Source of the DNA: Parvularculaceae bacterium
GTDB lineage: Bacteria > Pseudomonadota > Alphaproteobacteria > Caulobacterales > Parvularculaceae
DNA length: 64,000 nucleotides
Reading direction: 5' to 3'
Assembly (NCBI GenBank): GCA_013389105.1
Contig: JACADZ010000078.1
Coordinates: forward strand, 62,001-126,000
Below the pieces are notes generated by a model, which saw nothing but the letters and a program-made list of their open reading frames with translations, was not told the origin of the DNA and did no database searches. Of the stretch, positions 1 through 64,000 are shown piece after piece (position 1 is the stretch's first letter; the number at the start of each line of letters is the position of its first letter). The position numbers and the translations under genes were made by a program.

Positions 1-974
1 CGGCCCTGCTCATCGAGGGGGGCGGTCAGCAGCTCTGCCTCGAAGACCGGGCCGGTGTAATACTCAAGCCCCCGAATGATGGTGAGGTCGATGATGACGC
101 GCGACTCATCGTAGCCGGCGGTCTTCAGCAGCTCCGTAATCGCCGACAGCGTTTCAACCCCCTTTGCACCAGCTGCCGATCTCCCCTCAAAGAGCTCCAT
201 GAGGCGAGAGCAGGACTGAACATTCGTCGGCGCGCTCGATTTCATGAAAGTAATTACGCGCTCGGCATCCACGTCCTCCAAGCGGGCTCCCTCCGTGAAG
301 TCCCCCGACTCATCTTTCCGCCCAATGCCCAGTAGCTGGCGCACGCCCTGATCGCCAAGGCGCGTGAACTTGTCCATCGCCCGCAGGACCTTCAGTCGCT
401 GAGGCGCTGAGTCGTCGCCGCCAAGACCGATGGTCTCAAGAAGGCCGGTGAGGACGTTCCGGTCATTGATCCGTATGATGAAATCCTGGCGTCCGACGCC
501 GGCCGCCTCGATCGCCTCCGCGAGCATGGCGATGCACTCGGCGTCGGCGAACGGGGCCGGAGCGCCGACCGTGTCGGCGTCGCATTGGGTGAACTGCCGA
601 TAGCGGCCGGGGCCCGGCTTTTCGTTCCGCCATACCGGGCCGACCGCATATCGGCGGAATGGCTTGGGGAGAGCATCATAGTTTTCGGCAACGAACCGGG
701 CGAGCGGCGCCGTCAGGTCGTAGCGCAGGCTCAACCATTGCTCGTCGTCGTCCTGAAGGGAGAAGACGCCATCATTGGGCCGATCGACGTCCGGCAGAAA
801 TTTTCCGAGCGCGTCCGTGTATTCGAGAGCCGGCGTATCCAGAGGATCGAACCCCCATGACTCGTAGACTTCGGAGATGCGCGCCAGCATGTCGCGTTCG
901 GCGGCGATCTCGGCGCCGAGGCGGTCGCGAAAACCGCGCGCGGTGCGGGCCTTGGGTTTGTCGGTGCGGGTCAT
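1..974 (-). CDS. hisS: Histidyl-tRNA synthetase (3' end cut by the window edge)
   Basis: This enzyme charges tRNA-His with histidine in the cytoplasm. The first ~324 codons are present and the C-terminus lies outside the window. Class II synthetase features are visible: RYDLTAPLARF near residue 83, then a motif-2 block with WRNEKPGPGRYRQFTQCD (about residues 113-130), and the histidine signature RGLEYYTG near residue 302. The ATG at 974 is the natural start because MTRTDKPKARTARGFRD leads straight into the conserved RGFRD region. It is followed 49 bp downstream of the cyclophilin gene stop on the same strand. Identity is secure; only the 3' boundary is unknown. Confidence 0.95.
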   Translation of the reverse strand, partial: MTRTDKPKARTARGFRDRLGAEIAAERDMLARISEVYESWGFDPLDTPALEYTDALGKFLPDVDRPNDGVFSLQDDDEQWLSLRYDLTAPLARFVAENYDALPKPFRRYAVGPVWRNEKPGPGRYRQFTQCDADTVGAPAPFADAECIAMLAEAIEAAGVGRQDFIIRINDRNVLTGLLETIGLGGDDSAPQRLKVLRAMDKFTRLGDQGVRQLLGIGRKDESGDFTEGARLEDVDAERVITFMKSSAPTNVQSCSRLMELFEGRSAAGAKGVETLSAITELLKTAGYDESRVIIDLTIIRGLEYYTGPVFEAELLTAPLDEQG

Positions 975-1023
975 AGCGAGGGTGGTAGCGGGGAAGCCCG
1001 GCGATCGGCAACCGCAATCGGCC

Positions 1024-1725
1024 CTATTCGACGAGATCTACCCGGATCAGCATCACCGGTTCGACCGGGACCTCGGCTTCAAATGGACCGCCGGGGCCGG
1101 TCCGGACCGCGCCGATCGCGTCGATGACCTCCATGCCCTCGATCACCCGCCCGAACACCGCGTAGCCGTAGCGGGGCCCGAGATCATTGACGAAATGATC
1201 GAGCTCTTCGTGGTTGTCGGAGAGGTTGATGTAGAACTGCGACGTCGCGCTGGCGGGATCGGGCGTGCGCGCCATGGCGAGCGTCGTGCGATAGTTCGGC
1301 AGGCCGTTGTCACCCTCGTAGGGAATGGGGTTTCCGGTCGGCCGCTCGATGAAGGTGCGACTGTAGCCGCCGGTCTGAACGACAAAGCCCGGGACCACAC
1401 GATGAAAGATCACGCGGTCGTAATGGCCATTCGCGGCGTATCGAAGAAAATTGGCGACCGTCTCGGGCGCTTTGTCCGGATAGAGTTCCACGGCGACGTC
1501 GCCGAACGAGGTGACGAGCTTGGCCCGGGTCTTCGTCTCCGGCCAGGCGAAGCCGTCCGCGAGCGTCGCCGGGGGCGGCGACGTCGCCTCGGCGGCCGGA
1601 GCGATCGGCGCGGCTTCCTCGATCGCGGCGGACTCCGGCGACTGAGCCTCGGCCGGCGATTGCTCAGTCTGCTGATTGCCGCAGGCTGCGAGCAGCAGCG
1701 CTGCGGCGGCAAGGATGTTCTTCAT
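1024..1725 (-). CDS. Lipoprotein peptidyl-prolyl cis-trans isomerase, cyclophilin type
   Basis: A 233-residue cyclophilin expected to catalyse proline isomerisation in the cell envelope. Residues 1-15 form a lipoprotein signal ending in LAAC, so Cys15 is the likely lipidated residue. A Pro/Ala/Glu-rich linker follows to about residue 60, and the cyclophilin domain fills the rest, with GDVAVELYPDKAPETVANF, FHRVVPGFVVQTGGY and TSQFYINL. The ATG overlaps the stop of the upstream pgi by four bases (ATGA), so the two are probably translationally coupled. Retention in the inner or outer membrane cannot be decided from the sequence. Confidence 0.92.
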   Translation of the reverse strand: MKNILAAAALLLAACGNQQTEQSPAEAQSPESAAIEEAAPIAPAAEATSPPPATLADGFAWPETKTRAKLVTSFGDVAVELYPDKAPETVANFLRYAANGHYDRVIFHRVVPGFVVQTGGYSRTFIERPTGNPIPYEGDNGLPNYRTTLAMARTPDPASATSQFYINLSDNHEELDHFVNDLGPRYGYAVFGRVIEGMEVIDAIGAVRTGPGGPFEAEVPVEPVMLIRVDLVE

Positions 1726-3401
1726 GGCCCCTCCGATGGCGAATCAGTCTGGCGCCGCCTCAGCGCATTGATGCGATCGATCAGGCGGCGCGTGGATGCG
1801 TCGTGTCCGGACGCGGCGGGGGCCGAGGCGCCGGGCGGCGCGATCTCGGCGAGGATCGGTTTGGCGAGCGATTTGCCGAGTTCAACCCCGAACTGATCGA
1901 ATGAATTAACGCCCCAGACGACGCCCTGGCAGAAAATCTTGTGCTCATACAGCGCGATCAGCGCGCCGAGCGTTTCCGGCGAAAGCCGCTCCATCACAAT
2001 CGACGTCGTCGGACGATCGCCGGAGAAAACCATGTGCGGCGCGATCCTGCCGATATCGGCCGGCGAGCGGCCCGCCGCTGCGAGTTCGGCGCGCGCCTCC
2101 GCTTCGGTCCGGCCGCGCATCAGCGCCTCCCCCTGCGCGATGAAGTTCGCGAGCAGGATGCGATGGTGCTCGCCCAACTCGTTCTCCACGCGCGCGGCCG
2201 CGACGAGATCCGCGGAAATGACGTCGGTCCCCTGATGAATGAGCTGATAGAAGGCGTGCTGGCCGTTCGTCCCCGGCTCCCCGAATATGACCGGGCCGGT
2301 GGCCCATTTGACCGGCGTACCGTCCACGCGACGGCTCTTGCCGTTCGATTCCATATCAAGCTGCTGCAAATAGGCGGGCAGGCGCGCCAGCCGCTGGTCA
2401 TAGGGAAGCACGGCATGTGCGGCGACGCCGAGAAAATTGCGGTTCCAGACGCCAACCAGCGCCAGCAGCGCCGGCAGGTTCTCTTCCAGCGGCGCCTCGC
2501 GGAAATGCACGTCCATCGCTTCCGCGCCGGCAAGCAGCTTCTCGAAGTTCGGGTAGCCGATCTGCAACGCAACTGACAGACCGACGGCGGACCAGAGCGA
2601 GTAGCGGCCGCCCACCCAGTCCCAGAACCGGAACATGCAGGCCGGCGGGATGCCGAATTCCGTGACCGCGCGCCCATTGGTCGAGAGCGCCACGAAGTGC
2701 TTGGCGATGTCGCGCGGCGATCCGCCGTTCTGAAGGAACCACGCGCGCGCGCTTTTGGCGTTCGTCATGGTTTCCTCCGTCGAAAAGGTCTTGGAGGCGA
2801 TGATGAACAACGTGCGCCCAGGGTCGCAGCTTTCGAGCGCGTCCGCGAGGTGCCGACCGTCCACATTTGACACGAACAAGGCGCGTCGGCCTTTGAGCCA
2901 ATAGGATTTTAATGCGTCTGTCGCCATTTGGGGGCCAAGGTCCGACCCGCCGATCCCGATATTGACCACTGTATCTAGAGGGGCGCCGCCAAAGCCCGTT
3001 GCGGCGCCTGAATGAACTTGGGCGCAAAACGCTTCAATGCGGCGGCGCTCGGCGGCGGCGAGCCCGCTGGCGTCCTCCGCGCCGGTCCGATAGCCGCGGC
3101 CTGCGAGGTCGCGAAGCGCGACGTGCAGAACCGCCCGCTGCTCGGTCGCATTTATCTTCGCCCCGGCGAAGAGACTGGCCCGCGCCTCCTCGAACCCGGC
3201 CCGACGGGCGAGCGCGATCAGGCGCGAGAGGATGGCGTCGTCGATCCGGTTTTTGGAGAAGTCGACATAGAGCCCCGCCGCCGCCCGCGAATATCGTTCG
3301 GCGCGCTGCGGATCGTCTGCAAACGCCGATCGCAGCGTCGGAGCCGCGGAGGCTCGCGCCTTAAGGCTCAGCCATTCGTCGCAATCCGATATATCGATCA
3401 T
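1722..3401 (-). CDS. pgi: Glucose-6-phosphate isomerase
   Basis: Interconverts glucose 6-phosphate and fructose 6-phosphate at the top of glycolysis and gluconeogenesis. At 559 residues it has the usual length of the long bacterial form. Both family signatures are seen: DWVGGRYSLWSAVGL in the middle (about residue 265) and GVNSFDQFGVELGK near residue 500. TVVNIGIGGSDLGP marks the sugar-phosphate binding fold. It lies away from the tkt-gap-pgk-fba cluster found at 15.7-21 kb. Its promoter region is shared with a small divergent membrane gene and contains a perfect palindrome. Confidence 0.96.
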   Translation of the reverse strand: MIDISDCDEWLSLKARASAAPTLRSAFADDPQRAERYSRAAAGLYVDFSKNRIDDAILSRLIALARRAGFEEARASLFAGAKINATEQRAVLHVALRDLAGRGYRTGAEDASGLAAAERRRIEAFCAQVHSGAATGFGGAPLDTVVNIGIGGSDLGPQMATDALKSYWLKGRRALFVSNVDGRHLADALESCDPGRTLFIIASKTFSTEETMTNAKSARAWFLQNGGSPRDIAKHFVALSTNGRAVTEFGIPPACMFRFWDWVGGRYSLWSAVGLSVALQIGYPNFEKLLAGAEAMDVHFREAPLEENLPALLALVGVWNRNFLGVAAHAVLPYDQRLARLPAYLQQLDMESNGKSRRVDGTPVKWATGPVIFGEPGTNGQHAFYQLIHQGTDVISADLVAAARVENELGEHHRILLANFIAQGEALMRGRTEAEARAELAAAGRSPADIGRIAPHMVFSGDRPTTSIVMERLSPETLGALIALYEHKIFCQGVVWGVNSFDQFGVELGKSLAKPILAEIAPPGASAPAASGHDASTRRLIDRINALRRRQTDSPSEGP

Positions 3402-3442
3402 GAGGCGGATAATTTGCTACACATTTTAGCTTGGGCGCTGAA

Positions 3443-3458
3443 GCGGGCTTAAGCCCGC
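3443..3458. promoter_or_regulatory. 16-bp perfect palindrome between pgi and a divergent small gene
   Basis: GCGGGCTTAAGCCCGC is a perfect palindrome without a loop, lying 42 bp upstream of the pgi ATG and 17 bp upstream of the ATG at 3476. A loopless palindrome fits a dimeric DNA-binding protein better than an RNA hairpin. No regulator can be named from the sequence. Confidence 0.4.
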
Positions 3459-3475
3459 CTTGTTATGTTTCGGAC

Positions 3476-3670
3476 ATGTCAGGACCCACCGCTCTTTCAC
3501 GCATCGCCCCGCGCATCGCGGCCAATCTCGTCGCCGTGGCCGCAGTGAGCGCGATCTTCGGCCTCAAGGTCCAGATCGACTCCGGCGAGCGGCGCGCCGA
3601 GGCCGAACGGCTCGCGGCGCGCCAGGCGGCGATCGCCGCCTACGATCCGTATTTCACCGAGCAGCCATAG
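3476..3670 (+). CDS. Small single-span membrane protein, unknown function
   Basis: A 64-residue protein with a short polar start (MSGPTALSRIAPRIAAN), one hydrophobic stretch of about 15 residues around residues 18-32, and then an Ala/Arg/Glu-rich helical tail ending in YDPYFTEQP. The topology suggests an N-in single-pass protein. It is divergent from pgi and its last 31 bp overlap the end of the convergent redoxin gene. An in-frame upstream start at 3431 exists but would cross the palindrome. I do not recognise a family; it could be non-coding, although the ordered charge pattern argues for a gene. Confidence 0.5.
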   Translation: MSGPTALSRIAPRIAANLVAVAAVSAIFGLKVQIDSGERRAEAERLAARQAAIAAYDPYFTEQP

Positions 3671-4245
3671 GGCTTCGTCCGCTTCAGCGTCACCGGCTCG
3701 CCATTTTTCACGCTGTTGATGGCGAGGAGCACATAGTTCGACGCCCCGTCCACCGTCGCATGATTGGCGCTCGGCTGGTCGTCAATCGCCCCGTCATACC
3801 GAAGAACGCCGTCGGCATCGATCAGGAACATATGCGGCGTGGTCTTCGCGTCGTACGCCCTGCCGACCTCGCCGCTCTCGTCGAGAATAACGAAATCGGG
3901 CTTCGCGCCACGCTCGACCGTGAGCTGGTTCGCCCGGGTCGGATCGGCGTGACCCTGTTTGCCCGGCGCCGATGAGATTACGGATATCCAGACCATTCCC
4001 GCTTCCTTCGCGGCTGTCTGGGTCTCCTGCATGTTGCCGGTTTCGTAGTGCTTTTTTACGAACGGGCAGCCGTCATTGGTCCATTCAAGAACGACAGGTT
4101 TGCCCTTGAAGTCTGCAAGCGAAATCGACTTCCCCGAAGCGGTCATAGCGGAAAACGCGGGCGCCGGCGCGTCGATCTCGGGCCCGGCGACAGCAGGCGC
4201 GGCCAGCACCGAGGCCGCTAGCAGCAATACGGCGAATTTCATCAT
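3640..4245 (-). CDS. Exported redoxin/thioredoxin-family protein
   Basis: A 201-residue protein with a clear Sec signal (MMKFAVLLLAASVLAAPAVAG), so it acts in the periplasm. The AhpC/TSA-like fold is indicated by APAFSAMTASGKSISLADFKGK, VVLEWTNDGCPFVKKHY with a single active-site Cys, and TPHMFLIDADGVLRYDG. Start choice is set by AAGGAG at 4252-4257 upstream of tandem ATG codons. The ATG overlaps the stop of dsbD (ATGA), so it is probably co-translated with it and may receive electrons from DsbD. The usual CxxC is absent, so a peroxiredoxin-like or disulfide-relay role is inferred, not shown. Confidence 0.85.
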   Translation of the reverse strand: MMKFAVLLLAASVLAAPAVAGPEIDAPAPAFSAMTASGKSISLADFKGKPVVLEWTNDGCPFVKKHYETGNMQETQTAAKEAGMVWISVISSAPGKQGHADPTRANQLTVERGAKPDFVILDESGEVGRAYDAKTTPHMFLIDADGVLRYDGAIDDQPSANHATVDGASNYVLLAINSVKNGEPVTLKRTKPYGCSVKYGS

Positions 4246-6329
4246 GATTGTCTCCTTAGAGCCGAGTTTCTGATCACGTCGATGATGGTCTGTTCGGTGA
4301 GCGGCTGAGCGAGCACCGACGGCTCGCCGGCAGGCGGATAGTAGACATAGAGCGGCACGCCGTTGGCGCCAAACTGCGCCAGCGCCTCTGTGATGACCGG
4401 ATCTCGCCTTGTCCAGTCGGCGGACATGAGCACGACGTCTTCCTGCGCAAAGGCCGCTGCGAGCGACCTCTTTGAGAGCACGGTCAACTTGTTCACCTGG
4501 CAGGTCACGCACCATGCGGCCGTGAAATCGACAAAGACCCCCCGACCCGCGGCCCGCAGTTCCGCAATGGTCTCAGGGTCAAAGGCGACAGCGGTCAGAC
4601 CGCCGTAACTACGGTCCTTCGCCGTCGCGACATTCACGACTGTGAGGCCGCTGGAGCCGAACAGCGCCAGCGCAAGAGCGGCGATCGACGCTGCGCGCGA
4701 AAGAGACAAGGCCGGACCGCTCTTGCTTCGCTCGAACATCACGGCGGCGAAGGCGAGCAGAAGTCCGCCGGCGAGAGCCCGCGCAAGGCCCGCCGTACCC
4801 GTCTGTTCGGTCAACACCCAGAGAAAGAATGCGGCCCCGGCGAAGACCGGGAACGCCAGAACCAGCTTGAACGTCGACATCCATGGTCCCGGCTTCGGCA
4901 GGAAACCCGCCAGGCGCGGGAACGTCGACAGCGCGGTAAAGGGGAGCGCGAAGCCGGCCGCTAGGGCGAGATAAATCGCCATGCCGCTCGCGGCTGGCAG
5001 GGTGGCAGCCGCGCCCATCGGCGCGCTCAACAGCGGACCGATGCAGGGCGCGGCGACGAACACGGCGAGCGCGCCGGTCGCGAAGGCGCTCAAGGGTCCT
5101 CCCTTCGCCGCCGCGGCCGAGCCGACGTTCTGGAGGCTGGCTCCGACGCTGAATACGCCGGCAAGATTCAGTCCGACGAGAAAAAGAACGTAGACGGAAA
5201 AAAGGACGACGGCCGGAGACTGCAGGTGAAATCCCCAGCCGAGCGCCTCGCCGCCCGCCCGGAGGGCGAGCAGCAATCCGCCGAGCGCTGCGAAGGTCGC
5301 GAGCACGCCGGCCGCATACAGCAAACCGTCGCGCCGCGCGATCGCGGCCGAGGCGCCGGCGCCTTTGGCGAGGCTGGCGGCCTTGATGAACAGAACGGGG
5401 AACACGCAAGGCATGATGTTGAGGAGCATGCCGCCGAAAAACGCAGCGATAAGGAACCCGGCAAAACCTCCTTCGATCGCGCCGCCGGGCGGTCTTGGCG
5501 CACGCGATGCGCCGGCGTCTCGGCGCGGCCCGGCGTCGATGGCGCGGCCGAACCGCTCGCCGGCCTGCGTCTCGAACACGAGGACGCCCTTGACGTTTTC
5601 CAGCGCATCGGGATTGTAGGCGAAACCGGCTTTCGTCTCGATGCGGATCTTTCCGCCGGCCTGCACGACGTCCTGATCGGCTGACGGCTCTATGAGTCCG
5701 TCCGCTTCCGGAAAGAAGAAGGCGCGCGCGAAGTCCTCATTGAGTCCGGCCTCCAGCGTGAGGCCGCCTGAACCAGCGACGAAGGTCGCATCGAGCGGCG
5801 CCGGCAGGGTCTTGCGCGCCGCCTCGACGATGGGCGCGCCTTGCGGATGCGGTTCCGCCGCAGCGGCGCCAGGAATGGTCAGCGAGAAAGCGCCCTCCTC
5901 CGGCACGCAGATTTCCTCGCAGATGAGCCACGTCGCCTTGAGCCCGATCTCCACGGTCCGCGCGGAGATCGATTCGGGAACGGAAATAGGAATGAGGAAG
6001 GTGGCGGCGTTCGAGTGGCCGAAATTGGCGAGCGGACCGATCTTGATCTGCTCGGGAAGGGGATAGAGGGGCTCGCCGGCTGAAAAACCGGCGGGCAAGC
6101 GCCAGCCCAGATCGAGCGGCAGGCCCGAGTCGCCCGGGTTCTTCCAGTAGACGTGCCAGCCCGGGTCCAAGGTTTGGTCAAGCGCAAGCCAAAGGGTCGC
6201 GCCGGGCTGCGCCGCTGAAACTTCAGGCAACAATCTCGTGCTCGCGTGACCGGTGACGACAGGCGCAATTTCCGCCGCCGCCGTCGCGAACAGACCGATG
6301 GACGCCGCGAACGCCGCGAGTTTCAGCAT
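4242..6329 (-). CDS. dsbD: Protein-disulfide reductase, DsbD/ScsB family
   Basis: A 695-residue inner-membrane protein that moves reducing power from cytoplasmic thioredoxin to periplasmic thiol proteins. A signal peptide is followed by the N-terminal DsbD-alpha-like domain (to about residue 270, with LICEEICVPEEG). A central multi-span region carries the paired proline-framed cysteines NIMPCVFPV and VAAPCIGPLLSAPMG. The C-terminal thioredoxin domain has FVDFTAAWCVTCQVNK. All three cysteine pairs expected of the electron relay are visible. The downstream redoxin overlaps it by four bases and is its likely client. Confidence 0.93.
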   Translation of the reverse strand: MLKLAAFAASIGLFATAAAEIAPVVTGHASTRLLPEVSAAQPGATLWLALDQTLDPGWHVYWKNPGDSGLPLDLGWRLPAGFSAGEPLYPLPEQIKIGPLANFGHSNAATFLIPISVPESISARTVEIGLKATWLICEEICVPEEGAFSLTIPGAAAAEPHPQGAPIVEAARKTLPAPLDATFVAGSGGLTLEAGLNEDFARAFFFPEADGLIEPSADQDVVQAGGKIRIETKAGFAYNPDALENVKGVLVFETQAGERFGRAIDAGPRRDAGASRAPRPPGGAIEGGFAGFLIAAFFGGMLLNIMPCVFPVLFIKAASLAKGAGASAAIARRDGLLYAAGVLATFAALGGLLLALRAGGEALGWGFHLQSPAVVLFSVYVLFLVGLNLAGVFSVGASLQNVGSAAAAKGGPLSAFATGALAVFVAAPCIGPLLSAPMGAAATLPAASGMAIYLALAAGFALPFTALSTFPRLAGFLPKPGPWMSTFKLVLAFPVFAGAAFFLWVLTEQTGTAGLARALAGGLLLAFAAVMFERSKSGPALSLSRAASIAALALALFGSSGLTVVNVATAKDRSYGGLTAVAFDPETIAELRAAGRGVFVDFTAAWCVTCQVNKLTVLSKRSLAAAFAQEDVVLMSADWTRRDPVITEALAQFGANGVPLYVYYPPAGEPSVLAQPLTEQTIIDVIRNSALRRQS

Positions 6330-6375
6330 CAGCCGATCATGCAGCAGATCACGTTAAGCGCCAATCAAATCCGCT

Positions 6376-7170
6376 TTAGTTGAGGTTCAGGGGCTTCGCG
6401 AGATTGGCCTGGGTGAGGCCGAACCGCAGCGCCCGGCGGTTCATCAGCCCCTGCCAATTCGAGAACGACATGAGATGGGCGAAAATGATCGGCATCAGGC
6501 CGTTCTTCCAGAGCTCGAGGATCCGATCGTCCGGCAGCTTTCCAAGACGATCGGCGTCGACCCCCCAGTAGTCCGCGAAGGGCTGCTGTTCGGTCGTGCC
6601 GTCCGGCGTGAAGTTGGCCTGCTGCGGCGTCAGGAGGTCCGATTTCTGCAGAAGCTCCATGGCCTTCTGCGTCATGACTCGTTCGTTTTCGAACATCTTG
6701 CAGAAGTCGATCGCTTTCATAGTGCCGTCCGCCGGCTGATTGTTTGCGAACAGCGCCTGGCCGCCGTCGCGAACGAATCCCTCGTGCGCGGCGTCAATCA
6801 CCACGGCGAAGCGGTCGCCGCCGTTCTCGTTGGCGACCGCAAACGGATAGCGTCGGATATAAGCCGGAACATAGACGTTCGGCTCCCATACGCCCTTGTC
6901 GTCGACAAAAAGATTGACGTCGTCGATGACGCCGAGCACCGCGATCATCACTGGATTGTCGCGGTTGGTGAATACGATCGGATAAGACTTTTGCGCGAGC
7001 GCGACTTCCGTGATGTTGATCGGAACGGCGCGCGCCTTGGCGCAGAAGGCGAAGGGCTTCTCGGTCATCACCATTCCGAGCGAACCGTGGGTTTCGCGAT
7101 TTAGAAGCTCCGGACGCTGATAGAACAGCATGGATCCGGAAACCTGGGGGGCCTGCGGCGTTTGACTCAT
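6376..7170 (-). CDS. SapC family protein
   Basis: A 264-residue protein of the SapC family, named after a gene linked to Campylobacter S-layer loci. Its biochemical role is unknown. Family blocks visible are YPIVFTNRDNPVMIAVLGV, VWEPNVYVPAYIRRYPFA and GGQALFANNQPADG. The ATG at 7170 is chosen over an upstream in-frame start (7245) because AAAGGA sits correctly ahead of MSQTPQAPQVSG. No signal peptide is seen. It is followed by dsbD 46 bp downstream, which may be incidental. Confidence 0.85.
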   Translation of the reverse strand: MSQTPQAPQVSGSMLFYQRPELLNRETHGSLGMVMTEKPFAFCAKARAVPINITEVALAQKSYPIVFTNRDNPVMIAVLGVIDDVNLFVDDKGVWEPNVYVPAYIRRYPFAVANENGGDRFAVVIDAAHEGFVRDGGQALFANNQPADGTMKAIDFCKMFENERVMTQKAMELLQKSDLLTPQQANFTPDGTTEQQPFADYWGVDADRLGKLPDDRILELWKNGLMPIIFAHLMSFSNWQGLMNRRALRFGLTQANLAKPLNLN

Positions 7171-7263
7171 GACGGGCGTTCCTTTCGCGCGGCGTTTCTG
7201 CCGATATTCGGGCCTCGCCATAGCAAAAACGCCGAACCGCTCCAAGCGGCAATCAGCCAGGCG

Positions 7264-8148
7264 TCAGCGGCAATCCCGGAGAAACTGCGCGGCCGCCTCA
7301 GGATTTTCCATGGGGAGGAGATGGCTTACGCCGGCAAGGCGCGCGACCTCGACGCCGGCTCTCGAAAAGCGCCGGACAGCTCCGAAACGCAGGGTGCTGT
7401 CAGGGCTGTCAGCGCCGAGCACCCGCATGGGCGCCGACCTTGCGCTCACAGCCCCCCAGAAGTCGCAGCGATGCGCCGCAAAGGTTGCGGCCTCCCACGA
7501 GGGCGCGCAGGAGAGCCGGCATCCGCCCTCGTCGTCGATCAGTCCGTCCTCGAGGTAATCCGCCAGAACGCCCTCCGCCCACGGCGCAAACAGACGCTTT
7601 CGCGCATAGGACGTCATGACGTCGAGACGGCTCGGCCACTCGGCGCGGCGCGATAGGGCGCCTTTCACCAGCGGCATTCGGCGGGCGACGACCGGCCAGA
7701 GGGGCGTCGCACTGAGGGCGGCGACGGCGCGCGGCAGCGTGACCGGCTCGATCAAAAGGAGACTCGCCACATCGGCTCTTCCGCGCGCGGCCAGCGTCAC
7801 GGTCACGGCGCCGAGCGAGTGACCGGCAAGCGTCACAGGCTCTTTTGCGTCAGCGCCCAAGCGGTCGAGCGGGTCGCTGATGTCGTCGGCGTAAACCGTC
7901 CAGCTTTCGAGCCTGGACGGATCGGCGGGGAGCCTTGTCCGCCCATGTCCCCTCAAATCCGGCGCGATGATGTCGAACCTATTCGCCGCCGCTTCCAGCA
8001 TGCGGCGGTAGGCTGAGGCGCAAAATCCGGTCGCGTGGCAAAAGACGAGGCGCGGCGCTCCAGCCCGCCGCCAACGCCAGCCGGCCATGAGACCGTCCTT
8101 GAGGCCGATCTCAAATCTTGCCGGGTTCGGGATGGTGGCGGTCGGCAT
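7264..8148 (-). CDS. Alpha/beta hydrolase
   Basis: A 294-residue cytoplasmic serine hydrolase of unknown substrate. LVFCHATGFCASAYRRML forms the oxyanion region, LAGHSLGAV is the nucleophile elbow with the catalytic Ser near residue 121, and the C-terminal LAGVSHLLPMENP carries the catalytic His. IAPDLRGHGRTRLP is the typical strand following the cap. The ATG gives an N-terminus that leads directly into the fold. It ends 94 bp before the SapC gene start on the same strand, and the exonuclease gene lies just upstream, so a loose operon is possible. Confidence 0.88.
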   Translation of the reverse strand: MPTATIPNPARFEIGLKDGLMAGWRWRRAGAPRLVFCHATGFCASAYRRMLEAAANRFDIIAPDLRGHGRTRLPADPSRLESWTVYADDISDPLDRLGADAKEPVTLAGHSLGAVTVTLAARGRADVASLLLIEPVTLPRAVAALSATPLWPVVARRMPLVKGALSRRAEWPSRLDVMTSYARKRLFAPWAEGVLADYLEDGLIDDEGGCRLSCAPSWEAATFAAHRCDFWGAVSARSAPMRVLGADSPDSTLRFGAVRRFSRAGVEVARLAGVSHLLPMENPEAAAQFLRDCR

Positions 8149-8179
8149 CGGCCGAAGAAGGCGGACGCCGCGCTAGGCG

Positions 8180-8713
8180 TCAAGCCGTCGGCGTCGATCT
8201 GCGCGCGAGCGCATAGACAGTCTGCAGATGCTTGGCGTCCGGCCCGGCTCGATGCCGTCGCGGGCTGATCTGCGCAGCGCGGCGTAACGCCGCTTCCTCC
8301 CGCGCGCCGGCGAGAGGCCGCATCAGCTTGCCGAAGTCGTTGAGCGTGAATTGCTGCTTGACCTGCGCCGCCTGGAATAGCCGGAAAAGCCAGAAACCAT
8401 CCCAGTCAGGCGCGTCCGACCAGACCGACAGGCCCGCGAGCGCATCGTTGAGCGCCTCGGCCGTTTCGCGCGCCGATCTCCCGTCGCGATCGAGATCGGC
8501 GCGTGTGACGCCGTGCAGTCGCTCGGCATCCGCGCTCCACGCCGACTGGGGCCACGAATCGTCGGGGCGGATCAACAGGGAACGCGGCGGGCCGAATTCA
8601 AACGCCCAGCCGACCTCGATCGGCCAGGATGACGCCGACAATCCCGACGCCTCGAGGTCGATAAACGCCGTCTTGGACGGATTTCGATCCGGCTCGATCA
8701 GTCTTTCCGCCAT
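8180..8713 (-). CDS. DnaQ-like 3'-5' exonuclease domain protein (DEDDh)
   Basis: A 177-residue predicted exonuclease. The Exo I motif is FIDLEASGL (acidic pair at about residues 18 and 20), an Exo II-like Asp occurs in WSDAPDWDGF near residue 100, and the Exo III motif is HRAGPDAKH near residue 154, which places it in the DEDDh group. There is no polymerase or accessory domain, so a role in DNA proofreading or RNA processing is open. It is transcribed toward the alpha/beta hydrolase with a 31-bp gap. Confidence 0.8.
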   Translation of the reverse strand: MAERLIEPDRNPSKTAFIDLEASGLSASSWPIEVGWAFEFGPPRSLLIRPDDSWPQSAWSADAERLHGVTRADLDRDGRSARETAEALNDALAGLSVWSDAPDWDGFWLFRLFQAAQVKQQFTLNDFGKLMRPLAGAREEAALRRAAQISPRRHRAGPDAKHLQTVYALARRSTPTA

Positions 8714-8851
8714 AACGCTACGCTACCCGACAGTTCCGACAGGAGTGCGACGGTTCCTGCACGACTTAATGGCGCCTTCTGAACTCGTGATAAAGAAAAT
8801 GACGTGCTGCGGCGCAACACGCGTTAACCAATCCGGGTACCCACAATCGCC

Positions 8852-9028
8852 CTATTTGGAGCGATATACGCCGGTTGTTCGGTCGAGTTCGAACTCAATC
8901 ACGTCCTTCGAGCTCAGGCCGTCGACCGCCTTTCTCGCAGCGCGAACCCGGCGCTCCATGGCGCGATACAGCGCGACGGCGCCCAAGGCGGCTGCGAAGC
9001 CGGCGGCGATGCTAGTAATCGGACCCAT
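8852..9028 (-). CDS. Small single-pass membrane protein, 58 residues
   Basis: The protein has a hydrophobic N-terminal span (MGPITSIAAGFAAALGAVAL) and a charged cytoplasmic tail (MERRVRAARKAV...IEFELDRTTGVYRSK). The start is well supported by GGAGGAAAC immediately before ATG on the minus strand. It is divergent from the polyprenyl synthase gene. No family recognised; a membrane-anchored adaptor or simple small protein are both possible. The 138 bp between it and the exonuclease start hold no other gene that I can support. Confidence 0.6.
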   Translation of the reverse strand: MGPITSIAAGFAAALGAVALYRAMERRVRAARKAVDGLSSKDVIEFELDRTTGVYRSK

Positions 9029-9175
9029 GTTTCCTCCGACTGCGGGAGCCATGCGCGATGCGCAGAGCATATACGGCGCAGACCGCGAAGTCGACCTGTC
9101 GAGACCGGGTTCGCCGCGCCGCAGGCACGCGCTGGCGCATTCGCTGCAGCGGCGAACACCGCGGCGAGTCCGGCG

Positions 9176-9198
9176 TTGCGACCGACATTCGGTCGCAA
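9176..9198. promoter_or_regulatory. 10-bp perfect inverted repeat with 3-nt loop upstream of the polyprenyl synthase
   Basis: TTGCGACCGA, CAT, TCGGTCGCAA form a perfect stem 74 bp upstream of the preferred TTG start at 9272, in the 243-bp region divergent from the small membrane gene. No T-run follows, so it is unlikely to be a simple terminator; a leader hairpin or a repressor site fits better. Confidence 0.4.
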
Positions 9199-9271
9199 AG
9201 ACCGCGCCTTGACCGATACGCGGGCTTTCCGCAATGTGACGTTCTCGCAATGCAATAAAGAGGCGACTTCT

Positions 9272-10303
9272 TTGGGACTGGCGGCCGCGACCAATGACGT
9301 CAAATCCGCGAGCGACGGCGAGTTTCGCCTGGCGGTCGGCGCGCTCCGGACCCTGACCGGCGAGGACCTCAAGAAGGTGGACCAGGAAATCACGCATAGC
9401 GCCCGCTCCTCGGTGGGCCTGATTCCTGAGCTCGCCGGCCATCTCGCGGCGGCTGGAGGCAAGCGCGTGCGGCCGATGCTGACGCTGGCCGCCGCACGAG
9501 CCTGCGGGTATTGCGGCGAGGACCACGTCAAGCTCGCGGCCGCGGTTGAACTGATCCATGGCGCCACCCTGCTTCATGACGATGTCGTGGACGGCTCCCT
9601 CCTGCGTCGCGGCCTCAAGACGGCGAATGTCATCTGGGGCAACAAAGAGAGCGTGCTGGTCGGCGATTTCATTTTTTCGCGCGCCTTTGAACTCATGGTC
9701 GCGGCGCGCAATCTCAAGGTGCTGCAGATTCTGTCAGCCGCCTCCGGCGTAATTGCCGAGGGCGAGGTGCTTCAGCTCGCGACCCAGAACAACCTCAGCG
9801 TCACGTTCGACACCTACCTTGCGGTGATCGAGTCCAAGACGGCTGCGCTTTTCGCAGCGGCGACCCACGCCGGCGCCGCGATCGCCGAGGCGCCGGCGGG
9901 CGTTGAACTTGCGTTCAAGCATTATGGGCGCGAGCTCGGGATCGCCTATCAGCTCATTGACGACGCGCTCGACTATTCAGGCTTCGAGGCGAGTCTCGGC
10001 AAGCGAACGGGCGACGACTTCCGCGAGGGCAAGATGACCTTGCCGATCGTCTATGCGCTCGAGCGCGCCGACGCCGAAGAGCGGAAGTTCTGGAAACGGA
10101 CCATCAGCGACGGCGTGCAGCGATCTGAGGATTTCGAGGAGGCGTGCGCGATACTTGCACGGACCAACGCGCTTGGCGATTCGATCGCCTGCGCGCGGCG
10201 CTATGCGCGGCGTGCGATCGACGAGCTTTCCGCCGCCCCCGACAACGAGTTCACCCAGGCGCTGGTCTGGCTGGCAGAAACGTCCGTGCAGCGGGTTTCC
10301 TAG
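9272..10303 (+). CDS. ispB: Long-chain polyprenyl diphosphate synthase (octaprenyl/decaprenyl type)
   Basis: Builds the isoprenoid side chain of ubiquinone by adding isopentenyl diphosphate units. Both aspartate-rich motifs are present: LLHDDVVDGSLLRRG near residue 90 and YQLIDDALDY near residue 220. GGKRVRPMLTLAAARACG is the conserved IPP-binding start. The TTG at 9272 is preferred because AAAGAGG (9258-9264) lies seven bases ahead and the resulting 343-residue protein matches family length. GTG 9236 and TTG 9176 are in-frame alternatives, the latter inside an inverted repeat. Chain length cannot be read reliably from sequence alone. Confidence 0.92.
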   Translation: MGLAAATNDVKSASDGEFRLAVGALRTLTGEDLKKVDQEITHSARSSVGLIPELAGHLAAAGGKRVRPMLTLAAARACGYCGEDHVKLAAAVELIHGATLLHDDVVDGSLLRRGLKTANVIWGNKESVLVGDFIFSRAFELMVAARNLKVLQILSAASGVIAEGEVLQLATQNNLSVTFDTYLAVIESKTAALFAAATHAGAAIAEAPAGVELAFKHYGRELGIAYQLIDDALDYSGFEASLGKRTGDDFREGKMTLPIVYALERADAEERKFWKRTISDGVQRSEDFEEACAILARTNALGDSIACARRYARRAIDELSAAPDNEFTQALVWLAETSVQRVS

Positions 10304-10356
10304 AGCGCCGGACGAAATGCGGTTCACCGGGTCGGACGTTGCCGCGACGCTCCGAG

Positions 10357-11811
10357 TCAGCGGGCCTTTTTCAGATATTTTGCTTCATACGCCTTCACAT
10401 CGCGCCGCAGCTCCGGGAGCAGCAGATAGAGCGCGATGATTTTCGGGATGCACATGCCGAACAGCATGGAATCGATGAAGTCGATGATCGACGACAGCGA
10501 CACCGCCGCGCCCGTCGACAGTATGAGACAGAGCGCCAGCTTGAACCCGACATCCACGGCCTTCGAAGGGCCGAAAAGATAAGCGGCCGCCTGGGCCCCG
10601 TAGAACGCCCAGCTGACGAGCGTCGTGAAGGCGAACAGCATCGACGCGACGAGCAGGAGATAGGGAAACCACGAGAACGCGCTCGCATAGGCGGCCGAAG
10701 TGATCTCGATGCCCTTCTCCGGCGGATTGAACAAGAACGGCTCGTAGGCGCCGGTGACGATGACCACAAGCGCCGTGATGAGGCAGACGATGATGGTGTC
10801 GATAAAGGGTTCGAGCAGGGCGACATAGCCCTCGGTCAGGGGCTCATCCGTCTTGACGGAGGCGTGCGCGATCGCCGACGAACCGACGCCGGCCTCGTTC
10901 GAATAGGTCGCGCGACGGATTCCGTTGATCAGCGCGCCGACGAGGCCGCCCCCGGCGGCGTCGAGGCCGAAAGCGCTCTGGAATATGGTCGCGAACGCAG
11001 CAGGCAGTTTGCCGGCGTTGAGCGCGATGATGACGAGGCCGCAGCCGACATAGAGAATGCCCATCATCGGAACGAGCACCGAAGAAACAAATCCGATGCG
11101 TCTGATGCCGCCGAGGATGACGGCGAGCACCAGGCCGGAAATGATCACGCCGTAGAGTACAGGCGCGTCGACGCCGGTGACGCTCGAGAACTGCGCGTAG
11201 GATTGGTTGACCTGGAACAGGCTGATCGAGCCGCCGACGGCCATGACGGCGAAGAAAATCGCCGCGCCTTTGCCGAGCGTCTTCATCCCGTGACGCGCGA
11301 AGGCGTCCTCGATGTAGTACATCGGCCCGCCGATGACGCGACCGTCGGGCGCGATCTTTCTGTACTTAACCGCCAGCGCGCACTCAGCGAATTTCGAGCT
11401 CATCCCGAGAAAGCCGGCGAGCACCATCCAGAAGACCGCGCCCGGGCCGCCCAGCGCGATGGCGATCGGCACGGAGGCGATGTTGCCGAGCCCGACCGTG
11501 CCGGAGAGGGCCGACGAGAGCGCAGCGAAATGGGAAATCTCGCCGGCCGCCGCCGCGCCGCTTTTCCGATTCCCCGAAACCAGCCAGACGGCATGGGCAA
11601 AACCGCGGAGATTGATGAAGCGCAGCGCAAGCGTCAGGACCGCCGCGGCCGCGATCAGCCAGACGACGACCAGCGGCAATTTTGCATCGCCGACCGGCAC
11701 GGAATAGAAAATGATGGCGCTGACGAAACTGCTGATCGGCGCGAACGCGGTGTCGAGCGACTCGGCGAGGCCGGCGGTGAGCAAGATCATTGTCGAGCCA
11801 TTACAGGCCAT
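10357..11811 (-). CDS. Alanine/amino acid:cation symporter, AGCS family
   Basis: A 484-residue inner-membrane transporter that imports alanine or glycine with Na+ or H+. About ten hydrophobic spans are seen. GTVGLGNIASVPIAIALGGP is the AGCS signature, and ATYSNEAGVGSSAIAHAS is the second conserved block. The ATG at 11811 overlaps the end of the upstream trans-sulfuration gene by 11 bp, implying one transcript; ATG 11790 is an alternative start. Pairing with a sulfur-amino-acid enzyme suggests amino acid uptake plus catabolism, an inference only. Confidence 0.9.
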   Translation of the reverse strand: MACNGSTMILLTAGLAESLDTAFAPISSFVSAIIFYSVPVGDAKLPLVVVWLIAAAAVLTLALRFINLRGFAHAVWLVSGNRKSGAAAAGEISHFAALSSALSGTVGLGNIASVPIAIALGGPGAVFWMVLAGFLGMSSKFAECALAVKYRKIAPDGRVIGGPMYYIEDAFARHGMKTLGKGAAIFFAVMAVGGSISLFQVNQSYAQFSSVTGVDAPVLYGVIISGLVLAVILGGIRRIGFVSSVLVPMMGILYVGCGLVIIALNAGKLPAAFATIFQSAFGLDAAGGGLVGALINGIRRATYSNEAGVGSSAIAHASVKTDEPLTEGYVALLEPFIDTIIVCLITALVVIVTGAYEPFLFNPPEKGIEITSAAYASAFSWFPYLLLVASMLFAFTTLVSWAFYGAQAAAYLFGPSKAVDVGFKLALCLILSTGAAVSLSSIIDFIDSMLFGMCIPKIIALYLLLPELRRDVKAYEAKYLKKAR

Positions 11812-12967
11812 TCAGCGCCTGGTCGAGGTCGCGCCGCAAATCCTCGACATGCTCGACGCCGACTGAAAAGCGCACGAGCGAATCATCGACGCCGAGTTCC
11901 TTGCGCCGTTCCGGCGGCACAGAAGCGTGCGTCATTATTCCGGGATGTTCGATGAGGCTTTCGACCCCGCCAAGAGATTCGGCGAGCGTTGCGAGCTCCA
12001 CTCGTTCAAGAAGGGCCTTTGCGGCGTCGAGGCCGCCCTTCAGCGTGAAGGTCACCATCCCGCCGAAAGCGTCCATCTGCCGGCGCGCGACCTCGTGGCC
12101 GGGATGGCTCTTGAGGCCCGGATAGATGCACTGACCGACCGCCGCATGCTTTTCCAGCCAGGTCGCCAGCTCCAGGGCGTTCGCGGAAGCGCGCTCGACG
12201 CGCAGGGCGAGCGTCTTCACGCCGCGCAGCGCCAGAAACGAATCGAAAGGTCCCTGAATGGCGCCGATGGAGTTCTGCAGGAACTGAAGACGTTCGCCGA
12301 GCTCCTTGTCCTTGACAACGAGCAGCCCCCCGACCACGTCCGAATGACCGGCGATGTATTTCGTCGCGGAGTGCATGACGATGTCGGCGCCGAGATCAAG
12401 CGGACGCTGGCAGAAGGGGGACGCGAAGGTGTTGTCGCACCCGACGAGTAGTCCGCGCTCATGCGCAATCCGCGCGACCGCCTCGATATCGACGATTTTC
12501 AGCATCGGATTGGTCGGCGTTTCGATCCAGACCAGTTTGGTTTCCGGGCGCAGGACAGGAAGAAGACTCTCGGCCCGGGTCAAATCGACATAGGAGAACG
12601 ACAGTCCGGCCGAGGCCTTTCGCACGCGCTCGAAGAGACGAAACGTGCCGCCGTAGACGTCGTCCATGGCGACGACGTGGCTGCCGGCGGGAATGAGTTC
12701 GAGCGCCGTTGAAATCGCCGCCATGCCTGAGGCGAACGCGAAGGCGCGCGATCCGTTTTCGAGATCGGCGATGCAGCGCTCGTAGGCGAAACGGGTCGGG
12801 TTGTGCCCGCGCGCGTAGACGAAGCCCTTATGCGCGCCGGGGCTGTCCTGGGCATAGGTCGAGGTCTGATAGATCGGCTGCATGACCGCGCCGGTGAGCG
12901 GATCGGGTTCCTGACCGGCATGAATGACGCGCGTGGCGAAGTGGGGCCGGTTCTGGCGATCGGTCAT
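11801..12967 (-). CDS. Trans-sulfuration PLP enzyme (cystathionine gamma-synthase/lyase-like)
   Basis: A 388-residue fold-type I PLP enzyme of the Cys/Met metabolism family. VYARGHNPTRFAYERCIA, AFASGMAAISTAL, and the cofactor lysine in HSATKYIAGHSDVVGG (near residue 205) are visible, together with DVYGGTFRLFERV. The last block and a full-length N-terminus resemble gamma-lyases or gamma-synthases more than beta-lyases, but the family cannot be split safely by eye. AAAGGGACCCAA precedes the ATG. It overlaps the downstream AGCS transporter gene. Confidence 0.87.
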   Translation of the reverse strand: MTDRQNRPHFATRVIHAGQEPDPLTGAVMQPIYQTSTYAQDSPGAHKGFVYARGHNPTRFAYERCIADLENGSRAFAFASGMAAISTALELIPAGSHVVAMDDVYGGTFRLFERVRKASAGLSFSYVDLTRAESLLPVLRPETKLVWIETPTNPMLKIVDIEAVARIAHERGLLVGCDNTFASPFCQRPLDLGADIVMHSATKYIAGHSDVVGGLLVVKDKELGERLQFLQNSIGAIQGPFDSFLALRGVKTLALRVERASANALELATWLEKHAAVGQCIYPGLKSHPGHEVARRQMDAFGGMVTFTLKGGLDAAKALLERVELATLAESLGGVESLIEHPGIMTHASVPPERRKELGVDDSLVRFSVGVEHVEDLRRDLDQALNGL

Positions 12968-13106
12968 TTGGGTCCCTTTCAGGGCGGGCCTCGCCCCTCC
13001 GCATGGGGAGCAAGGCTTGGGGCTCGCGGCCTTGTAGGCAGGTCAGCGGCAAGGTTGAAAGTCCGGCGGCCGGCGCGGCGTTAAGCTGCGCCGCCGTGAG
13101 CCGGCG

Positions 13107-13307
13107 CTATTCGAGGATGAATGTCACCTTCATCACAACGCGGTACTCTCGGATTTTACCGTCGGAGATCACAAGGCGCTGGTCCTTGATCCACGCCCCT
13201 TCGATATTCTTGAGGGTCTTGCTCGCGCGCTCAATCCCCTGCTCCATCGCGTCTTTGAAGCTCTTCTCGGAACCCGAGATGATTTCGGTCACTTTGGCGA
13301 CAGCCAT
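13107..13307 (-). CDS. Dodecin
   Basis: A 66-residue dodecin, a small flavin-binding protein that forms hollow dodecamers and stores or buffers flavins. The sequence runs VAKVTEIISGSEKSFKDAM, then TLKNIEGAWIKDQRLVI with the conserved Trp that stacks on flavin, and ends REYRVVMKVTFILE. Length is typical. AAGGAG lies eight bases ahead of the ATG. A second, longer dodecin is encoded at 54083-54340. The 168 bp upstream, toward the 3-hydroxybutyryl-CoA dehydrogenase end, hold no further gene. Confidence 0.93.
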   Translation of the reverse strand: MAVAKVTEIISGSEKSFKDAMEQGIERASKTLKNIEGAWIKDQRLVISDGKIREYRVVMKVTFILE

Positions 13308-13475
13308 GGCTTTCTCCTTCGTTTTGATACGGCGATACTAAACGGCTGGATGAAAAAGTGGAGTCGCCTGCGCGGCGCCCGTCAGCAAGGCGCCGGGCCG
13401 GCGGACTTGGGCGCAGGGACGCGGTGAAGTCCGTCCCGGCGGAGGCCGTTTTTATAATCAGCATACAGAATTGAT

Positions 13476-14354
13476 TCAGCGGGTCGGGACGGGCTTCTCG
13501 CCTGAATAATCGTAAAAGCCGCGACCCGTCTTGCGCCCGAGCCAGCCCGCCTCGACGTATTTCACGAGGAGCGGACACGGCCGGTATTTCGAGTCTGACA
13601 GGCCTTCATGGAGGACCTGCATGATGGCGAGACAGGTGTCGAGACCGACGAAGTCGGCGAGTTCGAGCGGGCCCATCGGATGATTGGCCCCGAGCTTGAG
13701 GCCGGCGTCGATGCCCTCGACAGTGCTGACGCCCTCGTAAAGCGTGTAGATCGCTTCGTTCACCATCGGCATCAGCACGCGGTTCACTATGAACGCCGGG
13801 AAGTCTTCAGACACCGCCACCTTCTTGCCGATGCGCTCGACCAACGCCTTCGCCGTCTCGAATGTCTCGTGGCTTGTGGCGATGCCCCGGATCACTTCGA
13901 CCAGCTGCATCGCCGGGGCGGGGTTCATGAAATGCAGGCCGATGAACCGGTCGGGCCGATCGCTCGCGGCGGCAAGTCCGGTGATGGAAATCGACGAGGT
14001 GTTCGTCGCCATCATCGCGTCCTTTTTGAGGATCGCGGACAGGTCCGCGAAGATCTTCCTCTTGATCGCCTGGTTTTCAGTCGCGGCCTCGATGACGAGG
14101 TCGCAGACCCCGAGCTGAGCGAGCAAGGGCGCAGGACGGATGCGCGCCAGCGCCGCGGCTCGCGCCGATTCGGAGAGGAGACCCTTGTCGACCTGGCGAC
14201 CGAGATTCCTGTCGATTGAATTTAGCGAGGCCGCGATCCGGGGCTCATCCACGTCGTGCAGGAGAACTTCAAGGCCGGCGGCGGCGAAAACCTGGGCGAC
14301 GCCCCCGCCCATCTGTCCCGCGCCGACAATTCCGACGGTGTCAATCGCGATCAT
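13476..14354 (-). CDS. hbd: 3-hydroxybutyryl-CoA dehydrogenase
   Basis: A 292-residue NAD(P)-dependent enzyme that interconverts 3-hydroxyacyl-CoA and 3-oxoacyl-CoA in short-chain fatty acid or polyhydroxybutyrate metabolism. The N-terminal Rossmann motif is [40 protein letters not shown] and [15 protein letters not shown] carry the catalytic His region, and GFIVNR-type sequence appears as [17 protein letters not shown]. The C-terminal helical domain is complete. Stand-alone dehydrogenase length excludes a multifunctional FadB. Confidence 0.93.
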
Positions 14355-14493
14355 GTCTGCCTGCCGGCTTCATCGCCCGGAAAGTATTGCCCGCGGAGAT
14401 GAAGAACTATTTGCGACAGATGCGCAAGAACCGGGTCGAGCGGGCGCGCCGGAGGGGGCATGTCCAACGGACGCAAAACAAAGGAGCGCGCGC

Positions 14494-14961
14494 ATGTCCT
14501 TCTTAATCCGAGGCCTTGATCCCGGCCTCTTCCGTCATCTCGTCGGCGCTGCCGACGGGGCGCTTGCCGAGCGGCAGGTCGAGCGCCGGATCGCCGACGC
14601 CAAGCCTGGCTTTCCCTGCCGTATCAGTCTTGAGGATGCAGACCCGGGCGACAGCCTCCTGCTGCTGAACCATGAAAGCCATGCGGCGCCGACCCCCTAT
14701 CGCAGCGCCTACGCCATTTTCATCAACGAGAAATCGCGCGAGGCGGCCGTTTACAGGGACGAGATACCGCCGGTCATGCGGTCTCGTCCGATCGCCCTAC
14801 GACATTTCTCCGCCGAGGGCCGTCTCGTCGGGGCGAGCCTGGCGCTGAAAGGAGACAGCCGGGAAGCGATCCTCGCGGCGTTCGGCGACGATCGCGTTGC
14901 GTATATTCACGCGCACAACGCCGCGCACGGATGTTTTGCAGCCGAGGTGCTGCGGGATTAG
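14494..14961 (+). CDS. DUF1203 family protein
   Basis: A 155-residue soluble protein of the uncharacterised DUF1203 family. Recognisable blocks are CRISLEDADPGDSLLLLNHE, YRSAYAIFINEKS and AYIHAHNAAHGCFAAEVLRD, the last a typical C-terminal His-rich block. The start is fixed by AAAGGAG eight bases ahead of ATG 14494; the open frame extends further upstream but over the neighbouring dehydrogenase gene. It ends 10 bp before the convergent zapA end. Function is unknown; the conserved His residues might bind metal. Confidence 0.85.
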   Translation: MSFLIRGLDPGLFRHLVGAADGALAERQVERRIADAKPGFPCRISLEDADPGDSLLLLNHESHAAPTPYRSAYAIFINEKSREAAVYRDEIPPVMRSRPIALRHFSAEGRLVGASLALKGDSREAILAAFGDDRVAYIHAHNAAHGCFAAEVLRD

Positions 14962-14971
14962 CGCCGCCGGG

Positions 14972-15301
14972 TCAGGCTCTCGCGAGGCGGTCCGCCATGC
15001 GCGCAACGCGCTCGGCCGCCTCGGCGACGAGCCGCCCGACGCCGCCGACGGTCGCTTCGTCGACGGCGTCGCCGGCGCGCTCAAGCTCCAGCAGTCGTCG
15101 ACGCGAATCGAAAAGTTCGTCGCAGAGCTGTAGCGCCGCAAGAAGCACGAGCCGTGTCTCGCCGATGTCGCCGAGCTCTCCTGAGAGAGCCCTCACCTGA
15201 CCGTCGAAATAGGCGGCAAGCTGGGTCAGGCGGTCCTCCTGTCCGTTTTCGCAGGCGACCTTGTAAAGGCGGCCGTTCACGACGACGTCGACCTGGGCCA
15301 T
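14972..15301 (-). CDS. zapA: Cell division protein ZapA
   Basis: A 109-residue FtsZ-ring stabiliser. MAQVDVVVNGRLYKVACENGQ and RLTQLAAYFDGQVRAL are the conserved N-terminal globular part, and the rest is a long helix for dimerisation. It is the second gene of a two-gene minus-strand unit (6 bp after the coiled-coil gene) divergent from tkt, an arrangement common in Alphaproteobacteria. Confidence 0.92.
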   Translation of the reverse strand: MAQVDVVVNGRLYKVACENGQEDRLTQLAAYFDGQVRALSGELGDIGETRLVLLAALQLCDELFDSRRRLLELERAGDAVDEATVGGVGRLVAEAAERVARMADRLARA

Positions 15302-15307
15302 GCGGCG

Positions 15308-15541
15308 CTACTCCTTCACACTCGCAAGGGGTTCATTGAGAATCTTCCTCAAATCGGCGATGGCGGCGGAAAGGTCTTCCGAAGCCTCCGCCGCATGTCG
15401 CCGGGCCGCCCGCGCCTGACGCCGGGCCGCATCGACCGTATCGGCGTGATGGGCGAGGTCGGCCAGTCGGTCGGCCAGCCTTTCATCCAGCGCATCGAGC
15501 GCTTCCTTCAGAGCCGCCACCGCCTGTCCGAGATCGGCCAT
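15308..15541 (-). CDS. Short coiled-coil protein, DUF4164-like
   Basis: A 77-residue, almost wholly helical protein: LGQAVAALKEALDALDERL gives clear heptads, followed by an Ala/Arg/His-rich helix and SAAIADLRKILNEPL. It precedes zapA with a 6-bp gap, which suggests a partner role in cell division. The only in-frame ATG is at 15541. The DUF4164 assignment rests on position and composition more than on sharp motifs. The 185 bp upstream to tkt hold the divergent promoters and no other gene. Confidence 0.65.
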   Translation of the reverse strand: MADLGQAVAALKEALDALDERLADRLADLAHHADTVDAARRQARAARRHAAEASEDLSAAIADLRKILNEPLASVKE

Positions 15542-15726
15542 TGCCGTTGCCGGGCGCCTTTTGCTGCCTTGGGGCAGTCTGATGAGCGTCGTCGGCCCTG
15601 TCCAGCCGATGTCGAATCCGCCGCAACGACTTCGACCTGCCCCACCCTTGACCCCCATGGGTCGGATGGGCATGAAACGCGCGGCTTTGCGATCAAGCTC
15701 TAGCCGTCCAATCGGGACCCCCTGCG

Positions 15727-17709
15727 ATGTCAGACGCCGTCCGCGGCGCCTCTTTTCCGGATATGGCGAACGCCATTCGCGCGCTCTCGATGGACGCAGT
15801 CGAAACGGCGAAATCGGGCCATCCCGGCATGCCCATGGGCATGGCCGATGTCGCGACAGTCCTGTTCACCCGATTTCTGAGATTTGACGCAACCGCCCCG
15901 CGCTGGCCCGACCGAGACCGCTTCGTCCTCTCGGCCGGCCACGGCTCCATGCTGCTCTACGCCCTCGCCTATCTCCTCGGTTACGAGGACGCGACCATCG
16001 AGGAGATCAAGCGGTTCCGCCAGCTCGGCAGCCGCACGGCCGGCCATCCTGAGTATGGCCACATCTCGATCGCCGAAACCACCACGGGCCCCCTTGGCCA
16101 GGGCATTGGCAACGCGGTCGGCATGGCGATGGCCGAAGCCCACCTCGCCGCGCGTTTCGGTTCTGATCTCGTCGATCACCACACCTACGTTATCGCCGGC
16201 GACGGCTGCCTGATGGAGGGCGTCTCCCAGGAGGCGATCGCGCTGGCGGGTCACCTTAAGCTTCGTAAGCTCATCGTTCTTTTCGACGACAACGAGATCT
16301 CGATCGACGGACCGGTCTCGCTCGCCGATTCGACGAATCAGCTCTTGCGCTTCGACGCGTCAGGCTGGGCGACGACGCGGGTCGACGGTCACGACCCGAA
16401 CGCGGTCGCCGAGGCGATCGACGCCGCAAGAGCGTCCGACCGGCCGAGCCTCATCGCCTGCCGGACCGTCATTGGCCGCGGCGCCCCGACCAAGGCCGGG
16501 ACGGCGGCGACCCACGGCTCCCCGCTTGGCGCTGATGAAGTGGCGGGCGCTCGCAAGCTCCTCGACTGGCCGCACGCGCCTTTCGTCGTTCCCGAACCGA
16601 TCCTCGCCGCGTGGCGCCAGGCGGGCTCCAGGGGCGTCCCGGCACGCACGGCCTGGGCGGCGCGCCTTGCCGCTTCGCCGAAAGAGGCGGAGTTCGCCAA
16701 GGCGATCTCGGGTGACTGCGCCGAAACGGCGAACGCCGCCGTGCGCAGACTTTCCGCCTCGCTCGTCGCGGCCCCGCAAAAGGTCGCGACCCGCAAGGCA
16801 TCGGAACTGGCGCTCGAGAGTCTCAACGCGGCGATACCCGAGACAATCGGCGGCTCGGCGGACCTGACCGGCTCGAACAATACGCGGACCAAGGGCCTCG
16901 AGACTTTCACGGCCGGCGCCTATGGCGGCCGTTACGTCTATTACGGCGTCCGCGAACACGGCATGGCTGCGGCGATGAACGGCATGGCCCTGCACGGCGG
17001 CGTCATCCCCTATGGCGGCACGTTCCTAGCCTTCGCGGATTACTGCCGGCCGGCGATCCGGCTCGCCGCGCTCATGGGCATACGGACGATCTTCGTCATG
17101 ACGCATGACTCGATCGGCCTCGGCGAGGACGGTCCGACGCATCAGCCGGTCGAACACCTTGCGTCCCTGCGCGCGATCCCGAACCTCAAGGTTTACAGGC
17201 CGGCTGACGCCGTCGAAACAGCCGAGTGCTGGGCGCTCGCGCTCGGAGACAGAGCCGGCCCGAGCGTCATCGCCCTTACCCGGCAGACTCTCGCCCCGGC
17301 TCGGCTAGCCGTTTCGGATGAAAACATGTGCGCCAGAGGCGCTTACATCATCGCCGACGCGCCAGACCCGCACGTCGTCCTGATCGCGACCGGCTCGGAA
17401 GTTGAAATTGCGCTTGAGGCGCAGAAGAAGCTCGCCTGCGACAAGGTTCGGGCCCGCGTCGTTTCGGCCCCGTGCTTTGAACTCTTCGAGGCGCAGCCGC
17501 ATGACTATCGCAGAAAGCTTCTGGGAAAAGCGCCGCGGGTCGGAGTCGAAGCCGCGATTCGTCAGGGCTGGGACGTTTTGCTGCGGCGGCGCGACGCATT
17601 TGTGGGCATGACCTCGTTCGGCGCCTCGGCGCCGGCCGGAGATCTGTACGCGCATTTCGGCATTACGGCGGACAGGGTCGCCGAAGCCGCCAAGGCGAGG
17701 CTCAAGTAG
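15727..17709 (+). CDS. tkt: Transketolase
   Basis: A 660-residue thiamine diphosphate enzyme that moves two-carbon units between sugar phosphates in the pentose phosphate pathway. The TPP motif is [13 protein letters not shown] near residue 158, preceded by [17 protein letters not shown]. The Pyr domain has [16 protein letters not shown] and [17 protein letters not shown]. It is first in a plus-strand run tkt-gap-pgk-fba and its stop overlaps the ribosome-binding site of gap (TAGGAGG). Confidence 0.97.
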
Positions 17710-17718
17710 GAGGAAAAT

Positions 17719-18726
17719 ATGGCGTTGCGAGTGGCAATCAACGGCTTCGGCCGGATCGGGCGTCTAGCCCTGCGGTCGATGATCGAGACCGGGCGAAAAG
17801 GAATCGAGGTCGTCGCAATCAACGATCTCGGGCCGGCGGACACCAACGCCCATCTGCTGCAGTTCGACTCCGTACACGGGCGATTTCCAAAAAACGTGAA
17901 GACGACCGCCGAGACCATCGACGCCGGCATGGGGCCGATGAAGGTCTTCGCCGAGCGCGACCCGGCAAAGCTGCCCTGGGGCGATCTCAAGGTCGACATC
18001 GTCTTCGAGTGCACCGGCGTCTTCACCGAAAAGGAGAAAGCGGCCGCGCATCTGAAGGGCGGGGCCAAGCGCGTCCTCATTTCGGCGCCGGCGACCGGCG
18101 ACGTGAAAACCATTTGCTACGGCGTCAATCACACGGCGCTGACGCGCGACGACGTCATCGTCTCGAACGCTTCATGCACGACGAACTGCCTCGCCCCCGT
18201 CGCCAAGGTCCTGCACGATGCGGTGGGCATCGAGCGCGGCTACATGACGACGATCCACTCCTACACGGGCGACCAGCCGACGCTCGACACGCTGCACAAG
18301 GACCTCTATCGCGCCCGCGCGGCGGCATTGTCCATGATCCCGACATCGACCGGCGCCGCGAAGGCCATCGGCCTCGTTATTCCCGAGCTCAAAGGCAAGC
18401 TCGACGGATCATCGATCCGGGTGCCGACCCCCAACGTGTCGGTCGTCGATCTGGTCTTCACGCCGAAGCGCGAGACGACCGTGAATGAGGTCAACAGCGC
18501 CGTCATCGAAGCCGCCGACGGGCCGATGAAAGGCGTGCTCGCCTACACAGACAGGCCCCTGGTTTCGGCCGACTTCAATCACGACCCGCACTCTTCGACC
18601 TTCGCGCTGCCGCAGACGCAGATTCTCGAAGGCAAGCTCGTGCGCGTTCTCGCCTGGTATGACAATGAATGGGGCTTCTCGACCCGCATGAGCGACACGG
18701 CGCTGGAAATGGCGAAGTTCATCTAG
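17719..18726 (+). CDS. gap: Glyceraldehyde-3-phosphate dehydrogenase, type I
   Basis: A 335-residue NAD-dependent enzyme of central glycolysis. [18 protein letters not shown] is the nucleotide-binding start, [18 protein letters not shown] holds the catalytic Cys near residue 152, and [12 protein letters not shown] is the C-terminal signature. TAGGAGGAAAAT precedes the ATG, overlapping the tkt stop. It is followed by pgk after an 11-bp gap. Confidence 0.97.
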
Positions 18727-18737
18727 CCCGAGCCGCC

Positions 18738-19934
18738 ATGAAAAACTTTAAGACCATCGACGACATCGACGCGCGCGGGAAGCGCGTGCTGGTGCGCGTT
18801 GATTTCAACGTGCCGATGAAGGACGGCAAGGTGACCGACGCGACACGGATCGAACGCGCGCTGCCGACAATCGGGGACCTCGTGAAATCCGGCGCCAAGG
18901 TCATCCTCCTCTCCCATCTTGGCCGACCCGACGGCAAGGCGAGCCATGAATATTCGCAACGACCCGTCGCCGCGAGGCTTGAGGAAATCCTGCATCGCCC
19001 GGTGGCGTTTGCGCCGGATTGCATAGGCCCTGCGGCGCGCGATGTTGTCGCCAGGATGTCGGCCGGCGACGTCGCTTTGCTTGAAAACACCCGCTTTCAT
19101 CCGGGCGAGGAGGAAAACGATCCGGCCTTCGTGAAGGCGCTCGCGGAGAACGGCGACCTCTTCGTCAATGACGCTTTCTCGGCGGCGCATCGCGCTCACG
19201 CCTCGACGGAAGGCCTCGCCCGCACATTGCCTGCGGCCGCCGGCCGCCAGATGGAGCGCGAACTCGACTATCTTGCGGCGGCGCTCCTCAACCCGGTCCG
19301 CCCATTGATGGCGATCGTCGGGGGCGCCAAGGTCTCGACCAAAATCGAGTTGTTGACCAACCTCGTGGACAAGGCGGACATCCTTGTCGTCGGCGGCGGC
19401 ATGGCCAACACGTTTCTGGCTGCGCGCGGCGTCGGGATAGGCAAATCCCTAGCCGAGCCGAAATTCGCCGACACGGCGCGGGAGATCATGTCGAAGGCGG
19501 CGCGCCGCGGCTGCGATCTCGTCTTGCCGGTGGACGCCGTTGTCGCGACCGTGTTCAAGGACAACGCCCCGCACCGGGTCGTCGATGTCCACGACGTGTC
19601 GGACGGCGACATGATACTGGACATCGGCCCGCAGTCGGTCGACCTCATCGCCGAAAAAATGGAAACCGCGAAAACACTGGTGTGGAACGGACCCCTCGGG
19701 GCCTTCGAAACGAGGCCGTTCGATACCGGCACGATCGAGGCCGCCCGTTTCGCGGCCAAACTCTGCAAAGCCAATCGGCTGGTCGCCGTGGCCGGCGGAG
19801 GCGACACCGTCGCCGCGCTGAACGCCGCGGGCGTCGCCGACGATTTCACCTATGTCTCGACCGCCGGCGGCGCCTTCCTCGAATGGCTCGAGGGAAAAAC
19901 TTTGCCGGGGGTCGCGGCGCTTTCTAAAACTTGA
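18738..19934 (+). CDS. pgk: Phosphoglycerate kinase
   Basis: A 398-residue cytoplasmic kinase making ATP from 1,3-bisphosphoglycerate. [19 protein letters not shown] is the family signature near residue 15. [30 protein letters not shown] and [15 protein letters not shown]-type C-terminal sequence ([18 protein letters not shown]) complete the two lobes. The ATG at 18738 gives normal length. It sits between gap and fba in one apparent operon. Confidence 0.97.
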
Positions 19935-19966
19935 GTGCGGCGCCGCCGACAATGACGGGGAACACC

Positions 19967-21010
19967 ATGAATCTCGAAGCGTTGAACAAGGTCGCGGTCG
20001 CCATGGCGGCGCCAGGCAAGGGCATCCTGGCTGCGGATGAATCCTCGGGCACCATCAAGAAGCGCTTTGACTCCATCGGCGTTGAATCGACGCCGGAGTC
20101 GCGCCGCGACTACCGCGAGATGCTTTTCCATACGGAAGCGGCGATGAGGGAGCGCATCTCGGGGGTCATTCTTTACGATGAGACAATTCGCCAGAACGCG
20201 AAGGACGGCACGCCGCTCGTAAAACTGATCGAAAAGGCGGGCTCGATTCCGGGCATCAAGGTCGATGCGGGGACCAAGCCGCTCGCCGGCGCGAAAGCAG
20301 GGGAAGTCGTGACCGAAGGGCTCGACGGGCTGCGCGAACGGCTCGGCGAATACCATCGCCTCGGCGCCCGGTTCGCCAAATGGCGCGCCGTTATCGATCT
20401 TGGCCGCAACGGCGATCGCTCGATCCCGTCCGGGGCCTGCATCCGGGCGAATACCCATGCGCTCGCTCGTTATGCCGCCCTCTGTCAGGAGGCGGAGATC
20501 GTGCCGATCGTCGAACCCGAGGTCCTGATGGATGGCGATCATGACGCGGACGCTTGCTATGAGGCGACGCTGTGGACGCTCAAGGCTCTCTATCAGGAAC
20601 TCTACGAGGCGAATGTCTCGCTCGAAGGTACGATTCTGAAGCCCAACATGATCGTCGCGGGCAAGAAATGCCCGAAGCAGGCGTCAATCGCCGAGGTGGC
20701 GGAAAAGACCGTGAAATGCTTTCGCAACGCGGTGCCGGCCGCCGTTCCAGGAATTGTGTTCCTGTCAGGCGGCCAATCCGACATTGAGGCGACGGCGCAT
20801 CTTGACGCCATGAACAAGTCTTATGCGTCGCGCATGCCCTGGAAGCTCTCGTTCTCCTACGGCCGGGCGCTGCAGGCCGCGCCGCTCAAGGCTTGGGGCG
20901 GAAAAGCCGAAAACGTCGCCGCCGCGCAACGCGCCTTCGCGCACCGGGCGAAGATGAACGGCCTCGCCCAGCTTGGTCAGTGGGCGGAGTCTCTCGAGAA
21001 AGCAGCCTAA
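19967..21010 (+). CDS. fba: Fructose-bisphosphate aldolase, class I
   Basis: A 347-residue Schiff-base aldolase cleaving fructose 1,6-bisphosphate. GKGILAADESSGTIKKRF and the active-site block LEGTILKPNMIVAGKK with the Schiff-base Lys are diagnostic for class I and exclude the zinc-dependent class II enzyme that many relatives carry at this spot. ATG 19967 is chosen because GGGGAA lies ahead and MNLEALNKVA matches the family N-terminus; ATG 19952 is an in-frame alternative. Its stop shares four bases (CTAA) with the convergent bactofilin stop. Confidence 0.95.
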   Translation: MNLEALNKVAVAMAAPGKGILAADESSGTIKKRFDSIGVESTPESRRDYREMLFHTEAAMRERISGVILYDETIRQNAKDGTPLVKLIEKAGSIPGIKVDAGTKPLAGAKAGEVVTEGLDGLRERLGEYHRLGARFAKWRAVIDLGRNGDRSIPSGACIRANTHALARYAALCQEAEIVPIVEPEVLMDGDHDADACYEATLWTLKALYQELYEANVSLEGTILKPNMIVAGKKCPKQASIAEVAEKTVKCFRNAVPAAVPGIVFLSGGQSDIEATAHLDAMNKSYASRMPWKLSFSYGRALQAAPLKAWGGKAENVAAAQRAFAHRAKMNGLAQLGQWAESLEKAA

Positions 21011-21651
21011 AAACCAGACCGCTCCGCGCCGTCGTCGAACGCGACGAAGGCGGGCGACGGCTCGCGCGAAGACGCGCCGGCGGGGGCCGCTTGGCTCGGC
21101 GGCGGGAAAGGCTGCTGATGGAAGGCCGGCGTCTGATGCGGCACGTGCGGCTGATAGGCGGGCTCTCTTGGCGTCGCGGACGAGGCGTTCTCGCGCGCGT
21201 GATGGATGACGTCGATCTTGCCGGACATCTGCGCCCCGATCCGCATTTCGACGGCGGGGGCGGCGACGTCGCCTTCAACTTGAGCGGTCTCTTCAAGCGT
21301 GACGCGCCGCGAGGCGCGGATGTTCCCTTTGACCGCCCCGCGGACGATCACTTCCTGGACGTTGAGGTCGGCCTGGATGCTGGCGTTGCGATCGATCAGC
21401 AGAAAATCGTCGGCGACAAGCTCGCCTGACACCTTGCCGTCCAGTTGGGTCGGCCCTGCACACACAAGCTTTCCCTCGACAATGCAGCCCGGACCAAGAA
21501 CCGTTTTGATCGGCGGCGTCGGCGGCTCAAGCGCGCGCTGCGGCGGCGATTGACTTTGCCTCGGCGCTTGCGTCGGCGCCGGTTCGATCACGCGCTCCGC
21601 CTCGCCCGCCCGCGTCTTGCCGCCGAACGGCATCATCGGCCCCTTGGACAT
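21007..21651 (-). CDS. Bactofilin (polymer-forming cytoskeletal protein)
   Basis: A 214-residue bactofilin that self-assembles into filaments without nucleotides and often positions cell-wall or stalk machinery. The beta-helical core covers about residues 55-160 (VLGPGCIVEGKLVCAG, DDFLLIDRNASIQADL, VIVRGAVKGNIRASRRV). It is flanked by a Pro/Gln-rich N-terminus and a long Pro/His/Gln-rich C-terminal tail. A strong GGAAGGAGG ahead of ATG 21651 decides the start. Its stop overlaps the convergent fba stop. Confidence 0.9.
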   Translation of the reverse strand: MSKGPMMPFGGKTRAGEAERVIEPAPTQAPRQSQSPPQRALEPPTPPIKTVLGPGCIVEGKLVCAGPTQLDGKVSGELVADDFLLIDRNASIQADLNVQEVIVRGAVKGNIRASRRVTLEETAQVEGDVAAPAVEMRIGAQMSGKIDVIHHARENASSATPREPAYQPHVPHQTPAFHQQPFPPPSQAAPAGASSREPSPAFVAFDDGAERSGF

Positions 21652-21693
21652 CGCGGCCCTCCTTCCGAACCCCGTCAACCCAGACTGGGGAAA

Positions 21694-22623
21694 TTATGCC
21701 CGCGGATGAGCCGTCTCGTAAACCGAAAGTAGTCGCTCGGCGTCGACCTTCGTGTAGCGTTGCGTCGCGGCGACGGAGGCGTGGCCCAGAAGCTCCTGTA
21801 TCGCGCGCAGATCGCCGCCCGCCGACAGCAAATGTGTCGCAAAAGCGTGTCTGAGCGCGTGCGGAGTCGCCGAATCCGGGAGTTGGAGCGCGCGGCGATG
21901 GCCTTCCATCATGCGTTGCGCGAGTCGCGGCGACAGAGCCTTCCCGCGCGCCGACAAAAAGAGCGGGCTCTGAGGGCCTCCCGCGTAGGGAATCAGCGCG
22001 GCGTAGGTTTCCACCGCCCGGCGAACCGCCGGAATGACCGGAACGTCGCGGCGCCTGCCGCCCTTGCCGGCGATCCGCAACCGGTCGCCGGGCGCGCCGT
22101 CGCGTCGTTTGAGCGACAATGCCTCCGAGATTCGCAGCCCCGCCCCGTAAAGCAGGGTCAGAAGCGCAACGTCGCGCGAGGCGATCCAGGGCGTTTTCAC
22201 CGTCTCGGCGGCGGCGAGGAGTCGTTGCGCGTCCGGTTCGCTCACCGGCCGCGGCAGCCGCTCCCGGGCCTTTGGCCCGCGCAGGGTCGTTATCGCGTCG
22301 TTATCGACCCCTTCGCGGCGCCGCAGCCAGCGGAAAAACGATTTCAGCGCCGACAGATCGAGTTTCAACGTCGGCGCCGTCGCGCCCTCTTCTCGACGCG
22401 CCGCGAGAAACGCCCGGAAATCCTCTGGCGTCAGCCGGGCGAGCGAGTCGATGCTGACGGCAAAGCCTCGCGCTGCGGCATAGGCGGAAAAGCGCGCCAG
22501 CGTCGCGCCGTAGTTGCGCACCGTGTAGGGACTCGCCCGGCGCTCGGCTTTCAGGTGAGTGAGATAGGCCTTGACGGCCTCAGCGAGCGTCTTTGGCATG
22601 ACGGCATTGCGCAGCGGGCCCAT
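21694..22623 (-). CDS. xerC: Tyrosine recombinase, XerC-like
   Basis: A ~309-residue site-specific recombinase. The N-terminal SAM-like domain is seen (YLTHLKAERRASPYTVRNY), then the catalytic residues R in GAGLRISEAL, K in GKGGRRRDVPV, H-x-x-R in TPHALRHAFATHLL, H in ELLGHASVAATQ, and the nucleophile Y in RYTKVDAERLL. Length and the LLSAGGDLRAIQELLGH block match chromosome-dimer resolution enzymes rather than phage integrases. ATG 22623 and ATG 22599 are both possible starts. No dif site is visible in the window. XerC rather than XerD is a guess. Confidence 0.85.
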   Translation of the reverse strand: MGPLRNAVMPKTLAEAVKAYLTHLKAERRASPYTVRNYGATLARFSAYAAARGFAVSIDSLARLTPEDFRAFLAARREEGATAPTLKLDLSALKSFFRWLRRREGVDNDAITTLRGPKARERLPRPVSEPDAQRLLAAAETVKTPWIASRDVALLTLLYGAGLRISEALSLKRRDGAPGDRLRIAGKGGRRRDVPVIPAVRRAVETYAALIPYAGGPQSPLFLSARGKALSPRLAQRMMEGHRRALQLPDSATPHALRHAFATHLLSAGGDLRAIQELLGHASVAATQRYTKVDAERLLSVYETAHPRA

Positions 22624-22648
22624 GAACAAACCCTTAACGGGCCGCGTC

Positions 22649-23425
22649 CTAGCCCCTGAAGGCGAGGTCGAGCAGTTCCTCCGTCACCGGATATCCGCTG
22701 TCCCTCGGAATGCACAGGAATTTTCGCCCATCGCGCTCTTCGACATGCGGCGTGATCGGACGAATGTCGCGAGTGCGGGCGCGTTCGAACACGTTCTCGC
22801 TGTCGTTGCTGACGGCCAGCAGGTCGAGATTACGCGCTGTTGGATAGATGATCTTACACTCGTCCCGCGCACGCCTCTCCAGAGCCGCCCGCGGACTCGT
22901 CCATAGCGCTTCCGTGGCTTCGAGGCCGCATGCGACCGGCGCTTGGGCTTCAGGGAGCCGGGTTGCAAAAAAGAGCGTGTCGAAGCGCCGCGCATGCAGG
23001 CCCGCCGGCGGCACCCAGTGCGCGAACAGGACGAGGCGGTCGCAAGCGAGAGACAAGCGCTCCTTGCGGATGAATTCGAGGAAATGGCCGTCGTCGGCTT
23101 CGACGCGCTGGCGCCACGGGGCATAAGAGGACGCGGCCTCCGCCGATATCATGCGATCATCGGGTCCGCGCGCGATCAAGATCCCGCTCTCCTCGAACGC
23201 TTCGCGGATGGCGGCGATCTGAAACGGGCCAAGCGAGGGGTCAAGCGCTCGCGCGTGCTCGCGCCAGGCGGGATTGCGATCATTGGGGTCGACGCGACCG
23301 CCCGGAAAAACCAGCGCGCCGCCGGCGAAGGCGGAGTCCTCGTGCCGTTTGATCATCAGCACCTCGAGCTCGGGCTCGTCGCGCAGAATGACGACCGTGG
23401 CTGCTGGAATGGCGGCGTCGGCCAT
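22649..23425 (-). CDS. Nudix hydrolase
   Basis: A 258-residue member of the longer Nudix subgroup that cleaves nucleoside or CoA diphosphates. The Nudix box is spread as GGALVFPGGRVDP, then AAIREAFEESGILI, with a longer insertion between GGRVD and REAFEE than the classic 23-residue box. This is usual for the CoA-pyrophosphatase-like/NUDT19-like group. Substrate unknown. It follows the CPBP protease gene by about 10 bp and may share its transcript. Confidence 0.85.
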   Translation of the reverse strand: MADAAIPAATVVILRDEPELEVLMIKRHEDSAFAGGALVFPGGRVDPNDRNPAWREHARALDPSLGPFQIAAIREAFEESGILIARGPDDRMISAEAASSYAPWRQRVEADDGHFLEFIRKERLSLACDRLVLFAHWVPPAGLHARRFDTLFFATRLPEAQAPVACGLEATEALWTSPRAALERRARDECKIIYPTARNLDLLAVSNDSENVFERARTRDIRPITPHVEERDGRKFLCIPRDSGYPVTEELLDLAFRG

Positions 23426-23434
23426 GACGGGGTC

Positions 23435-24163
23435 TCAGGCGTTGCGGTGCATGGAATAGACCCGCCACGCGAGAACGCCAGCGAAAACATCGACGGCGGC
23501 GTGCAGGATCATCAGCCACCACAGACTTCCGGTCAGCGCGTAACCGGTTGCGAAAAACGCGCCGGCGAAAGTGGTTCGAACGACGCCCTTCCAGCCCTGA
23601 TAGGCATGGCCGGCGCCGAAGATGATCGAGGTGATCACGATCGAACCGAAGACCCCCGCGAGAGGGGCGAAGAACCACATGAGGAAGCCGCGGTAAAAGA
23701 GCTCCTCCCAGACTCCGGCGGTGACGGAGACGGGAATGAAGACGAGGAGCTCGCGGGCGTTGCGCGGCGCGAGCTTCAGCGCGTCAAGCTGGCGCTTCCA
23801 GCCGGCGAGATCCTTTTCGCTTGGGCGAACGCCGAAAGTGACCTGCCAGGCGAGGATCCCGACGGCCGCCGCGGCGACGGCGATGGCCGCCGCTCCAAGC
23901 GGCTCGGGGGGCCAGCCGAGCCCAAGCTGGTCGAATGGACGCCCCGCAAGCTTCCACGCAAGGAGCACGGCCCCGGCGACCACCCAGCCGCGGAGCATCG
24001 TCCGAAAGTAGCGCGCGATCAGTTGGTCGCTGCCGACGCGGCGTTCCCTCGCGCTTCGAAAGCCGTAAAAAAGCGACAGGGCGGGCAACACGAAAAGCGC
24101 CAGCCCGACGAGCGCAAACTCGAAAAGGCTGCGGGTCGAAGCGAGGGAGTCTATGCCGGACAT
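23435..24163 (-). CDS. CPBP family intramembrane glutamic protease
   Basis: A ~242-residue multi-pass membrane protein of the CAAX/bacteriocin-processing (Abi) family. Motif 1 is WEELFYRGFLMWFF near residue 160 with the paired Glu, and motif 2 is FGAGHAYQGWKGVV with the conserved His. At least six hydrophobic spans are visible. The ATG at 24163 is listed; a TTG at 24202 would overlap the folE stop (TTGA) as other couplings here do, but neither has a clear ribosome-binding site. Native substrate unknown. Confidence 0.82.
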   Translation of the reverse strand: MSGIDSLASTRSLFEFALVGLALFVLPALSLFYGFRSARERRVGSDQLIARYFRTMLRGWVVAGAVLLAWKLAGRPFDQLGLGWPPEPLGAAAIAVAAAAVGILAWQVTFGVRPSEKDLAGWKRQLDALKLAPRNARELLVFIPVSVTAGVWEELFYRGFLMWFFAPLAGVFGSIVITSIIFGAGHAYQGWKGVVRTTFAGAFFATGYALTGSLWWLMILHAAVDVFAGVLAWRVYSMHRNA

Positions 24164-24198
24164 CAGAGCTTCATAACGCGGCACGTCGCCGACCGCGC

Positions 24199-24822
24199 TC
24201 AATTGAAGCCGATCAGCTTCAGCACCTCGGTTCGCGCCTTATCGTCGTCTCGGAAAACGCCCATCATGCGGCTCGTCGTCATGACGACGCCGGGCGTCTC
24301 GACGCCGCGACAGGTCATGCAGGCGTGGGTCGCCTCGATGACGACGGCGACGCCATGCGGATCGAGCACCTTGTGGATGCAGTCGGCGACCTCGGCGGTG
24401 AGGCGTTCCTGCACCTGGAGACGACGGGCGAAGGCCTGCAAGACCCGCGCGAGCTTCGAGATTCCGACGACGCGATTGCGGGGCAGATAGGCGACGTGCG
24501 CCTTGCCGATGATCGGCGCCATGTGATGCTCGCAGTGCGACTGGAAAGGGATGTCGCGCAGGATCACGATCTCGTCATAACCGCCGACCTGCTCGAAGGT
24601 GCGGGTCAGGTATTCTTCGGGATTCTCCGCGTAACCGCGAAAATATTCGAGGAAAGCATCGACGACGCGCCGAGGCGTGTCGACCAGGCCTTCGCGAGAC
24701 GGATCGTCGCCGATCCAGCGAATGAGCTCGCTCACCGCTTCCATGGCGCGCTCGCGGTCGGCGTTGGTGCGTTCGACAGGACGGCCGGGCATTTCGACTT
24801 CCGCTTCCGATCGCCTTTGCAT
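24199..24822 (-). CDS. folE: GTP cyclohydrolase I
   Basis: Converts GTP to dihydroneopterin triphosphate, the first step of folate and queuosine-precursor synthesis. Zinc and active-site residues are clear: [20 protein letters not shown] near residue 95 and [19 protein letters not shown] near residue 170. The 207-residue product has normal length. ATG 24822 is chosen over an upstream TTG (24849). Its presence fits the tgt/queA queuosine genes at 48.6-50.8 kb, although they are not linked in an operon. Confidence 0.95.
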
Positions 24823-24894
24823 ACGCTTTTGCTCCACGGGGCGGATCAACAGATAGAGGCTCCAGCGCCAATCGGAAAGCGCTCAACGCCGCCA

Positions 24895-25806
24895 TTACCT
24901 CGGCGTATCGCCGACCTGGAAATTATAGAGCGACTGATCGAAGCGGTTGTAGTCGTGATAGCGCAGCAGGTCGTAAAGGTCGCGGCGGTGCTGCATCTCG
25001 TCCAGGATGCCGTTCTGATCCCCGTCTTTCAGGAGGCGGTCGAGGCCGCGGTCGACGGCGCCCATAGCGAGGCGCAGCGTCGTGACCGGATAAATGACCA
25101 GGTTGAAGCCGAGGTTTTCCAGCTCCTTCTTGTTGAGGAGACGGCTCTTTCCGAATTCGGTCATGTTGGCGAGCATGGGAACCTTGATCGCCTTCCGGAC
25201 CGCCTCGAACTCCTTCTCGTTCTGCATCGCCTCGGGGAAGATCATGTCGGCGCCGGCGTCGACATAGGCCTTCATGCGTTCGATCGCCTGATCGAGACCC
25301 TCGACCGCGCGGGCGTCGGAGCGCGCGATGAGGATGAAGTTCGCGTCGCGCTTGGCTTCCGCCGCGGCTTTCACCCGCTGCACCATCGCCTCTGTACTGA
25401 CGACTTCCTTGCCGTCGAGGTGGCCGCAACGTTTGGGCATCACCTGGTCTTCGATGTGGCAAGCGGAGAGGCCCATCTCCTCCATGGCGCGCACGCTGCG
25501 CGCCGCCGACATCGGTTCGCCGAAACCGGTGTCAATGTCGATGATGGTCGGGAGGTCGGTGACGCGCGCAATCTGGTGCCCGCGCTCGGCGAACTCGGTC
25601 AGCGTCGTGATGCCGATGTCGGGCAGACACAGCTCGGCGCTCATCGCCGCGCCCGAGATATAGACGCCGTCGAAGCCCTTGCGCTCAATCAGCTGCGCCG
25701 TGAGCGGATTGAAGGCGCCGGGAAATTGCAACAACTTGCCGGACTTCAGCTTCGCCCGGAAATCGGCGCGTTTTTCAGCGGCGAGTTTCTTAGTGAAGAG
25801 CATCAT
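24895..25806 (-). CDS. prpB: Methylisocitrate lyase
   Basis: A 303-residue enzyme splitting 2-methylisocitrate into pyruvate and succinate, the last step of the methylcitrate cycle for propionate. Signature PKRCGHLDGKEVV contains the catalytic Cys, and IIDIDTGFGEPMSAARSV binds Mg2+. TEFGKSRLLNKKEL is typical of the PrpB branch rather than isocitrate lyase. CCGGAG precedes tandem ATGs. prpD, its pathway partner, lies 1.5 kb upstream on the same strand, separated by toxin-antitoxin genes. Confidence 0.93.
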   Translation of the reverse strand: MMLFTKKLAAEKRADFRAKLKSGKLLQFPGAFNPLTAQLIERKGFDGVYISGAAMSAELCLPDIGITTLTEFAERGHQIARVTDLPTIIDIDTGFGEPMSAARSVRAMEEMGLSACHIEDQVMPKRCGHLDGKEVVSTEAMVQRVKAAAEAKRDANFILIARSDARAVEGLDQAIERMKAYVDAGADMIFPEAMQNEKEFEAVRKAIKVPMLANMTEFGKSRLLNKKELENLGFNLVIYPVTTLRLAMGAVDRGLDRLLKDGDQNGILDEMQHRRDLYDLLRYHDYNRFDQSLYNFQVGDTPR

Positions 25807-25873
25807 GCAACTCCGGGGTCATGCTTTGGGCGTCAAATCATCGACGTGCCGGGCGAACCGCTGCCGCCGTCCG

Positions 25874-26266
25874 TCATCGTGTCGCAAGCACGCCTACAAT
25901 ATCAGTGTGCGAAAAGTCATGCCCGACATAGAGGAGACGGCACTCGTTTTCCTTCGCCGTTGCGTAGGCGAAGCAGTCGCCGAAATTCAATCCTCCCGGG
26001 TGCGCGCCCTTTCCCCACCTGCCGTAGGCGTCCGCAACCTGTCTCGCGGCAGCGGACGTCACGCTGGCGATCTCGAAACCGAGCCCCTCGATCAGTCGCG
26101 CCATCTCCGATCCGACATTTCTGCGCCTCGCGACGATCAAGGCTTCGGCCACCGTGCCGGCGGAAATGAGCAGGTCCGGCTCCGTTTCGAGCGCGCTCAT
26201 GCATGCGGCGGCCTCCGGCTCGGCAAGGATGATCGCCATAAGCGCCGAAGTATCGACGGCGATCAT
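25874..26266 (-). CDS. vapC: Type II toxin VapC (PIN-domain RNase)
   Basis: A 130-residue PIN ribonuclease toxin. The acidic active-site residues are all present: Asp in MIAVDTSALMAII (residue 5), Glu in GTVAEALIVARRR (about 40), Asp in LNFGDCFAYATAKE (about 95) and Asp in YVGHDFSHTDIV (about 115). Its ATG overlaps the antitoxin stop by four bases (ATGA), the normal toxin-antitoxin layout. Target RNA is unknown; family members usually cut tRNA or rRNA. Confidence 0.92.
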   Translation of the reverse strand: MIAVDTSALMAIILAEPEAAACMSALETEPDLLISAGTVAEALIVARRRNVGSEMARLIEGLGFEIASVTSAAARQVADAYGRWGKGAHPGGLNFGDCFAYATAKENECRLLYVGHDFSHTDIVGVLATR

Positions 26267-26520
26267 CGCGGCAGCCCATCTTCATCGTAAAGAAAGTCCT
26301 GACTGCGGGCTGCATCGGCGCCTATCGTCGCCTTGCCGGCCGCGGAGGCGCACACCGATTCCATCAGGGCGCGACGGGAACCTCGTCCGACCACGGGCCT
26401 CACCGGAACAAGTCGCACGGCACTCTGACCGTGTCGGGTCAGGATGACCTCGTCGCCGGCTTCCGCCCGTCGGACCAGTTCGGTCAGCTGACCTTTGGCC
26501 TCCGACACCGAAACGCGCAC
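26263..26520 (-). CDS. vapB: Type II antitoxin, Phd/YefM-fold VapB
   Basis: An 85-residue antitoxin. MRVSVSEAKGQLTELVRRAE followed by AGDEVILTRHGQSAVRL is the Phd/YefM DNA-binding fold. The C-terminal tail (SQDFLYDEDGLPR) is the toxin-binding part and is typical of VapC-associated Phd proteins. It starts with GTG preceded by GCGGAG. Two direct repeats lie just upstream and should be its autoregulatory operator. Confidence 0.9.
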   Translation of the reverse strand: MRVSVSEAKGQLTELVRRAEAGDEVILTRHGQSAVRLVPVRPVVGRGSRRALMESVCASAAGKATIGADAARSQDFLYDEDGLPR

Positions 26521-26540
26521 AATTCCAGCTCCGCAAATTT

Positions 26541-26559
26541 TGGTCCATACTCTGGTCCA
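26541..26559 (-). promoter_or_regulatory. Direct-repeat operator of the VapBC pair
   Basis: TGGTCCA occurs at 26541-26547 and again at 26553-26559 (TGGACCA on the coding strand), 12 bp apart and 20-40 bp upstream of the antitoxin GTG. Antitoxins of this fold bind such short repeats over their own promoter and repress with VapC. Assignment rests on position and repetition. Confidence 0.55.
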
Positions 26560-26607
26560 AATAAGCTAGGTTGGAACCCGGCAACAATCAAGGGCTCCAC
26601 GCGCGTT

Positions 26608-27015
26608 TCAACCTGGCGCGATGAGATCGAGGCCCGGGAAGTAAGTCCGGTAGGATTTCGGATCACGGGTCAGCAGGCGATAGCCGGCGACGGCGGCGTG
26701 CGCGCCGATGAAGAAATCCGGCAGCGTCCGCGCCGTCTCGCGGCCGCGCCCGCGATAGCGCGCGAACGCCTTGCCGGCGAGAAATGCAGCTTCGAAGGGG
26801 ACCGGCTCTCGCGAGGACGCCGACGGCGGTAGCGCCTCTTCGAATTCTTCGATCAACGAGAAACGGATCGACGCCTCGGCGTAGATGAGCGGATTGATGA
26901 CAAGACGCGCACTTTCCGCCGCTTTTTCCAGCGCGCCGCTCGACCACTCAAACCACACCGGGTCTTCCGTGAAGAGGTCGAGCAGGATGTTCTAGTCGAC
27001 GAGGACCGCCGTCAT
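26608..27015 (-). pseudogene. VapC-like PIN toxin with in-frame amber at codon 8
   Basis: Reading from ATG 27015, the frame gives MTAVLVD, then TAG at 26994-26992, then NILLDLFTEDPVWFEW and a full PIN domain to the stop at 26608 (135 codons if the amber is ignored). The expected residue at the stop is Ser (VDSNILLD), one base away from TAG. The other PIN acidic residues remain: Glu in LIYAEASIRF, Asp in TLPDFFIGAHA and Asp in LTRDPKSY. A GTG at 26958 could start a fragment lacking the first catalytic Asp. Its upstream antitoxin is also truncated, so this is best read as a dead or dying module. Confidence 0.8.
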
Positions 27016-27101
27016 CTGGCGCGCGTCAGCGCCATGATCTGATCCGTCGTCATCTTGACGTCGCCGCGGCCGCGACTCTGGCGGTCGCGCGCCGGCCTCA
27101 T
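27012..27101 (-). pseudogene. C-terminal remnant of an AbrB-fold antitoxin
   Basis: The 29 codons before the amber-interrupted toxin end in RGDVKMTTDQIMALTRAR, which matches the C-terminal toxin-binding tail commonly seen in AbrB/SpoVT-type VapB antitoxins. The N-terminal DNA-binding domain is missing: an in-frame TGA lies five codons upstream of ATG 27101 and the preceding DNA does not encode an AbrB fold. The stop overlaps the toxin ATG (ATGA), so the original operon junction is preserved. Confidence 0.65.
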
Positions 27102-27155
27102 GAACCAAAACTGTCAGGTGATTACGATCTCAGGACAAAAAAAGGGCTTTAGGTT

Positions 27156-27306
27156 GAACATCAACACAATGCTTGATGTTCGCGTCGTCGAAAAACCGTA
27201 GGGCTCGTGGGGTGCATCAGGCGAAGTTGATGCACCGGCTGTCTCAACACAGCAAACTCGTTAAATCGGGGAATGACGGGGTGCATATGCCACGCTTGAT
27301 GCACCC
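27156..27306. repeat. Cluster of three short inverted repeats between the decayed TA pair and prpD
   Basis: Three stems occur within 151 bp. GAACATCAA (27156-27164) pairs with TTGATGTTC (27173-27181). GGTGCATCA (27211-27219) pairs with TGATGCACC (27228-27236). GGGTGCAT (27279-27286) pairs with ATGCACCC (27299-27306). The second and third share the GGTGCAT/ATGCACC arms and lie 69 bp apart. The 215-bp gap is visibly richer in A/T than its flanks and has no gene. On the minus strand a T7 run (27137-27143) follows the first stem at a distance, so a prpD terminator is possible but poor. Confidence 0.55.
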
Positions 27307-27316
27307 GACTTTGTCC

Positions 27317-28858
27317 TCAGAAAATCCCCCGCGCCGCGTTCTCCTGTAGATAACCCCGCGGCGCAACCGGATTCAGCGCTAGCAATTCCGCCGCCGAGAG
27401 GTTAGGGAGACGCTGCACGAGGTCGAGGAAGCGCGCCGACTCCTTCGGGTCGAGGATGTCGTCCGTCAGGGTGCGGAATTTCTTGACGTATTCCGGCCGG
27501 CGGAAGGGACGCGCGCCGAAGGGGTGCGCGTTGGCGATGCCGAGTTCGTCGGTGAGCGTCGAGCCGTCCTCGAAGGTCACGACGACGCGCGCGCCGAAGG
27601 CTTTCTCCTTTGGATCATGCGCGTGATAGCGGCGCGTCCACTCGGCGTCCTCGACCGTCGAAATCTTGTGCCAGAGCCTCACGGTGTCCGCGCGCTTGGC
27701 GCGTTCCGGGGCGTAGGATTTCACGTGATGCCACTCGCCGTCCTGCAGCGCGACGGCGAAAATGTACATGATTGAGTGGTCGAGCGTCTCGCGCGACGCG
27801 TTCGGGTCCATCTTCTGCGGATCGCCGGAGCCCGTGCCGATCACGTAGTGCGTGTGATGCGAGGTGTGCAGAACGATGGATTTGACCTTTTCGAAACCGC
27901 CGCGTTTCACGATTTCCTTACCCATGCGAAAGGCAAGGTCGATGAGCGCCTGGCTCTGATATTCAGCCGAGTGCTCCTTCGTGTAGGTTTCAAGGATCGC
28001 GCGCTTGGGCTCGCCCCTTTCCGGCAGCGGCACGTAATAGGTCGGCTCGTAAGGGCTGCCGCCCTTGTCGCGCGCGGTGCGGCCGTTGAGGATCCAGGCG
28101 AGCGGCCCGTCTTCGCCCTCGTAAGCGGGCGACGGCGCGCCTTCGCCGCGCATGCAGCGGTCCACGGCTTCGATCGCCTGCTTGCCCGCATAGGCGGGCG
28201 CGAACGCCTTCCACGAGGAAATCTCGCCCTTGCGCGATTGGCGCGTGGTGATCGTGGTGTGCAGGCCCTGCTGCACGGCCTGATAGATTTGCTCCGTCGG
28301 CAGAGAGAGCAGCGTGCCGACGCCGGCCGCCGCCGAGGGCCCGATATGGGCGATATGGTCGATCTTGTGCTCGTGCAGGCAGATCGCCTTCACGAGATTG
28401 ACCTGCACTTCGTAGGCGGTGGCGATGCCGCGCACGAGCGCGCGCCCGTCGCGCCCGCATTGCTGCGCGACCGCGAGCACGGCCGGAATGTTGTCGCCGG
28501 GGTGCGAATAATCCGCCGCAAGAAAGGTGTCGTGATAGTCGAGCTCCCGGACCGCCGTGCCGTTCGCCCACGCGGCCCATTCGGCGCAGAAGGTCTCGTT
28601 CGCCGGGGCGCCGAACAAAGTCGCCCCGCCCTTCCTTGGATGCGCATAGGCCATGGCCCGCGCCGACTTGATCGGCCCGCGATTGAGCGAGGCGATCGCC
28701 ACCGAAGCGTTGTCGATGATGCGGTTGACGATCATGTCCGTCGCCTCGGCGTCGACCTCGACCGGGTCCGCCGCACATTCGGCGATTTTCCAGGCGAGCT
28801 GGTCCTCGCGCTTCAACGGGTCCCTGGAACGGTGCGCGCGGACGGCGTGCGTGATCAT
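27317..28858 (-). CDS. prpD: 2-methylcitrate dehydratase, MmgE/PrpD family
   Basis: A 513-residue enzyme dehydrating 2-methylcitrate in propionate catabolism. [20 protein letters not shown] is the signature block, and [34 protein letters not shown] and [20 protein letters not shown] follow the PrpD pattern. Length matches PrpD rather than shorter MmgE proteins. ATG 28858 is chosen because AAGGA lies eight bases ahead; the frame extends upstream without a convincing start. prpC is not in the window. Confidence 0.92.
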
Positions 28859-28995
28859 GACGGCAATCCTTCTCGTGGGGCGGGATGATCCGTTGTTCCT
28901 GCCGCAGCGGCCCGGGGGGGTCAAACGCCGGAACCTGTGGAAAATCGCCTCAGGAAAACTCCGCCTGACAGCTCATCGAGGCCCCTCCCCGCCCG

Positions 28996-29757
28996 CTAAA
29001 ACAGGATCAGCTTGACGATGACCGCCGCGATTGCCGCGAGGACGACATATTTGATGAATTTCGCGCCCCTCAGCATGGTGGCGCGTGCGCCGGCCCAGCC
29101 GCCGACGGCGTTCGACATCGCGAGCGCGAGCCCCGCCTCCCAGGCGATCGGAACCTTTGCGGCGAAGACCATGAGCGCGACCAGCGTGAAGCACAGCGCA
29201 ATGAACACCTTGTGCATGTTCACGCGAACGAGATCGAGACCCATCACCCGATAAAGGATCGGCATCTGCAGGAAGCCGACCCCGATCTGGATGAAGCCGC
29301 CCCAGAAGCCGGCGCCGACCATCAGCGCGTGGCCCAGCAGGAGATTTTTCGCCGGCGCCGTCTTGCGCGCGGGATCCTCGGCCGCGCCCCTGTCAAAGAT
29401 CATGGTCAGGGCCACGGCCCCCATGACGAGCGCGACCGTTCGCTCGAACCACTCGCCCTCGAGCGCCACGCCGACCCTCGCACCGAAAAAGGCGCCTAGG
29501 GAAGCGGCCAGGGCGAGGCTGGCGGACAGCCCGAAGTCGGAAAATCCCTTGCGCCGGAACTCGGCGATCGCGGCGACGCACTGCGCGATGATCGCGATGC
29601 GGTTGGTGCCGTTGGCGACTGGACCGGGCAGACCGAGGAACAGGAGCGCGGCGACGTTGAACATCGACCCGCCGCCGGCGAGCACGTTCATCCACCCGGA
29701 GGCGAAGCCCGCGACGGCGAGCAGGGCGAAATCAAGGAGGTCGAGCTCAAGAGTCAT
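28996..29757 (-). CDS. TauE/SafE-family membrane transporter
   Basis: A 253-residue membrane protein with about eight spans arranged as two repeats, of the sulfite exporter TauE/SafE family. Family blocks are GFASGWMNVLAGGGSMFNV at the start, GPVANGTNRIAIIAQ, and the second-repeat GFWGGFIQIGVGFLQMPIL. Substrates in the family are sulfite, sulfoacetate or other anions; nothing here narrows it. ATG 29757 starts just before the first span. Confidence 0.88.
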   Translation of the reverse strand: MTLELDLLDFALLAVAGFASGWMNVLAGGGSMFNVAALLFLGLPGPVANGTNRIAIIAQCVAAIAEFRRKGFSDFGLSASLALAASLGAFFGARVGVALEGEWFERTVALVMGAVALTMIFDRGAAEDPARKTAPAKNLLLGHALMVGAGFWGGFIQIGVGFLQMPILYRVMGLDLVRVNMHKVFIALCFTLVALMVFAAKVPIAWEAGLALAMSNAVGGWAGARATMLRGAKFIKYVVLAAIAAVIVKLILF

Positions 29758-29930
29758 GTTGATCCGGACGGACGGCGCCGGCGCGGGCGCGCCAGTCAAT
29801 CCGACACTCAAACGGTTCGCGCCGAAAGGGCAACTCTTCCGCCCGGCGCCGCCTCACGATTTCGCGCGCCTGGCTGTGTTCCCTCGCGCATCGCGCTAAA
29901 CTCAAGGCGCAGAAAAAACGGAGGCGATCC

Positions 29931-30503
29931 ATGCAAGGTGCGTTCCCGGCGATGGTCCTGGCCGCCATGCTTGCGGTTTCCGGCGCAGAGGCCGGCGGCT
30001 TCGATTCCGAAGCTGTCTCCGGCGACCTGTCCGCCTACCAATTGGTTTATGTGACGCCCGTCACGGTCGCGCTGGAAGATGTCCGCGGCCGCTACTCGCC
30101 TTCCGGATTTGGCGAGCGCGCCGTGAGCCCCTCGGACGCCGCGCGTAAAGCCGGCGACCTGCGCGAGGCGCTGAGCGAGGCGTTGGCGCGCGACTTCACG
30201 CTGGCCGCCGGGCCGGGCGCCGGGGTCCTGACGGTCGCGGCGACGCTCACGAAGCTGCGCTCCTCGCGGCCCTCGATTGCGGACTATGGCGCAAATCCCG
30301 GGCTGAGCTTTGAGAGCGTCTACGCCGGCGGCGCGGCGGTCCGGATCGAGTTCAGCGAGGAGGGGCGGGCGCTCGGTTCGGTCGCCGACGACTACGACAC
30401 CTCGCTTGGCGACGGTCGGCCCCGCATCGGAACCTGGGATGACGCCGACCGCGCCTTCGCGAGCTGGGCGCGCCGCCTGCCGGAACTCATTCGAAAACGG
30501 TGA
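29931..30503 (+). CDS. Secreted DUF3313-like protein
   Basis: A 190-residue protein with a signal peptide (MQGAFPAMVLAAMLAVSGAEA). The mature part reads YQLVYVTPVTVALEDVRGRY, DLREALSEALARDFTLA, and GVLTVAATLTKLRSSRP. This pattern resembles DUF3313, a family of envelope proteins of unknown role, often lipoproteins. Here no lipobox Cys is present, so it is soluble and periplasmic. GGAGGCGATCC precedes the ATG. It converges on nuoD with a 16-bp gap. Confidence 0.7.
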   Translation: MQGAFPAMVLAAMLAVSGAEAGGFDSEAVSGDLSAYQLVYVTPVTVALEDVRGRYSPSGFGERAVSPSDAARKAGDLREALSEALARDFTLAAGPGAGVLTVAATLTKLRSSRPSIADYGANPGLSFESVYAGGAAVRIEFSEEGRALGSVADDYDTSLGDGRPRIGTWDDADRAFASWARRLPELIRKR

Positions 30504-30519
30504 ACGGCGCGACGGCGCG

Positions 30520-31755
30520 TCAGCGGTCGATTTCGCCGAACACGATGTCCAGCGACCCGAGCACCGCCGAGACGTCGGCGAGCATGTGGCCGCGGCACAT
30601 CCAGTCCATCGCTTGGAGGTGCGGATAGCCAGGCGCGCGGATTTTGCACTTGTAGGGCTTGTTCGTGCCGTCGGCGACGAGATAGACGCCGAACTCGCCC
30701 TTCGGCGCCTCGACCGCGGCGTAGACCTCGCCGGCCGGCACGTGAAAACCTTCCGTGTAGAGCTTGAAGTGATGGATGAGGGCTTCCATTGAGCCCTTCA
30801 TCTCGGCGCGCCTCGGCGGGGCGACCTTGCCGTCAGCCGTCATCACCGGCGCCTTGCCGATGGCGCGCAGCTTCGCGATCGCCTGTTTCATGATGGAAAC
30901 GGACTGGCGCATCTCCTCCATGCGGCAGAGGTAGCGGTCCCAGCAGTCGCCGTTCTTGCCGATCGGGATCTCGAACTCGTATTCCGCATAGGTCTCGTAG
31001 GGCTGGGCGCGGCGAAGATCCCAGGCGACGCCCGAGCCCCGCAACATGACTCCGGAGAAACCCCAGCGAAAGCATTCCCCCGCGTCGACGACGCCGATAT
31101 CGACGTTGCGCTGCTTAAAGATGCGATTCTCGGTGACGAGAGTTTCGAGGTCGTCGAGCGTCTTCGGGAACTGGTCGCACCAATTGTCGATGTCGTCGAT
31201 CAACGCGTCAGGCATGTCCTGATGAACGCCGCCGACGCGGAAGTAAGCCGCGTGCATGCGCGAGCCGGAGACGCGCTCGTAGAAGACCATCAGCTTCTCG
31301 CGCTCCTCAAAGCCCCACAGCGGCGGGGTCAGGGCGCCGACGTCCATCGCCTGCGTGGTCACGTTGAGGAGGTGATTGAGGATGCGCCCGATCTCGCACC
31401 AGAGCACGCGGATATGCTGAGCGCGCACCGGAACCGTCAGACCGAGGAGCTTTTCCGCCGCGAGGCAGAACGCGTGCTCCTGATTCATCGGCGCCACGTA
31501 GTCGAGGCGGTCGAAATAGGGGATCGCCTGCAAATAGGTCTTGTGCTCGATCAGCTTCTCGGTGCCGCGATGGAGCAGTCCGATATGCGGATCGACGCGC
31601 TCGACAACCTCGCCGTCGAGCTCGAGCACCAGCCGCAGCACGCCGTGCGCGGCCGGATGCTGCGGTCCGAAATTTATGGTGAACTTCCGCTCGGAGGACT
31701 TTTCCGATGCGGAGTCTTCGACTTCGAGGATCTTGGTTGCGTCGGGCACGGTCAC
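30520..31755 (-). CDS. nuoD: NADH-quinone oxidoreductase subunit D
   Basis: A 411-residue peripheral-arm subunit of complex I that lines the quinone-binding cavity with Nuo[39 protein letters not shown] and [15 protein letters not shown] are the signature blocks, and the C-terminus ends in the conserved VFGEIDR. The GTG start overlaps the nuoC stop (GTGA). It is the last nuo gene here: the next gene downstream is convergent and unrelated, so nuoE onward must be elsewhere. Confidence 0.96.
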
Positions 31756-32351
31756 TTCGCCTTTTCGTCGCCGGGCAGGACGTATTTCGCGCCCTCCCAG
31801 GGAGAGAGATAGTCGAAATTGCGATACTCCTGGACGAGGCTCACCGGCTCATACACGACGCGCTTTTGCTGGTCGTCGTAGCGGACCTCGACATATCCCG
31901 TCAGCGGAAAGTCCTTGCGCAGGGGATAGCCCTCGAAGCCGTAGTCGGTGAGGATCCGCCGCATGTCGGGGTGGCCGGCGAACACGACGCCGTACATGTC
32001 GAAAGCCTCGCGCTCGAACCAGTCGGCGCAAGGATATACATCGACAACCGATGCAATCGTCTCCTCCTCTCCGATCGGGCATTTCACGCGAATGCGCTGG
32101 TTATTGTGCAGCGACAGCAGATGATAAACGACGTCGAAGCGCTTGGCGCGCTGCGGATAATCGACGCAGGTCAGGTCGATGAGCTGGATGAAGCGGCACA
32201 AGGGGTCGTCACGCAGGAACTTGAGGACGGCGACGATTTTCGCCGGCAAGACTTCGATGGTCAGTTCATCGAAGGCGACGTTCCATGCAGCGAGATCAGA
32301 GCCAAGAGACGCCTTGAGGCGCTCTGCAAGTTCGAGGAGTTCCTGTTTCAT
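31752..32351 (-). CDS. nuoC: NADH-quinone oxidoreductase subunit C
   Basis: The 30-kDa peripheral subunit of complex I, 199 residues. [36 protein letters not shown] and [18 protein letters not shown] are the family signature. The ATG follows 330 bp without nuo sequence, whereas in most Alphaproteobacteria nuoB ends immediately before it. It must therefore be transcribed from its own promoter or by readthrough across opposing genes. Confidence 0.96.
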
Positions 32352-32585
32352 CAGCGCCTGCGCTTGGGTGCGAATCGCGCCGGAACCTAGGTGACGCGTC
32401 CAGTTTCCCGCAATAGCGTTCCGCCTCGTCGAGCGCGAGAAAATTCCGAAGCGTTGGACCGACCCCAGGGGGCGCGCGATTTCACGCCGGGCGGCGGGAC
32501 CGCACGCGCCCCGCGCGACGGGCGTTCAACATTGATTTTAGGCTTCGAAGCATTCGATGCCGTGACTATTAAGTGCCCCGACGCT

Positions 32586-32614
32586 TTTATATGAAATAAA
32601 GTTCACAATGACTA
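32586..32614 (-). promoter_or_regulatory. Candidate minus-strand promoter for nuoCD
   Basis: On the minus strand TAGTCA (32614-32609) and TATAAA (32591-32586) are spaced by 17 bp inside an AT-rich patch. This would give a leader of about 230 nt before the nuoC ATG. Both hexamers match the sigma-70 consensus partly (4/6 and 5/6). No other strong candidate is seen in the 330-bp gap, whose remainder holds no gene I can support. Confidence 0.35.
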
Positions 32615-32621
32615 TTATTTG

Positions 32622-32646
32622 TTGACATCGGCGGGGGGGGGATAGC
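32622..32646 (+). promoter_or_regulatory. TTGACA and a nine-G tract upstream of the Cys-rich peptide gene
   Basis: A perfect -35 hexamer TTGACA (32622-32627) is followed by TCGGC and nine consecutive G residues (32633-32641). No good -10 hexamer lies at 17 bp. A homopolymer in a promoter spacer can change length and switch expression, but sequencing error is an equally simple explanation for its exact length. Confidence 0.3.
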
Positions 32647-32681
32647 CGTTAGGCGGTCATGAACCGATAAGGAGGCTGACT

Positions 32682-32876
32682 ATGAAGAAGGCGCTTATCG
32701 CTTGGTTCGGCGTGATGTCCGCGCTCACCCTCAGTAACGCAAGCGCAGATGAATGCGACAGCTGTTACCAAGGCTGCTTTGCCTTTCGCGACAAAGCTTA
32801 CCCGAATAATCAGATTGCACGAGCCGCCTGCTACGGAGGCTGCGGCTTCGCTTGCACTCATTATGTGTGTCCGTGA
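32682..32876 (+). CDS. Secreted cysteine-rich peptide with twin CX3C motifs
   Basis: A 64-residue precursor. The signal peptide MKKALIAWFGVMSALTLSNA ends with SA before Asp-Glu-Cys. The predicted 42-residue mature peptide has seven cysteines: C3, C6, C10 and then C28, C32, C36, C41. The spacings C6-x3-C10 and C28-x3-C32 resemble the twin CX3C pattern of helical-hairpin disulfide proteins. AAGGAGG sits six bases ahead of ATG 32682, so translation is well supported. Codons are less GC-rich than in the flanking nuo genes. I recognise no family; an envelope disulfide protein, toxin-like peptide or metal binder are all possible. Confidence 0.65.
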   Translation: MKKALIAWFGVMSALTLSNASADECDSCYQGCFAFRDKAYPNNQIARAACYGGCGFACTHYVCP

Positions 32877-32885
32877 GGCGTCATC

Positions 32886-33527
32886 ATGATTTACGCATTG
32901 ATGATTGCAGGCGCGCTGGCTGCATCAGATCTTAATTCGGAATCTTGCGCGACCGCTCCGCGCCTCCCTCTGCCGCCCGTCGGCCTCTCCATGGAATTGA
33001 GATTTAGCTGGGGCGACGACATCGGCAGCGGCTCCGAAATCATAACCGCCGTTGAAGCTCCGGGGGCGACCTTTGTGCAGTCGATCGACATTCAGGATGG
33101 CGGCCGGCGGGCGATGCCTCCTGAATCCCGGGTGTTGGGTCTGTTCCCGGTCAAGTCGGAATTCAGCGGAAGGTCAAAACACTATGCGATCGACCCTGCC
33201 GCCGCACTTGCGGGGCTTCGGGTCGGCCAAACGACGGCGGTTGCATTTGGCGAAACTCTCGCCTTAAATGGCAAGACCCACAAACGGAACTCGGCGGCCA
33301 AGGTGACTTTTCTTGGCTGCTCCCGCATGGACGTCGCAGGCGTCATGGAACCGGTCGTCAATTTTCGGGTCGTGGTCGATAGCTTCATCGTCTCGAAAAC
33401 CGACAAGAAGGTTCGGGTCGCCCAGACTGACTCCGTTTATTCCATCTCTCAAACCTATGGATGGCGAATTCGCGAGCAGGTGAGCGACGGCGGTCTTCTT
33501 GAAGCGACCAAAATCTCTCTCAAATAG
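32886..33527 (+). CDS. Secreted protein of unknown function, partner of the Cys-rich peptide
   Basis: A 213-residue protein with a short signal peptide (MIYALMIAGALAAS, cleavage before DLN). The mature part is rich in alternating Val/Ser/Thr, suggesting a beta-sandwich: LSMELRFSWGDDIGSGSEI, ATFVQSIDIQDGG, VNFRVVVDSFIVSKTD. It has two cysteines (in ESCATAP and LGCSRMD), which could form one disulfide. GAGG lies eight bases ahead of its ATG and the start is only 9 bp after the peptide stop, so the two are one transcript. Composition is poorer in GC than its neighbours. No family recognised. Confidence 0.65.
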   Translation: MIYALMIAGALAASDLNSESCATAPRLPLPPVGLSMELRFSWGDDIGSGSEIITAVEAPGATFVQSIDIQDGGRRAMPPESRVLGLFPVKSEFSGRSKHYAIDPAAALAGLRVGQTTAVAFGETLALNGKTHKRNSAAKVTFLGCSRMDVAGVMEPVVNFRVVVDSFIVSKTDKKVRVAQTDSVYSISQTYGWRIREQVSDGGLLEATKISLK

Positions 33528-33598
33528 TCGCGCTTATGCTGGGCCGCGCGCCAGCGTCATGCGCGCGGCTGCCGCGTCGCGGCGGAGCCTCCGGCCGG

Positions 33599-34147
33599 CT
33601 ACCGGACGATCGACCCTTCCCGCCTGATCTTTTTCTGCAGCTGCAGGACGCCGTAGATCAGCGCCTCGGCGGTCGGCGGGCAGCCGGGCACATAGATATC
33701 GACCGGCACAATGCGGTCGCAGCCGCGGACCACCGCGTAGGAATAGTGGTAATAGCCGCCGCCGTTCGCGCACGATCCCATCGAGATCACATAACGCGGG
33801 TTCGGCATCTGGTCGTAGACCTTGCGCAGCGCGGGGGCCATCTTGTTAGTCAACGTCCCCGCGACGATCATCACGTCCGACTGGCGCGGCGACGCGCGCG
33901 GCGCGAAACCGAAGCGTTCGAGGTCCCAGCGCGGCATCGAAGCCTGCATCATCTCGACGGCGCAGCAGGCGAGCCCGAAGGTCATCCACATGAGCGAACC
34001 GGTGCGCGCCCAGTTGATCAGCGCATCGGCCGGCGCGGTGAAGAAACCGCGATCGGCGAGTTCGTTGGATAATTCTGAAAAAAACGGGTCCTTCGCGTCG
34101 GGGCGGTAGACCGGCCCCTGGGGAGGCGCCTTGTCGTCTAGCGCCAT
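33599..34147 (-). CDS. nuoB: NADH-quinone oxidoreductase subunit B
   Basis: A 182-residue complex I subunit binding the terminal Fe-S cluster N2. Ligands are seen in [28 protein letters not shown] and [17 protein letters not shown] 34147 is chosen: it overlaps the end of nuoA by ten bases, AAGGGAG lies ahead, and the 182-residue length is normal; the open frame continues upstream only over nuoA. It is followed not by nuoC but by the end of a convergent secreted-protein gene. Confidence 0.96.
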
Positions 34148-34533
34148 TCGAGGGCTCCCTTCTTCCATTCGTAGAGAAACCCGATGGCGAACACCGCCAG
34201 GAAAACGAACATCGACCAGAAGGCGAAAATCTGAAAATCGCGGTCGGTCCCGAGTTCGGGATTGAACAGCGCGACGGCCCACGGGAACAGGAAAGCGACG
34301 TCGAGATCGACGATGATGAAGAGGATCGACACGATATAGAACTGAACGTCGAACTTCATGCGCGCATCGTCAAAGGCGTTGAAGCCGCACTCATAGGCGG
34401 AGACCTTCTCAGGATCGGGGTCCTTCGGCGCGATCAGCATCGGCGCCGCGAGGAAGCCGATGGCGAGCGCCACCGCGATGCCGAGAAAAACGAGGATCGG
34501 CAGCCAGTCGAGAAGGAAGTCCGGGGTCGCCAC
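34138..34533 (-). CDS. nuoA: NADH-quinone oxidoreductase subunit A
   Basis: A 131-residue membrane subunit of complex I with three spans. [20 protein letters not shown] is the conserved loop and [18 protein letters not shown] the second span. It begins with GTG preceded by AAGGAG. It is first of the nuo genes; its 125-bp upstream region toward the methyltransferase gene should hold the operon promoter, but I see no clear hexamers. Confidence 0.95.
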
Positions 34534-34658
34534 AGAATGGCTCCTTGAGGGCGAGAATCGCGGCGGAAGCTACTGCGGGCGACGGGGCGTCGGCAATGGC
34601 AAAGGGAGGCGCGCCGCCGCCAACCGCCTAAGTCCATTCGTCCCTTGCCGACTGCGGT

Positions 34659-35522
34659 TTAGGGCTTCACGAATCGAAGCGCCATGCGGTCGCTTTCGCC
34701 GATCGCCTTGTAGGGCGTTGAATCGAAGTTCGGGTCGGCCGGCTGACCTGGCGGGGCGGTGCGCAGGACGGGCGGCAGCGTCCACACGCCGAAGGGATGG
34801 TCGCGATCATCCTTTGGATTGGCGAGAATCTCGGAACGCGCATCCAGCCTGAAACCCGCGCGCTCGGCGGCGGCGATGACGAACGCCTCGGTGACGTAAC
34901 CGCTCGCCGCCTTGGGATCCTGCACCGCGCCCGGCGCATTGCGGTGTTCTTCGATGGCGAGGATTCCGCCCGATTTCAGCACGGCGAAGCTCTCGGCGAG
35001 CACCTTGTCGAGCGTGCCGGCGGCCATCCAGTTGTGAATGTTGCGGCCGTTCAGCACGAAGTCGACCGACGCGTCCGGCCCGAGCCCGACCGACTTCGGC
35101 CCGAAATTGACGTAACCGACCTTGCCGTAGATTCCCTCATCGGCGAAGCGCTTCTCGAAATTGGCGCGGGCGTCGCGTGCGGCCTGCGACAGCTCCGGAT
35201 TGTTGAGGTCGGCGGCGGTGGCGAGGTAGACGCCGCCGGTCTGCCGCGCGTAGGGGGCGAGGATTTCGGTCCAGTAGCCGCCGCCCGGCTGAAGTTCGAG
35301 GATCGTCATGCCGGGTTTCAACCCCCAGAAGCTCAAGACCGCCTCGGGCTTTCGATAGACGTCGCGCGCCGCATTGGCGGGCGTGCGCCAAGCCCCGCCG
35401 ACGGCGCTGTTCAGGGCGGCGTCGGCTTGAGGCGCCGACGCCCGGTCAGCGCCGGCGTCGTCCGGCGCGCTCGAACAAGCGGCGAGTGCAAGCGCCGACA
35501 GGGCGGCGATCCAGAGTTTCAT
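34659..35522 (-). CDS. Exported methyltransferase-like lipoprotein
   Basis: A 287-residue protein with a lipoprotein signal (MKLWIAALSALALAACSS, lipid Cys16) and a complete Rossmann methyltransferase fold: MTILELQPGGGYWTEILAPY is the SAM-binding loop, followed by VGYVNFGPKSVGLGPDASVD and LNGRNIHNWMAAGTLDKVL. It resembles the COG4798 group of predicted methyltransferases with signal peptides. SAM is not known to be available outside the cytoplasm, so the true ligand is in doubt. GAGGGGATTTGCC precedes the ATG. Confidence 0.82.
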   Translation of the reverse strand: MKLWIAALSALALAACSSAPDDAGADRASAPQADAALNSAVGGAWRTPANAARDVYRKPEAVLSFWGLKPGMTILELQPGGGYWTEILAPYARQTGGVYLATAADLNNPELSQAARDARANFEKRFADEGIYGKVGYVNFGPKSVGLGPDASVDFVLNGRNIHNWMAAGTLDKVLAESFAVLKSGGILAIEEHRNAPGAVQDPKAASGYVTEAFVIAAAERAGFRLDARSEILANPKDDRDHPFGVWTLPPVLRTAPPGQPADPNFDSTPYKAIGESDRMALRFVKP

Positions 35523-35595
35523 GGCAAATCCCCTCGATTGATCCTGGCCTTGGCTAGGGGAGTTCCCGCCCGGGTCAAGTCGCAAGCACGTGAGC

Positions 35596-36141
35596 CTATT
35601 GAGGGGAGGGATCGCCGGACTCGGTGTCCGGCGCAGTCGGCTCATAGCCTTCCTGCCCTTTGCGCAGAAAATCGTCCCAGTCCTCCATCTCCCAGAACCG
35701 TTCGTCGAGAAGGGAATCGCGCATGCCTTCCGGGATCTGATCGGCCGTGAGCTTCCTTTGCTCGTCGATATTCGCAGCGAAAGCCGCGAGATTCGCGATA
35801 TCCTGACCGGTAACAGAGACCATGTAGCCGAGTTCGAGCGACTGGAGTTCGATCATGGCCGGCGCGCCCGCCCACATGCGCGCCGCGAAGTCGAGCGGAT
35901 CGATCTCGGGCCCGCCGACCTCCGCGTCGAGCGCCGGGGCCGCCTTGCCGCCGACGCCGTTGACCGCGTGGCACATGACGCAGCCCTTCTCGACGAACAC
36001 CGCCCGCCCGGACTCGGCGACGCCGACGATGTGCGAGGAGGCGGTTGGACCTGCAGCGCCGGGCGCCGTCGCCGCGGGGTTGCAGCCGGCCAGCCCCAGA
36101 AGCGGCCATAGAACCAGACCAAAAACCTGAAAATCTCGCAT
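35596..36141 (-). CDS. Lipoprotein c-type cytochrome
   Basis: A 181-residue protein with lipobox LAGC (Cys20), a Pro/Ala linker and one haem c site, FVEKGCVMCHAVNGVGGKAA near residue 54. The pattern of a mono-haem cytochrome with a distal Met is supported by AARMWAGAPAMIEL. The C-terminal 50 residues are acidic (FWEMEDWDDFLRK) and could dock a partner. AAAGGAGACGATC leads the ATG. Redox partner unknown; it follows no oxidase gene. Confidence 0.85.
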   Translation of the reverse strand: MRDFQVFGLVLWPLLGLAGCNPAATAPGAAGPTASSHIVGVAESGRAVFVEKGCVMCHAVNGVGGKAAPALDAEVGGPEIDPLDFAARMWAGAPAMIELQSLELGYMVSVTGQDIANLAAFAANIDEQRKLTADQIPEGMRDSLLDERFWEMEDWDDFLRKGQEGYEPTAPDTESGDPSPQ

Positions 36142-36248
36142 GATCGTCTCCTTTGCAGGCAGAATAGGAATGTCCGGGGCCGAGCGGCAATAGCCGTCGA
36201 CCGTCCGCGGGCCATTGCGCGGCCGCGGCCGCCCACTATCTTCAGCGG

Positions 36249-36845
36249 ATGTTCATACAAACCGAAGACACCCCAAACCCGCAGTCTCTGAAATTCGTTC
36301 CCGGCCAGCCGATCCTCGGTCGCGACGAAGACGGCAGCCCCAAACTCGGCATCGATTTTCCCAACGCAGAGACCGCGGGCGCCTCGCCGCTCGCGCGCGC
36401 GCTCTTCGATGTCGAGGGGGTCGAAGGCGTGTTTCTCGGCGCCGATTTCGTCACGGTGACCAAGACGACCGCCATCGAATGGCGTCACCTGAAACCGGCG
36501 GTCCTCGGCGCGATCGCCGACCATCTTGCCGCCGGTCGTCCCGTGCTGGCGCCGGGCGCAGCGGGACAGCCGCGACCGGCGACCAGCCTCGACGAATATG
36601 AAGGCGAGGATCGCGAGGTGGTCGAGCAGATCATCGAGCTGATCGACACGCGCGTCCGACCCGCCGTCGCGCAGGACGGCGGCGACATTGTCTTCAAGCA
36701 CTACGAGCCGCGGACCGGCGTCGTCTTCCTGTCGATGCACGGTTCATGCTCAGGGTGCCCGTCCTCGACCGCGACCTTGAAGGCCGGCATCGAGAACATG
36801 TTGAAGCATTACGTCCCTGAAGTTGTAAAGGTCGAGGCGGCCTGA
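36249..36845 (+). CDS. NifU-type Fe-S cluster scaffold protein
   Basis: A 198-residue protein with the N-terminal Nfu domain (MFIQTEDTPNPQSLKFVPGQ) and the C-terminal NifU domain, whose cluster-binding motif is HGSCSGCPSSTATLK near residue 167. It carries Fe-S clusters to recipient proteins in the cytoplasm. Length and domain order match the alphaproteobacterial/mitochondrial NFU1 type. It is divergent from the cytochrome gene and followed by comF. Confidence 0.93.
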   Translation: MFIQTEDTPNPQSLKFVPGQPILGRDEDGSPKLGIDFPNAETAGASPLARALFDVEGVEGVFLGADFVTVTKTTAIEWRHLKPAVLGAIADHLAAGRPVLAPGAAGQPRPATSLDEYEGEDREVVEQIIELIDTRVRPAVAQDGGDIVFKHYEPRTGVVFLSMHGSCSGCPSSTATLKAGIENMLKHYVPEVVKVEAA

Positions 36846-36905
36846 TCCGGCGCCTGTTGAAACAAAGGCGCGCAGTGGGACCGGCTCTGCTTTAGAACTG
36901 GCCTC

Positions 36906-37733
36906 ATGCCGGACGAAAGGGGCGTCGAGACGGTTCCCAGGCGAGAACGCGCGCTACTCAGTCGCGCCAGAAGCGCCGGACGCGCGGCGTTGGACCTGCT
37001 CTTGCCGCCCGCCTGCCCGATTTCGGGTGAACGCGTCGCGACGCCGGGGCTTTTGTCCGCTTCCGGATGGTCTCGCCTGCAATTCATCGACGACCCGGTC
37101 TGCGCGCAGTGCGGGGCCCCCTTCGGCGCGCATGAGGGCGACGGCGCCTTGTGCCCCCAATGCATCGCCGAGCCGCCCTCCTTCGACCGCGCCCGCGCCG
37201 CGGTCGTCTATGGCGAGGCGAGCCACAGGCTGATTGTCGCCTTCAAGCACGCCGACCGCACCGAGCTTTTGCCGCTGCTCGCGGGCCTGCTGGCGCGCGC
37301 CGCCGCCGCTCTTGGCCCGGGCGACGGCTGGCGCGCCGCGCTCATCGTTCCCTGCCCGCTCCATCCGCTGAGACTCCTGCAGCGGCGCTACAACCAGGCT
37401 GCGATGCTGGCGCTGGCGCTCAAGGCACCTCTTGGCGGATCGACGGGCCCCGAGATCGCCGTCGAGGCGCTCCGGCGCGTCAAACCGACGCGCCCGCAGC
37501 AGCGCCTCTCGGCGGCGGCGCGTCAGCGCAATGTCGCCGGCGCCTTTGCCGTGAACGAGGCCGTGGCGGCGCGGATCGAGGGGCGCCGCGTCATCCTGGT
37601 CGACGACGTGCTGACCACCGGCGCCACCTTGTCCGCCTGCGCCCGCGCACTTAAAAAGGCAGGGGCGTCGCGCGTCGAAGCGCTGGTGGTCGCGCGAGCC
37701 CTTAGCGACGGCATTTCGAGCCTGGGATCCTGA
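36906..37733 (+). CDS. comF: ComF family phosphoribosyltransferase-like protein
   Basis: A 275-residue protein. The N-terminal half has zinc-type cysteine pairs (VCAQCGAPF and LCPQCIAEPPSFDRARA) and the C-terminal half a PRTase fold with VILVDDVLTTGATLSACARA. LHPLRLLQRRYNQA is the ComF signature. In competent bacteria ComF assists DNA uptake across the inner membrane; elsewhere its role is unclear. The gene abuts the glutaredoxin gene with zero spacing. Confidence 0.88.
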   Translation: MPDERGVETVPRRERALLSRARSAGRAALDLLLPPACPISGERVATPGLLSASGWSRLQFIDDPVCAQCGAPFGAHEGDGALCPQCIAEPPSFDRARAAVVYGEASHRLIVAFKHADRTELLPLLAGLLARAAAALGPGDGWRAALIVPCPLHPLRLLQRRYNQAAMLALALKAPLGGSTGPEIAVEALRRVKPTRPQQRLSAAARQRNVAGAFAVNEAVAARIEGRRVILVDDVLTTGATLSACARALKKAGASRVEALVVARALSDGISSLGS

Positions 37734-38015
37734 ATGACGGTCACGGCCAAGGCGAACGTCGTCATCTACACAAAGCCCATGTGCCCCTACTGCGTGCGCG
37801 CCATGGAGCTGCTCGCGCGGAAGGGCGTGGCGTATACGGAGATTTCAGCAGCCTTCGATGACGCGATGCGCGAGGAGATGATCGCACGATCCGGCGGCGG
37901 CATGACGTACCCGCAGATCTTTATCGGAAATACGCATGTCGGCGGTTGCGACGACCTTGTGGCGCTCGACCGCGCCGGCAAGCTCGACGCCCTGCTCGGC
38001 CTCGCCGCGTCATGA
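37734..38015 (+). CDS. grxC: Glutaredoxin 3
   Basis: A 93-residue dithiol glutaredoxin that reduces disulfides with glutathione. VVIYTKPMCPYCVRAMELL holds the CPYC active site at about residues 18-21, and MTYPQIFIGNTHVGGCDDL carries the cis-Pro and GG loop. It starts directly after the comF stop and its TGA overlaps the nitrilase ATG (ATGA), so comF-grxC-amidase is one operon, a common alphaproteobacterial order. Confidence 0.95.
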   Translation: MTVTAKANVVIYTKPMCPYCVRAMELLARKGVAYTEISAAFDDAMREEMIARSGGGMTYPQIFIGNTHVGGCDDLVALDRAGKLDALLGLAAS

Positions 38016-38845
38016 CCGCCTTTGTCGCCGCCTGCGTGCAGTTGCGATCCGGGCTCGATCGCCGAAAGAACGTCGCCGCCGCAACCGCGCTGATCGAGGA
38101 GGCTGCCGCGCAAGGAGCCTGCTTCGTCTCGACGCCCGAAATGACCAATGTGCTCGACAAGAGCGCCGAGCGGCTCTTCTCCCATCTCGACGGCGAAGAG
38201 ACGGCCTTCGAGATCGGGACCTTTGCGGATCTCGCTCGAAGGCTGAACATCTTCCTCCATATCGGCTCGATGGCGATGCGCACGGGGGAACGTCGGGCGG
38301 CCAACCGCGCCTTCCTGTTCAAGCCCGACGGAACCCTCGCCGCCCGCTATGACAAGATCCATCGTTTTGACGTCGATCTGCCGAATGGAGAGTCATGGCG
38401 GGAATCGAACGTCTATGACGCCGGCGCCGACGCCCTCATCGTCAGGACGCCGCTCGCCGCTTTCGGCTTCACCATATGTTACGATTTGCGGTTCCCGAAT
38501 CTTTACCGAACCCTGGCGCGGGCGGGCGCTGACGTGCTGTGCGTGCCGGCGGCGTTCACCAAGCAGACCGGGGAAGCCCACTGGCGAACCCTGCTCACGG
38601 CGCGGGCGATCGAGAACGGCGCATTCGTGATCGCCGCCGCTCAGGGCGGCGTCCACGAGGACGGGCGCGCGACGTTCGGCCATTCGCTGATCATCGGTCC
38701 CTGGGGCGAGATCGTCGCCGAGGCGGACGGCGCCGAGCCAGGCGTCATCTTTGGCGAGATCGATCCGGCGCGCTCAGCGGAGGCGCGTGCTCGCATACCC
38801 AATCTGGCGCTCGAGAACGCGATTCGCGTGCGCACTGTCTCTTGA
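38012..38845 (+). CDS. Carbon-nitrogen hydrolase, nitrilase superfamily
   Basis: A 277-residue amidase with the Glu-Lys-Cys triad: Glu in VSTPEMTNVL near residue 43, Lys in YDKIHRFDVDLP near 116, Cys in FTICYDLRFPNLYR near 155. This branch includes Nit1/Nit2-type enzymes that repair deaminated glutathione or hydrolyse omega-amides, which would suit its place beside glutaredoxin. The exact substrate is inferred only. Confidence 0.9.
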   Translation: MTAFVAACVQLRSGLDRRKNVAAATALIEEAAAQGACFVSTPEMTNVLDKSAERLFSHLDGEETAFEIGTFADLARRLNIFLHIGSMAMRTGERRAANRAFLFKPDGTLAARYDKIHRFDVDLPNGESWRESNVYDAGADALIVRTPLAAFGFTICYDLRFPNLYRTLARAGADVLCVPAAFTKQTGEAHWRTLLTARAIENGAFVIAAAQGGVHEDGRATFGHSLIIGPWGEIVAEADGAEPGVIFGEIDPARSAEARARIPNLALENAIRVRTVS

Positions 38846-39032
38846 AGCGTGCCGCCTGTTCGTGCGCAGGTTGCTGGCGCGGGAAGGCCCTCTCCCGGCT
38901 GATGCTGGAACGGTTCTTGCGAGCGCTCGGATGTCGCCCGGCAGATGCGCGGTGCGTCGAAACCTTGCAACCCTCCGGACCGGAGCGTCCGTCGCACTTG
39001 TAAGCAGACGGAAAAATCCACAGTATGAACCC

Positions 39033-39509
39033 ATGATTAAGTATCAACTGCGTTGCGACGGCGACCACGAGTTCGAGGGCTGGTTCCGGAACAGCGCCGA
39101 CTTCGACATCCAAGCGGCCGACGGCACCCTGTCCTGTCCGGCGTGCGGGTCCGCCAAGATTGGCAAGGCGATCATGGCTCCGGCGGTCGCTTCAAGCGAG
39201 GCGAAGGCCCAGCGCGTATCCGACATGCGCCGCGCGATCGCCGAGGCCGCCGCGCGCGCGCGCGCCTATGTCGAGCGGAATTTCGACTATGTCGGCGACC
39301 GCTTTCCCGAAGAGGCGCGCAAGATTCACTACGGCGAGTCGAACCCTCGCGGCATTTACGGCGAGGCCTCCGGCGCCGAGGTCAAGGCGCTGATCGAGGA
39401 AGGCGTCGAAGTGGCGCCGCTTCCGGGCGCCGCCAAGGCGGATGCGAAGACGACGGCGTCAAGCCCGGCCGCTCCGGGCGCCGCCGCGGCCAAGAAGACG
39501 CTGAACTAG
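39033..39509 (+). CDS. DUF1178 family protein
   Basis: A 158-residue soluble protein of the DUF1178 family. MIKYQLRCDGDHEFEGWF and LSCPACGSAKIGKAIMAP form a zinc-ribbon-like N-terminus, and FPEEARKIHYGESNPRGIYG is the family block. The Ala/Lys-rich tail is not conserved. It is typically found after nitrilase and glutaredoxin genes in this class, as here. Function unknown. The 187 bp before its ATG hold nothing I can support. Confidence 0.88.
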   Translation: MIKYQLRCDGDHEFEGWFRNSADFDIQAADGTLSCPACGSAKIGKAIMAPAVASSEAKAQRVSDMRRAIAEAAARARAYVERNFDYVGDRFPEEARKIHYGESNPRGIYGEASGAEVKALIEEGVEVAPLPGAAKADAKTTASSPAAPGAAAAKKTLN

Positions 39510-39560
39510 GAGCGCGGCGCGCGCTTGTCGTCCTCCTCAAAGCGGCGATAGTGCTTCGCC

Positions 39561-41285
39561 ATGACCCCGCTTGAGGAGCGCCTGCGCGAGTTCAGGTTCT
39601 TTCGCGCGCTCGACGATCATTCCGTCCGCCGTTTCGCCGAACGCGGATCATGGTTTTCGCTTGCCGGCGGGTCGGAGCTGTTCCGGCAGGGCTCGCGCTC
39701 GAACGCGCTCTTCTTCGTGCTCGCCGGAAGGCTTGTCGTCGTACGACAGCGCGGCGGGACCGAAGAAGTGGTCGGCTATGTGCGCGCCGGCGAACCTGTC
39801 GGCGAAATGTCGCTGCTTTCCGGGGAGGCGCATTCGGCGTCGGTCTACGCGCTCCGCGACACCGAACTCGTTTCGCTCGCGGGCGCCGAAGTCGAGGACA
39901 TCATGGAGCGCGACGCCGACCTCGCTATCGTGCTCGCGCGGTCCGTCCTGGCGCGGGCCCGCCGGCCGCAGGATAGCCAGCAGCGTTCGGCGCCGCGGGT
40001 CTTCGCGCTCATCGCCACCTCGCCCTCGATCGACGTCGACCGCCGCGCGCGCGACATCGCGGCGATCATCGAGGAACTCGGCCTCAGCGTGCGCCGGCTG
40101 GGCGAGAGCGACGGCGACTTTTCGCCCGACTTCGAGGCGCTGGAGGGCGCCAGCGACGTGGTGCTGCTGGCGACGCGGGTCGGCGACACCTTTCTCTTTC
40201 GCTTCACCTTGCGGCACGCTGATCGGTTTTACGTGCTTGCGCGGCGAGATGCGCGGCCGCCGCGACCGTTTCCCCTCGCACTTGAGGAAAACTCGCCGGC
40301 CAAGCGCTTCCGGCTCGTCGATCTCGTCATGCTGGAGGAGGGCGTGCCGGCGGCGGCGGTGCGGGATTGGTCCGACGCGGTCGGCGCCAACCGGATTTTT
40401 CACTGGGCGGACGATTCCGGCGCGGCGCGGATCGCCCGCGCCATCGCAGGCAAGACGGTCGGCCTCGTCCTCTCCGGCGGCGGCGCGCGCGCCTACGCGC
40501 ATGTCGGCGCGATCCGGGCCCTCCGCGAGGCGGGCGTACCGATCGACTTCATCGCCGGAGCGTCGATGGGCGCGATCGTCGGCGCGTGTGCGGCGATGGG
40601 CTGGGACGATGCGGAAATCGACCGACGCATCCGCATGAGCTTCGTCGCCTCCAACCCGCTGGGCGACCATGTCCTGCCGGTGGTGGCGCTGACGCGAGGG
40701 CGGCTGGTCGAGCAAAGGCTCGAGCAGAACTTCGGCGACGCGCTGATCGAGGAAATGAAGATCCCCTTCCTGTGCGTCTCCTCGGAGCTGACGACCGGGG
40801 CGGTCTTCGTCCATCGCGAGGGGCTGGTTCGCAAGGCGCTTCGCGCCTCGATTTCGATTCCGGGCATCCTGCCGCCGGTCGCCGTCGCCGACCGGCTCTA
40901 TGTCGACGGCGCGGTGGTCGATAATTTTCCTACCGACCTCATGAGCGAAACGCACCGCGGCGTCACCATCGGCGTCGATGTGGCGCGCAAGGGCTCGATC
41001 GACGCGGCGGACTTCATAAACCCGCCGGGGTTCCTGCAGTGGATCTGGCGCAACGGCTTCCGCTCCGCGCCGCCGATCGTCACCTTGCTGATGCGGTCCG
41101 CGACCGCGCGCGTGGACCAGATGCCGAAGGGACGCGCGCCCGACATCCTGGTGACGCCTGAAGCGCCGGGCGTCGCGCTCCGCGACTGGAAGAAATACGA
41201 CATCGCGGTCGAGGACGGCTACCGCGCGATGAAGCGCGAGATCGCCGAGCACTGGGGCCTGCTGCGGCCGCTCGCACGGCCCTAG
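39561..41285 (+). CDS. Cyclic-nucleotide-binding domain plus patatin-like phospholipase
   Basis: A 574-residue fusion. Residues 1-130 are a cNMP-binding domain (FFVLAGRLVVVRQRGG, GEPVGEMSLLSGEAHSA), the middle is a linker domain, and residues ~295-500 are a patatin phospholipase: GLVLSGGGARAYAHVGAIRA is the oxyanion hole, GASMGAIVG the catalytic Ser motif and DGAVVDNFP the catalytic Asp. The order matches bacterial relatives of neuropathy target esterase. Its stop shares CTAG with the convergent AbgT gene. Confidence 0.92.
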   Translation: MTPLEERLREFRFFRALDDHSVRRFAERGSWFSLAGGSELFRQGSRSNALFFVLAGRLVVVRQRGGTEEVVGYVRAGEPVGEMSLLSGEAHSASVYALRDTELVSLAGAEVEDIMERDADLAIVLARSVLARARRPQDSQQRSAPRVFALIATSPSIDVDRRARDIAAIIEELGLSVRRLGESDGDFSPDFEALEGASDVVLLATRVGDTFLFRFTLRHADRFYVLARRDARPPRPFPLALEENSPAKRFRLVDLVMLEEGVPAAAVRDWSDAVGANRIFHWADDSGAARIARAIAGKTVGLVLSGGGARAYAHVGAIRALREAGVPIDFIAGASMGAIVGACAAMGWDDAEIDRRIRMSFVASNPLGDHVLPVVALTRGRLVEQRLEQNFGDALIEEMKIPFLCVSSELTTGAVFVHREGLVRKALRASISIPGILPPVAVADRLYVDGAVVDNFPTDLMSETHRGVTIGVDVARKGSIDAADFINPPGFLQWIWRNGFRSAPPIVTLLMRSATARVDQMPKGRAPDILVTPEAPGVALRDWKKYDIAVEDGYRAMKREIAEHWGLLRPLARP

Positions 41286-42865
41286 CCAGCCGCCGGCATC
41301 TCGTAACGCACCGGCGCGCCGGGGCCGAGCGGCAGGCCGAGCGCGATCCACACGAAGGTGAGGATGAGCCCGCTGATCAGGATCCAGATCGAATAGGGCA
41401 GCATCGCCGCCGCCAGGCTTCCGATGCCGAAATCCGCCTTCCAGCGCTGGCAGAAAGTCAGGATCAGCGGGAAATAGACCATCAGCGGCGTGATGATGTT
41501 GGTCGCGCCGTCGCCGACGCGATAGGCGGCGGTCGTCGCCTCGGGCGACACGCCGAGCAGCATCAGCATCGGCACCATCACAGGCGCGAGCAGCGCCCAT
41601 TTGGCGCTTGCCGAGCCGATGAAGAGATTGACGCCCGCTGTCAAAATCACGAGGAGCGCGAGGAGCGCCGGCATCGGCAGGCCCGAGGTCTCGATCGCGT
41701 GCGCGCCCTGCACCGCGAAGATGAGCCCCAGATTCGACCAGCCGAACATCGCGACGAAATGTGCGGCGAAGAAGGCGAGGATCAGGTAGTAGCCGAGATC
41801 GGCCATCGACGCCGTCATCATGCGAACGACATCGCGATGGCCCTTGATCGAGCCGGCTGCGGCGCCGTAGGCCCATCCGGCGGCGAGGAACAGCACGAAG
41901 AATCCGGCGACGAGCGAACGGAAGAACGGCGTCAGCTGTCCTGGCCCGACCGCCGTCTCGTCGATCAGGGGCGTCCCCGGCCCGAGCGTGAAGAACGCCC
42001 ACAAGATCACGACGGCGACTAACGCGATCCCGGCGTAAGCAAGGCCCTTCTTTTCGCCCGCGCTCAGGGGCGTATCGCCGGCCGCGGCCTGCTTCGCGGC
42101 GTCGCTTTCGGGGATGAACTTGCCGAGCTTGGGCTCGATGATCCGATCCGTGACGAACCAGATCACGGGCAGGAACACGACCAGCATCGCGGCGATGAAA
42201 TACCAGTTGCCGGCGATGTTCGCGTTCCAGCCGGGCACGATCAGCTCGGCCGCCGCCTCGGTGATGCCGAAGAGCAGGGCGTCGAGTTGGCCGGGGAGCA
42301 GGTTTGCGGAAAAGCCGCCGGAGACTCCGGCGAAAGCTGCGGTGATGCCCGCGATCGGATGGCGCCCCGCCGCCGCGTAGAGCACGGCGGAGAGGGGAAT
42401 GAGCACGACATAGGCGGCGTCCGCGGCGAGGTTCCCCATCATTGCGACGAGGGCGACCATCGGCGTCAGAAGAAACTTCGGCGCGCCGCGGACGGCGCTG
42501 CGCATGGCGGCGGCGAAGAGGCCGGTGCGCTCGGCGACGCCGGCGCCGAGCATCACGACGAGCACGTATCCGAGCGGGTGGAAATGCGTGAAGGTCGTCG
42601 GCATGTCGACCCAGAGCCGGCGGATATTGTCCGCAGAGAACAGGCTGGTCGCGTTGATGATGACCGGCGCGCCGTCCTCGCCCTTTTCGGTCGGATGCGG
42701 AGCGGAATAGCCGAGCAGGTCGGCGACGACGCTGACGACGACGAGCCCGCCGATGAGATAGAGAAATAGAAAGGCGGGGTCGGGCAGCTTGTTGCCGGTG
42801 CGCTCGATCCAGCCAAGAACACCCTTGGAGGGAGCGGCATCGGCCGGCTTTTTCTCAACCTGCAA
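41282..42865 (-). CDS. AbgT family transporter
   Basis: A 527-residue membrane transporter related to the p-aminobenzoyl-glutamate transporter AbgT and to antimetabolite exporters MtrF/YdaH. NKLPDPAFLFLYLIGGLVVV is the first span, with GNLAADAAYVVLIPL, FSANLLPGQLDALLFG and PMLMLLGVSPEATTAAYRVG as family blocks. The start is a TTG at 42865 with GAGGGAG six bases ahead, which gives normal length; the frame continues upstream without other support. Direction of transport cannot be read from sequence. Confidence 0.88.
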   Translation of the reverse strand: MQVEKKPADAAPSKGVLGWIERTGNKLPDPAFLFLYLIGGLVVVSVVADLLGYSAPHPTEKGEDGAPVIINATSLFSADNIRRLWVDMPTTFTHFHPLGYVLVVMLGAGVAERTGLFAAAMRSAVRGAPKFLLTPMVALVAMMGNLAADAAYVVLIPLSAVLYAAAGRHPIAGITAAFAGVSGGFSANLLPGQLDALLFGITEAAAELIVPGWNANIAGNWYFIAAMLVVFLPVIWFVTDRIIEPKLGKFIPESDAAKQAAAGDTPLSAGEKKGLAYAGIALVAVVILWAFFTLGPGTPLIDETAVGPGQLTPFFRSLVAGFFVLFLAAGWAYGAAAGSIKGHRDVVRMMTASMADLGYYLILAFFAAHFVAMFGWSNLGLIFAVQGAHAIETSGLPMPALLALLVILTAGVNLFIGSASAKWALLAPVMVPMLMLLGVSPEATTAAYRVGDGATNIITPLMVYFPLILTFCQRWKADFGIGSLAAAMLPYSIWILISGLILTFVWIALGLPLGPGAPVRYEMPAAG

Positions 42866-43006
42866 GATGATCTCCCTCTCCGCGGCGTCTCGACGGCGTT
42901 CGGGGGCTAAGCCGAAGATTGCGGGCATTTCAAGGCGCTGGTCTGCTGCAGCGCGCCATTGCGCAGCCTGCGTCGCTCGCCTAGCCATCGGCGAGGAGGC
43001 GCCGCC

Positions 43007-43969
43007 ATGACCAGCTTTGACGACATCAAACGCCGCTTGCGATTGCCCGTGATCGGGGCCCCGCTCTTCATCGTCTCGGGACCGAAGCTCGTCATTGCGC
43101 AGTGCGCGTCCGGGGTGATCGGCTCGTTTCCGGCGCTGAACGCCCGGCCGCAGGAAAACCTCGACAAGTGGATCTTGGAGATCAAGGAGGCCCTGGCGGA
43201 CCATGACGCCGCCTATCCGGACCGACCTTCAGCCCCGTTCGCGGTAAACCAGATCGTCCACCGCTCGAACGATCGTCTGATGAAGGACGTCGAGACCTGC
43301 GTGCGCCACAAGGTTCCGATCATCATCTGCTCGCTCGGCGCGCGCGAGGACGTCTATCAGGCGATCCACTCCTATGGCGGCCTCGTGCTCCACGACGTCA
43401 TCAACAACACGTTCGCCAAGAAGGCGATCGACAAGGGGGCGGACGGATTGATCCTGGTCGCGGCAGGCGCCGGCGGCCACGCGGGAACATGCTCGCCTTT
43501 CGCCCTCGTCCAGGAAGTGCGGCAGTGGTTCAAGGGACCGATTGCGCTGTCGGGCGCGATCGCGACTGGCGACGCCGTTCTCGCGGCCGAAGCCATGGGC
43601 GCCGATTTCGCCTATATCGGGTCGGCCTTCATCGCGACCGACGAGGCGAACGCGCCGGACGGCTATAAGAACATGATCGTGGCCTCGGCCGCCGACGACA
43701 TTGTCTACACCAATCTCTTCACCGGGGTGCACGGCAATTACCTCAAGCCCTCGGTCGCCGCCGCGGGCCTCGACCCTGACAACCTCCCCGTCAGCGACCC
43801 CTCGAAGATGGATTTCGGCTCTGGCGGCAATATGGAGAAGAAGGCCTGGCGCGATATCTGGAGCGGCGGGCAGGGCGTCGGCGCGATCAGCGCCCGCGTT
43901 CCGACCGCGGACTACGTGGCGCGCCTTGCGCGCGAGTACGACGCGGCGAAACGGCGACTCGCGAGCTGA
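43007..43969 (+). CDS. NAD(P)H-dependent flavin oxidoreductase, nitronate monooxygenase family
   Basis: A 320-residue FMN enzyme with a TIM-barrel fold. GAPLFIVSGPKLVIAQCASG is the start, GADGLILVAAGAGGHAGTCS carries the phosphate loop and the conserved His, and PIALSGAIATGDAVLAAEAM with GADFAYIGSAFIAT completes FMN binding. Members oxidise nitronates or reduce quinones and enoyl groups; the substrate is unknown. GGCGAGGAGG precedes ATG 43007. Divergent from the AbgT gene. Confidence 0.9.
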   Translation: MTSFDDIKRRLRLPVIGAPLFIVSGPKLVIAQCASGVIGSFPALNARPQENLDKWILEIKEALADHDAAYPDRPSAPFAVNQIVHRSNDRLMKDVETCVRHKVPIIICSLGAREDVYQAIHSYGGLVLHDVINNTFAKKAIDKGADGLILVAAGAGGHAGTCSPFALVQEVRQWFKGPIALSGAIATGDAVLAAEAMGADFAYIGSAFIATDEANAPDGYKNMIVASAADDIVYTNLFTGVHGNYLKPSVAAAGLDPDNLPVSDPSKMDFGSGGNMEKKAWRDIWSGGQGVGAISARVPTADYVARLAREYDAAKRRLAS

Positions 43970-44048
43970 TCGGGGCTGACCGGGGGCCGCTGTTCAAGCG
44001 GGACCGATCGCGCCTAAGCTCGTCCTCCTGACCCGGGGTCCAAGCCGC

Positions 44049-45467
44049 ATGCGCAAGCGCTTCTGCAAGATCGTCGCGACGCTCGGGCCTGCGAGCTTCG
44101 CGCCCTCGATGATCCGCCTCCTCCATCAGGCGGGCGTCGACGTCTTCCGGCTTAACTTCTCGCATGGCGGCGAACGCCTTGCCGGCGCCATGAAAGCGAT
44201 CCGCGAGATCGAGCGGGACCTTTTGGTTCCGATCGCCGTGATCGCCGACCTTCAGGGCCCGAAAATACGCACCGGGGTCCTCAAGGACGGCGGCCTCGAT
44301 CTGCGATTCGGCGAGGAGTACCGGCTGGTCCTCGCCGGCGAAGCGACGCAGGCGGACGTCATTCCGGTCCCGCACCCCGAGGTGCTGGACGTCCTGGTCC
44401 CGGGCGACGTGCTGAAGCTCGACGACGGCAAGCTGCAATTGACCGTGCGCGCGCGCGCGACGGACGCCGTCATCGTGCGCGCCGACACGTTCGGACGCCT
44501 GACCGACCGCAAGGGCGTCAACCTTCCCGGCAGGACTCTGCCGATTTCCGCATTGACGGAGAAAGATCGCGCCGACCTCGACGCCGCGCTCGACATCGGC
44601 GCGGATTACGTGGCGCTGTCATTTGTTCAGCGTCCGGAGGATGTCGCGGAAGCAAAGGCCCTGATCGGCGAGCGCGCCGGCGTCATCGCCAAGATCGAAA
44701 AGCCGACCGCCGTCGACCACGTCGATGCGATCATCGCCCTGTCGGACGGGCTGATGGTGGCCCGCGGCGATCTCGGCGTCGAACTGCCGCCGGAGGACGT
44801 GCCCAACATCCAGCGCCGCCTGGTGCGGGCCTGCCGGCGCGCGGGCAAGCCGGTCATCGTCGCGACCCACATGCTGGAATCGATGGTCGAGTCGATCGCG
44901 CCGCCGCGGGCGGAGGCGTCCGACGTTTCGACCGCCGTCTACCAGGGCGCTGATGCGGTCATGCTCTCGGCCGAAACGGCGGTCGGCCGGCATCCGCCGA
45001 CGGCGGTCGCGATTATGGACCGCATCATCGCCGCGACCGAACGCGACCCTGAATGCGGCGCCTTCTCAGCCGTCGATCTTCACGAAGCCGATCTCGCCAC
45101 CGCCGACGCGATCACGCTGTCGGCGCGCCGGATCGCCGAGGTGCTCGATTGCCGTTTCGCGGTGGCCTACACCAAGACCGGCTCGACCGCGCGGCGCCTG
45201 TCGCGCGACCGACCGCATTGCGGCATACTCGGCGCGACGCCCTCGACCGCCGTCGCCCGGCGCCTCGCCCTCTCCTGGGGCGTCGCCCCAGAGGTGACCG
45301 AGGACATCTCCCATTTCCATGAAATGCTCGGGAAGGCCGAAGCGATCGCCCGGCGTCATGCCGCCGAGGAGGGCGACCGCATCATTATTCTCGCGGGCTA
45401 TCCCTTCGGTCGCGCGGGCAAGACCAACACGCTGAAAGTGAGCCGCATCGGCGCGATGGGCGAGTGA
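44049..45467 (+). CDS. pyk: Pyruvate kinase
   Basis: A 472-residue glycolytic enzyme making pyruvate and ATP. KIVATLGPASFAPSMIRLLH is the start, VIADLQGPKIRTGVLKDGG follows, and IAKIEKPTAVDHVDAIIAL holds the active-site Lys signature. PVIVATHMLESMVESIAPPR and SAETAVGRHPPTAVAIM are conserved. The allosteric C-terminal domain is complete. It stands alone, not linked to the gap-pgk cluster. Confidence 0.96.
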   Translation: MRKRFCKIVATLGPASFAPSMIRLLHQAGVDVFRLNFSHGGERLAGAMKAIREIERDLLVPIAVIADLQGPKIRTGVLKDGGLDLRFGEEYRLVLAGEATQADVIPVPHPEVLDVLVPGDVLKLDDGKLQLTVRARATDAVIVRADTFGRLTDRKGVNLPGRTLPISALTEKDRADLDAALDIGADYVALSFVQRPEDVAEAKALIGERAGVIAKIEKPTAVDHVDAIIALSDGLMVARGDLGVELPPEDVPNIQRRLVRACRRAGKPVIVATHMLESMVESIAPPRAEASDVSTAVYQGADAVMLSAETAVGRHPPTAVAIMDRIIAATERDPECGAFSAVDLHEADLATADAITLSARRIAEVLDCRFAVAYTKTGSTARRLSRDRPHCGILGATPSTAVARRLALSWGVAPEVTEDISHFHEMLGKAEAIARRHAAEEGDRIIILAGYPFGRAGKTNTLKVSRIGAMGE

Positions 45468-45498
45468 GGCATCGAAGAATTCGACAGGGCGGCCGGGC

Positions 45499-45529
45499 TT
45501 GACCGACTAAAGTAAACTGATTAGTTTAC
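45499..45529 (+). promoter_or_regulatory. Candidate promoter and palindromic operator of the ferritin-like gene
   Basis: GTAAACT (45512-45518), GATT, AGTTTAC (45523-45529) form a perfect inverted repeat. It overlaps a candidate -10 (TAGTTT, 45522-45527) spaced 17 bp from TTGACC (45499-45504). Size and symmetry suit a TetR-type repressor, which is an inference; no tetR gene is in the window. Confidence 0.5.
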
Positions 45530-45595
45530 ACCCGCTGTTAACCACGGGCGGCTAGGGTCGCCCGGTTTCCAGCACCGAGACCACGGAGCCAGCCA

Positions 45596-46705
45596 ATGCC
45601 GTCCCTTCGAGACCTCTACCCGATCCCCGACATCGACCCGGTCTGGACCGTCCCTCAGGACTTCGACGCTGCCTTCGACTGGAACTACGACGATGGCCGG
45701 CGGCAGATGATGCACCTCTACCAGAAGGGCAAGGACATGCAGTGGGATGCGATCTCACGCATCGACTGGGAGGAGGAACTCGACCCCGACAACCCGATGG
45801 GTCTCAACGACCAGCTTTCGGGCATCTATTACACGCCGATCTGGGCGAAGATGAGCGCCAAGGAGCAGGGCTGGGCCCGCCGCAACTTCCAGGCCTGGAC
45901 CATCTCGCAGTTCATGCAGGGCGAACAGGCCGCGCTCATCTGCGCGGCGAAGATCGTCCAGCAGGTCCCGGATCTCGACGCCAAGTTTTACGCCTCGACG
46001 CAGGTGATGGACGAAGCCCGCCATGTCGAGGCCTACAAGAAACTGCTGGAAAAATTCGGCGTCGCCTACCCGATGACGAAGCCGCTCCAGACGCTGGTCG
46101 ATCAGGCGCTGCGCGATTCGCGCTGGGACATGACCTACCTCGCCATGCAGGTCGTGATCGAGGGTCTCGCCCTCGCGGCGTTCAGCAACATTCGTGACGT
46201 CGCGACGAACCGCCTCGCCCAGCAGGTGAACGCCTATGTCATGCAGGACGAGTCGCGGCACGTCGCCTTCGGCCGCTTGACCTTGCGCGACTATTATCCG
46301 CAGCTGACGCAGAAGGAGCGCGACGAACGCGAGGAGTTCCTCGTCGAGGCTTGCTACCACATGCGCGACCGCTTCGAGGCGCGCGAGACCTATGAAATTC
46401 TCGGCCTGCCCGTCGAGGAATGCGTCAAGGCGCAGAATGACTCCGGATACATGAAAATGTTCCGCACCATGCTGTTCCAGCGCATCGTGCCGATCGTGCG
46501 CGACATCGGCCTGTGGTCGGACAAAATCCAGGCCGCCTACGCCGAGATGGGCGTGCTCAACTTCGCCGAGACCGACTACGAACAGCTCGTGAAAACGGAC
46601 AATGTCCGCGCCGAAGAGATGGACGAGATCAACAAGGAAAAGCGACGCGCTTATGTCGCCGACGTGGCGGCGCTCGGCGCGCGCGGGACAATGGCGGCGG
46701 AGTAG
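45596..46705 (+). CDS. Ferritin-like di-iron protein
   Basis: A 369-residue helical protein with the ferritin-like di-iron fold. Two E-x-x-H type ligand motifs are seen: TQVMDEARHVEAYKKLLEKF near residue 142 and YVMQDESRHVAFGRLTLRDY near residue 220. Earlier acidic ligands fall in FMQGEQAALICA, and MQVVIEGLALAAF provides another Glu. The pattern fits an oxygen-activating R2-like or fatty-acid-modifying di-iron protein; the reaction is unknown. GGAG lies ahead of the ATG, and a palindromic operator lies 67-84 bp upstream of it. Confidence 0.85.
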   Translation: MPSLRDLYPIPDIDPVWTVPQDFDAAFDWNYDDGRRQMMHLYQKGKDMQWDAISRIDWEEELDPDNPMGLNDQLSGIYYTPIWAKMSAKEQGWARRNFQAWTISQFMQGEQAALICAAKIVQQVPDLDAKFYASTQVMDEARHVEAYKKLLEKFGVAYPMTKPLQTLVDQALRDSRWDMTYLAMQVVIEGLALAAFSNIRDVATNRLAQQVNAYVMQDESRHVAFGRLTLRDYYPQLTQKERDEREEFLVEACYHMRDRFEARETYEILGLPVEECVKAQNDSGYMKMFRTMLFQRIVPIVRDIGLWSDKIQAAYAEMGVLNFAETDYEQLVKTDNVRAEEMDEINKEKRRAYVADVAALGARGTMAAE

Positions 46706-46894
46706 GCGCCGACGGCCCCGTCTGCGGTCCGTTCCATCGGCGCCCGCCTTTCATGAAACGCGCGCCTTTTTGAGAGGGGGCGCGGCTTCGGGCCGATTCC
46801 CCGCGCGCCAGTTTCCGCGCCGACCTCCTTCCAGTGGAAATCCGCATCGGAATTGGGGTTGCCTTCGCCGCGCCGAATCCGCCCAGATGTCGCC

Positions 46895-47440
46895 ATGCGG
46901 CATCAACTTGCTCTGCATCCCCAGTCGCGCGCCGAGGCGATCGAGAAGGTCGAGATCGAGGCGGCGTTGATCGGCTCGAGCCTGACGCTGCGCTATATCG
47001 CGACCGGCGCGACGCCGGCGCTGAAGGTCGCGAAGCTCTCGGCGCCCAACCGCGTCGACGGGCTCTGGCGGACAACCTGTTTTGAAGCCTTTGTCGCCGC
47101 GGAGGGGACGGACGCCTATTACGAGTTCAACTTTTCGCCCTCGACGGAATGGGCGGCCTATCGGTTCTCCGCCTATCGCGAGGGCATGACGGCGGCGGCC
47201 GAGGCGGGCGAGCCAGACATCCAGACCCGTCTCAACGCCCGGCGCCTCGACCTGCAGGCGCAGATTAGCCTCCGCAGCCTCACGGCCCTGCCGTGGGACG
47301 CCGACTTTCGCCTCGCGGTGGCGGCGGTGATCGAGGAGGCGAGCGGCGCACTCTCTTACTGGGCCCTCGCCCACCCGCCGGGCAGAGCCGATTTTCATCA
47401 CCCCGACGGCTTCATCTTCCATCTGACGAGAGAAAAATGA
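46895..47440 (+). CDS. DOMON-like domain protein
   Basis: A 181-residue beta-sandwich protein of the DOMON-like family, a fold that binds sugars or haem. Blocks: GSSLTLRYIATGATPALK, VDGLWRTTCFEAFVAAEG, YYEFNFSPSTEWAAYRFSAY, and the C-terminal WALAHPPGRADFHHPDGF. No signal peptide is seen. It overlaps the start of the DUF1343 gene (ATGA), so the two are coupled. ATG 46895 is preferred over an upstream TTG at 46853. The 189 bp before it contain no gene I can support. Confidence 0.8.
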   Translation: MRHQLALHPQSRAEAIEKVEIEAALIGSSLTLRYIATGATPALKVAKLSAPNRVDGLWRTTCFEAFVAAEGTDAYYEFNFSPSTEWAAYRFSAYREGMTAAAEAGEPDIQTRLNARRLDLQAQISLRSLTALPWDADFRLAVAAVIEEASGALSYWALAHPPGRADFHHPDGFIFHLTREK

Positions 47441-48636
47441 AATTCGGCGTCGACCGCCTCCTCGCCGACCCTGCTCTCCGCGCGCCGCTGAGAGGCCGCA
47501 GAATCGCCCTGCTCGCGCATCCTGCGTCGACGACGGCGAGCCTCGTTCATTCCCTCGACGCGCTCGCGGCTTGCGGCGATATCCGTATCTCGGCGGCGTT
47601 CGGGCCGCAGCACGGCCTGCGCGGCGACAAACAGGACAATATGATCGAGTCGCCGGACTTCAGCGATCCGATACACGGCGTGCCGGTTTTCTCCCTGTAC
47701 GGACAGGTGCGCCGTCCGACCGACGCCATGATGTCGACGTTCGACGTCCTGCTCGTCGATCTGCAGGACCTCGGTTGCCGCATCTACACCTTCATCACCA
47801 CGCTGCGTTACGTTCTCGAGGCGGCGGCCCGCCATGGAAAGTCGGTATGGGTCCTCGACCGTCCGAACCCGGTCGGCCGACCGGTCGAAGGGCTGACCCT
47901 GCGGCCCGGCTGGGAGAGTTTCGTGGGGGCCGGCGCCATGCCGATGCGCCACGGCCTGACGCTGGGCGAACTCGGCTGCTGGTTCGTGGCGACGCTGAAG
48001 CTCGACGTCGATTATCGCGTCGTCGAGATGGAGGGCTGGGCCCCGTGCGAGGCACCCGGTTTCGGCTGGCCGCTCGGGACAAGGACGTGGATCAACCCGA
48101 GCCCGAACGCGCCGAACCTGTTCATGGCCCGCGCCTATGCCGGCACGGTGATGCTCGAGGGGACGACCTTATCGGAGGGGCGCGGCACGACGCGTCCCCT
48201 CGAACTCTTCGGCGCGCCCGACATCGACGCGCGCGCCGTGATCGCCGAGATGAGCCGCCTGGCGCCGCAATGGCTCAAGGGCTGCCTCTTGCGCGACTGC
48301 TGGTTCGAGCCGACTTTCCACAAGCATGTCGGCAAGCTCTGCGCCGGCGTGCAGATCCACACAGAGACCGGCTACGACCATCTCGCCTTCCGTCCCTGGC
48401 GTCTGCAGGCGCTCGCCTTCAAGGCGATCCGCCGGCTTTATCCGGATTATCCTCTGTGGCGCGATTTTCCGTATGAATATGAAACCGGCAAGCTCCCCAT
48501 CGATGTGATCAACGGCAGCCCGCTCCTGCGCGAATGGGTCGACGACGAGGCCGCTTCGCCCGCCGACCTTGAAGCTTTGGCGACGGCGAACGAAAACGCC
48601 TGGGAGGCGGAGCGGCGCGCTTTCCTGCTCTACTGA
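47437..48636 (+). CDS. DUF1343 protein, exo-beta-N-acetylmuramidase NamZ-like
   Basis: A 399-residue protein of DUF1343, the family to which the cell-wall recycling exo-N-acetylmuramidase NamZ belongs. Conserved blocks are [48 protein letters not shown] and [13 protein letters not shown], then [16 protein letters not shown]. No signal peptide is seen, unlike many homologues, which suggests intracellular recycling. Its stop overlaps the convergent tgt end by seven bases. Confidence 0.85.
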
Positions 48637-49751
48637 GCGTCGTCCGCCGCATCGGCGAATTCGGCGATGAAGGCGCCGAGCCGGCCGGCCGCGATCGCGG
48701 CGCGCAGCTCCGCCATCAACTGCTGGTAGTAGGCGACGTTGTGCCAGGAGAGGAGCATCGGGCCGAGATACTCCCCCGCCTTGAACAGGTGGTGAAGATA
48801 GGCCTTGGAGTAGTCGCGGCTCGCCGGACAATCGAGCGTCGGATCGAGCGGGGTCTCGTCCTCCGCGTAGCGCGCATTTTTGAGATTGACGGCGCCGGCG
48901 CGCGTGAACGCCTGTCCGTGACGGCCCGAGCGGGTCGGCGCGACGCAGTCGAACATGTCGATTCCGCGCGCGACGGCTCCGACGATATCGGCGGGCTTGC
49001 CGACGCCCATGAGATAGCGGGGCTTGCCCGCGTCCATGCGCGGCGTGGTCAACTCGAGGACGCGGAACATCTCCGCCCGCCCCTCCCCGACCGCGAGACC
49101 GCCGACGGCGTATCCGGGGAAATCGAGCTCAATCAGCCGATCGACGCTCTCGTGACGCAGGTCCTCGTAATTGGCGCCTTGCACGATGCCGAACAGCGCC
49201 TGCCCCGGCCTCGACATTTCGGCAAAGGCGCGCTTTGACCGCGCCGCCCAGCGCGCGGAGAGCCGCATCGACTCCCGCGCCGCCTCGTGCGCGATCGGCA
49301 TGGCCGGACACTCGTCAAGCTGCATCTGTATGTCGGCGCCGAGGAGGCATTGAATCTCGATGGAACGCTCGGGCGACAAAAAATGCGACGAGCCGTCAAT
49401 GTGCGACTGGAAGGCGACGCCTTCCTCGCTGAGCTTCCTGAGCCCGGAAAGCGACATGACCTGAAAGCCGCCGGAGTCGGTCAGAATCGGATGCGGCCAG
49501 TTCATGAAGCGGTGCAGACCGCCGAGGCGGGCGACGCGCTCCGCCCCCGGACGGAGCATGAGGTGATAGGTGTTGCCGAGAAGGATTTCCGCGCCGGTCG
49601 CGCGCACATCTTCCGGAAACATCGCCTTCACCGTTCCCGCCGTGCCGACCGGCATGAAGGCCGGAGTTCGAATGTCGCCGCGCTGCGTCCTGATGAGCCC
49701 CGTCCGCGCCGGCCCGTCGGTGGCGCGCACGGAGAAAGAGAAGCCGCTCAT
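48630..49751 (-). CDS. tgt: tRNA-guanine transglycosylase
   Basis: A 373-residue enzyme that swaps guanine 34 for preQ1 in tRNAs on the queuosine path. [12 protein letters not shown] holds the active-site Asp near residue 89, and [18 protein letters not shown] carries the nucleophile Asp. The usual zinc block reads [20 protein letters not shown] here, with only one of the three expected cysteines. The start at 49751 overlaps the queA stop (ATGA); ATG 49772 is also in frame. Confidence 0.94.
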
Positions 49752-50812
49752 CGGGCCGGCTCCAGCAAGCATGCGTCGCCATAAGAGTAGAACCGGTAGC
49801 CCGAGGCGACGGCGTGCCGATAGGCCGATTTCATCCGCGCCGTTCCCGAAAATGCGCAGACCAGCATAAACAGGGTCGAGCGCGGCAGGTGAAAATTGGT
49901 CAGCAGCGCGTCGACGGCGCGGAATTGGTAGCCGGGCGTGATGAAAATCGAGGTCTCGCCGAGGAACGGCTTGACGACGCCCTGCTCGTCCGCGGCGCTT
50001 TCAAGGAGCCTCAAGGACGTGGTACCGACTGCGACGATGCGTCCGCCGCGCGCCCGCGCGGCGTTGATCGACCCGGCCTGGCTCTCCGTCACCTCGCCCC
50101 ATTCCGCATGCATCCTGTGATCCCGGACGTCGTCGGCGGTCACTGGAAGGAACGTGCCGGCCCCGACGTGCAACGTCACGGCGACGTGCTCGACCCCGCG
50201 CGCCCTGAGCGCGGCGAAGAGGTCGTCCGTGAAGTGGAGGCCCGCGGTCGGCGCGGCGACCGAGCCCTTCTCGGCGGCGTAGACAGTTTGATAGTCGCGC
50301 GCATCCGACGGGAAGTGACCCCGTTTGCGCGCGATATAGGGCGGCAAGGGCGGGACGCCTGTCGCTTCGATCGCGCGTTCAAGGTCCGCGCCGGCCCGGT
50401 CGAACGCGAAAACGAGCGCGCCGTCGTCGTCCTTCGACTCAACCATCGCCTCCAGCGCGCCGTCGCTGAATCGAACCCGATCGCCGGGCCGCAGGCGTTT
50501 GCCCGGCCGCGCCAGCGCCCGCCAGCGCGAAGGACCGAGGCGCTTGATGAGCGTCGCATCAATCGCAACCTCGTCGGCATTGCCGCCCTGGGCGCGCGGC
50601 GACCGCGTTCCAGAAAGCCGCGCCGGGATGACCTTCGTATCATTGAGGACGAGGAGATCGCCTTCCCGCAGGAGGGCTGGCAGGTCGCGCACGATGCGGT
50701 CCCTGAGGCCGTCCTCCCGCACATGCAGAAGCCGCGCGCTGTCGCGCGGCCGCGCCGGTTCGAGCGCGATCTGCGCCTCGGGCAGATCAAAGTCAAAATC
50801 GGCGACGCGCAT
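49748..50812 (-). CDS. queA: S-adenosylmethionine:tRNA ribosyltransferase-isomerase
   Basis: A 354-residue enzyme that builds epoxyqueuosine from preQ1-t[23 protein letters not shown] is the classic N-terminus, with [32 protein letters not shown] and [18 protein letters not shown] as signatures. ATG 50812 is chosen by homology of the N-terminus; a GTG at 50860 overlapping the dienelactone hydrolase end is possible, because AAGGG abuts the ATG too closely to serve it. tgt follows with a four-base overlap. Confidence 0.95.
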
Positions 50813-50847
50813 CCCTTGCCCGGGCGAACAATCAGTAGGCTGAGCGT

Positions 50848-51567
50848 CTATGCGAAGCACTCGCCCAGAAAATCCATGAACGAGGCCCAGGAGCGCCGGT
50901 CGGCGCGAGCGTCATAGACCGTGCCGAAGGCGGGATCCTTCGCCGCCTTGTTGGTGAAGGCGTGCATGACGCCGCCATAGGCGTGAATCTGCCAGTCGGC
51001 GCCGGCTTCGGTCAGCTCCTTGCCGAGCGCCGTCACCTGTTCAGGCGGAACCATCGGGTCGTCGAAGCCGTGATAGGCGACGACCTTGGCCTTGATCCTG
51101 TTTCCCCTGGTGTTGCCGGGGGGCGTGAAGAGGCCGTGGAACGAGGCGACGCCCTTGAGGTCGGCGCCGGTTCGCGCAAGATCAAGAACGCAGAGCCCGC
51201 CGAAGCAATAGCCCATGGCCGCGGCGTTGCCCGCATCCGCTTCCGGCAGCCCTTTGGCGACATCGAGCGCGTTTGCGAGCCGCGCCTGGAGGCCGGCGCG
51301 GTCCTGCATGAGCGGCGTCATCAGCTTCTGGTTCTCCTCGTTCGAGGCGCCGACCACGCCCTTGCCGTAAAGATCGATGGCGAAGCCGGCGTAGCCTGCG
51401 GCGGCGAGCCTCCTCGCGGCTTCGATCTCGTAATCGGTGCGCCCGGCCCAGGCGTGGCTCACCATCACGACCGGCCGTTTGCCGGATTTGCGGCCGTCGA
51501 TCGCGAGCGTCCCTTCATAGATTTTGCCTTCGAACCTGTATTCGACGGGTCTCGTTTCGATGGTCAT
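50848..51567 (-). CDS. Dienelactone hydrolase family protein
   Basis: A 239-residue alpha/beta hydrolase with a Cys nucleophile: [19 protein letters not shown] near residue 122. [19 protein letters not shown] opens the fold, [16 protein letters not shown] brings the catalytic Asp and [14 protein letters not shown] the catalytic His. The physiological ester is unknown. AGGAGATGCGAC precedes the ATG. It is transcribed just ahead of queA-tgt and may share their message. Confidence 0.88.
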
Positions 51568-51615
51568 GTCGCATCTCCTGCCTTTTACCGCGCTTTCTAT
51601 GGCGGCGGCGGCGCT

Positions 51616-51632
51616 GCGGCAATGATTGCCGC
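51616..51632. promoter_or_regulatory. 7-bp inverted repeat upstream of the dienelactone hydrolase gene
   Basis: GCGGCAA, TGA, TTGCCGC lies about 50 bp upstream of the hydrolase ATG (51567) on the minus strand, in a 213-bp gap that otherwise holds nothing I can support. A hairpin in the leader or a protein site are both possible. Confidence 0.25.
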
Positions 51633-51780
51633 CAGACCGGACGGCGACGGCGCCGACAAGCGGGGCTTCCCGGAGCGCATTTCAGAGAAGCGCGAGCGGT
51701 TTTCGGAAGAAACGCGCGAGAATACAAAGACTAGGCCGCGATTTCCGCCTCACGATTCGGAAAACAAGGTCTAGGCGTCG

Positions 51781-52194
51781 TCAGGAATCCTTTTTCGCCG
51801 GCACGCCGTAGAGTTCGAGGCGGTGGGCGACGAGCCGGTAGCCGAGTTTGGCGGCGATCTTGTGCTGCAACTCCTCGATCTCGGGATCGACGAACTCGAT
51901 GACCTTGCCTGTTTTCATGTCGATGAGATGGTCATGATGATCTTCATGCGCTTCCTCATAGCGCGAGCGGCCATCCTGAAACTCATGCCTTTCGACGACC
52001 CCGGCCTCTTCGAAGAGGCGCATGGTGCGGTAGACCGTGGCGACCGAAATCTTGGGGTCGATCGCTGAGGCGCGCCGGTGGATCTCCTCGACGTCCGGGT
52101 GATCGGCGGCGACCGAGAGGACCCGCGCGATCACGCGCCGCTGATCGGTCATGCGCATGCCTTTTTCCGCGCAGAGCTTTTCGAGCCGGTCCAT
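51781..52194 (-). CDS. fur: Fur family transcriptional regulator (Fur/Mur-like)
   Basis: A 137-residue metal-responsive repressor. MTDQRRVIARVLSVAADHPD and ISVATVYRTMRLFEEAGVV form the winged helix, and EEAHEDHHDHLIDMKTGKVI is the metal-sensing hinge. The CxxC structural-zinc motif found after HHDH in classical Fur is replaced by DMKTG, as in the Mur-type regulators of Alphaproteobacteria that sense Mn or Fe. GGAGG lies ahead of ATG 52194; a GTG directly before it is an alternative. It follows rimI on the same strand. Confidence 0.9.
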   Translation of the reverse strand: MDRLEKLCAEKGMRMTDQRRVIARVLSVAADHPDVEEIHRRASAIDPKISVATVYRTMRLFEEAGVVERHEFQDGRSRYEEAHEDHHDHLIDMKTGKVIEFVDPEIEELQHKIAAKLGYRLVAHRLELYGVPAKKDS

Positions 52195-52246
52195 CACGCC
52201 TCCGTCGCCCCGCTGTTAAACCCAGCCGTGCGAAGCGGCAACTGAA

Positions 52247-52696
52247 CTAAAGGTCTTTCCGCAACACATGCGCGTCATGGCCGTTGCGGTAATAACCCTT
52301 GCGACGGCCGACGAGATAAAATCCGAGTTTGGCGTAGAGCGCGCGCGCCGCGACATTCTCTGCGTCGACCTCAAGGAACATGGCGCGCAGGCCCTCGGCG
52401 CGGGCGTCTTCAAGGGCGGCGGCCATCATGGCGCCGGCGGCGCCTTGCCGGCGCGCGCCGGGCCGCACGCCGATCGACAGGATTTCCGCCTCGTCCCCGA
52501 GCGTTCGCCACAGCGTGAAGCCGTGCGGTTCGGCGCCGCCGTCCCGGATCGCGACCAGCGCCGACACCAGCGGTTCGGACAACCCGTCGCGGAGCGAGGC
52601 CTCGCCCCAGGAGAGGCGTCCGAAGGAGGCGCGTTCGACCGCCGCGATCGTCGCCCAGTCGCTTTTCGCCGCGGGCCTGACGATCCAGCGCGTCAA
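52247..52696 (-). CDS. rimI: Ribosomal protein alanine N-acetyltransferase
   Basis: A 149-residue GNAT acetyltransferase, RimI type, acting on ribosomal protein S18 in model species. Acetyl-CoA loop GVRPGARRQGAAGAMMAAAL is clear, followed by FLEVDAENVAARALYAKLGF. The TTG start overlaps the tsaB stop (TTGA) with GGGGGAG ahead, so it is coupled to tsaB. Confidence 0.9.
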   Translation of the reverse strand: MTRWIVRPAAKSDWATIAAVERASFGRLSWGEASLRDGLSEPLVSALVAIRDGGAEPHGFTLWRTLGDEAEILSIGVRPGARRQGAAGAMMAAALEDARAEGLRAMFLEVDAENVAARALYAKLGFYLVGRRKGYYRNGHDAHVLRKDL

Positions 52697-53379
52697 TGCT
52701 CCCCCTCTCTCAGGAGAAGCGCGGCGAACGCCGACGGCGCGGAGGGCCGCGCGTCCGGATTGCGGAGGTAAAGCGGGGCCGGCGCCGCCGAGGGCTCGGG
52801 CGCGGCGCCGGCAAAGCGGGCGACTTCCGCCGCGTCGATCGGCGGCGCGCCGAGATCAACAAAGTGACTTGCGTCGGGGTCGACCAGCCGGACGCCGTCG
52901 CCGACGGCCGCGGCGTCCGCGGCGCCGGCCGCGAGCAAGCGCGCCATCGCTTCGCCGGGCGCGGCGGCGAATGTCGAGACGAGCGTCCGGTCACCCTTGT
53001 AAAGCGCGGCGTAGACCTCGCCGCGATGGGCGTCGACGATCGCAGCGACGCAACCAGCAGCGCCGGCTTTCGCCGTTCGGGCCAGCGCCGCGAGACTGTC
53101 GATCCCGACGACCTTGATGCGCGTCCCGATCGCAAGCCCGCGCGCAAACGCGACCCCGACGCGCACGCCGGCGAATCCGCCGGGTCCGACGACGACGCCG
53201 ACTCGGTCGATGTCCGCAATGTCGGCGCCGGCATCCGCAATAACCTCGGCGACGATAGGCGCGAGACGCTCGGCATGTCCTTTCTCAAGTGGGAGAACGC
53301 GGGACGCGAGAACGGCTCCGTCGCGCACGAGAGCGGCGGAGCAGGAGGAGAGAGCCGTGTCTAGGCCGAGCGCCAGCAT
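52693..53379 (-). CDS. tsaB: tRNA threonylcarbamoyladenosine synthesis protein TsaB
   Basis: A 228-residue ASKHA-fold partner of TsaD required for t6A modification of ANN-decoding tRNAs. MLALGLDTALSSCSAALVRD is the ATPase-fold start, and RVGVVVGPGGFAGVRVGVAF the conserved dimer region. ATG 53379 gives the usual N-terminus; a GTG at 53403 overlapping the nitroreductase stop is the alternative. It leads tsaB-rimI-fur. Confidence 0.92.
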   Translation of the reverse strand: MLALGLDTALSSCSAALVRDGAVLASRVLPLEKGHAERLAPIVAEVIADAGADIADIDRVGVVVGPGGFAGVRVGVAFARGLAIGTRIKVVGIDSLAALARTAKAGAAGCVAAIVDAHRGEVYAALYKGDRTLVSTFAAAPGEAMARLLAAGAADAAAVGDGVRLVDPDASHFVDLGAPPIDAAEVARFAGAAPEPSAAPAPLYLRNPDARPSAPSAFAALLLREGEH

Positions 53380-53399
53380 GTCCTGCCGCGCACCGTCAT

Positions 53400-53993
53400 T
53401 CACACCACCTCGCACGCCTCGTCGAAGGAGAGCCGCGGCGAGCGCGGAAAAAGATTCTCGTCGGTGCCGTAGCCGATGGCGCAGATGAAGTTCGACTTGA
53501 TCTTGCCGCCCGGGAAGAATTCCCTGTCCACCGCCTCATTGTTGAAGCCGGACATGGGGCCGCAATCGAGCCCGAGCGCCCGCGCGGCGATCATGAAGTA
53601 GGCGCCCTGCAGCGAGGAATTGCGGAAGGCGGTCGTCTCGATCAGGGCTGAGTTTCCGACGAACCAGCTCCTGGCGTCCGTATGCGGAAAAAGCTGCGGC
53701 AGCTTTTCATAGAACTCAAGGTCGTAACCGATGATCGCCGTGACCGGCGCGGCCTTCACCTTGCCCTGGTTGCCAGGGAGGAGAAGCGGGATGAGGCGCG
53801 CTTTCGCTTGCTCGCTGGTCACGAACACAAAACGCGCCGGAGAGCAGTTCGCCGATGTCGGACCCCATTTCATGAGGTCATATACGGCCTGGACAAGGGT
53901 CGAGGAGACTTTCCTCTCCTGCCATCCGTTACGGGTTCGCGCCGATCTGAATATGACGTCGAGGGCTTCGTCGCTGATGATCTTTGCTGACAA
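53400..53993 (-). CDS. Nitroreductase family protein, malonic semialdehyde reductase (RutE)-like
   Basis: A 197-residue FMN-dependent reductase. SARTRNGWQERKVSSTLVQA, MKWGPTSANCSPARFVFVTS and ARALGLDCGPMSGFNNEAVD follow the RutE subgroup of nitroreductases. No other rut gene is nearby, so its role in pyrimidine breakdown is not established. The start is a TTG at 53993 with AGGA seven bases ahead. Confidence 0.85.
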   Translation of the reverse strand: MSAKIISDEALDVIFRSARTRNGWQERKVSSTLVQAVYDLMKWGPTSANCSPARFVFVTSEQAKARLIPLLLPGNQGKVKAAPVTAIIGYDLEFYEKLPQLFPHTDARSWFVGNSALIETTAFRNSSLQGAYFMIAARALGLDCGPMSGFNNEAVDREFFPGGKIKSNFICAIGYGTDENLFPRSPRLSFDEACEVV

Positions 53994-54082
53994 TTGAAAA
54001 TCCTGGCTGCCGACACGCCTTACTAGAAATTTCCGCGCCGATTGTCATCTGGCGACCGCCTGGGGGCGTTGGCGCCGGCCGC

Positions 54083-54340
54083 TCATTTCTTTCGGGGCCG
54101 ACGGGTCCGGCCCGCGCCGCCCGCGCCGCCGGCGGGGGCCTCGTAGCGGAATCCGATTTCGAGCGCGACCTGATACCAGCCGACCTTGCCGTTCCGGATG
54201 AAGCCGCGCGTTTCGACCACTTCGAACCAGTCGAGATTTTTCAGCGTGCGCGACGCCGTGGCGATGGCGGTTTCGATCGCGTTCTCGATCGAGGTCTCCG
54301 ACGTGCCGACGACTTTGGTGACGGCGTAGACATTCGACAT
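54083..54340 (-). CDS. Dodecin-like protein with basic tail
   Basis: An 85-residue dodecin paralogue. VYAVTKVVGTSETSIENAIE and TLKNLDWFEVVETRGFI carry the fold and the flavin-stacking Trp, and WYQVALEIGFRYE ends the core. Unlike the 66-residue dodecin at 13107-13307 it has a Gly-rich, then Arg/Lys-rich C-terminal tail (AGRTRRPRKK). GGAG lies seven bases ahead of ATG 54340. The tail could bind nucleic acid or membranes; that is speculation. Confidence 0.85.
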   Translation of the reverse strand: MSNVYAVTKVVGTSETSIENAIETAIATASRTLKNLDWFEVVETRGFIRNGKVGWYQVALEIGFRYEAPAGGAGGAGRTRRPRKK

Positions 54341-54415
54341 GGCGCGCTCCGTTGCAGGGGCCGGCGGCAAGTCTGACCGCATCGCAGCGCCTGTGGCAAC
54401 CGGGGAGGTGCTTGC

Positions 54416-54431
54416 CGCCCAATATTGGGCG
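54416..54431. promoter_or_regulatory. 16-bp perfect palindrome between the dodecin and a lipoprotein gene
   Basis: CGCCCAATATTGGGCG is a loopless palindrome with an AT-rich centre in the 163-bp region between two divergent starts (54340 minus, 54504 plus). It lies 76 bp from the dodecin start and 73 bp from the lipoprotein start, so either could be controlled. Confidence 0.4.
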
Positions 54432-54503
54432 CCATTCAAAAAAGGTCCCTTCCCCCTCGCTGAGGCATCAGGTAAATACCTTGAGCATCAAGGGGAGGAT
54501 TGC

Positions 54504-55055
54504 ATGAACATTCATCGCCGTTTTGGGTTGGCGACTGCGTTGGCGTTTCTGGGCGCGTGCGCCTGCGCGGCCACCGTCGCGCCCACCGGGGGAACTAAAG
54601 GCTCTGGCGCGACCGCGCGCGGCGACGTGCCGGTCGACGCCGCCGTCCTGATCGCTTCGGACGGCGCTGGCGGTTTCACCTTCAAATATTCGGCCCCGTT
54701 CGCAGACGCCGACGGCAACTTCGATTTCACGAACCCGAAAATCGGCGACCGATCGGTGACGATCTCCTTCAATATCGCCGAGGGTTCGGTCGCCGGACTG
54801 CGGTTCAAGCCGGAGGGACGCGACGCCATGTGGATCGTCGACAAGCGCCAGGTCGGCGACGGGAGCCCCAAGGGGCCCTATGAGGGGAGACAGTTCACGA
54901 ATTTCAGCGTCAGCCCCGACGGCCAGACGCTTACCGTGCGCGACCTCAACGATGACGGCCTCGTCTATCGTTACGCGTTGCGGTTCACCCTCGACGGCAA
55001 GACCGTGCAGCATGACCCGGACGTCAAGAACGGCGAAGGCGGAAGCGGGACCTGA
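54504..55055 (+). CDS. Putative secreted protein of unknown function
   Basis: A 183-residue protein with a signal peptide MNIHRRFGLATALAFLGACA; the Cys in GACACA could be a lipobox. The mature region reads as a beta-rich domain: GGFTFKYSAPFADADGNFDF, DRSVTISFNIAEGSVAGLRF, MWIVDKRQVGDG and FTNFSVSPDGQTLTVRDLND. AGGGGAGG precedes the ATG. It ends 25 bp before a strong terminator. Family not recognised. Confidence 0.7.
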   Translation: MNIHRRFGLATALAFLGACACAATVAPTGGTKGSGATARGDVPVDAAVLIASDGAGGFTFKYSAPFADADGNFDFTNPKIGDRSVTISFNIAEGSVAGLRFKPEGRDAMWIVDKRQVGDGSPKGPYEGRQFTNFSVSPDGQTLTVRDLNDDGLVYRYALRFTLDGKTVQHDPDVKNGEGGSGT

Positions 55056-55080
55056 CCGGCGTCTTGTGATTTGCGCTTGC

Positions 55081-55110
55081 GAAAGGCCCTCTCTACGAGG
55101 GCCTTTCCTT
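55081..55110 (+). terminator. Rho-independent terminator
   Basis: GAAAGGCCCTC (55081-55091), TCTAC, GAGGGCCTTTC (55097-55107) is a perfect 11-bp stem followed by CTTTAG. It ends the secreted-protein gene stopping at 55055 and lies only 11 bp before the PhzF ATG, so the PhzF gene would need its own promoter or partial readthrough. Confidence 0.8.
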
Positions 55111-55118
55111 TAGCACGC

Positions 55119-56009
55119 ATGGCCGACATGCCCCGCCCCTATGTCACCCTGGACGTGTTCACCCAGCAGCGCTTCGCCGGCAACCAGCTCGCGGTGGTGA
55201 TGGACGGCCGCGGACTCGCCGACGACGCGATGCAGGCGATCGCGCGCGAGTTCAATTACGCCGAGACCAGCTTCGTGCTGCCGGCGGACGACGCTCGGCG
55301 CACGGCGAAAGTCCGCATCTTCACCCCCGGCTATGAAATGCCCTTCGCCGGCCATCCGACGGTCGGCACGGCGATCGCGATCGCGCGGGCGAGAAACATC
55401 GCGGGCGACCTGACGCTGGAGTTGAAAGCCGGCGTTTTTCCGGTGCGCGTCAGCAGCGCCGCGGGACGATGGCGCGCCGAGTTCGAAAACCCGAATCTGC
55501 CAGCCGAGCGCGGCGCGGCCCCGTCGGCGGAGGCGATCGAGCGCGCGCTGTCGCTGCCCGAAGGCGCCCTTGATCGCGGCGCCCACAGGCCGCGCCGGAT
55601 CGGGGCCGGCGTCGATTTCTACTATACGCGGGCGCCCATCGACATTGTCCGCAAAGCGGAGATCAACGCCGCAGCGTGGAAGAAGCTCTCTTTCGCAGGC
55701 GTCATCGGCGTCTACCTTTATGCGGACGGCGGCGACCTCGAAGGGTCCGATTACCACGTGCGGATGTTTGCACCGGACGCCGGCGTTACGGAGGATCCGG
55801 CGACCGGGTCGGCCGCGGCCGCCTTCCCCGGCCAGCTCCTTCTCGCCGGCGCGCTGTCCGCTTCACGCAAGATCAGGATCGAACAGGGAGTGGAACTCGG
55901 CCGCCCGAGCGTTCTCTTCGTCGATGCCGAGGTCGTCGCAGGCGGCGTGACGCGCGTCGCCGTGGGCGGCTTCGCCGTGCCCGTCATGCGCGGCGAACTC
56001 GAAGACTGA
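55119..56009 (+). CDS. PhzF family isomerase
   Basis: A 296-residue isomerase-fold protein related to PhzF. YVTLDVFTQQRFAGNQLAVV, FNYAETSFVLPADDARR, GYEMPFAGHPTVGTAIAIA and VTEDPATGSAAAAFPG are signatures; the Glu in ETSF is the catalytic residue. No phenazine genes are nearby, so it is a general member of the family with unknown substrate. ATG 55119 and 55128 both fit. Confidence 0.88.
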   Translation: MADMPRPYVTLDVFTQQRFAGNQLAVVMDGRGLADDAMQAIAREFNYAETSFVLPADDARRTAKVRIFTPGYEMPFAGHPTVGTAIAIARARNIAGDLTLELKAGVFPVRVSSAAGRWRAEFENPNLPAERGAAPSAEAIERALSLPEGALDRGAHRPRRIGAGVDFYYTRAPIDIVRKAEINAAAWKKLSFAGVIGVYLYADGGDLEGSDYHVRMFAPDAGVTEDPATGSAAAAFPGQLLLAGALSASRKIRIEQGVELGRPSVLFVDAEVVAGGVTRVAVGGFAVPVMRGELED

Positions 56010-56013
56010 AACG

Positions 56014-56042
56014 CGAAAGGCCCCGGACTTTCGTCCAGGGCC
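56014..56042. terminator. Bidirectional terminator between PhzF and a convergent gene
   Basis: GGCCCCGGAC (56019-56028), TTTC, GTCCAGGGCC (56033-56042) forms a 10-bp stem with one mismatch on the plus strand and a wobble pair on the minus strand. On the minus strand CTTTCGCG follows. It lies between the PhzF stop (56009) and the convergent gene end (56064). Confidence 0.6.
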
Positions 56043-56063
56043 CCTGAATTCGCGGCAGAAATC

Positions 56064-56534
56064 CTAGATGATGCGGATTTCCGCCCGGCGGGAGCATTCA
56101 TTGGCCGCGATCCGCCGGACCAGGCCGTGCGGCACGTAGCGGCGATCCGGTCCGCGCACATCCAGCGTGCAGATGCGGCGATAATGGTCGCGGTACCGGA
56201 TCTCTTCCTCAACGAGATGGATCCGCGCGTGATACCGCGTGTTGTAGACGCGGCTCTTCACGATGCGCCTGCCGCCATAGCCGTAGCGGTCGTCGTAACG
56301 GCCGTAATCGTCATACCTGTCGCCGCGATAGCCGCCCGCGCGGTAATAGCGGTCGGCCGGATAGTAATCATAGTAGCGCGGATCATGGGTGCGGTGATCG
56401 TGATCGTCGTCGCAGCGCTCGGGACGGTCATAACCGCCGCCGCGATACCTGTCGTCGTCGGCCGACGCGGCCGTCACGCCGATCGCCGCGGCCGCAAAGC
56501 CGATCGCCGCCACAAGATTTCTGAAAGCGCCCAT
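56064..56534 (-). CDS. Secreted Tyr/Arg/Asp-rich low-complexity protein
   Basis: A 156-residue protein with a signal peptide (MGAFRNLVAAIGFAAAAIGV...ASA). Residues ~27-85 are dominated by Tyr, Arg, Asp and Gly (DPRYYDYYPADRYYRAGGYR), followed by a more ordered C-terminus: VYNTRYHARIHLVEEEIRY, ICTLDVRGPDRRYVPHGL, with two cysteines. GGAGG lies ahead of the ATG. No named function; surface, matrix or metal-binding roles are all possible. Confidence 0.75.
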   Translation of the reverse strand: MGAFRNLVAAIGFAAAAIGVTAASADDDRYRGGGYDRPERCDDDHDHRTHDPRYYDYYPADRYYRAGGYRGDRYDDYGRYDDRYGYGGRRIVKSRVYNTRYHARIHLVEEEIRYRDHYRRICTLDVRGPDRRYVPHGLVRRIAANECSRRAEIRII

Positions 56535-56590
56535 TCAAGACCTCCATGCTTGCCCCAGCCGGATGTCACCGCTTGCGAATCTCGACCCGA

Positions 56591-56636
56591 ATTGCGGCGA
56601 AAAAAGCGCCGGGCGCCGTCGCGATTTCGCCGCAAT
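56591..56636. promoter_or_regulatory. 12-bp perfect inverted repeat in the HU/secreted-protein divergent region
   Basis: ATTGCGGCGAAA (56591-56602) pairs with TTTCGCCGCAAT (56625-56636) around a 22-nt loop that itself contains a GC-rich self-complement (GCGCCGGGCGC). It lies 57 bp upstream of the minus-strand ATG 56534 within a 326-bp gap. The rest of the gap is a GC-rich stretch and then AT-rich DNA before the HU ATG. Confidence 0.4.
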
Positions 56637-56860
56637 CGATGACGCTTGCGCGAGCGCCGGGGCGGGCGCGCTTTCGCCCGGCGGCGCCGAAAAGTTCTTG
56701 CGCGCCGCGCCTTGAGGGGGCCTGAAGGCCGATTTTCAGGGGTTTTTTGAGGGCTTGGCGACGAAAAAGGCTGAAAAATCGCTGAAAAAGCCTTGCATCG
56801 TGGCGGAATCAGACGATGGTGCGGCCACAGGTTTTCCCTGTACTGCAAAGGAAAATATCG

Positions 56861-57229
56861 ATGGCAACCAAGAAAATGACCCCGCCGAAAAAAGCCGCGC
56901 CCGCCAAAAAAGCGGCCGCGCCGAAGGCCGCCGCCGGCAAGAAGCCTGCTCCCGCGATCATGACGCTGAAGCATTTTGCGGCCGATCTTTCCGGCTCGCA
57001 CAACATGTCCAAGAAGGACATGGAGACGGTGCTGAACGATTTCGTGACGCAGATCGGCAAGACGTTGAAGCGCGGCGGGAAGATCCGCATCACCGGACTC
57101 GGCATTCTGCAGGTCCGCCACCGCGCCGCCCGCATGGGCCGCAACCCGGCGACCGGCGAAGCGATCAAGATCAAGGCCTCGAAGAAGATCGCCTTCCGCC
57201 CGGCGAAGGATCTGAAAGAGTCGATCTAG
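56861..57229 (+). CDS. HU family DNA-binding protein with Lys/Ala-rich N-terminal tail
   Basis: A 122-residue nucleoid protein. Residues 1-32 are a Lys/Ala/Pro tail (KKAAPAKKAAAPKAAAGKK), similar to eukaryotic H1-like tails found on some alphaproteobacterial HU proteins. The HU core has MSKKDMETVLNDFVTQIG, GKIRITGLGILQVRHRA and the DNA-binding arm MGRNPATGEAIKIKASKKIA. AAAGGA sits ahead of ATG 56861. It ends with a strong terminator. Confidence 0.92.
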   Translation: MATKKMTPPKKAAPAKKAAAPKAAAGKKPAPAIMTLKHFAADLSGSHNMSKKDMETVLNDFVTQIGKTLKRGGKIRITGLGILQVRHRAARMGRNPATGEAIKIKASKKIAFRPAKDLKESI

Positions 57230-57255
57230 TCCGCATTCCGACGGCCTGTCGCGGA

Positions 57256-57284
57256 GCGGCGCCCACGGGCGCCGCTTTTGTTTT
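57256..57284 (+). terminator. Rho-independent terminator of the HU gene
   Basis: GCGGCGCCC (57256-57264), AC, GGGCGCCGC (57267-57275) is a perfect stem followed by TTTTGTTTT. It begins 27 bp after the HU stop. Confidence 0.85.
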
Positions 57285-57307
57285 GGCCGCGCAGGCCCGC
57301 CGGCCGG

Positions 57308-58336
57308 CTACTCCGCTTTCGCCCTGAACGTCGCGAGCACAGGCTGATGATCCGTATACTGGAAATCGAGATCGACAGCCTCGACCCGATCGGCCTCGAC
57401 ATTCGGCGAAATGACGAAGCCGTCGACGACGGTGGTGAAGTTCTCGCCCTTCGCGTAAGGACGCTCATTGGTCCGGCAGGTCGGAACAGCCGCATCGTAG
57501 ACGGCGCGCCAGCCCTCGCCCAGTTCATCGCGCGGGAACGGGTGCAGCCAGAACAGGAACTCCTCGGTCGTCGTGGTCGGACGTCCCGGATTGACGAATT
57601 CGTAGTTCCAGTCGCCGCCCACGATCACGCGCGCGCCGCGCGCATATTCGGCCTCCGCCAGGCGCAGGACCTCGCGCATCTGTTCAAGGCGCGTGTTCGC
57701 GCCCTCGTCGAAAGCCGACAGGTGAACGTTGAAAAGGACCCAGTCCGGCCCTGCGTCATCGGTAGGCACACGGATGATCTGCACATGATAGCGCCGCTTG
57801 ATCAGCCCGAGCATGTGTCCGGGTTCGCGCGGGAGCGCATGGAGTTCGCGCCGCACGCCGCCCCAGCCGATCGAGGCGAAGAGGCCGTTTTCGAGCGCGA
57901 GCGGGGGCGGCAGCAGCGTCGCGACGATGTCGCCGGAGAAGGCGTTGTCGCGGCCGGCGAGCGCCCCGGCGACCGCGCCGAGCGTATCGACGCCGCGCGT
58001 GAGGACGCTCGCCCGCGCGGTCTCCTGCATGAGGATCGCGTCAGGCCGGCGCCGGTTCAGCTCTGCGACGATCCCGGCGCCGTTCTTTTCAACCGCGGCG
58101 CGGCTCGGCGGAACGAGGCTTTTGCCGCCGTCCGAAGCGAAATCGGATTCGGCCCCGAGGCCGCCATAGCCGATGTTCCAGATCATCACGTCGAGCGAAT
58201 CGCCGGGAAAGGCGGGCAAGGCCGCCGGAGGGCCGACCGCCGTCAGCTCCGCGGGCGCGCCCCGGCGGTTGACGAAAACCACGGCCGCCGCATAGGCGGC
58301 GAGCGCGAGGAGCAAAGCGAGCAGCAGCCGTTTCAC
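57308..58336 (-). CDS. Endonuclease/exonuclease/phosphatase family protein
   Basis: A 342-residue protein anchored or secreted by an N-terminal hydrophobic segment (RLLLALLLALAAYAAAVVFV). The EEP catalytic set is visible: MIWNIGYGG, ILMQETARA (Glu ligand), LFNVHLSAFDEG, VIVGGDWNYEF, VDGFVISPNVEA and YTDHQPVLATF. Members cleave phosphodiester bonds in nucleic acids, lipids or inositol phosphates; envelope location favours a lipid or extracellular DNA. It starts with GTG. Confidence 0.85.
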   Translation of the reverse strand: MKRLLLALLLALAAYAAAVVFVNRRGAPAELTAVGPPAALPAFPGDSLDVMIWNIGYGGLGAESDFASDGGKSLVPPSRAAVEKNGAGIVAELNRRRPDAILMQETARASVLTRGVDTLGAVAGALAGRDNAFSGDIVATLLPPPLALENGLFASIGWGGVRRELHALPREPGHMLGLIKRRYHVQIIRVPTDDAGPDWVLFNVHLSAFDEGANTRLEQMREVLRLAEAEYARGARVIVGGDWNYEFVNPGRPTTTTEEFLFWLHPFPRDELGEGWRAVYDAAVPTCRTNERPYAKGENFTTVVDGFVISPNVEADRVEAVDLDFQYTDHQPVLATFRAKAE

Positions 58337-58432
58337 GCCCTGGACCCGAGGGACTTGCCGGAACGAGCCTACGCCGGTCGGCGGCGGCGCGAAACGCTTT
58401 TGTTTAGGCGTATACAGACGACTTCGCCGACA

Positions 58433-58774
58433 TCAATCGGAAAGAAAATTGCGGCCGAGACGATCCTCTATCTCAACGATCCACAGGTCGCGGTCGAACC
58501 GACGCTCCTTGTCGAGCAGCGCGTCAATCTTCCCCTCCGGCGCCGCGCCCGGGAACGGTTCGCGCCAAGCCGGCGCGCCGGTCTCGTCGAGACCCTGCAG
58601 GAAAAGGCGGGCCATGGGCGCGCCGTCGATGCGGCCGAGAAACACCTTGACCGCGACCGCGCCTGCGTCGGCGTCGCCTTTGCGGACGATCTGCGCCGGC
58701 GCGCCCGCGATCTCGGCGCGCCTCAGGAGCGCGGCGACGAGGATATGCGACTTCAGCCGGGGCGGGCGGTCCAT
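58433..58774 (-). CDS. DUF1491 family protein
   Basis: A 113-residue cytoplasmic protein of DUF1491. PPRLKSHILVAALLRRAEIA, VRKGDADAGAVAVKVFLGR and ALLDKERRFDRDLWIVEIED follow the family pattern, largely restricted to Alphaproteobacteria. Function unknown. It lies 97 bp upstream of the EEP gene on the same strand. Confidence 0.88.
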   Translation of the reverse strand: MDRPPRLKSHILVAALLRRAEIAGAPAQIVRKGDADAGAVAVKVFLGRIDGAPMARLFLQGLDETGAPAWREPFPGAAPEGKIDALLDKERRFDRDLWIVEIEDRLGRNFLSD

Positions 58775-58859
58775 ACCGACACTCTAGAGGCGAGGGGCAG
58801 GTTGGGCCATCGCCGCCGGCGGCGGCATGAGGGCGGGCGCGCGAACGATCAACGGGGGT

Positions 58860-60050
58860 TCAGGCGGCGGATCGGGAGCGTTCTCGTCGATAGGCCTCGA
58901 CCCGCTCGAGCTGACTGAGGATTGCGGGCGCGGCCGCGTCGGCGCGCGCGGACTCAACGACCGATCTGAGGCGCCGCTCGGGTCGCGCCGGCTTCACGAT
59001 CGGCAGCCGGGCTTCGGCGCGCACGCCCTCGCCCGGAGCGCTCTGAAGCGCCAGGCGCCCGCCGTGAAGTTCCACCAGCGCATTTGCGACGGCGAGCCCC
59101 AGGCCCGTGCCCTTGGCGCCGCGAACGCCGTCTGCGCCTTTGGCGAAGCGCGCTCCAAGCTTTTTGAGATCCTCCGGCCCCATGCCCACTCCGGTGTCGG
59201 CGACGACAAGCAAGAGTTCCTCGCCTTCGGCGCGGACATCGATGCTCACCTCGCCGTCGCTGGTGAATTTGACGGCGTTGGCGAGGAGATTGATGAGGAT
59301 CTGGCGAACCGCCCGCGGATCAAGCGCGACGTCGGGGAGAGGTTCGCCGACCTTGACGGCGATCTTCAGGCCGGCTTTCTCCGCGTCGATGCGCATCAGC
59401 GCCGCGCATTCGCGGGCGAGCGCGCCGACATCGACGGTCTCGCGCTTCAAGGCGTAGCGGCCGGCCTAGAGGCGGGCGTGATCGAGCATCAGGTTCACAA
59501 GATCGAGGAGGTGCCGGCCAGAGGCGCGGATGATGTCGGCATACTCCGCGTATTTCGGGTGGCCGAGCGGGCCGTAGGTCTCGCCGATCATGGCGTCGGC
59601 GAAGCCGATGACGGCGTTCAGCGGCGTGCGCATCTCGTGGCTGAGATCGGCGACGTCGGCGGCGGTCGCGGGCGGGGCCGGTTCGCCCGCCGCCTCCGCC
59701 GCGGCGACGGCGAGCATCAGGACCGGCGTCCGCTTGCGGGTGCGGCGGCCGAAACGCAGCTCGAGCGCGCCGCCGGCTTCAAGTTCGATGCGGGCCGGCC
59801 CAGCCGCCGGACCCAGCGAGAGTCCCCGCTCCACGCGCGCGCGATCGGCGGGGCGGAACAGCGAGACGATCTCGCGGTCGATTATGTCCAGGCGCCCCAT
59901 CTTGAGGAGGCCGGGAGCCTCGTCCGAGAGACCTCGGATGCGTCCCCGGTCATCGACCAAGAGCACGCCCGAACCGGCGCCGCCCTCCCAGACCGCGCCC
60001 TTGGCGGCGCCGTCGGCGTCGAGCAGTTGCGAAAAAAGGGTTGCGGGCAT
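58860..60050 (-). pseudogene. Sensor histidine kinase interrupted by one in-frame amber codon
   Basis: From ATG 60050 the frame encodes a PAS-like region (GVLLVDDRGRIRGLSDEAPG), then the DHp phospho-acceptor helix DLSHEMRTPLNAVIGF, up to LDHARL, where TAG occurs at 59468-59466 (codon 195). The same frame resumes with AGRYA and a complete ATPase domain: N-box NLLANAVKFT, VADTGVGMGPEDLKK, GTGLGLAVANAL. A Glu or Gln is the expected residue (RLEAGRY), one base from TAG. A TTG at 59450 could restart the ATPase half. No response regulator is adjacent. It is either a recent pseudogene, a split kinase or a sequence error. Confidence 0.8.
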
Positions 60051-60303
60051 CGTCCTAACCAACCGGGAAGAGATGTTAACGCATCCTGATCCTATGGCTC
60101 TCCATCGTTAACAAACGTTGAATGGGGTCCCCGCGGGACCGCGATCGCTTCGGCGGCGGTCAAGGCGTCCGGCTTTCAAACGGCTCAAATTTCGCATTTG
60201 ACTCGAATGCCGGATGTATGGCCAAGCTCGCCTTAGCTGGGGTCATGTAGCGTCGCCGGTCTGACGCCTGTAGGGGCGCGTTGAGATAACGGAGAACTTG
60301 CTC

Positions 60304-61320
60304 ATGTTGCGTCTGGATTCGGCCGCGCCTCACGCCGGCCGCAAGGGGGAAGCGCGCTCCCTAGCCAAGCCCGCTCTGATCGCGGCCGCGGCCGTCACGC
60401 TCGCCCTGACGAACGCCGTCTGCGCCGAATCCCTCGCCCAACCAAGCGACGATTCCCTTCAACGTCGGGCCGCCGGTTACATCGCCTTTCGTGAGGACGT
60501 GGCGGCGATCGAGGCGAAGCCGTTCACCAGCGCGGAAGTGACCCGCGAGGCCCATCGTCGCCTGTCGACTCATGACGCGAGGGCCCTCTCTTCGGGCTGG
60601 GTCGCCTACGCCGCCCTGGTCGCCGCCGACACGCCTTCTTTCCGCGACGCCATCGGCGACGAGATCAAGGGCGCCAAGTTCAACGGGCTCAAGGGCCGCG
60701 ACGCGCTGTTCGCGCAAATGGCGCAGGACCCTTATTACGTGCGCCGTCTCAAGGGCGTGCAGGAGGCCGTCGACAAGGTGATGGCGATGACCGCGGCGGA
60801 TGCGGCGCGCTTTTCCGCCCTTGGCGAGGCCTTCAAGGCGCAGGCCTACGCCATGCAGAAAACCAAGTGGGGCGTTGCGAAGCTGTCCCCGCCGCCGGCC
60901 CGCCTCGAGGACGCCGACGCTTACGGGGCCAGCCGCGGCGCGACCTCGTCCGATCTCCCGGCGACGACCGACAAGGGCGTCACGCAACCCATGCTCGCGA
61001 ACGCCTCCGGGGCCTGGTCGCCCGACTGGGGCAAAAGCTCCCCAGGCCGCGTCAACGGCGAGAACGCCGAAGTCATCATGACGCGCGTGCTCAATCTCGC
61101 CGCCCGTTATTCCGCCGACGGCATGAATGGCAAGCTCGTCGACGTCTATGCGAAGAACGACCGCTCTGACAGCTGCCTCTCCATGGCGCGACTGACCTTG
61201 CGCCAGTGCATCGCGGCGACGCGAGCGCCCTATGAGGAGGCCTTCTGCATCGGCGAGCACGCGCTGAACGACGTTTCCGCGTGCCTCGGCTGGGTCGCGA
61301 GCGCCGGCGGCGGGAGCTGA
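60304..61320 (+). CDS. Secreted protein of unknown function, 338 residues
   Basis: A signal-anchor or signal peptide lies at residues ~24-42 (KPALIAAAAVTLALTNAVCA). The mature part is helical: YIAFREDVAAIEAKPFTSAE, LSTHDARALSSGWVAYAAL, YYVRRLKGVQEAVDKVMAM. The C-terminal 60 residues have four cysteines (in DSCLSM, RQCIAA, FCIGEH and SACLGW), likely two disulfides. GGAG nine bases ahead supports ATG 60304. It ends with a clear terminator. I recognise no named family; similar proteins occur in related marine Alphaproteobacteria by general impression only. The 253 bp upstream, divergent from the kinase, show only a short GGTCCC/GGGACC stem. Confidence 0.75.
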   Translation: MLRLDSAAPHAGRKGEARSLAKPALIAAAAVTLALTNAVCAESLAQPSDDSLQRRAAGYIAFREDVAAIEAKPFTSAEVTREAHRRLSTHDARALSSGWVAYAALVAADTPSFRDAIGDEIKGAKFNGLKGRDALFAQMAQDPYYVRRLKGVQEAVDKVMAMTAADAARFSALGEAFKAQAYAMQKTKWGVAKLSPPPARLEDADAYGASRGATSSDLPATTDKGVTQPMLANASGAWSPDWGKSSPGRVNGENAEVIMTRVLNLAARYSADGMNGKLVDVYAKNDRSDSCLSMARLTLRQCIAATRAPYEEAFCIGEHALNDVSACLGWVASAGGGS

Positions 61321-61347
61321 GATCAGTCTATTCCGGCTACGGATGAA

Positions 61348-61370
61348 CGCCCGGGACGCCCGGGCGTTTT
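61348..61370 (+). terminator. Rho-independent terminator
   Basis: CGCCCGGG (61348-61355), ACG, CCCGGGCG (61359-61366) followed by TTTT, 27 bp after the stop of the 338-residue secreted protein. Confidence 0.8.
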
Positions 61371-61591
61371 CGCTTTCGGCCCGACCCTGGCGGGGCCGCG
61401 CAACCGACCGCTCCGTCGATCGGGATGCTCCGGTCGGCTCCGCCGCGCGCAACCTGTTGATTTTTCGCGATTTTGCGGCGTTTTTCCGCTTGCGGATGTT
61501 TTATCAGCGGATGGGCAACCGGAGGCTGCATAACTCGATCATGCCTACATCCGAAACGATCCGCATAAAGACTGAATATTAACCAAGAAAC

Positions 61592-61618
61592 GGGGATAGT
61601 TATCCCCCATTTATCCCC
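61592..61618. promoter_or_regulatory. Three TATCCCC half-sites in an otherwise empty gap
   Basis: GGGGATA (61592-61598) and TATCCCC (61601-61607) form an inverted pair with a 2-nt centre, and a further TATCCCC lies at 61612-61618, exactly 11 bp after the second. The 396-bp gap (61321-61716) separates two convergent gene ends and, apart from the terminator and this cluster, holds nothing I can support, so the target of the sites is unclear. Confidence 0.35.
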
Positions 61619-61716
61619 GCCAGCTCGAGCGGCCTTATGATGAGCGCGACGTCGCAGAGGCCAGAAAGGAGGCCGGCGTGAAACAAATCAGTACAAAGAG
61701 CGAATTCTCCGGCGCC

Positions 61717-62502
61717 TCAAAGCCGGCGATAGGCGCCGGCGTCGGCGCGGAACTGCACGAGATCGCCGACGCGCACCAGCTCGCCTTCGGCCTCGACCGG
61801 GTCGGCGACGAAAGGAAGGATCGACTCGCCGAGCGCGCCGCCCTTCGCGTCGGTCATGAGGAGAACGGCTTCGCGACCGTCGGCGCCCCGCGCCCAGAAG
61901 GACGGCGGTATCCCGCCGCGGATGCACAGCGACGCGCACGCCTTGTGCGTCCGGCCGCGCGACGGCCGCATGACGCCGAAGAAGCACTTGCTGTCCATGA
62001 TCTGGCCCGAGAGCCGCGCGCGCCCGAGCGGCTCAGGCAGGAGGGGCGGCAATTTCACCCCCTCAGCCGAGGGCGCGATCCAGTCTTCGAGCGCGAGCGG
62101 CACTTCGAGCATCTGGCGGTTCCCCCGCTCGATCAGCACGCCCGACGCCCTAAAGGCTCGGCCGTCCTTGGCGGCGAGATCGAGCGAGCTCGTGCATTTG
62201 CCCTGCGCGACGACGAGCACGGTGCGGACGTCAAAGGGCGAGGCGGGATCGGCGACGTAAAGCATGGGATAGGGACGCGTCGCGAGGACGCCGGTCACGC
62301 GATGGACGGCGCCGGTTTTCCAGGCGCCGGCGCCGGGCGGGCCAAGACCTTGCGCCGACAGAAACCCGAGGCCCGCGGCGCCGGCGAGCGCGAAGGGAAG
62401 ACTCCCAAGGATAAAGCGGCGGTCGGCGACCGGCGCCCTCGCCCAGCCGATGAAGAAATCCCTGTCGCGGTCGGGCGGGAGGACGCCGCGGTTGAGACTC
62501 AT
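61717..62502 (-). CDS. Membrane-anchored protein with Cys/His motif, partner of the Rieske fusion
   Basis: A 261-residue protein with one N-terminal span (FILGSLPFALAGAAGLGFLS) and a periplasmic-type remainder. Distinctive motifs are VVAQGKCTSSLDLAAKDG and, near the C-terminus, MDSKCFFGVMRPSRGRTHKA followed by CASLCIRGGIPPSFW, giving a C-x13-H-x2-C-x3-C arrangement. This could hold a metal or cofactor. Its ATG overlaps the stop of the upstream Rieske fusion (ATGA), so they are produced together. No family name is known to me. Confidence 0.75.
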   Translation of the reverse strand: MSLNRGVLPPDRDRDFFIGWARAPVADRRFILGSLPFALAGAAGLGFLSAQGLGPPGAGAWKTGAVHRVTGVLATRPYPMLYVADPASPFDVRTVLVVAQGKCTSSLDLAAKDGRAFRASGVLIERGNRQMLEVPLALEDWIAPSAEGVKLPPLLPEPLGRARLSGQIMDSKCFFGVMRPSRGRTHKACASLCIRGGIPPSFWARGADGREAVLLMTDAKGGALGESILPFVADPVEAEGELVRVGDLVQFRADAGAYRRL

Positions 62503-63551
62503 GGCGCGCGCTCCAGCATCGCGAATTTCGCCCGGGCGCCCGGGCGGTTCGGCCGCACGCGGACGAAGACTCGCCCAAGCCCTGAAAGGCGCACGTCATG
62601 AGTGGCGATCTTCTCGGTGAAGGGCGGCGGCGACACGCCGGTCTGGGCCTCATATTGCCAGCCGTGCCACGGGCAGGTGACGCAGCCGTCGACGATCCGG
62701 CCCTCCCCGAGCGGCCCGTTCTGGTGGCGGCAGACATTGGTGACGGCGAGGATTTTCACGCCGTCGCGAAAAACGGCGACGCGCTCGCCGCCCGGAAGCG
62801 GCGCGATGACCGCGCGCTTGTCGGGAATGTCGGCAGGGTCGCACACGTCGATCCAGCCTTCGGGCGCCTTGACGCCGCGCATCGCGCCGTCGCGCCGCCA
62901 TTCACGCAGGCCCGCCACGAGATGCGCGCCGGCCACCAGCGCGAAGGAGCCGAGCGACAGGGCGGGCAGCACGAGGCTGCGCTCGGTCATGAAGAAGCCG
63001 TAGGCGATGTGCGCAAGGAGGAGGGCGTAGGCGGCGTAAACCAGCATATGCAGCGCCTTCCAGACCGGCGCCGAGAGATTATTGAGCCAGTAATCATGGC
63101 TGGTCGCCGCCATTACGAGGAGGATCGCAAGGGCGCCGAGACCGAACATCTCGAAGGGGATCCCGGGCGGTCCGTCATTGGAGACGAAGAGCGAGACAAG
63201 AGGATTGAGCGGCCCCGAGCCGTGATACCAGACAAGCGTCAGCACGGCATGCGCGGCGGCGACGAAGAACGTCATCACTCCGAGATGGCGGCGGTTGTAA
63301 AGCCATGGATTGAAGCGCCGCGAGAGCCGCGCCAGCGGGCCGATCAGGAGGATCGCCGTCAGCATCAGGAAGGCGCAGATGCCAAGGCCGCGGATCAGAA
63401 GAATGACGGGGTCGGCCGCATGCCCCGCCTGCGGCGCCCGCATGCCCGCATAGAGAAAGACGCCGAGAAAGGCGACGACGCACAGCGCCGCATAGATGTC
63501 GTAAAGAATCTTGGCGCCGTTCCAGCCGACGGCCTTGTAGCGATGGCCCAT
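62499..63551 (-). CDS. Ferric-reductase-like membrane domain fused to a Rieske [2Fe-2S] domain
   Basis: A 350-residue protein. Residues ~1-215 contain six to seven spans with haem-type histidines (YNRRHLGVMTFFVAAAHAVL, APVWKALHMLVYAAYALLLA, HIAYGFF), the ferric-reductase/MsrQ-like fold. Residues ~230-350 are a Rieske domain with both ligand pairs, NVCRHQNGPLGEGRIVDGC and CPWHGWQYEAQTG. Electrons could pass between quinone-side haem b and the cluster. The start overlaps the stop of the tiny upstream gene (TAATG). The substrate and partners are unknown. Confidence 0.87.
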   Translation of the reverse strand: MGHRYKAVGWNGAKILYDIYAALCVVAFLGVFLYAGMRAPQAGHAADPVILLIRGLGICAFLMLTAILLIGPLARLSRRFNPWLYNRRHLGVMTFFVAAAHAVLTLVWYHGSGPLNPLVSLFVSNDGPPGIPFEMFGLGALAILLVMAATSHDYWLNNLSAPVWKALHMLVYAAYALLLAHIAYGFFMTERSLVLPALSLGSFALVAGAHLVAGLREWRRDGAMRGVKAPEGWIDVCDPADIPDKRAVIAPLPGGERVAVFRDGVKILAVTNVCRHQNGPLGEGRIVDGCVTCPWHGWQYEAQTGVSPPPFTEKIATHDVRLSGLGRVFVRVRPNRPGARAKFAMLERAP

Positions 63552-63697
63552 TACGGCGACTCCGCGGCGACGGCGGCGGGAAGCTCCGTCAGCGGATCGA
63601 CCGGCCGCGCGCCGATGGCGGCTGCAACGCCGAACGCAACGGCCGCGACGACGCCCGCCCACGCGAGCACATGGAGTCGGCGATGCGCGCCCCTCAT
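63551..63697 (-). CDS. Tiny single-span membrane protein, 48 residues
   Basis: MRGAHRRLHVLAWAGVVAAV and FGVAAAIGARPVD give one positive-inside span followed by a short Pro/Leu/Ala tail. Its ATG overlaps the stop of the upstream 80-residue gene (ATGA) and its TAA overlaps the ATG of the Rieske fusion, so it is a bona fide member of the operon. Probably a small subunit or anchor of the membrane complex, by inference from position. Confidence 0.65.
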   Translation of the reverse strand: MRGAHRRLHVLAWAGVVAAVAFGVAAAIGARPVDPLTELPAAVAAESP

Positions 63698-63936
63698 GGT
63701 TGGCGGTCCTCGATTGGCGCGTTTATCCGTCGCCCCGACAGCAGTCTTCCAACCATATACGGCCACAGGAGGATCGCCCCCGGGAGAATGGCGAGCCGGA
63801 ACCAGAGACCGGCGCCGGCCGCCGCATGGTCGGTCGTCGCGGCCCCGCGAAACGCCATGTACAGCCCGACCGGAACGCCGGCGGCGAGATAGAGCGCGAG
63901 AGCATTCAAAACGGATGCGGCCTCAGCAATGGTCAT
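63694..63936 (-). CDS. Small two-span membrane protein, 80 residues
   Basis: MTIAEAASVLNALALYLAAG leads into one span and LWFRLAILPGAILLWPYMVG is the second, with a positive C-terminus. It is the first gene of the four-gene redox operon visible here; the operon promoter or further genes lie beyond the right window edge. No clear ribosome-binding site precedes ATG 63936. Function unknown; likely a structural subunit of the membrane complex. The last 64 bp of the window show no gene. Confidence 0.7.
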   Translation of the reverse strand: MTIAEAASVLNALALYLAAGVPVGLYMAFRGAATTDHAAAGAGLWFRLAILPGAILLWPYMVGRLLSGRRINAPIEDRQP

Positions 63937-64000
63937 GGCGGGGAGTTAGCACGGCGGGCGGGCCGTCGGAAATTATCGTCGTCATGCCGTGCGGTTATCG

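Follow-up and report, generated by a model that had tools for sequence, protein, structure and literature searches.

An isolated amber codon at the DHp-CA junction of a DivJ/PdhS-like histidine kinase in a Parvularculaceae draft genome, very probably a nonsense lesion or a base error

In the window, the stretch of 64,000 nucleotides analyzed here (positions 62001–126000 of contig C25), the frame of a histidine kinase is cut by a single TAG codon, which raises the question whether the enzyme works in two pieces, is read through, has been truncated under selection, or has suffered a lesion or base error. At 94.4% completeness and 3.46% contamination, the genome comprises 3.03 Mb in 234 contigs; it is presumably a metagenome-assembled draft. 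The preliminary description of an otherwise intact kinase frame split by one amber codon is borne out: the in-frame TAG at 59468–59466 on the minus strand is the sole interruption of a frame otherwise open from 60062 to a TGA ending at 58860, with a HisKA domain before and a HATPase_c domain after it. The features concerned are the following.

58433–58774, minus strand: gene directly downstream of the kinase, DUF1491 according to Pfam
58860–59465, minus strand: downstream frame with the HATPase_c (CA) domain, open to the TGA at 58862–58860
59448–59450, minus strand: in-frame TTG, proposed as a restart codon, preceded by a signal of background strength
59466–59468, minus strand: TAG where DHp and CA meet; 30 of the 36 relatives read have Glu here
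59466–60050, minus strand: upstream piece of 194 residues, from the presumed ATG at 60050–60048 to the TAG
59616–59642, minus strand: SHEMRTPLN, read from the sequence, which includes the phospho-acceptor His and the H-E-x-x-T motif
60298–61320, plus strand: divergent gene upstream of the kinase, without a match in the Pfam scan

On the read-through translation, Pfam places HisKA at residues 137–201 and HATPase_c at residues 248–355, so that the upstream piece opens with some 130 residues that Pfam does not match and continues with the HisKA/DHp domain and its H-E-x-x-T motif. Scanned separately, the upstream piece (59469–60050) matches HisKA PF00512 with 49.3 bits against a cut-off of 26.9, and the downstream piece (58863–59450) matches HATPase_c PF02518 with 94.1 bits against a cut-off of 26.4; because each clears its cut-off by itself, the homology of both pieces to kinase domains is far beyond chance. 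Of the two attributes of a HisKA-type kinase, the HisKA domain with its phospho-acceptor histidine (the H of SHEMRTPLN) is thus present, and the HATPase_c domain lies after the TAG, that is, on the same polypeptide only if this codon is misread, suppressed or an error. In alignment with solved structures the stop falls opposite the Glu of ..SKIEAGK.. in 7z8n and opposite a Gly in 6qrj, a position that identifies it as the DHp-CA junction. The boxes mentioned in the preliminary description could be located, and we take the H-box to be at 59642–59616, the N-box at 59300–59265, G1 at 59201–59178 and G2 at 59111–59058.

Neither half lacks more than one conserved column. With a column counted as conserved when 90% or more of the remaining alignment rows agree, the window copy retains 25 of 26 such columns in the DHp domain and 41 of the 42 that follow the stop, the intact relatives keeping 23/26 to 26/26 and 40/44 to 42/42, respectively. 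Its ratio of branch lengths after and before the stop is 0.47, the seventh lowest of 24, which reveals no additional acceleration of the downstream half among these 24 rows; compared with genomes G005 and G006, changes at codon position 3 exceed those at positions 1 and 2 in DHp and CA alike. Because of the retained columns, the branch-length ratio and the third-position excess, we conclude that the downstream half was under constraint until very recently. At 0.587, the terminal branch of the window copy ranks fourth in length among the 24 rows and first among the 8 from the same genus, a possible sign that the kinase gene as a whole is less constrained; the genes neighboring the kinase have also diverged, with just 57–62% identity to their relatives. 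In G006, relatives of the divergent gene, the kinase and the DUF1491 gene occur in identical order, and in G048 a relative of the divergent gene adjoins the kinase, as judged by eye on the translation.

Two plus-strand frames of 546 and 420 amino acids (57278–58918 and 58827–60089) lie opposite the kinase and its neighbors and are probably shadow frames of a GC-rich genome. Elsewhere in the window, a plus-strand region at 15002–15868 shows 35% identity to a G006 frame, but is interrupted by three stops; a short minus-strand frame at the same place also has a G006 counterpart, and for this reason the plus-strand match may be an antisense shadow. The first part of the frame at 62499–63662 resembles the heme subunit MsrQ and its last part Rieske-type ferredoxins, possibly a fusion of a membrane heme reductase with a Rieske domain, and 56816–57229 encodes an HU/IHF-like protein with an N-terminal extension rich in Lys, Ala and Pro.

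The kinase belongs to the common stock of the family, an ortholog-like match being found in nearly all of 62 family genomes; the exceptions are a fragment at a contig edge (G001), a gene interrupted by a run of N (G048) and one cut by a contig end (G052), and the ortholog is absent among the matches of G060. We fetched 37 relatives for the stop column, 36 of them readable (23 of these in a first alignment) and one left out because of a wrong frame, and found 30 Glu (16 GAG, 14 GAA), 3 Asp, 2 Arg and 1 Lys; neither a stop nor Gln occurs at this column in the 36. Of the two sense codons named in the preliminary description, GAG and CAG, the relatives thus agree with the one for glutamate. The stop had also been called recent or functional: recency agrees with the undecayed downstream half and with the sense codon in every readable relative, whereas a function as a two-piece kinase is unsupported. 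A comparison with the closest strains had been recommended; the nearest relatives found are other species of the genus, the best at 55–60% identity, and no strains were found among them. The best matches of G018, G071, G072 and G074 contain stops, the one in G018 being close to the C-terminus (residue 397 in a read of 423 residues). A protein search of the whole collection returned 9 loci at 26–35% identity and was uninformative for the stop codon.

If the arrangement were a functional two-piece kinase, translation would restart at the TTG 59450 or the ATG 59396, and a putative separate CA protein would phosphorylate the DHp piece. Each piece indeed carries a whole domain, the downstream half is undecayed, and split kinases exist: PMC3591291 documents CheA3/CheA4 as well as EnvZ halves that are active in vitro. 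Such published examples make a two-piece enzyme possible, not likely. The in-frame TTG pointed out earlier is present, separated from the TAG by 15 bases. Predicted pairing with the anti-Shine-Dalgarno sequence amounts to -2.8 kcal/mol for this TTG and -3.0 kcal/mol for the ATG, against a median of -2.1 kcal/mol for random sites, whose best quartile begins at -3.8 kcal/mol. A restart at either codon is thus unsupported by the signals preceding them, in a test that is weak, as the presumed start of the kinase itself (60050) reaches only -3.1 kcal/mol and is equally near background, and of 16 control starts 9 surpass -3.8 kcal/mol and 7 do not (17 were listed, and one was left out as having no start codon). 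A search for the 16S gene found none, and the same search missed the Caulobacter control. Moreover, no relative split at the TAG position was seen among the 62 family genomes matched and the 36 relatives read at the codon. The sole apparent case, G048, was rejected, its run of N with duplicated ends being a scaffold gap, and G052 was set aside as a kinase cut by a contig end. The G048 locus (L093, G048:C34:27000–33000) is noted in its own right as a scaffolding flaw, an N run with duplicated flanks in a kinase ortholog, that mimics a split gene. Taken together, we regard the two-piece kinase as highly improbable.

Amber readthrough or suppression, which would yield some full-length kinase, could account for a single stop within an otherwise conserved frame. 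In this genome, TAG is an ordinary stop: it ends 5 of 15 genes checked (6 end in TGA and 4 in TAA), so that it is not set aside as in a recoded genome, and a release factor 1 gene (prfA) is present above the cut-off. None of the 38 tRNAs found has a CUA anticodon; this set is incomplete, with the tRNAs for Asp and Phe among those missing, and a further tRNA may likewise be absent from the draft. The absence of a stop at this position in the 36 readable relatives also argues against readthrough, which we consider very unlikely.

The remaining question is whether the base itself is sound. Outside the window on the same contig, rpoN (sigma-54) lies in two frames (C25:184203–185647); the genome yields two rpoN matches in all, namely these halves (184203–185027 and 185012–185647), and the gene of G005 is one unbroken frame. 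This frameshift is either a real loss or a consensus error. Comparison of C25 with the open reading frames from a single contig of G005 and a single contig of G006 gave 54 accepted alignments covering 17143 codons, with an internal stop in one of them, the kinase, at residue 207 of 409, and with a single case of two collinear pieces lying in different frames, rpoN. The control contigs showed internal stops in 2/56 (G005) and 3/56 (G006) alignments and no frame pairs; these control stops are found 66–95 residues into the alignment, in at least one case ahead of the gene's own start. Internal stops were found neither in rpoB, two DnaE-type genes and carB nor within the domain in any of the 25 HATPase_c matches of the genome. 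Since these long conserved genes and domains are uninterrupted, the assembly is free of a general load of errors, which counts against a base error and leaves a recent mutation untouched.

We therefore consider it very probable that the TAG is an isolated nonsense lesion, either a recent mutation in this population or a consensus base error, without selected function, in a family-wide DivJ/PdhS-like cytoplasmic histidine kinase struck once at the DHp-CA junction. By our own rough estimate, a real recent mutation comes near to an even chance, and a base error has a substantial chance falling somewhat short of one half. The codon would have arisen by a recent G-to-T type change in a Glu codon, or be a wrong consensus base in a fragmented draft; were the base real, a 194-residue DHp fragment would be made, and since it has no ATPase domain, kinase activity would be lost. 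The reading is supported by the sense codon in 36/36 relatives, the gene order kept in G006, the lack of decay, the normal use of TAG as a stop, the RF1 gene, the lack of a CUA anticodon among 38 tRNAs, the rpoN frameshift on the contig and the 234-contig draft. Against it stand the location of the stop exactly between domains known to function apart, the fact that loss of the kinase would be unusual because nearly every family member retains the gene, and the control contigs, which are no cleaner for stops (1/54 vs. 2/56 and 3/56).

If selection had kept the truncation, the DHp-only fragment would act on the cognate response regulator, either as its phosphatase or as a sink for phosphate, a proposal to which we give little credence. 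The H-E-x-x-T motif is intact; according to PMC3510030, the DHp domain of EnvZ or NtrB alone confers a constitutive phosphatase phenotype in vivo, and in Agrobacterium tumefaciens a kinase-negative, phosphatase-positive PdhS2 complements (PMC7003649). A CA half long unneeded should decay, however, and this one is undecayed, so that any phosphatase-only state must be very young. The corresponding scenario, in which a very young natural nonsense allele has reduced a bifunctional DivJ/PdhS-like kinase to its DHp part, acting as phosphatase or sink, with the ATPase half translated separately or about to decay, is similarly improbable; if true, it would be a split or phosphatase-only kinase caught at birth. 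Given a genuine stop and an active DHp fragment, the case would illustrate the conversion of a kinase/phosphatase into a phosphatase by one base change. For annotation, the preferred reading of an isolated lesion or base error calls for caution: where a draft genome shows a lone stop, the reads should be checked before one infers a two-piece kinase.

Among known systems, the DivJ/PleC/PdhS-type kinases of alphaproteobacteria are close: the best NCBIfam match is DivJ (NF050805, 183.3 bits over residues 130–357), followed by PdhS (NF041593, 135.7 bits), and the conserved His with a Thr four residues on is described for PdhS kinases in PMC7003649; the meaning of H-E-x-x-T is treated there and in PMC3591291. 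The window kinase differs in lying far under both cut-offs (1000 and 2000, respectively), with matches confined to the catalytic core. With the natural split kinases CheA3/CheA4 and Hik36/Hik43 and with HisKA-only proteins (1556 of 42417 HisKA proteins lack HATPase according to PMC3591291; one more split kinase appears in PMC7656254) it shares phospho-acceptor and ATPase parts on separate frames. The known cases are encoded by distinct genes, each with a start of its own, whereas the window kinase is one frame cut at one codon, and its readable relatives are all unbroken at the stop position. From a single-nonsense pseudogene or a draft consensus error we saw no difference, and the case is an ordinary one, sharing with these the one lesion, the lack of decay, the intact relatives and the isolated rpoN lesion on the contig.
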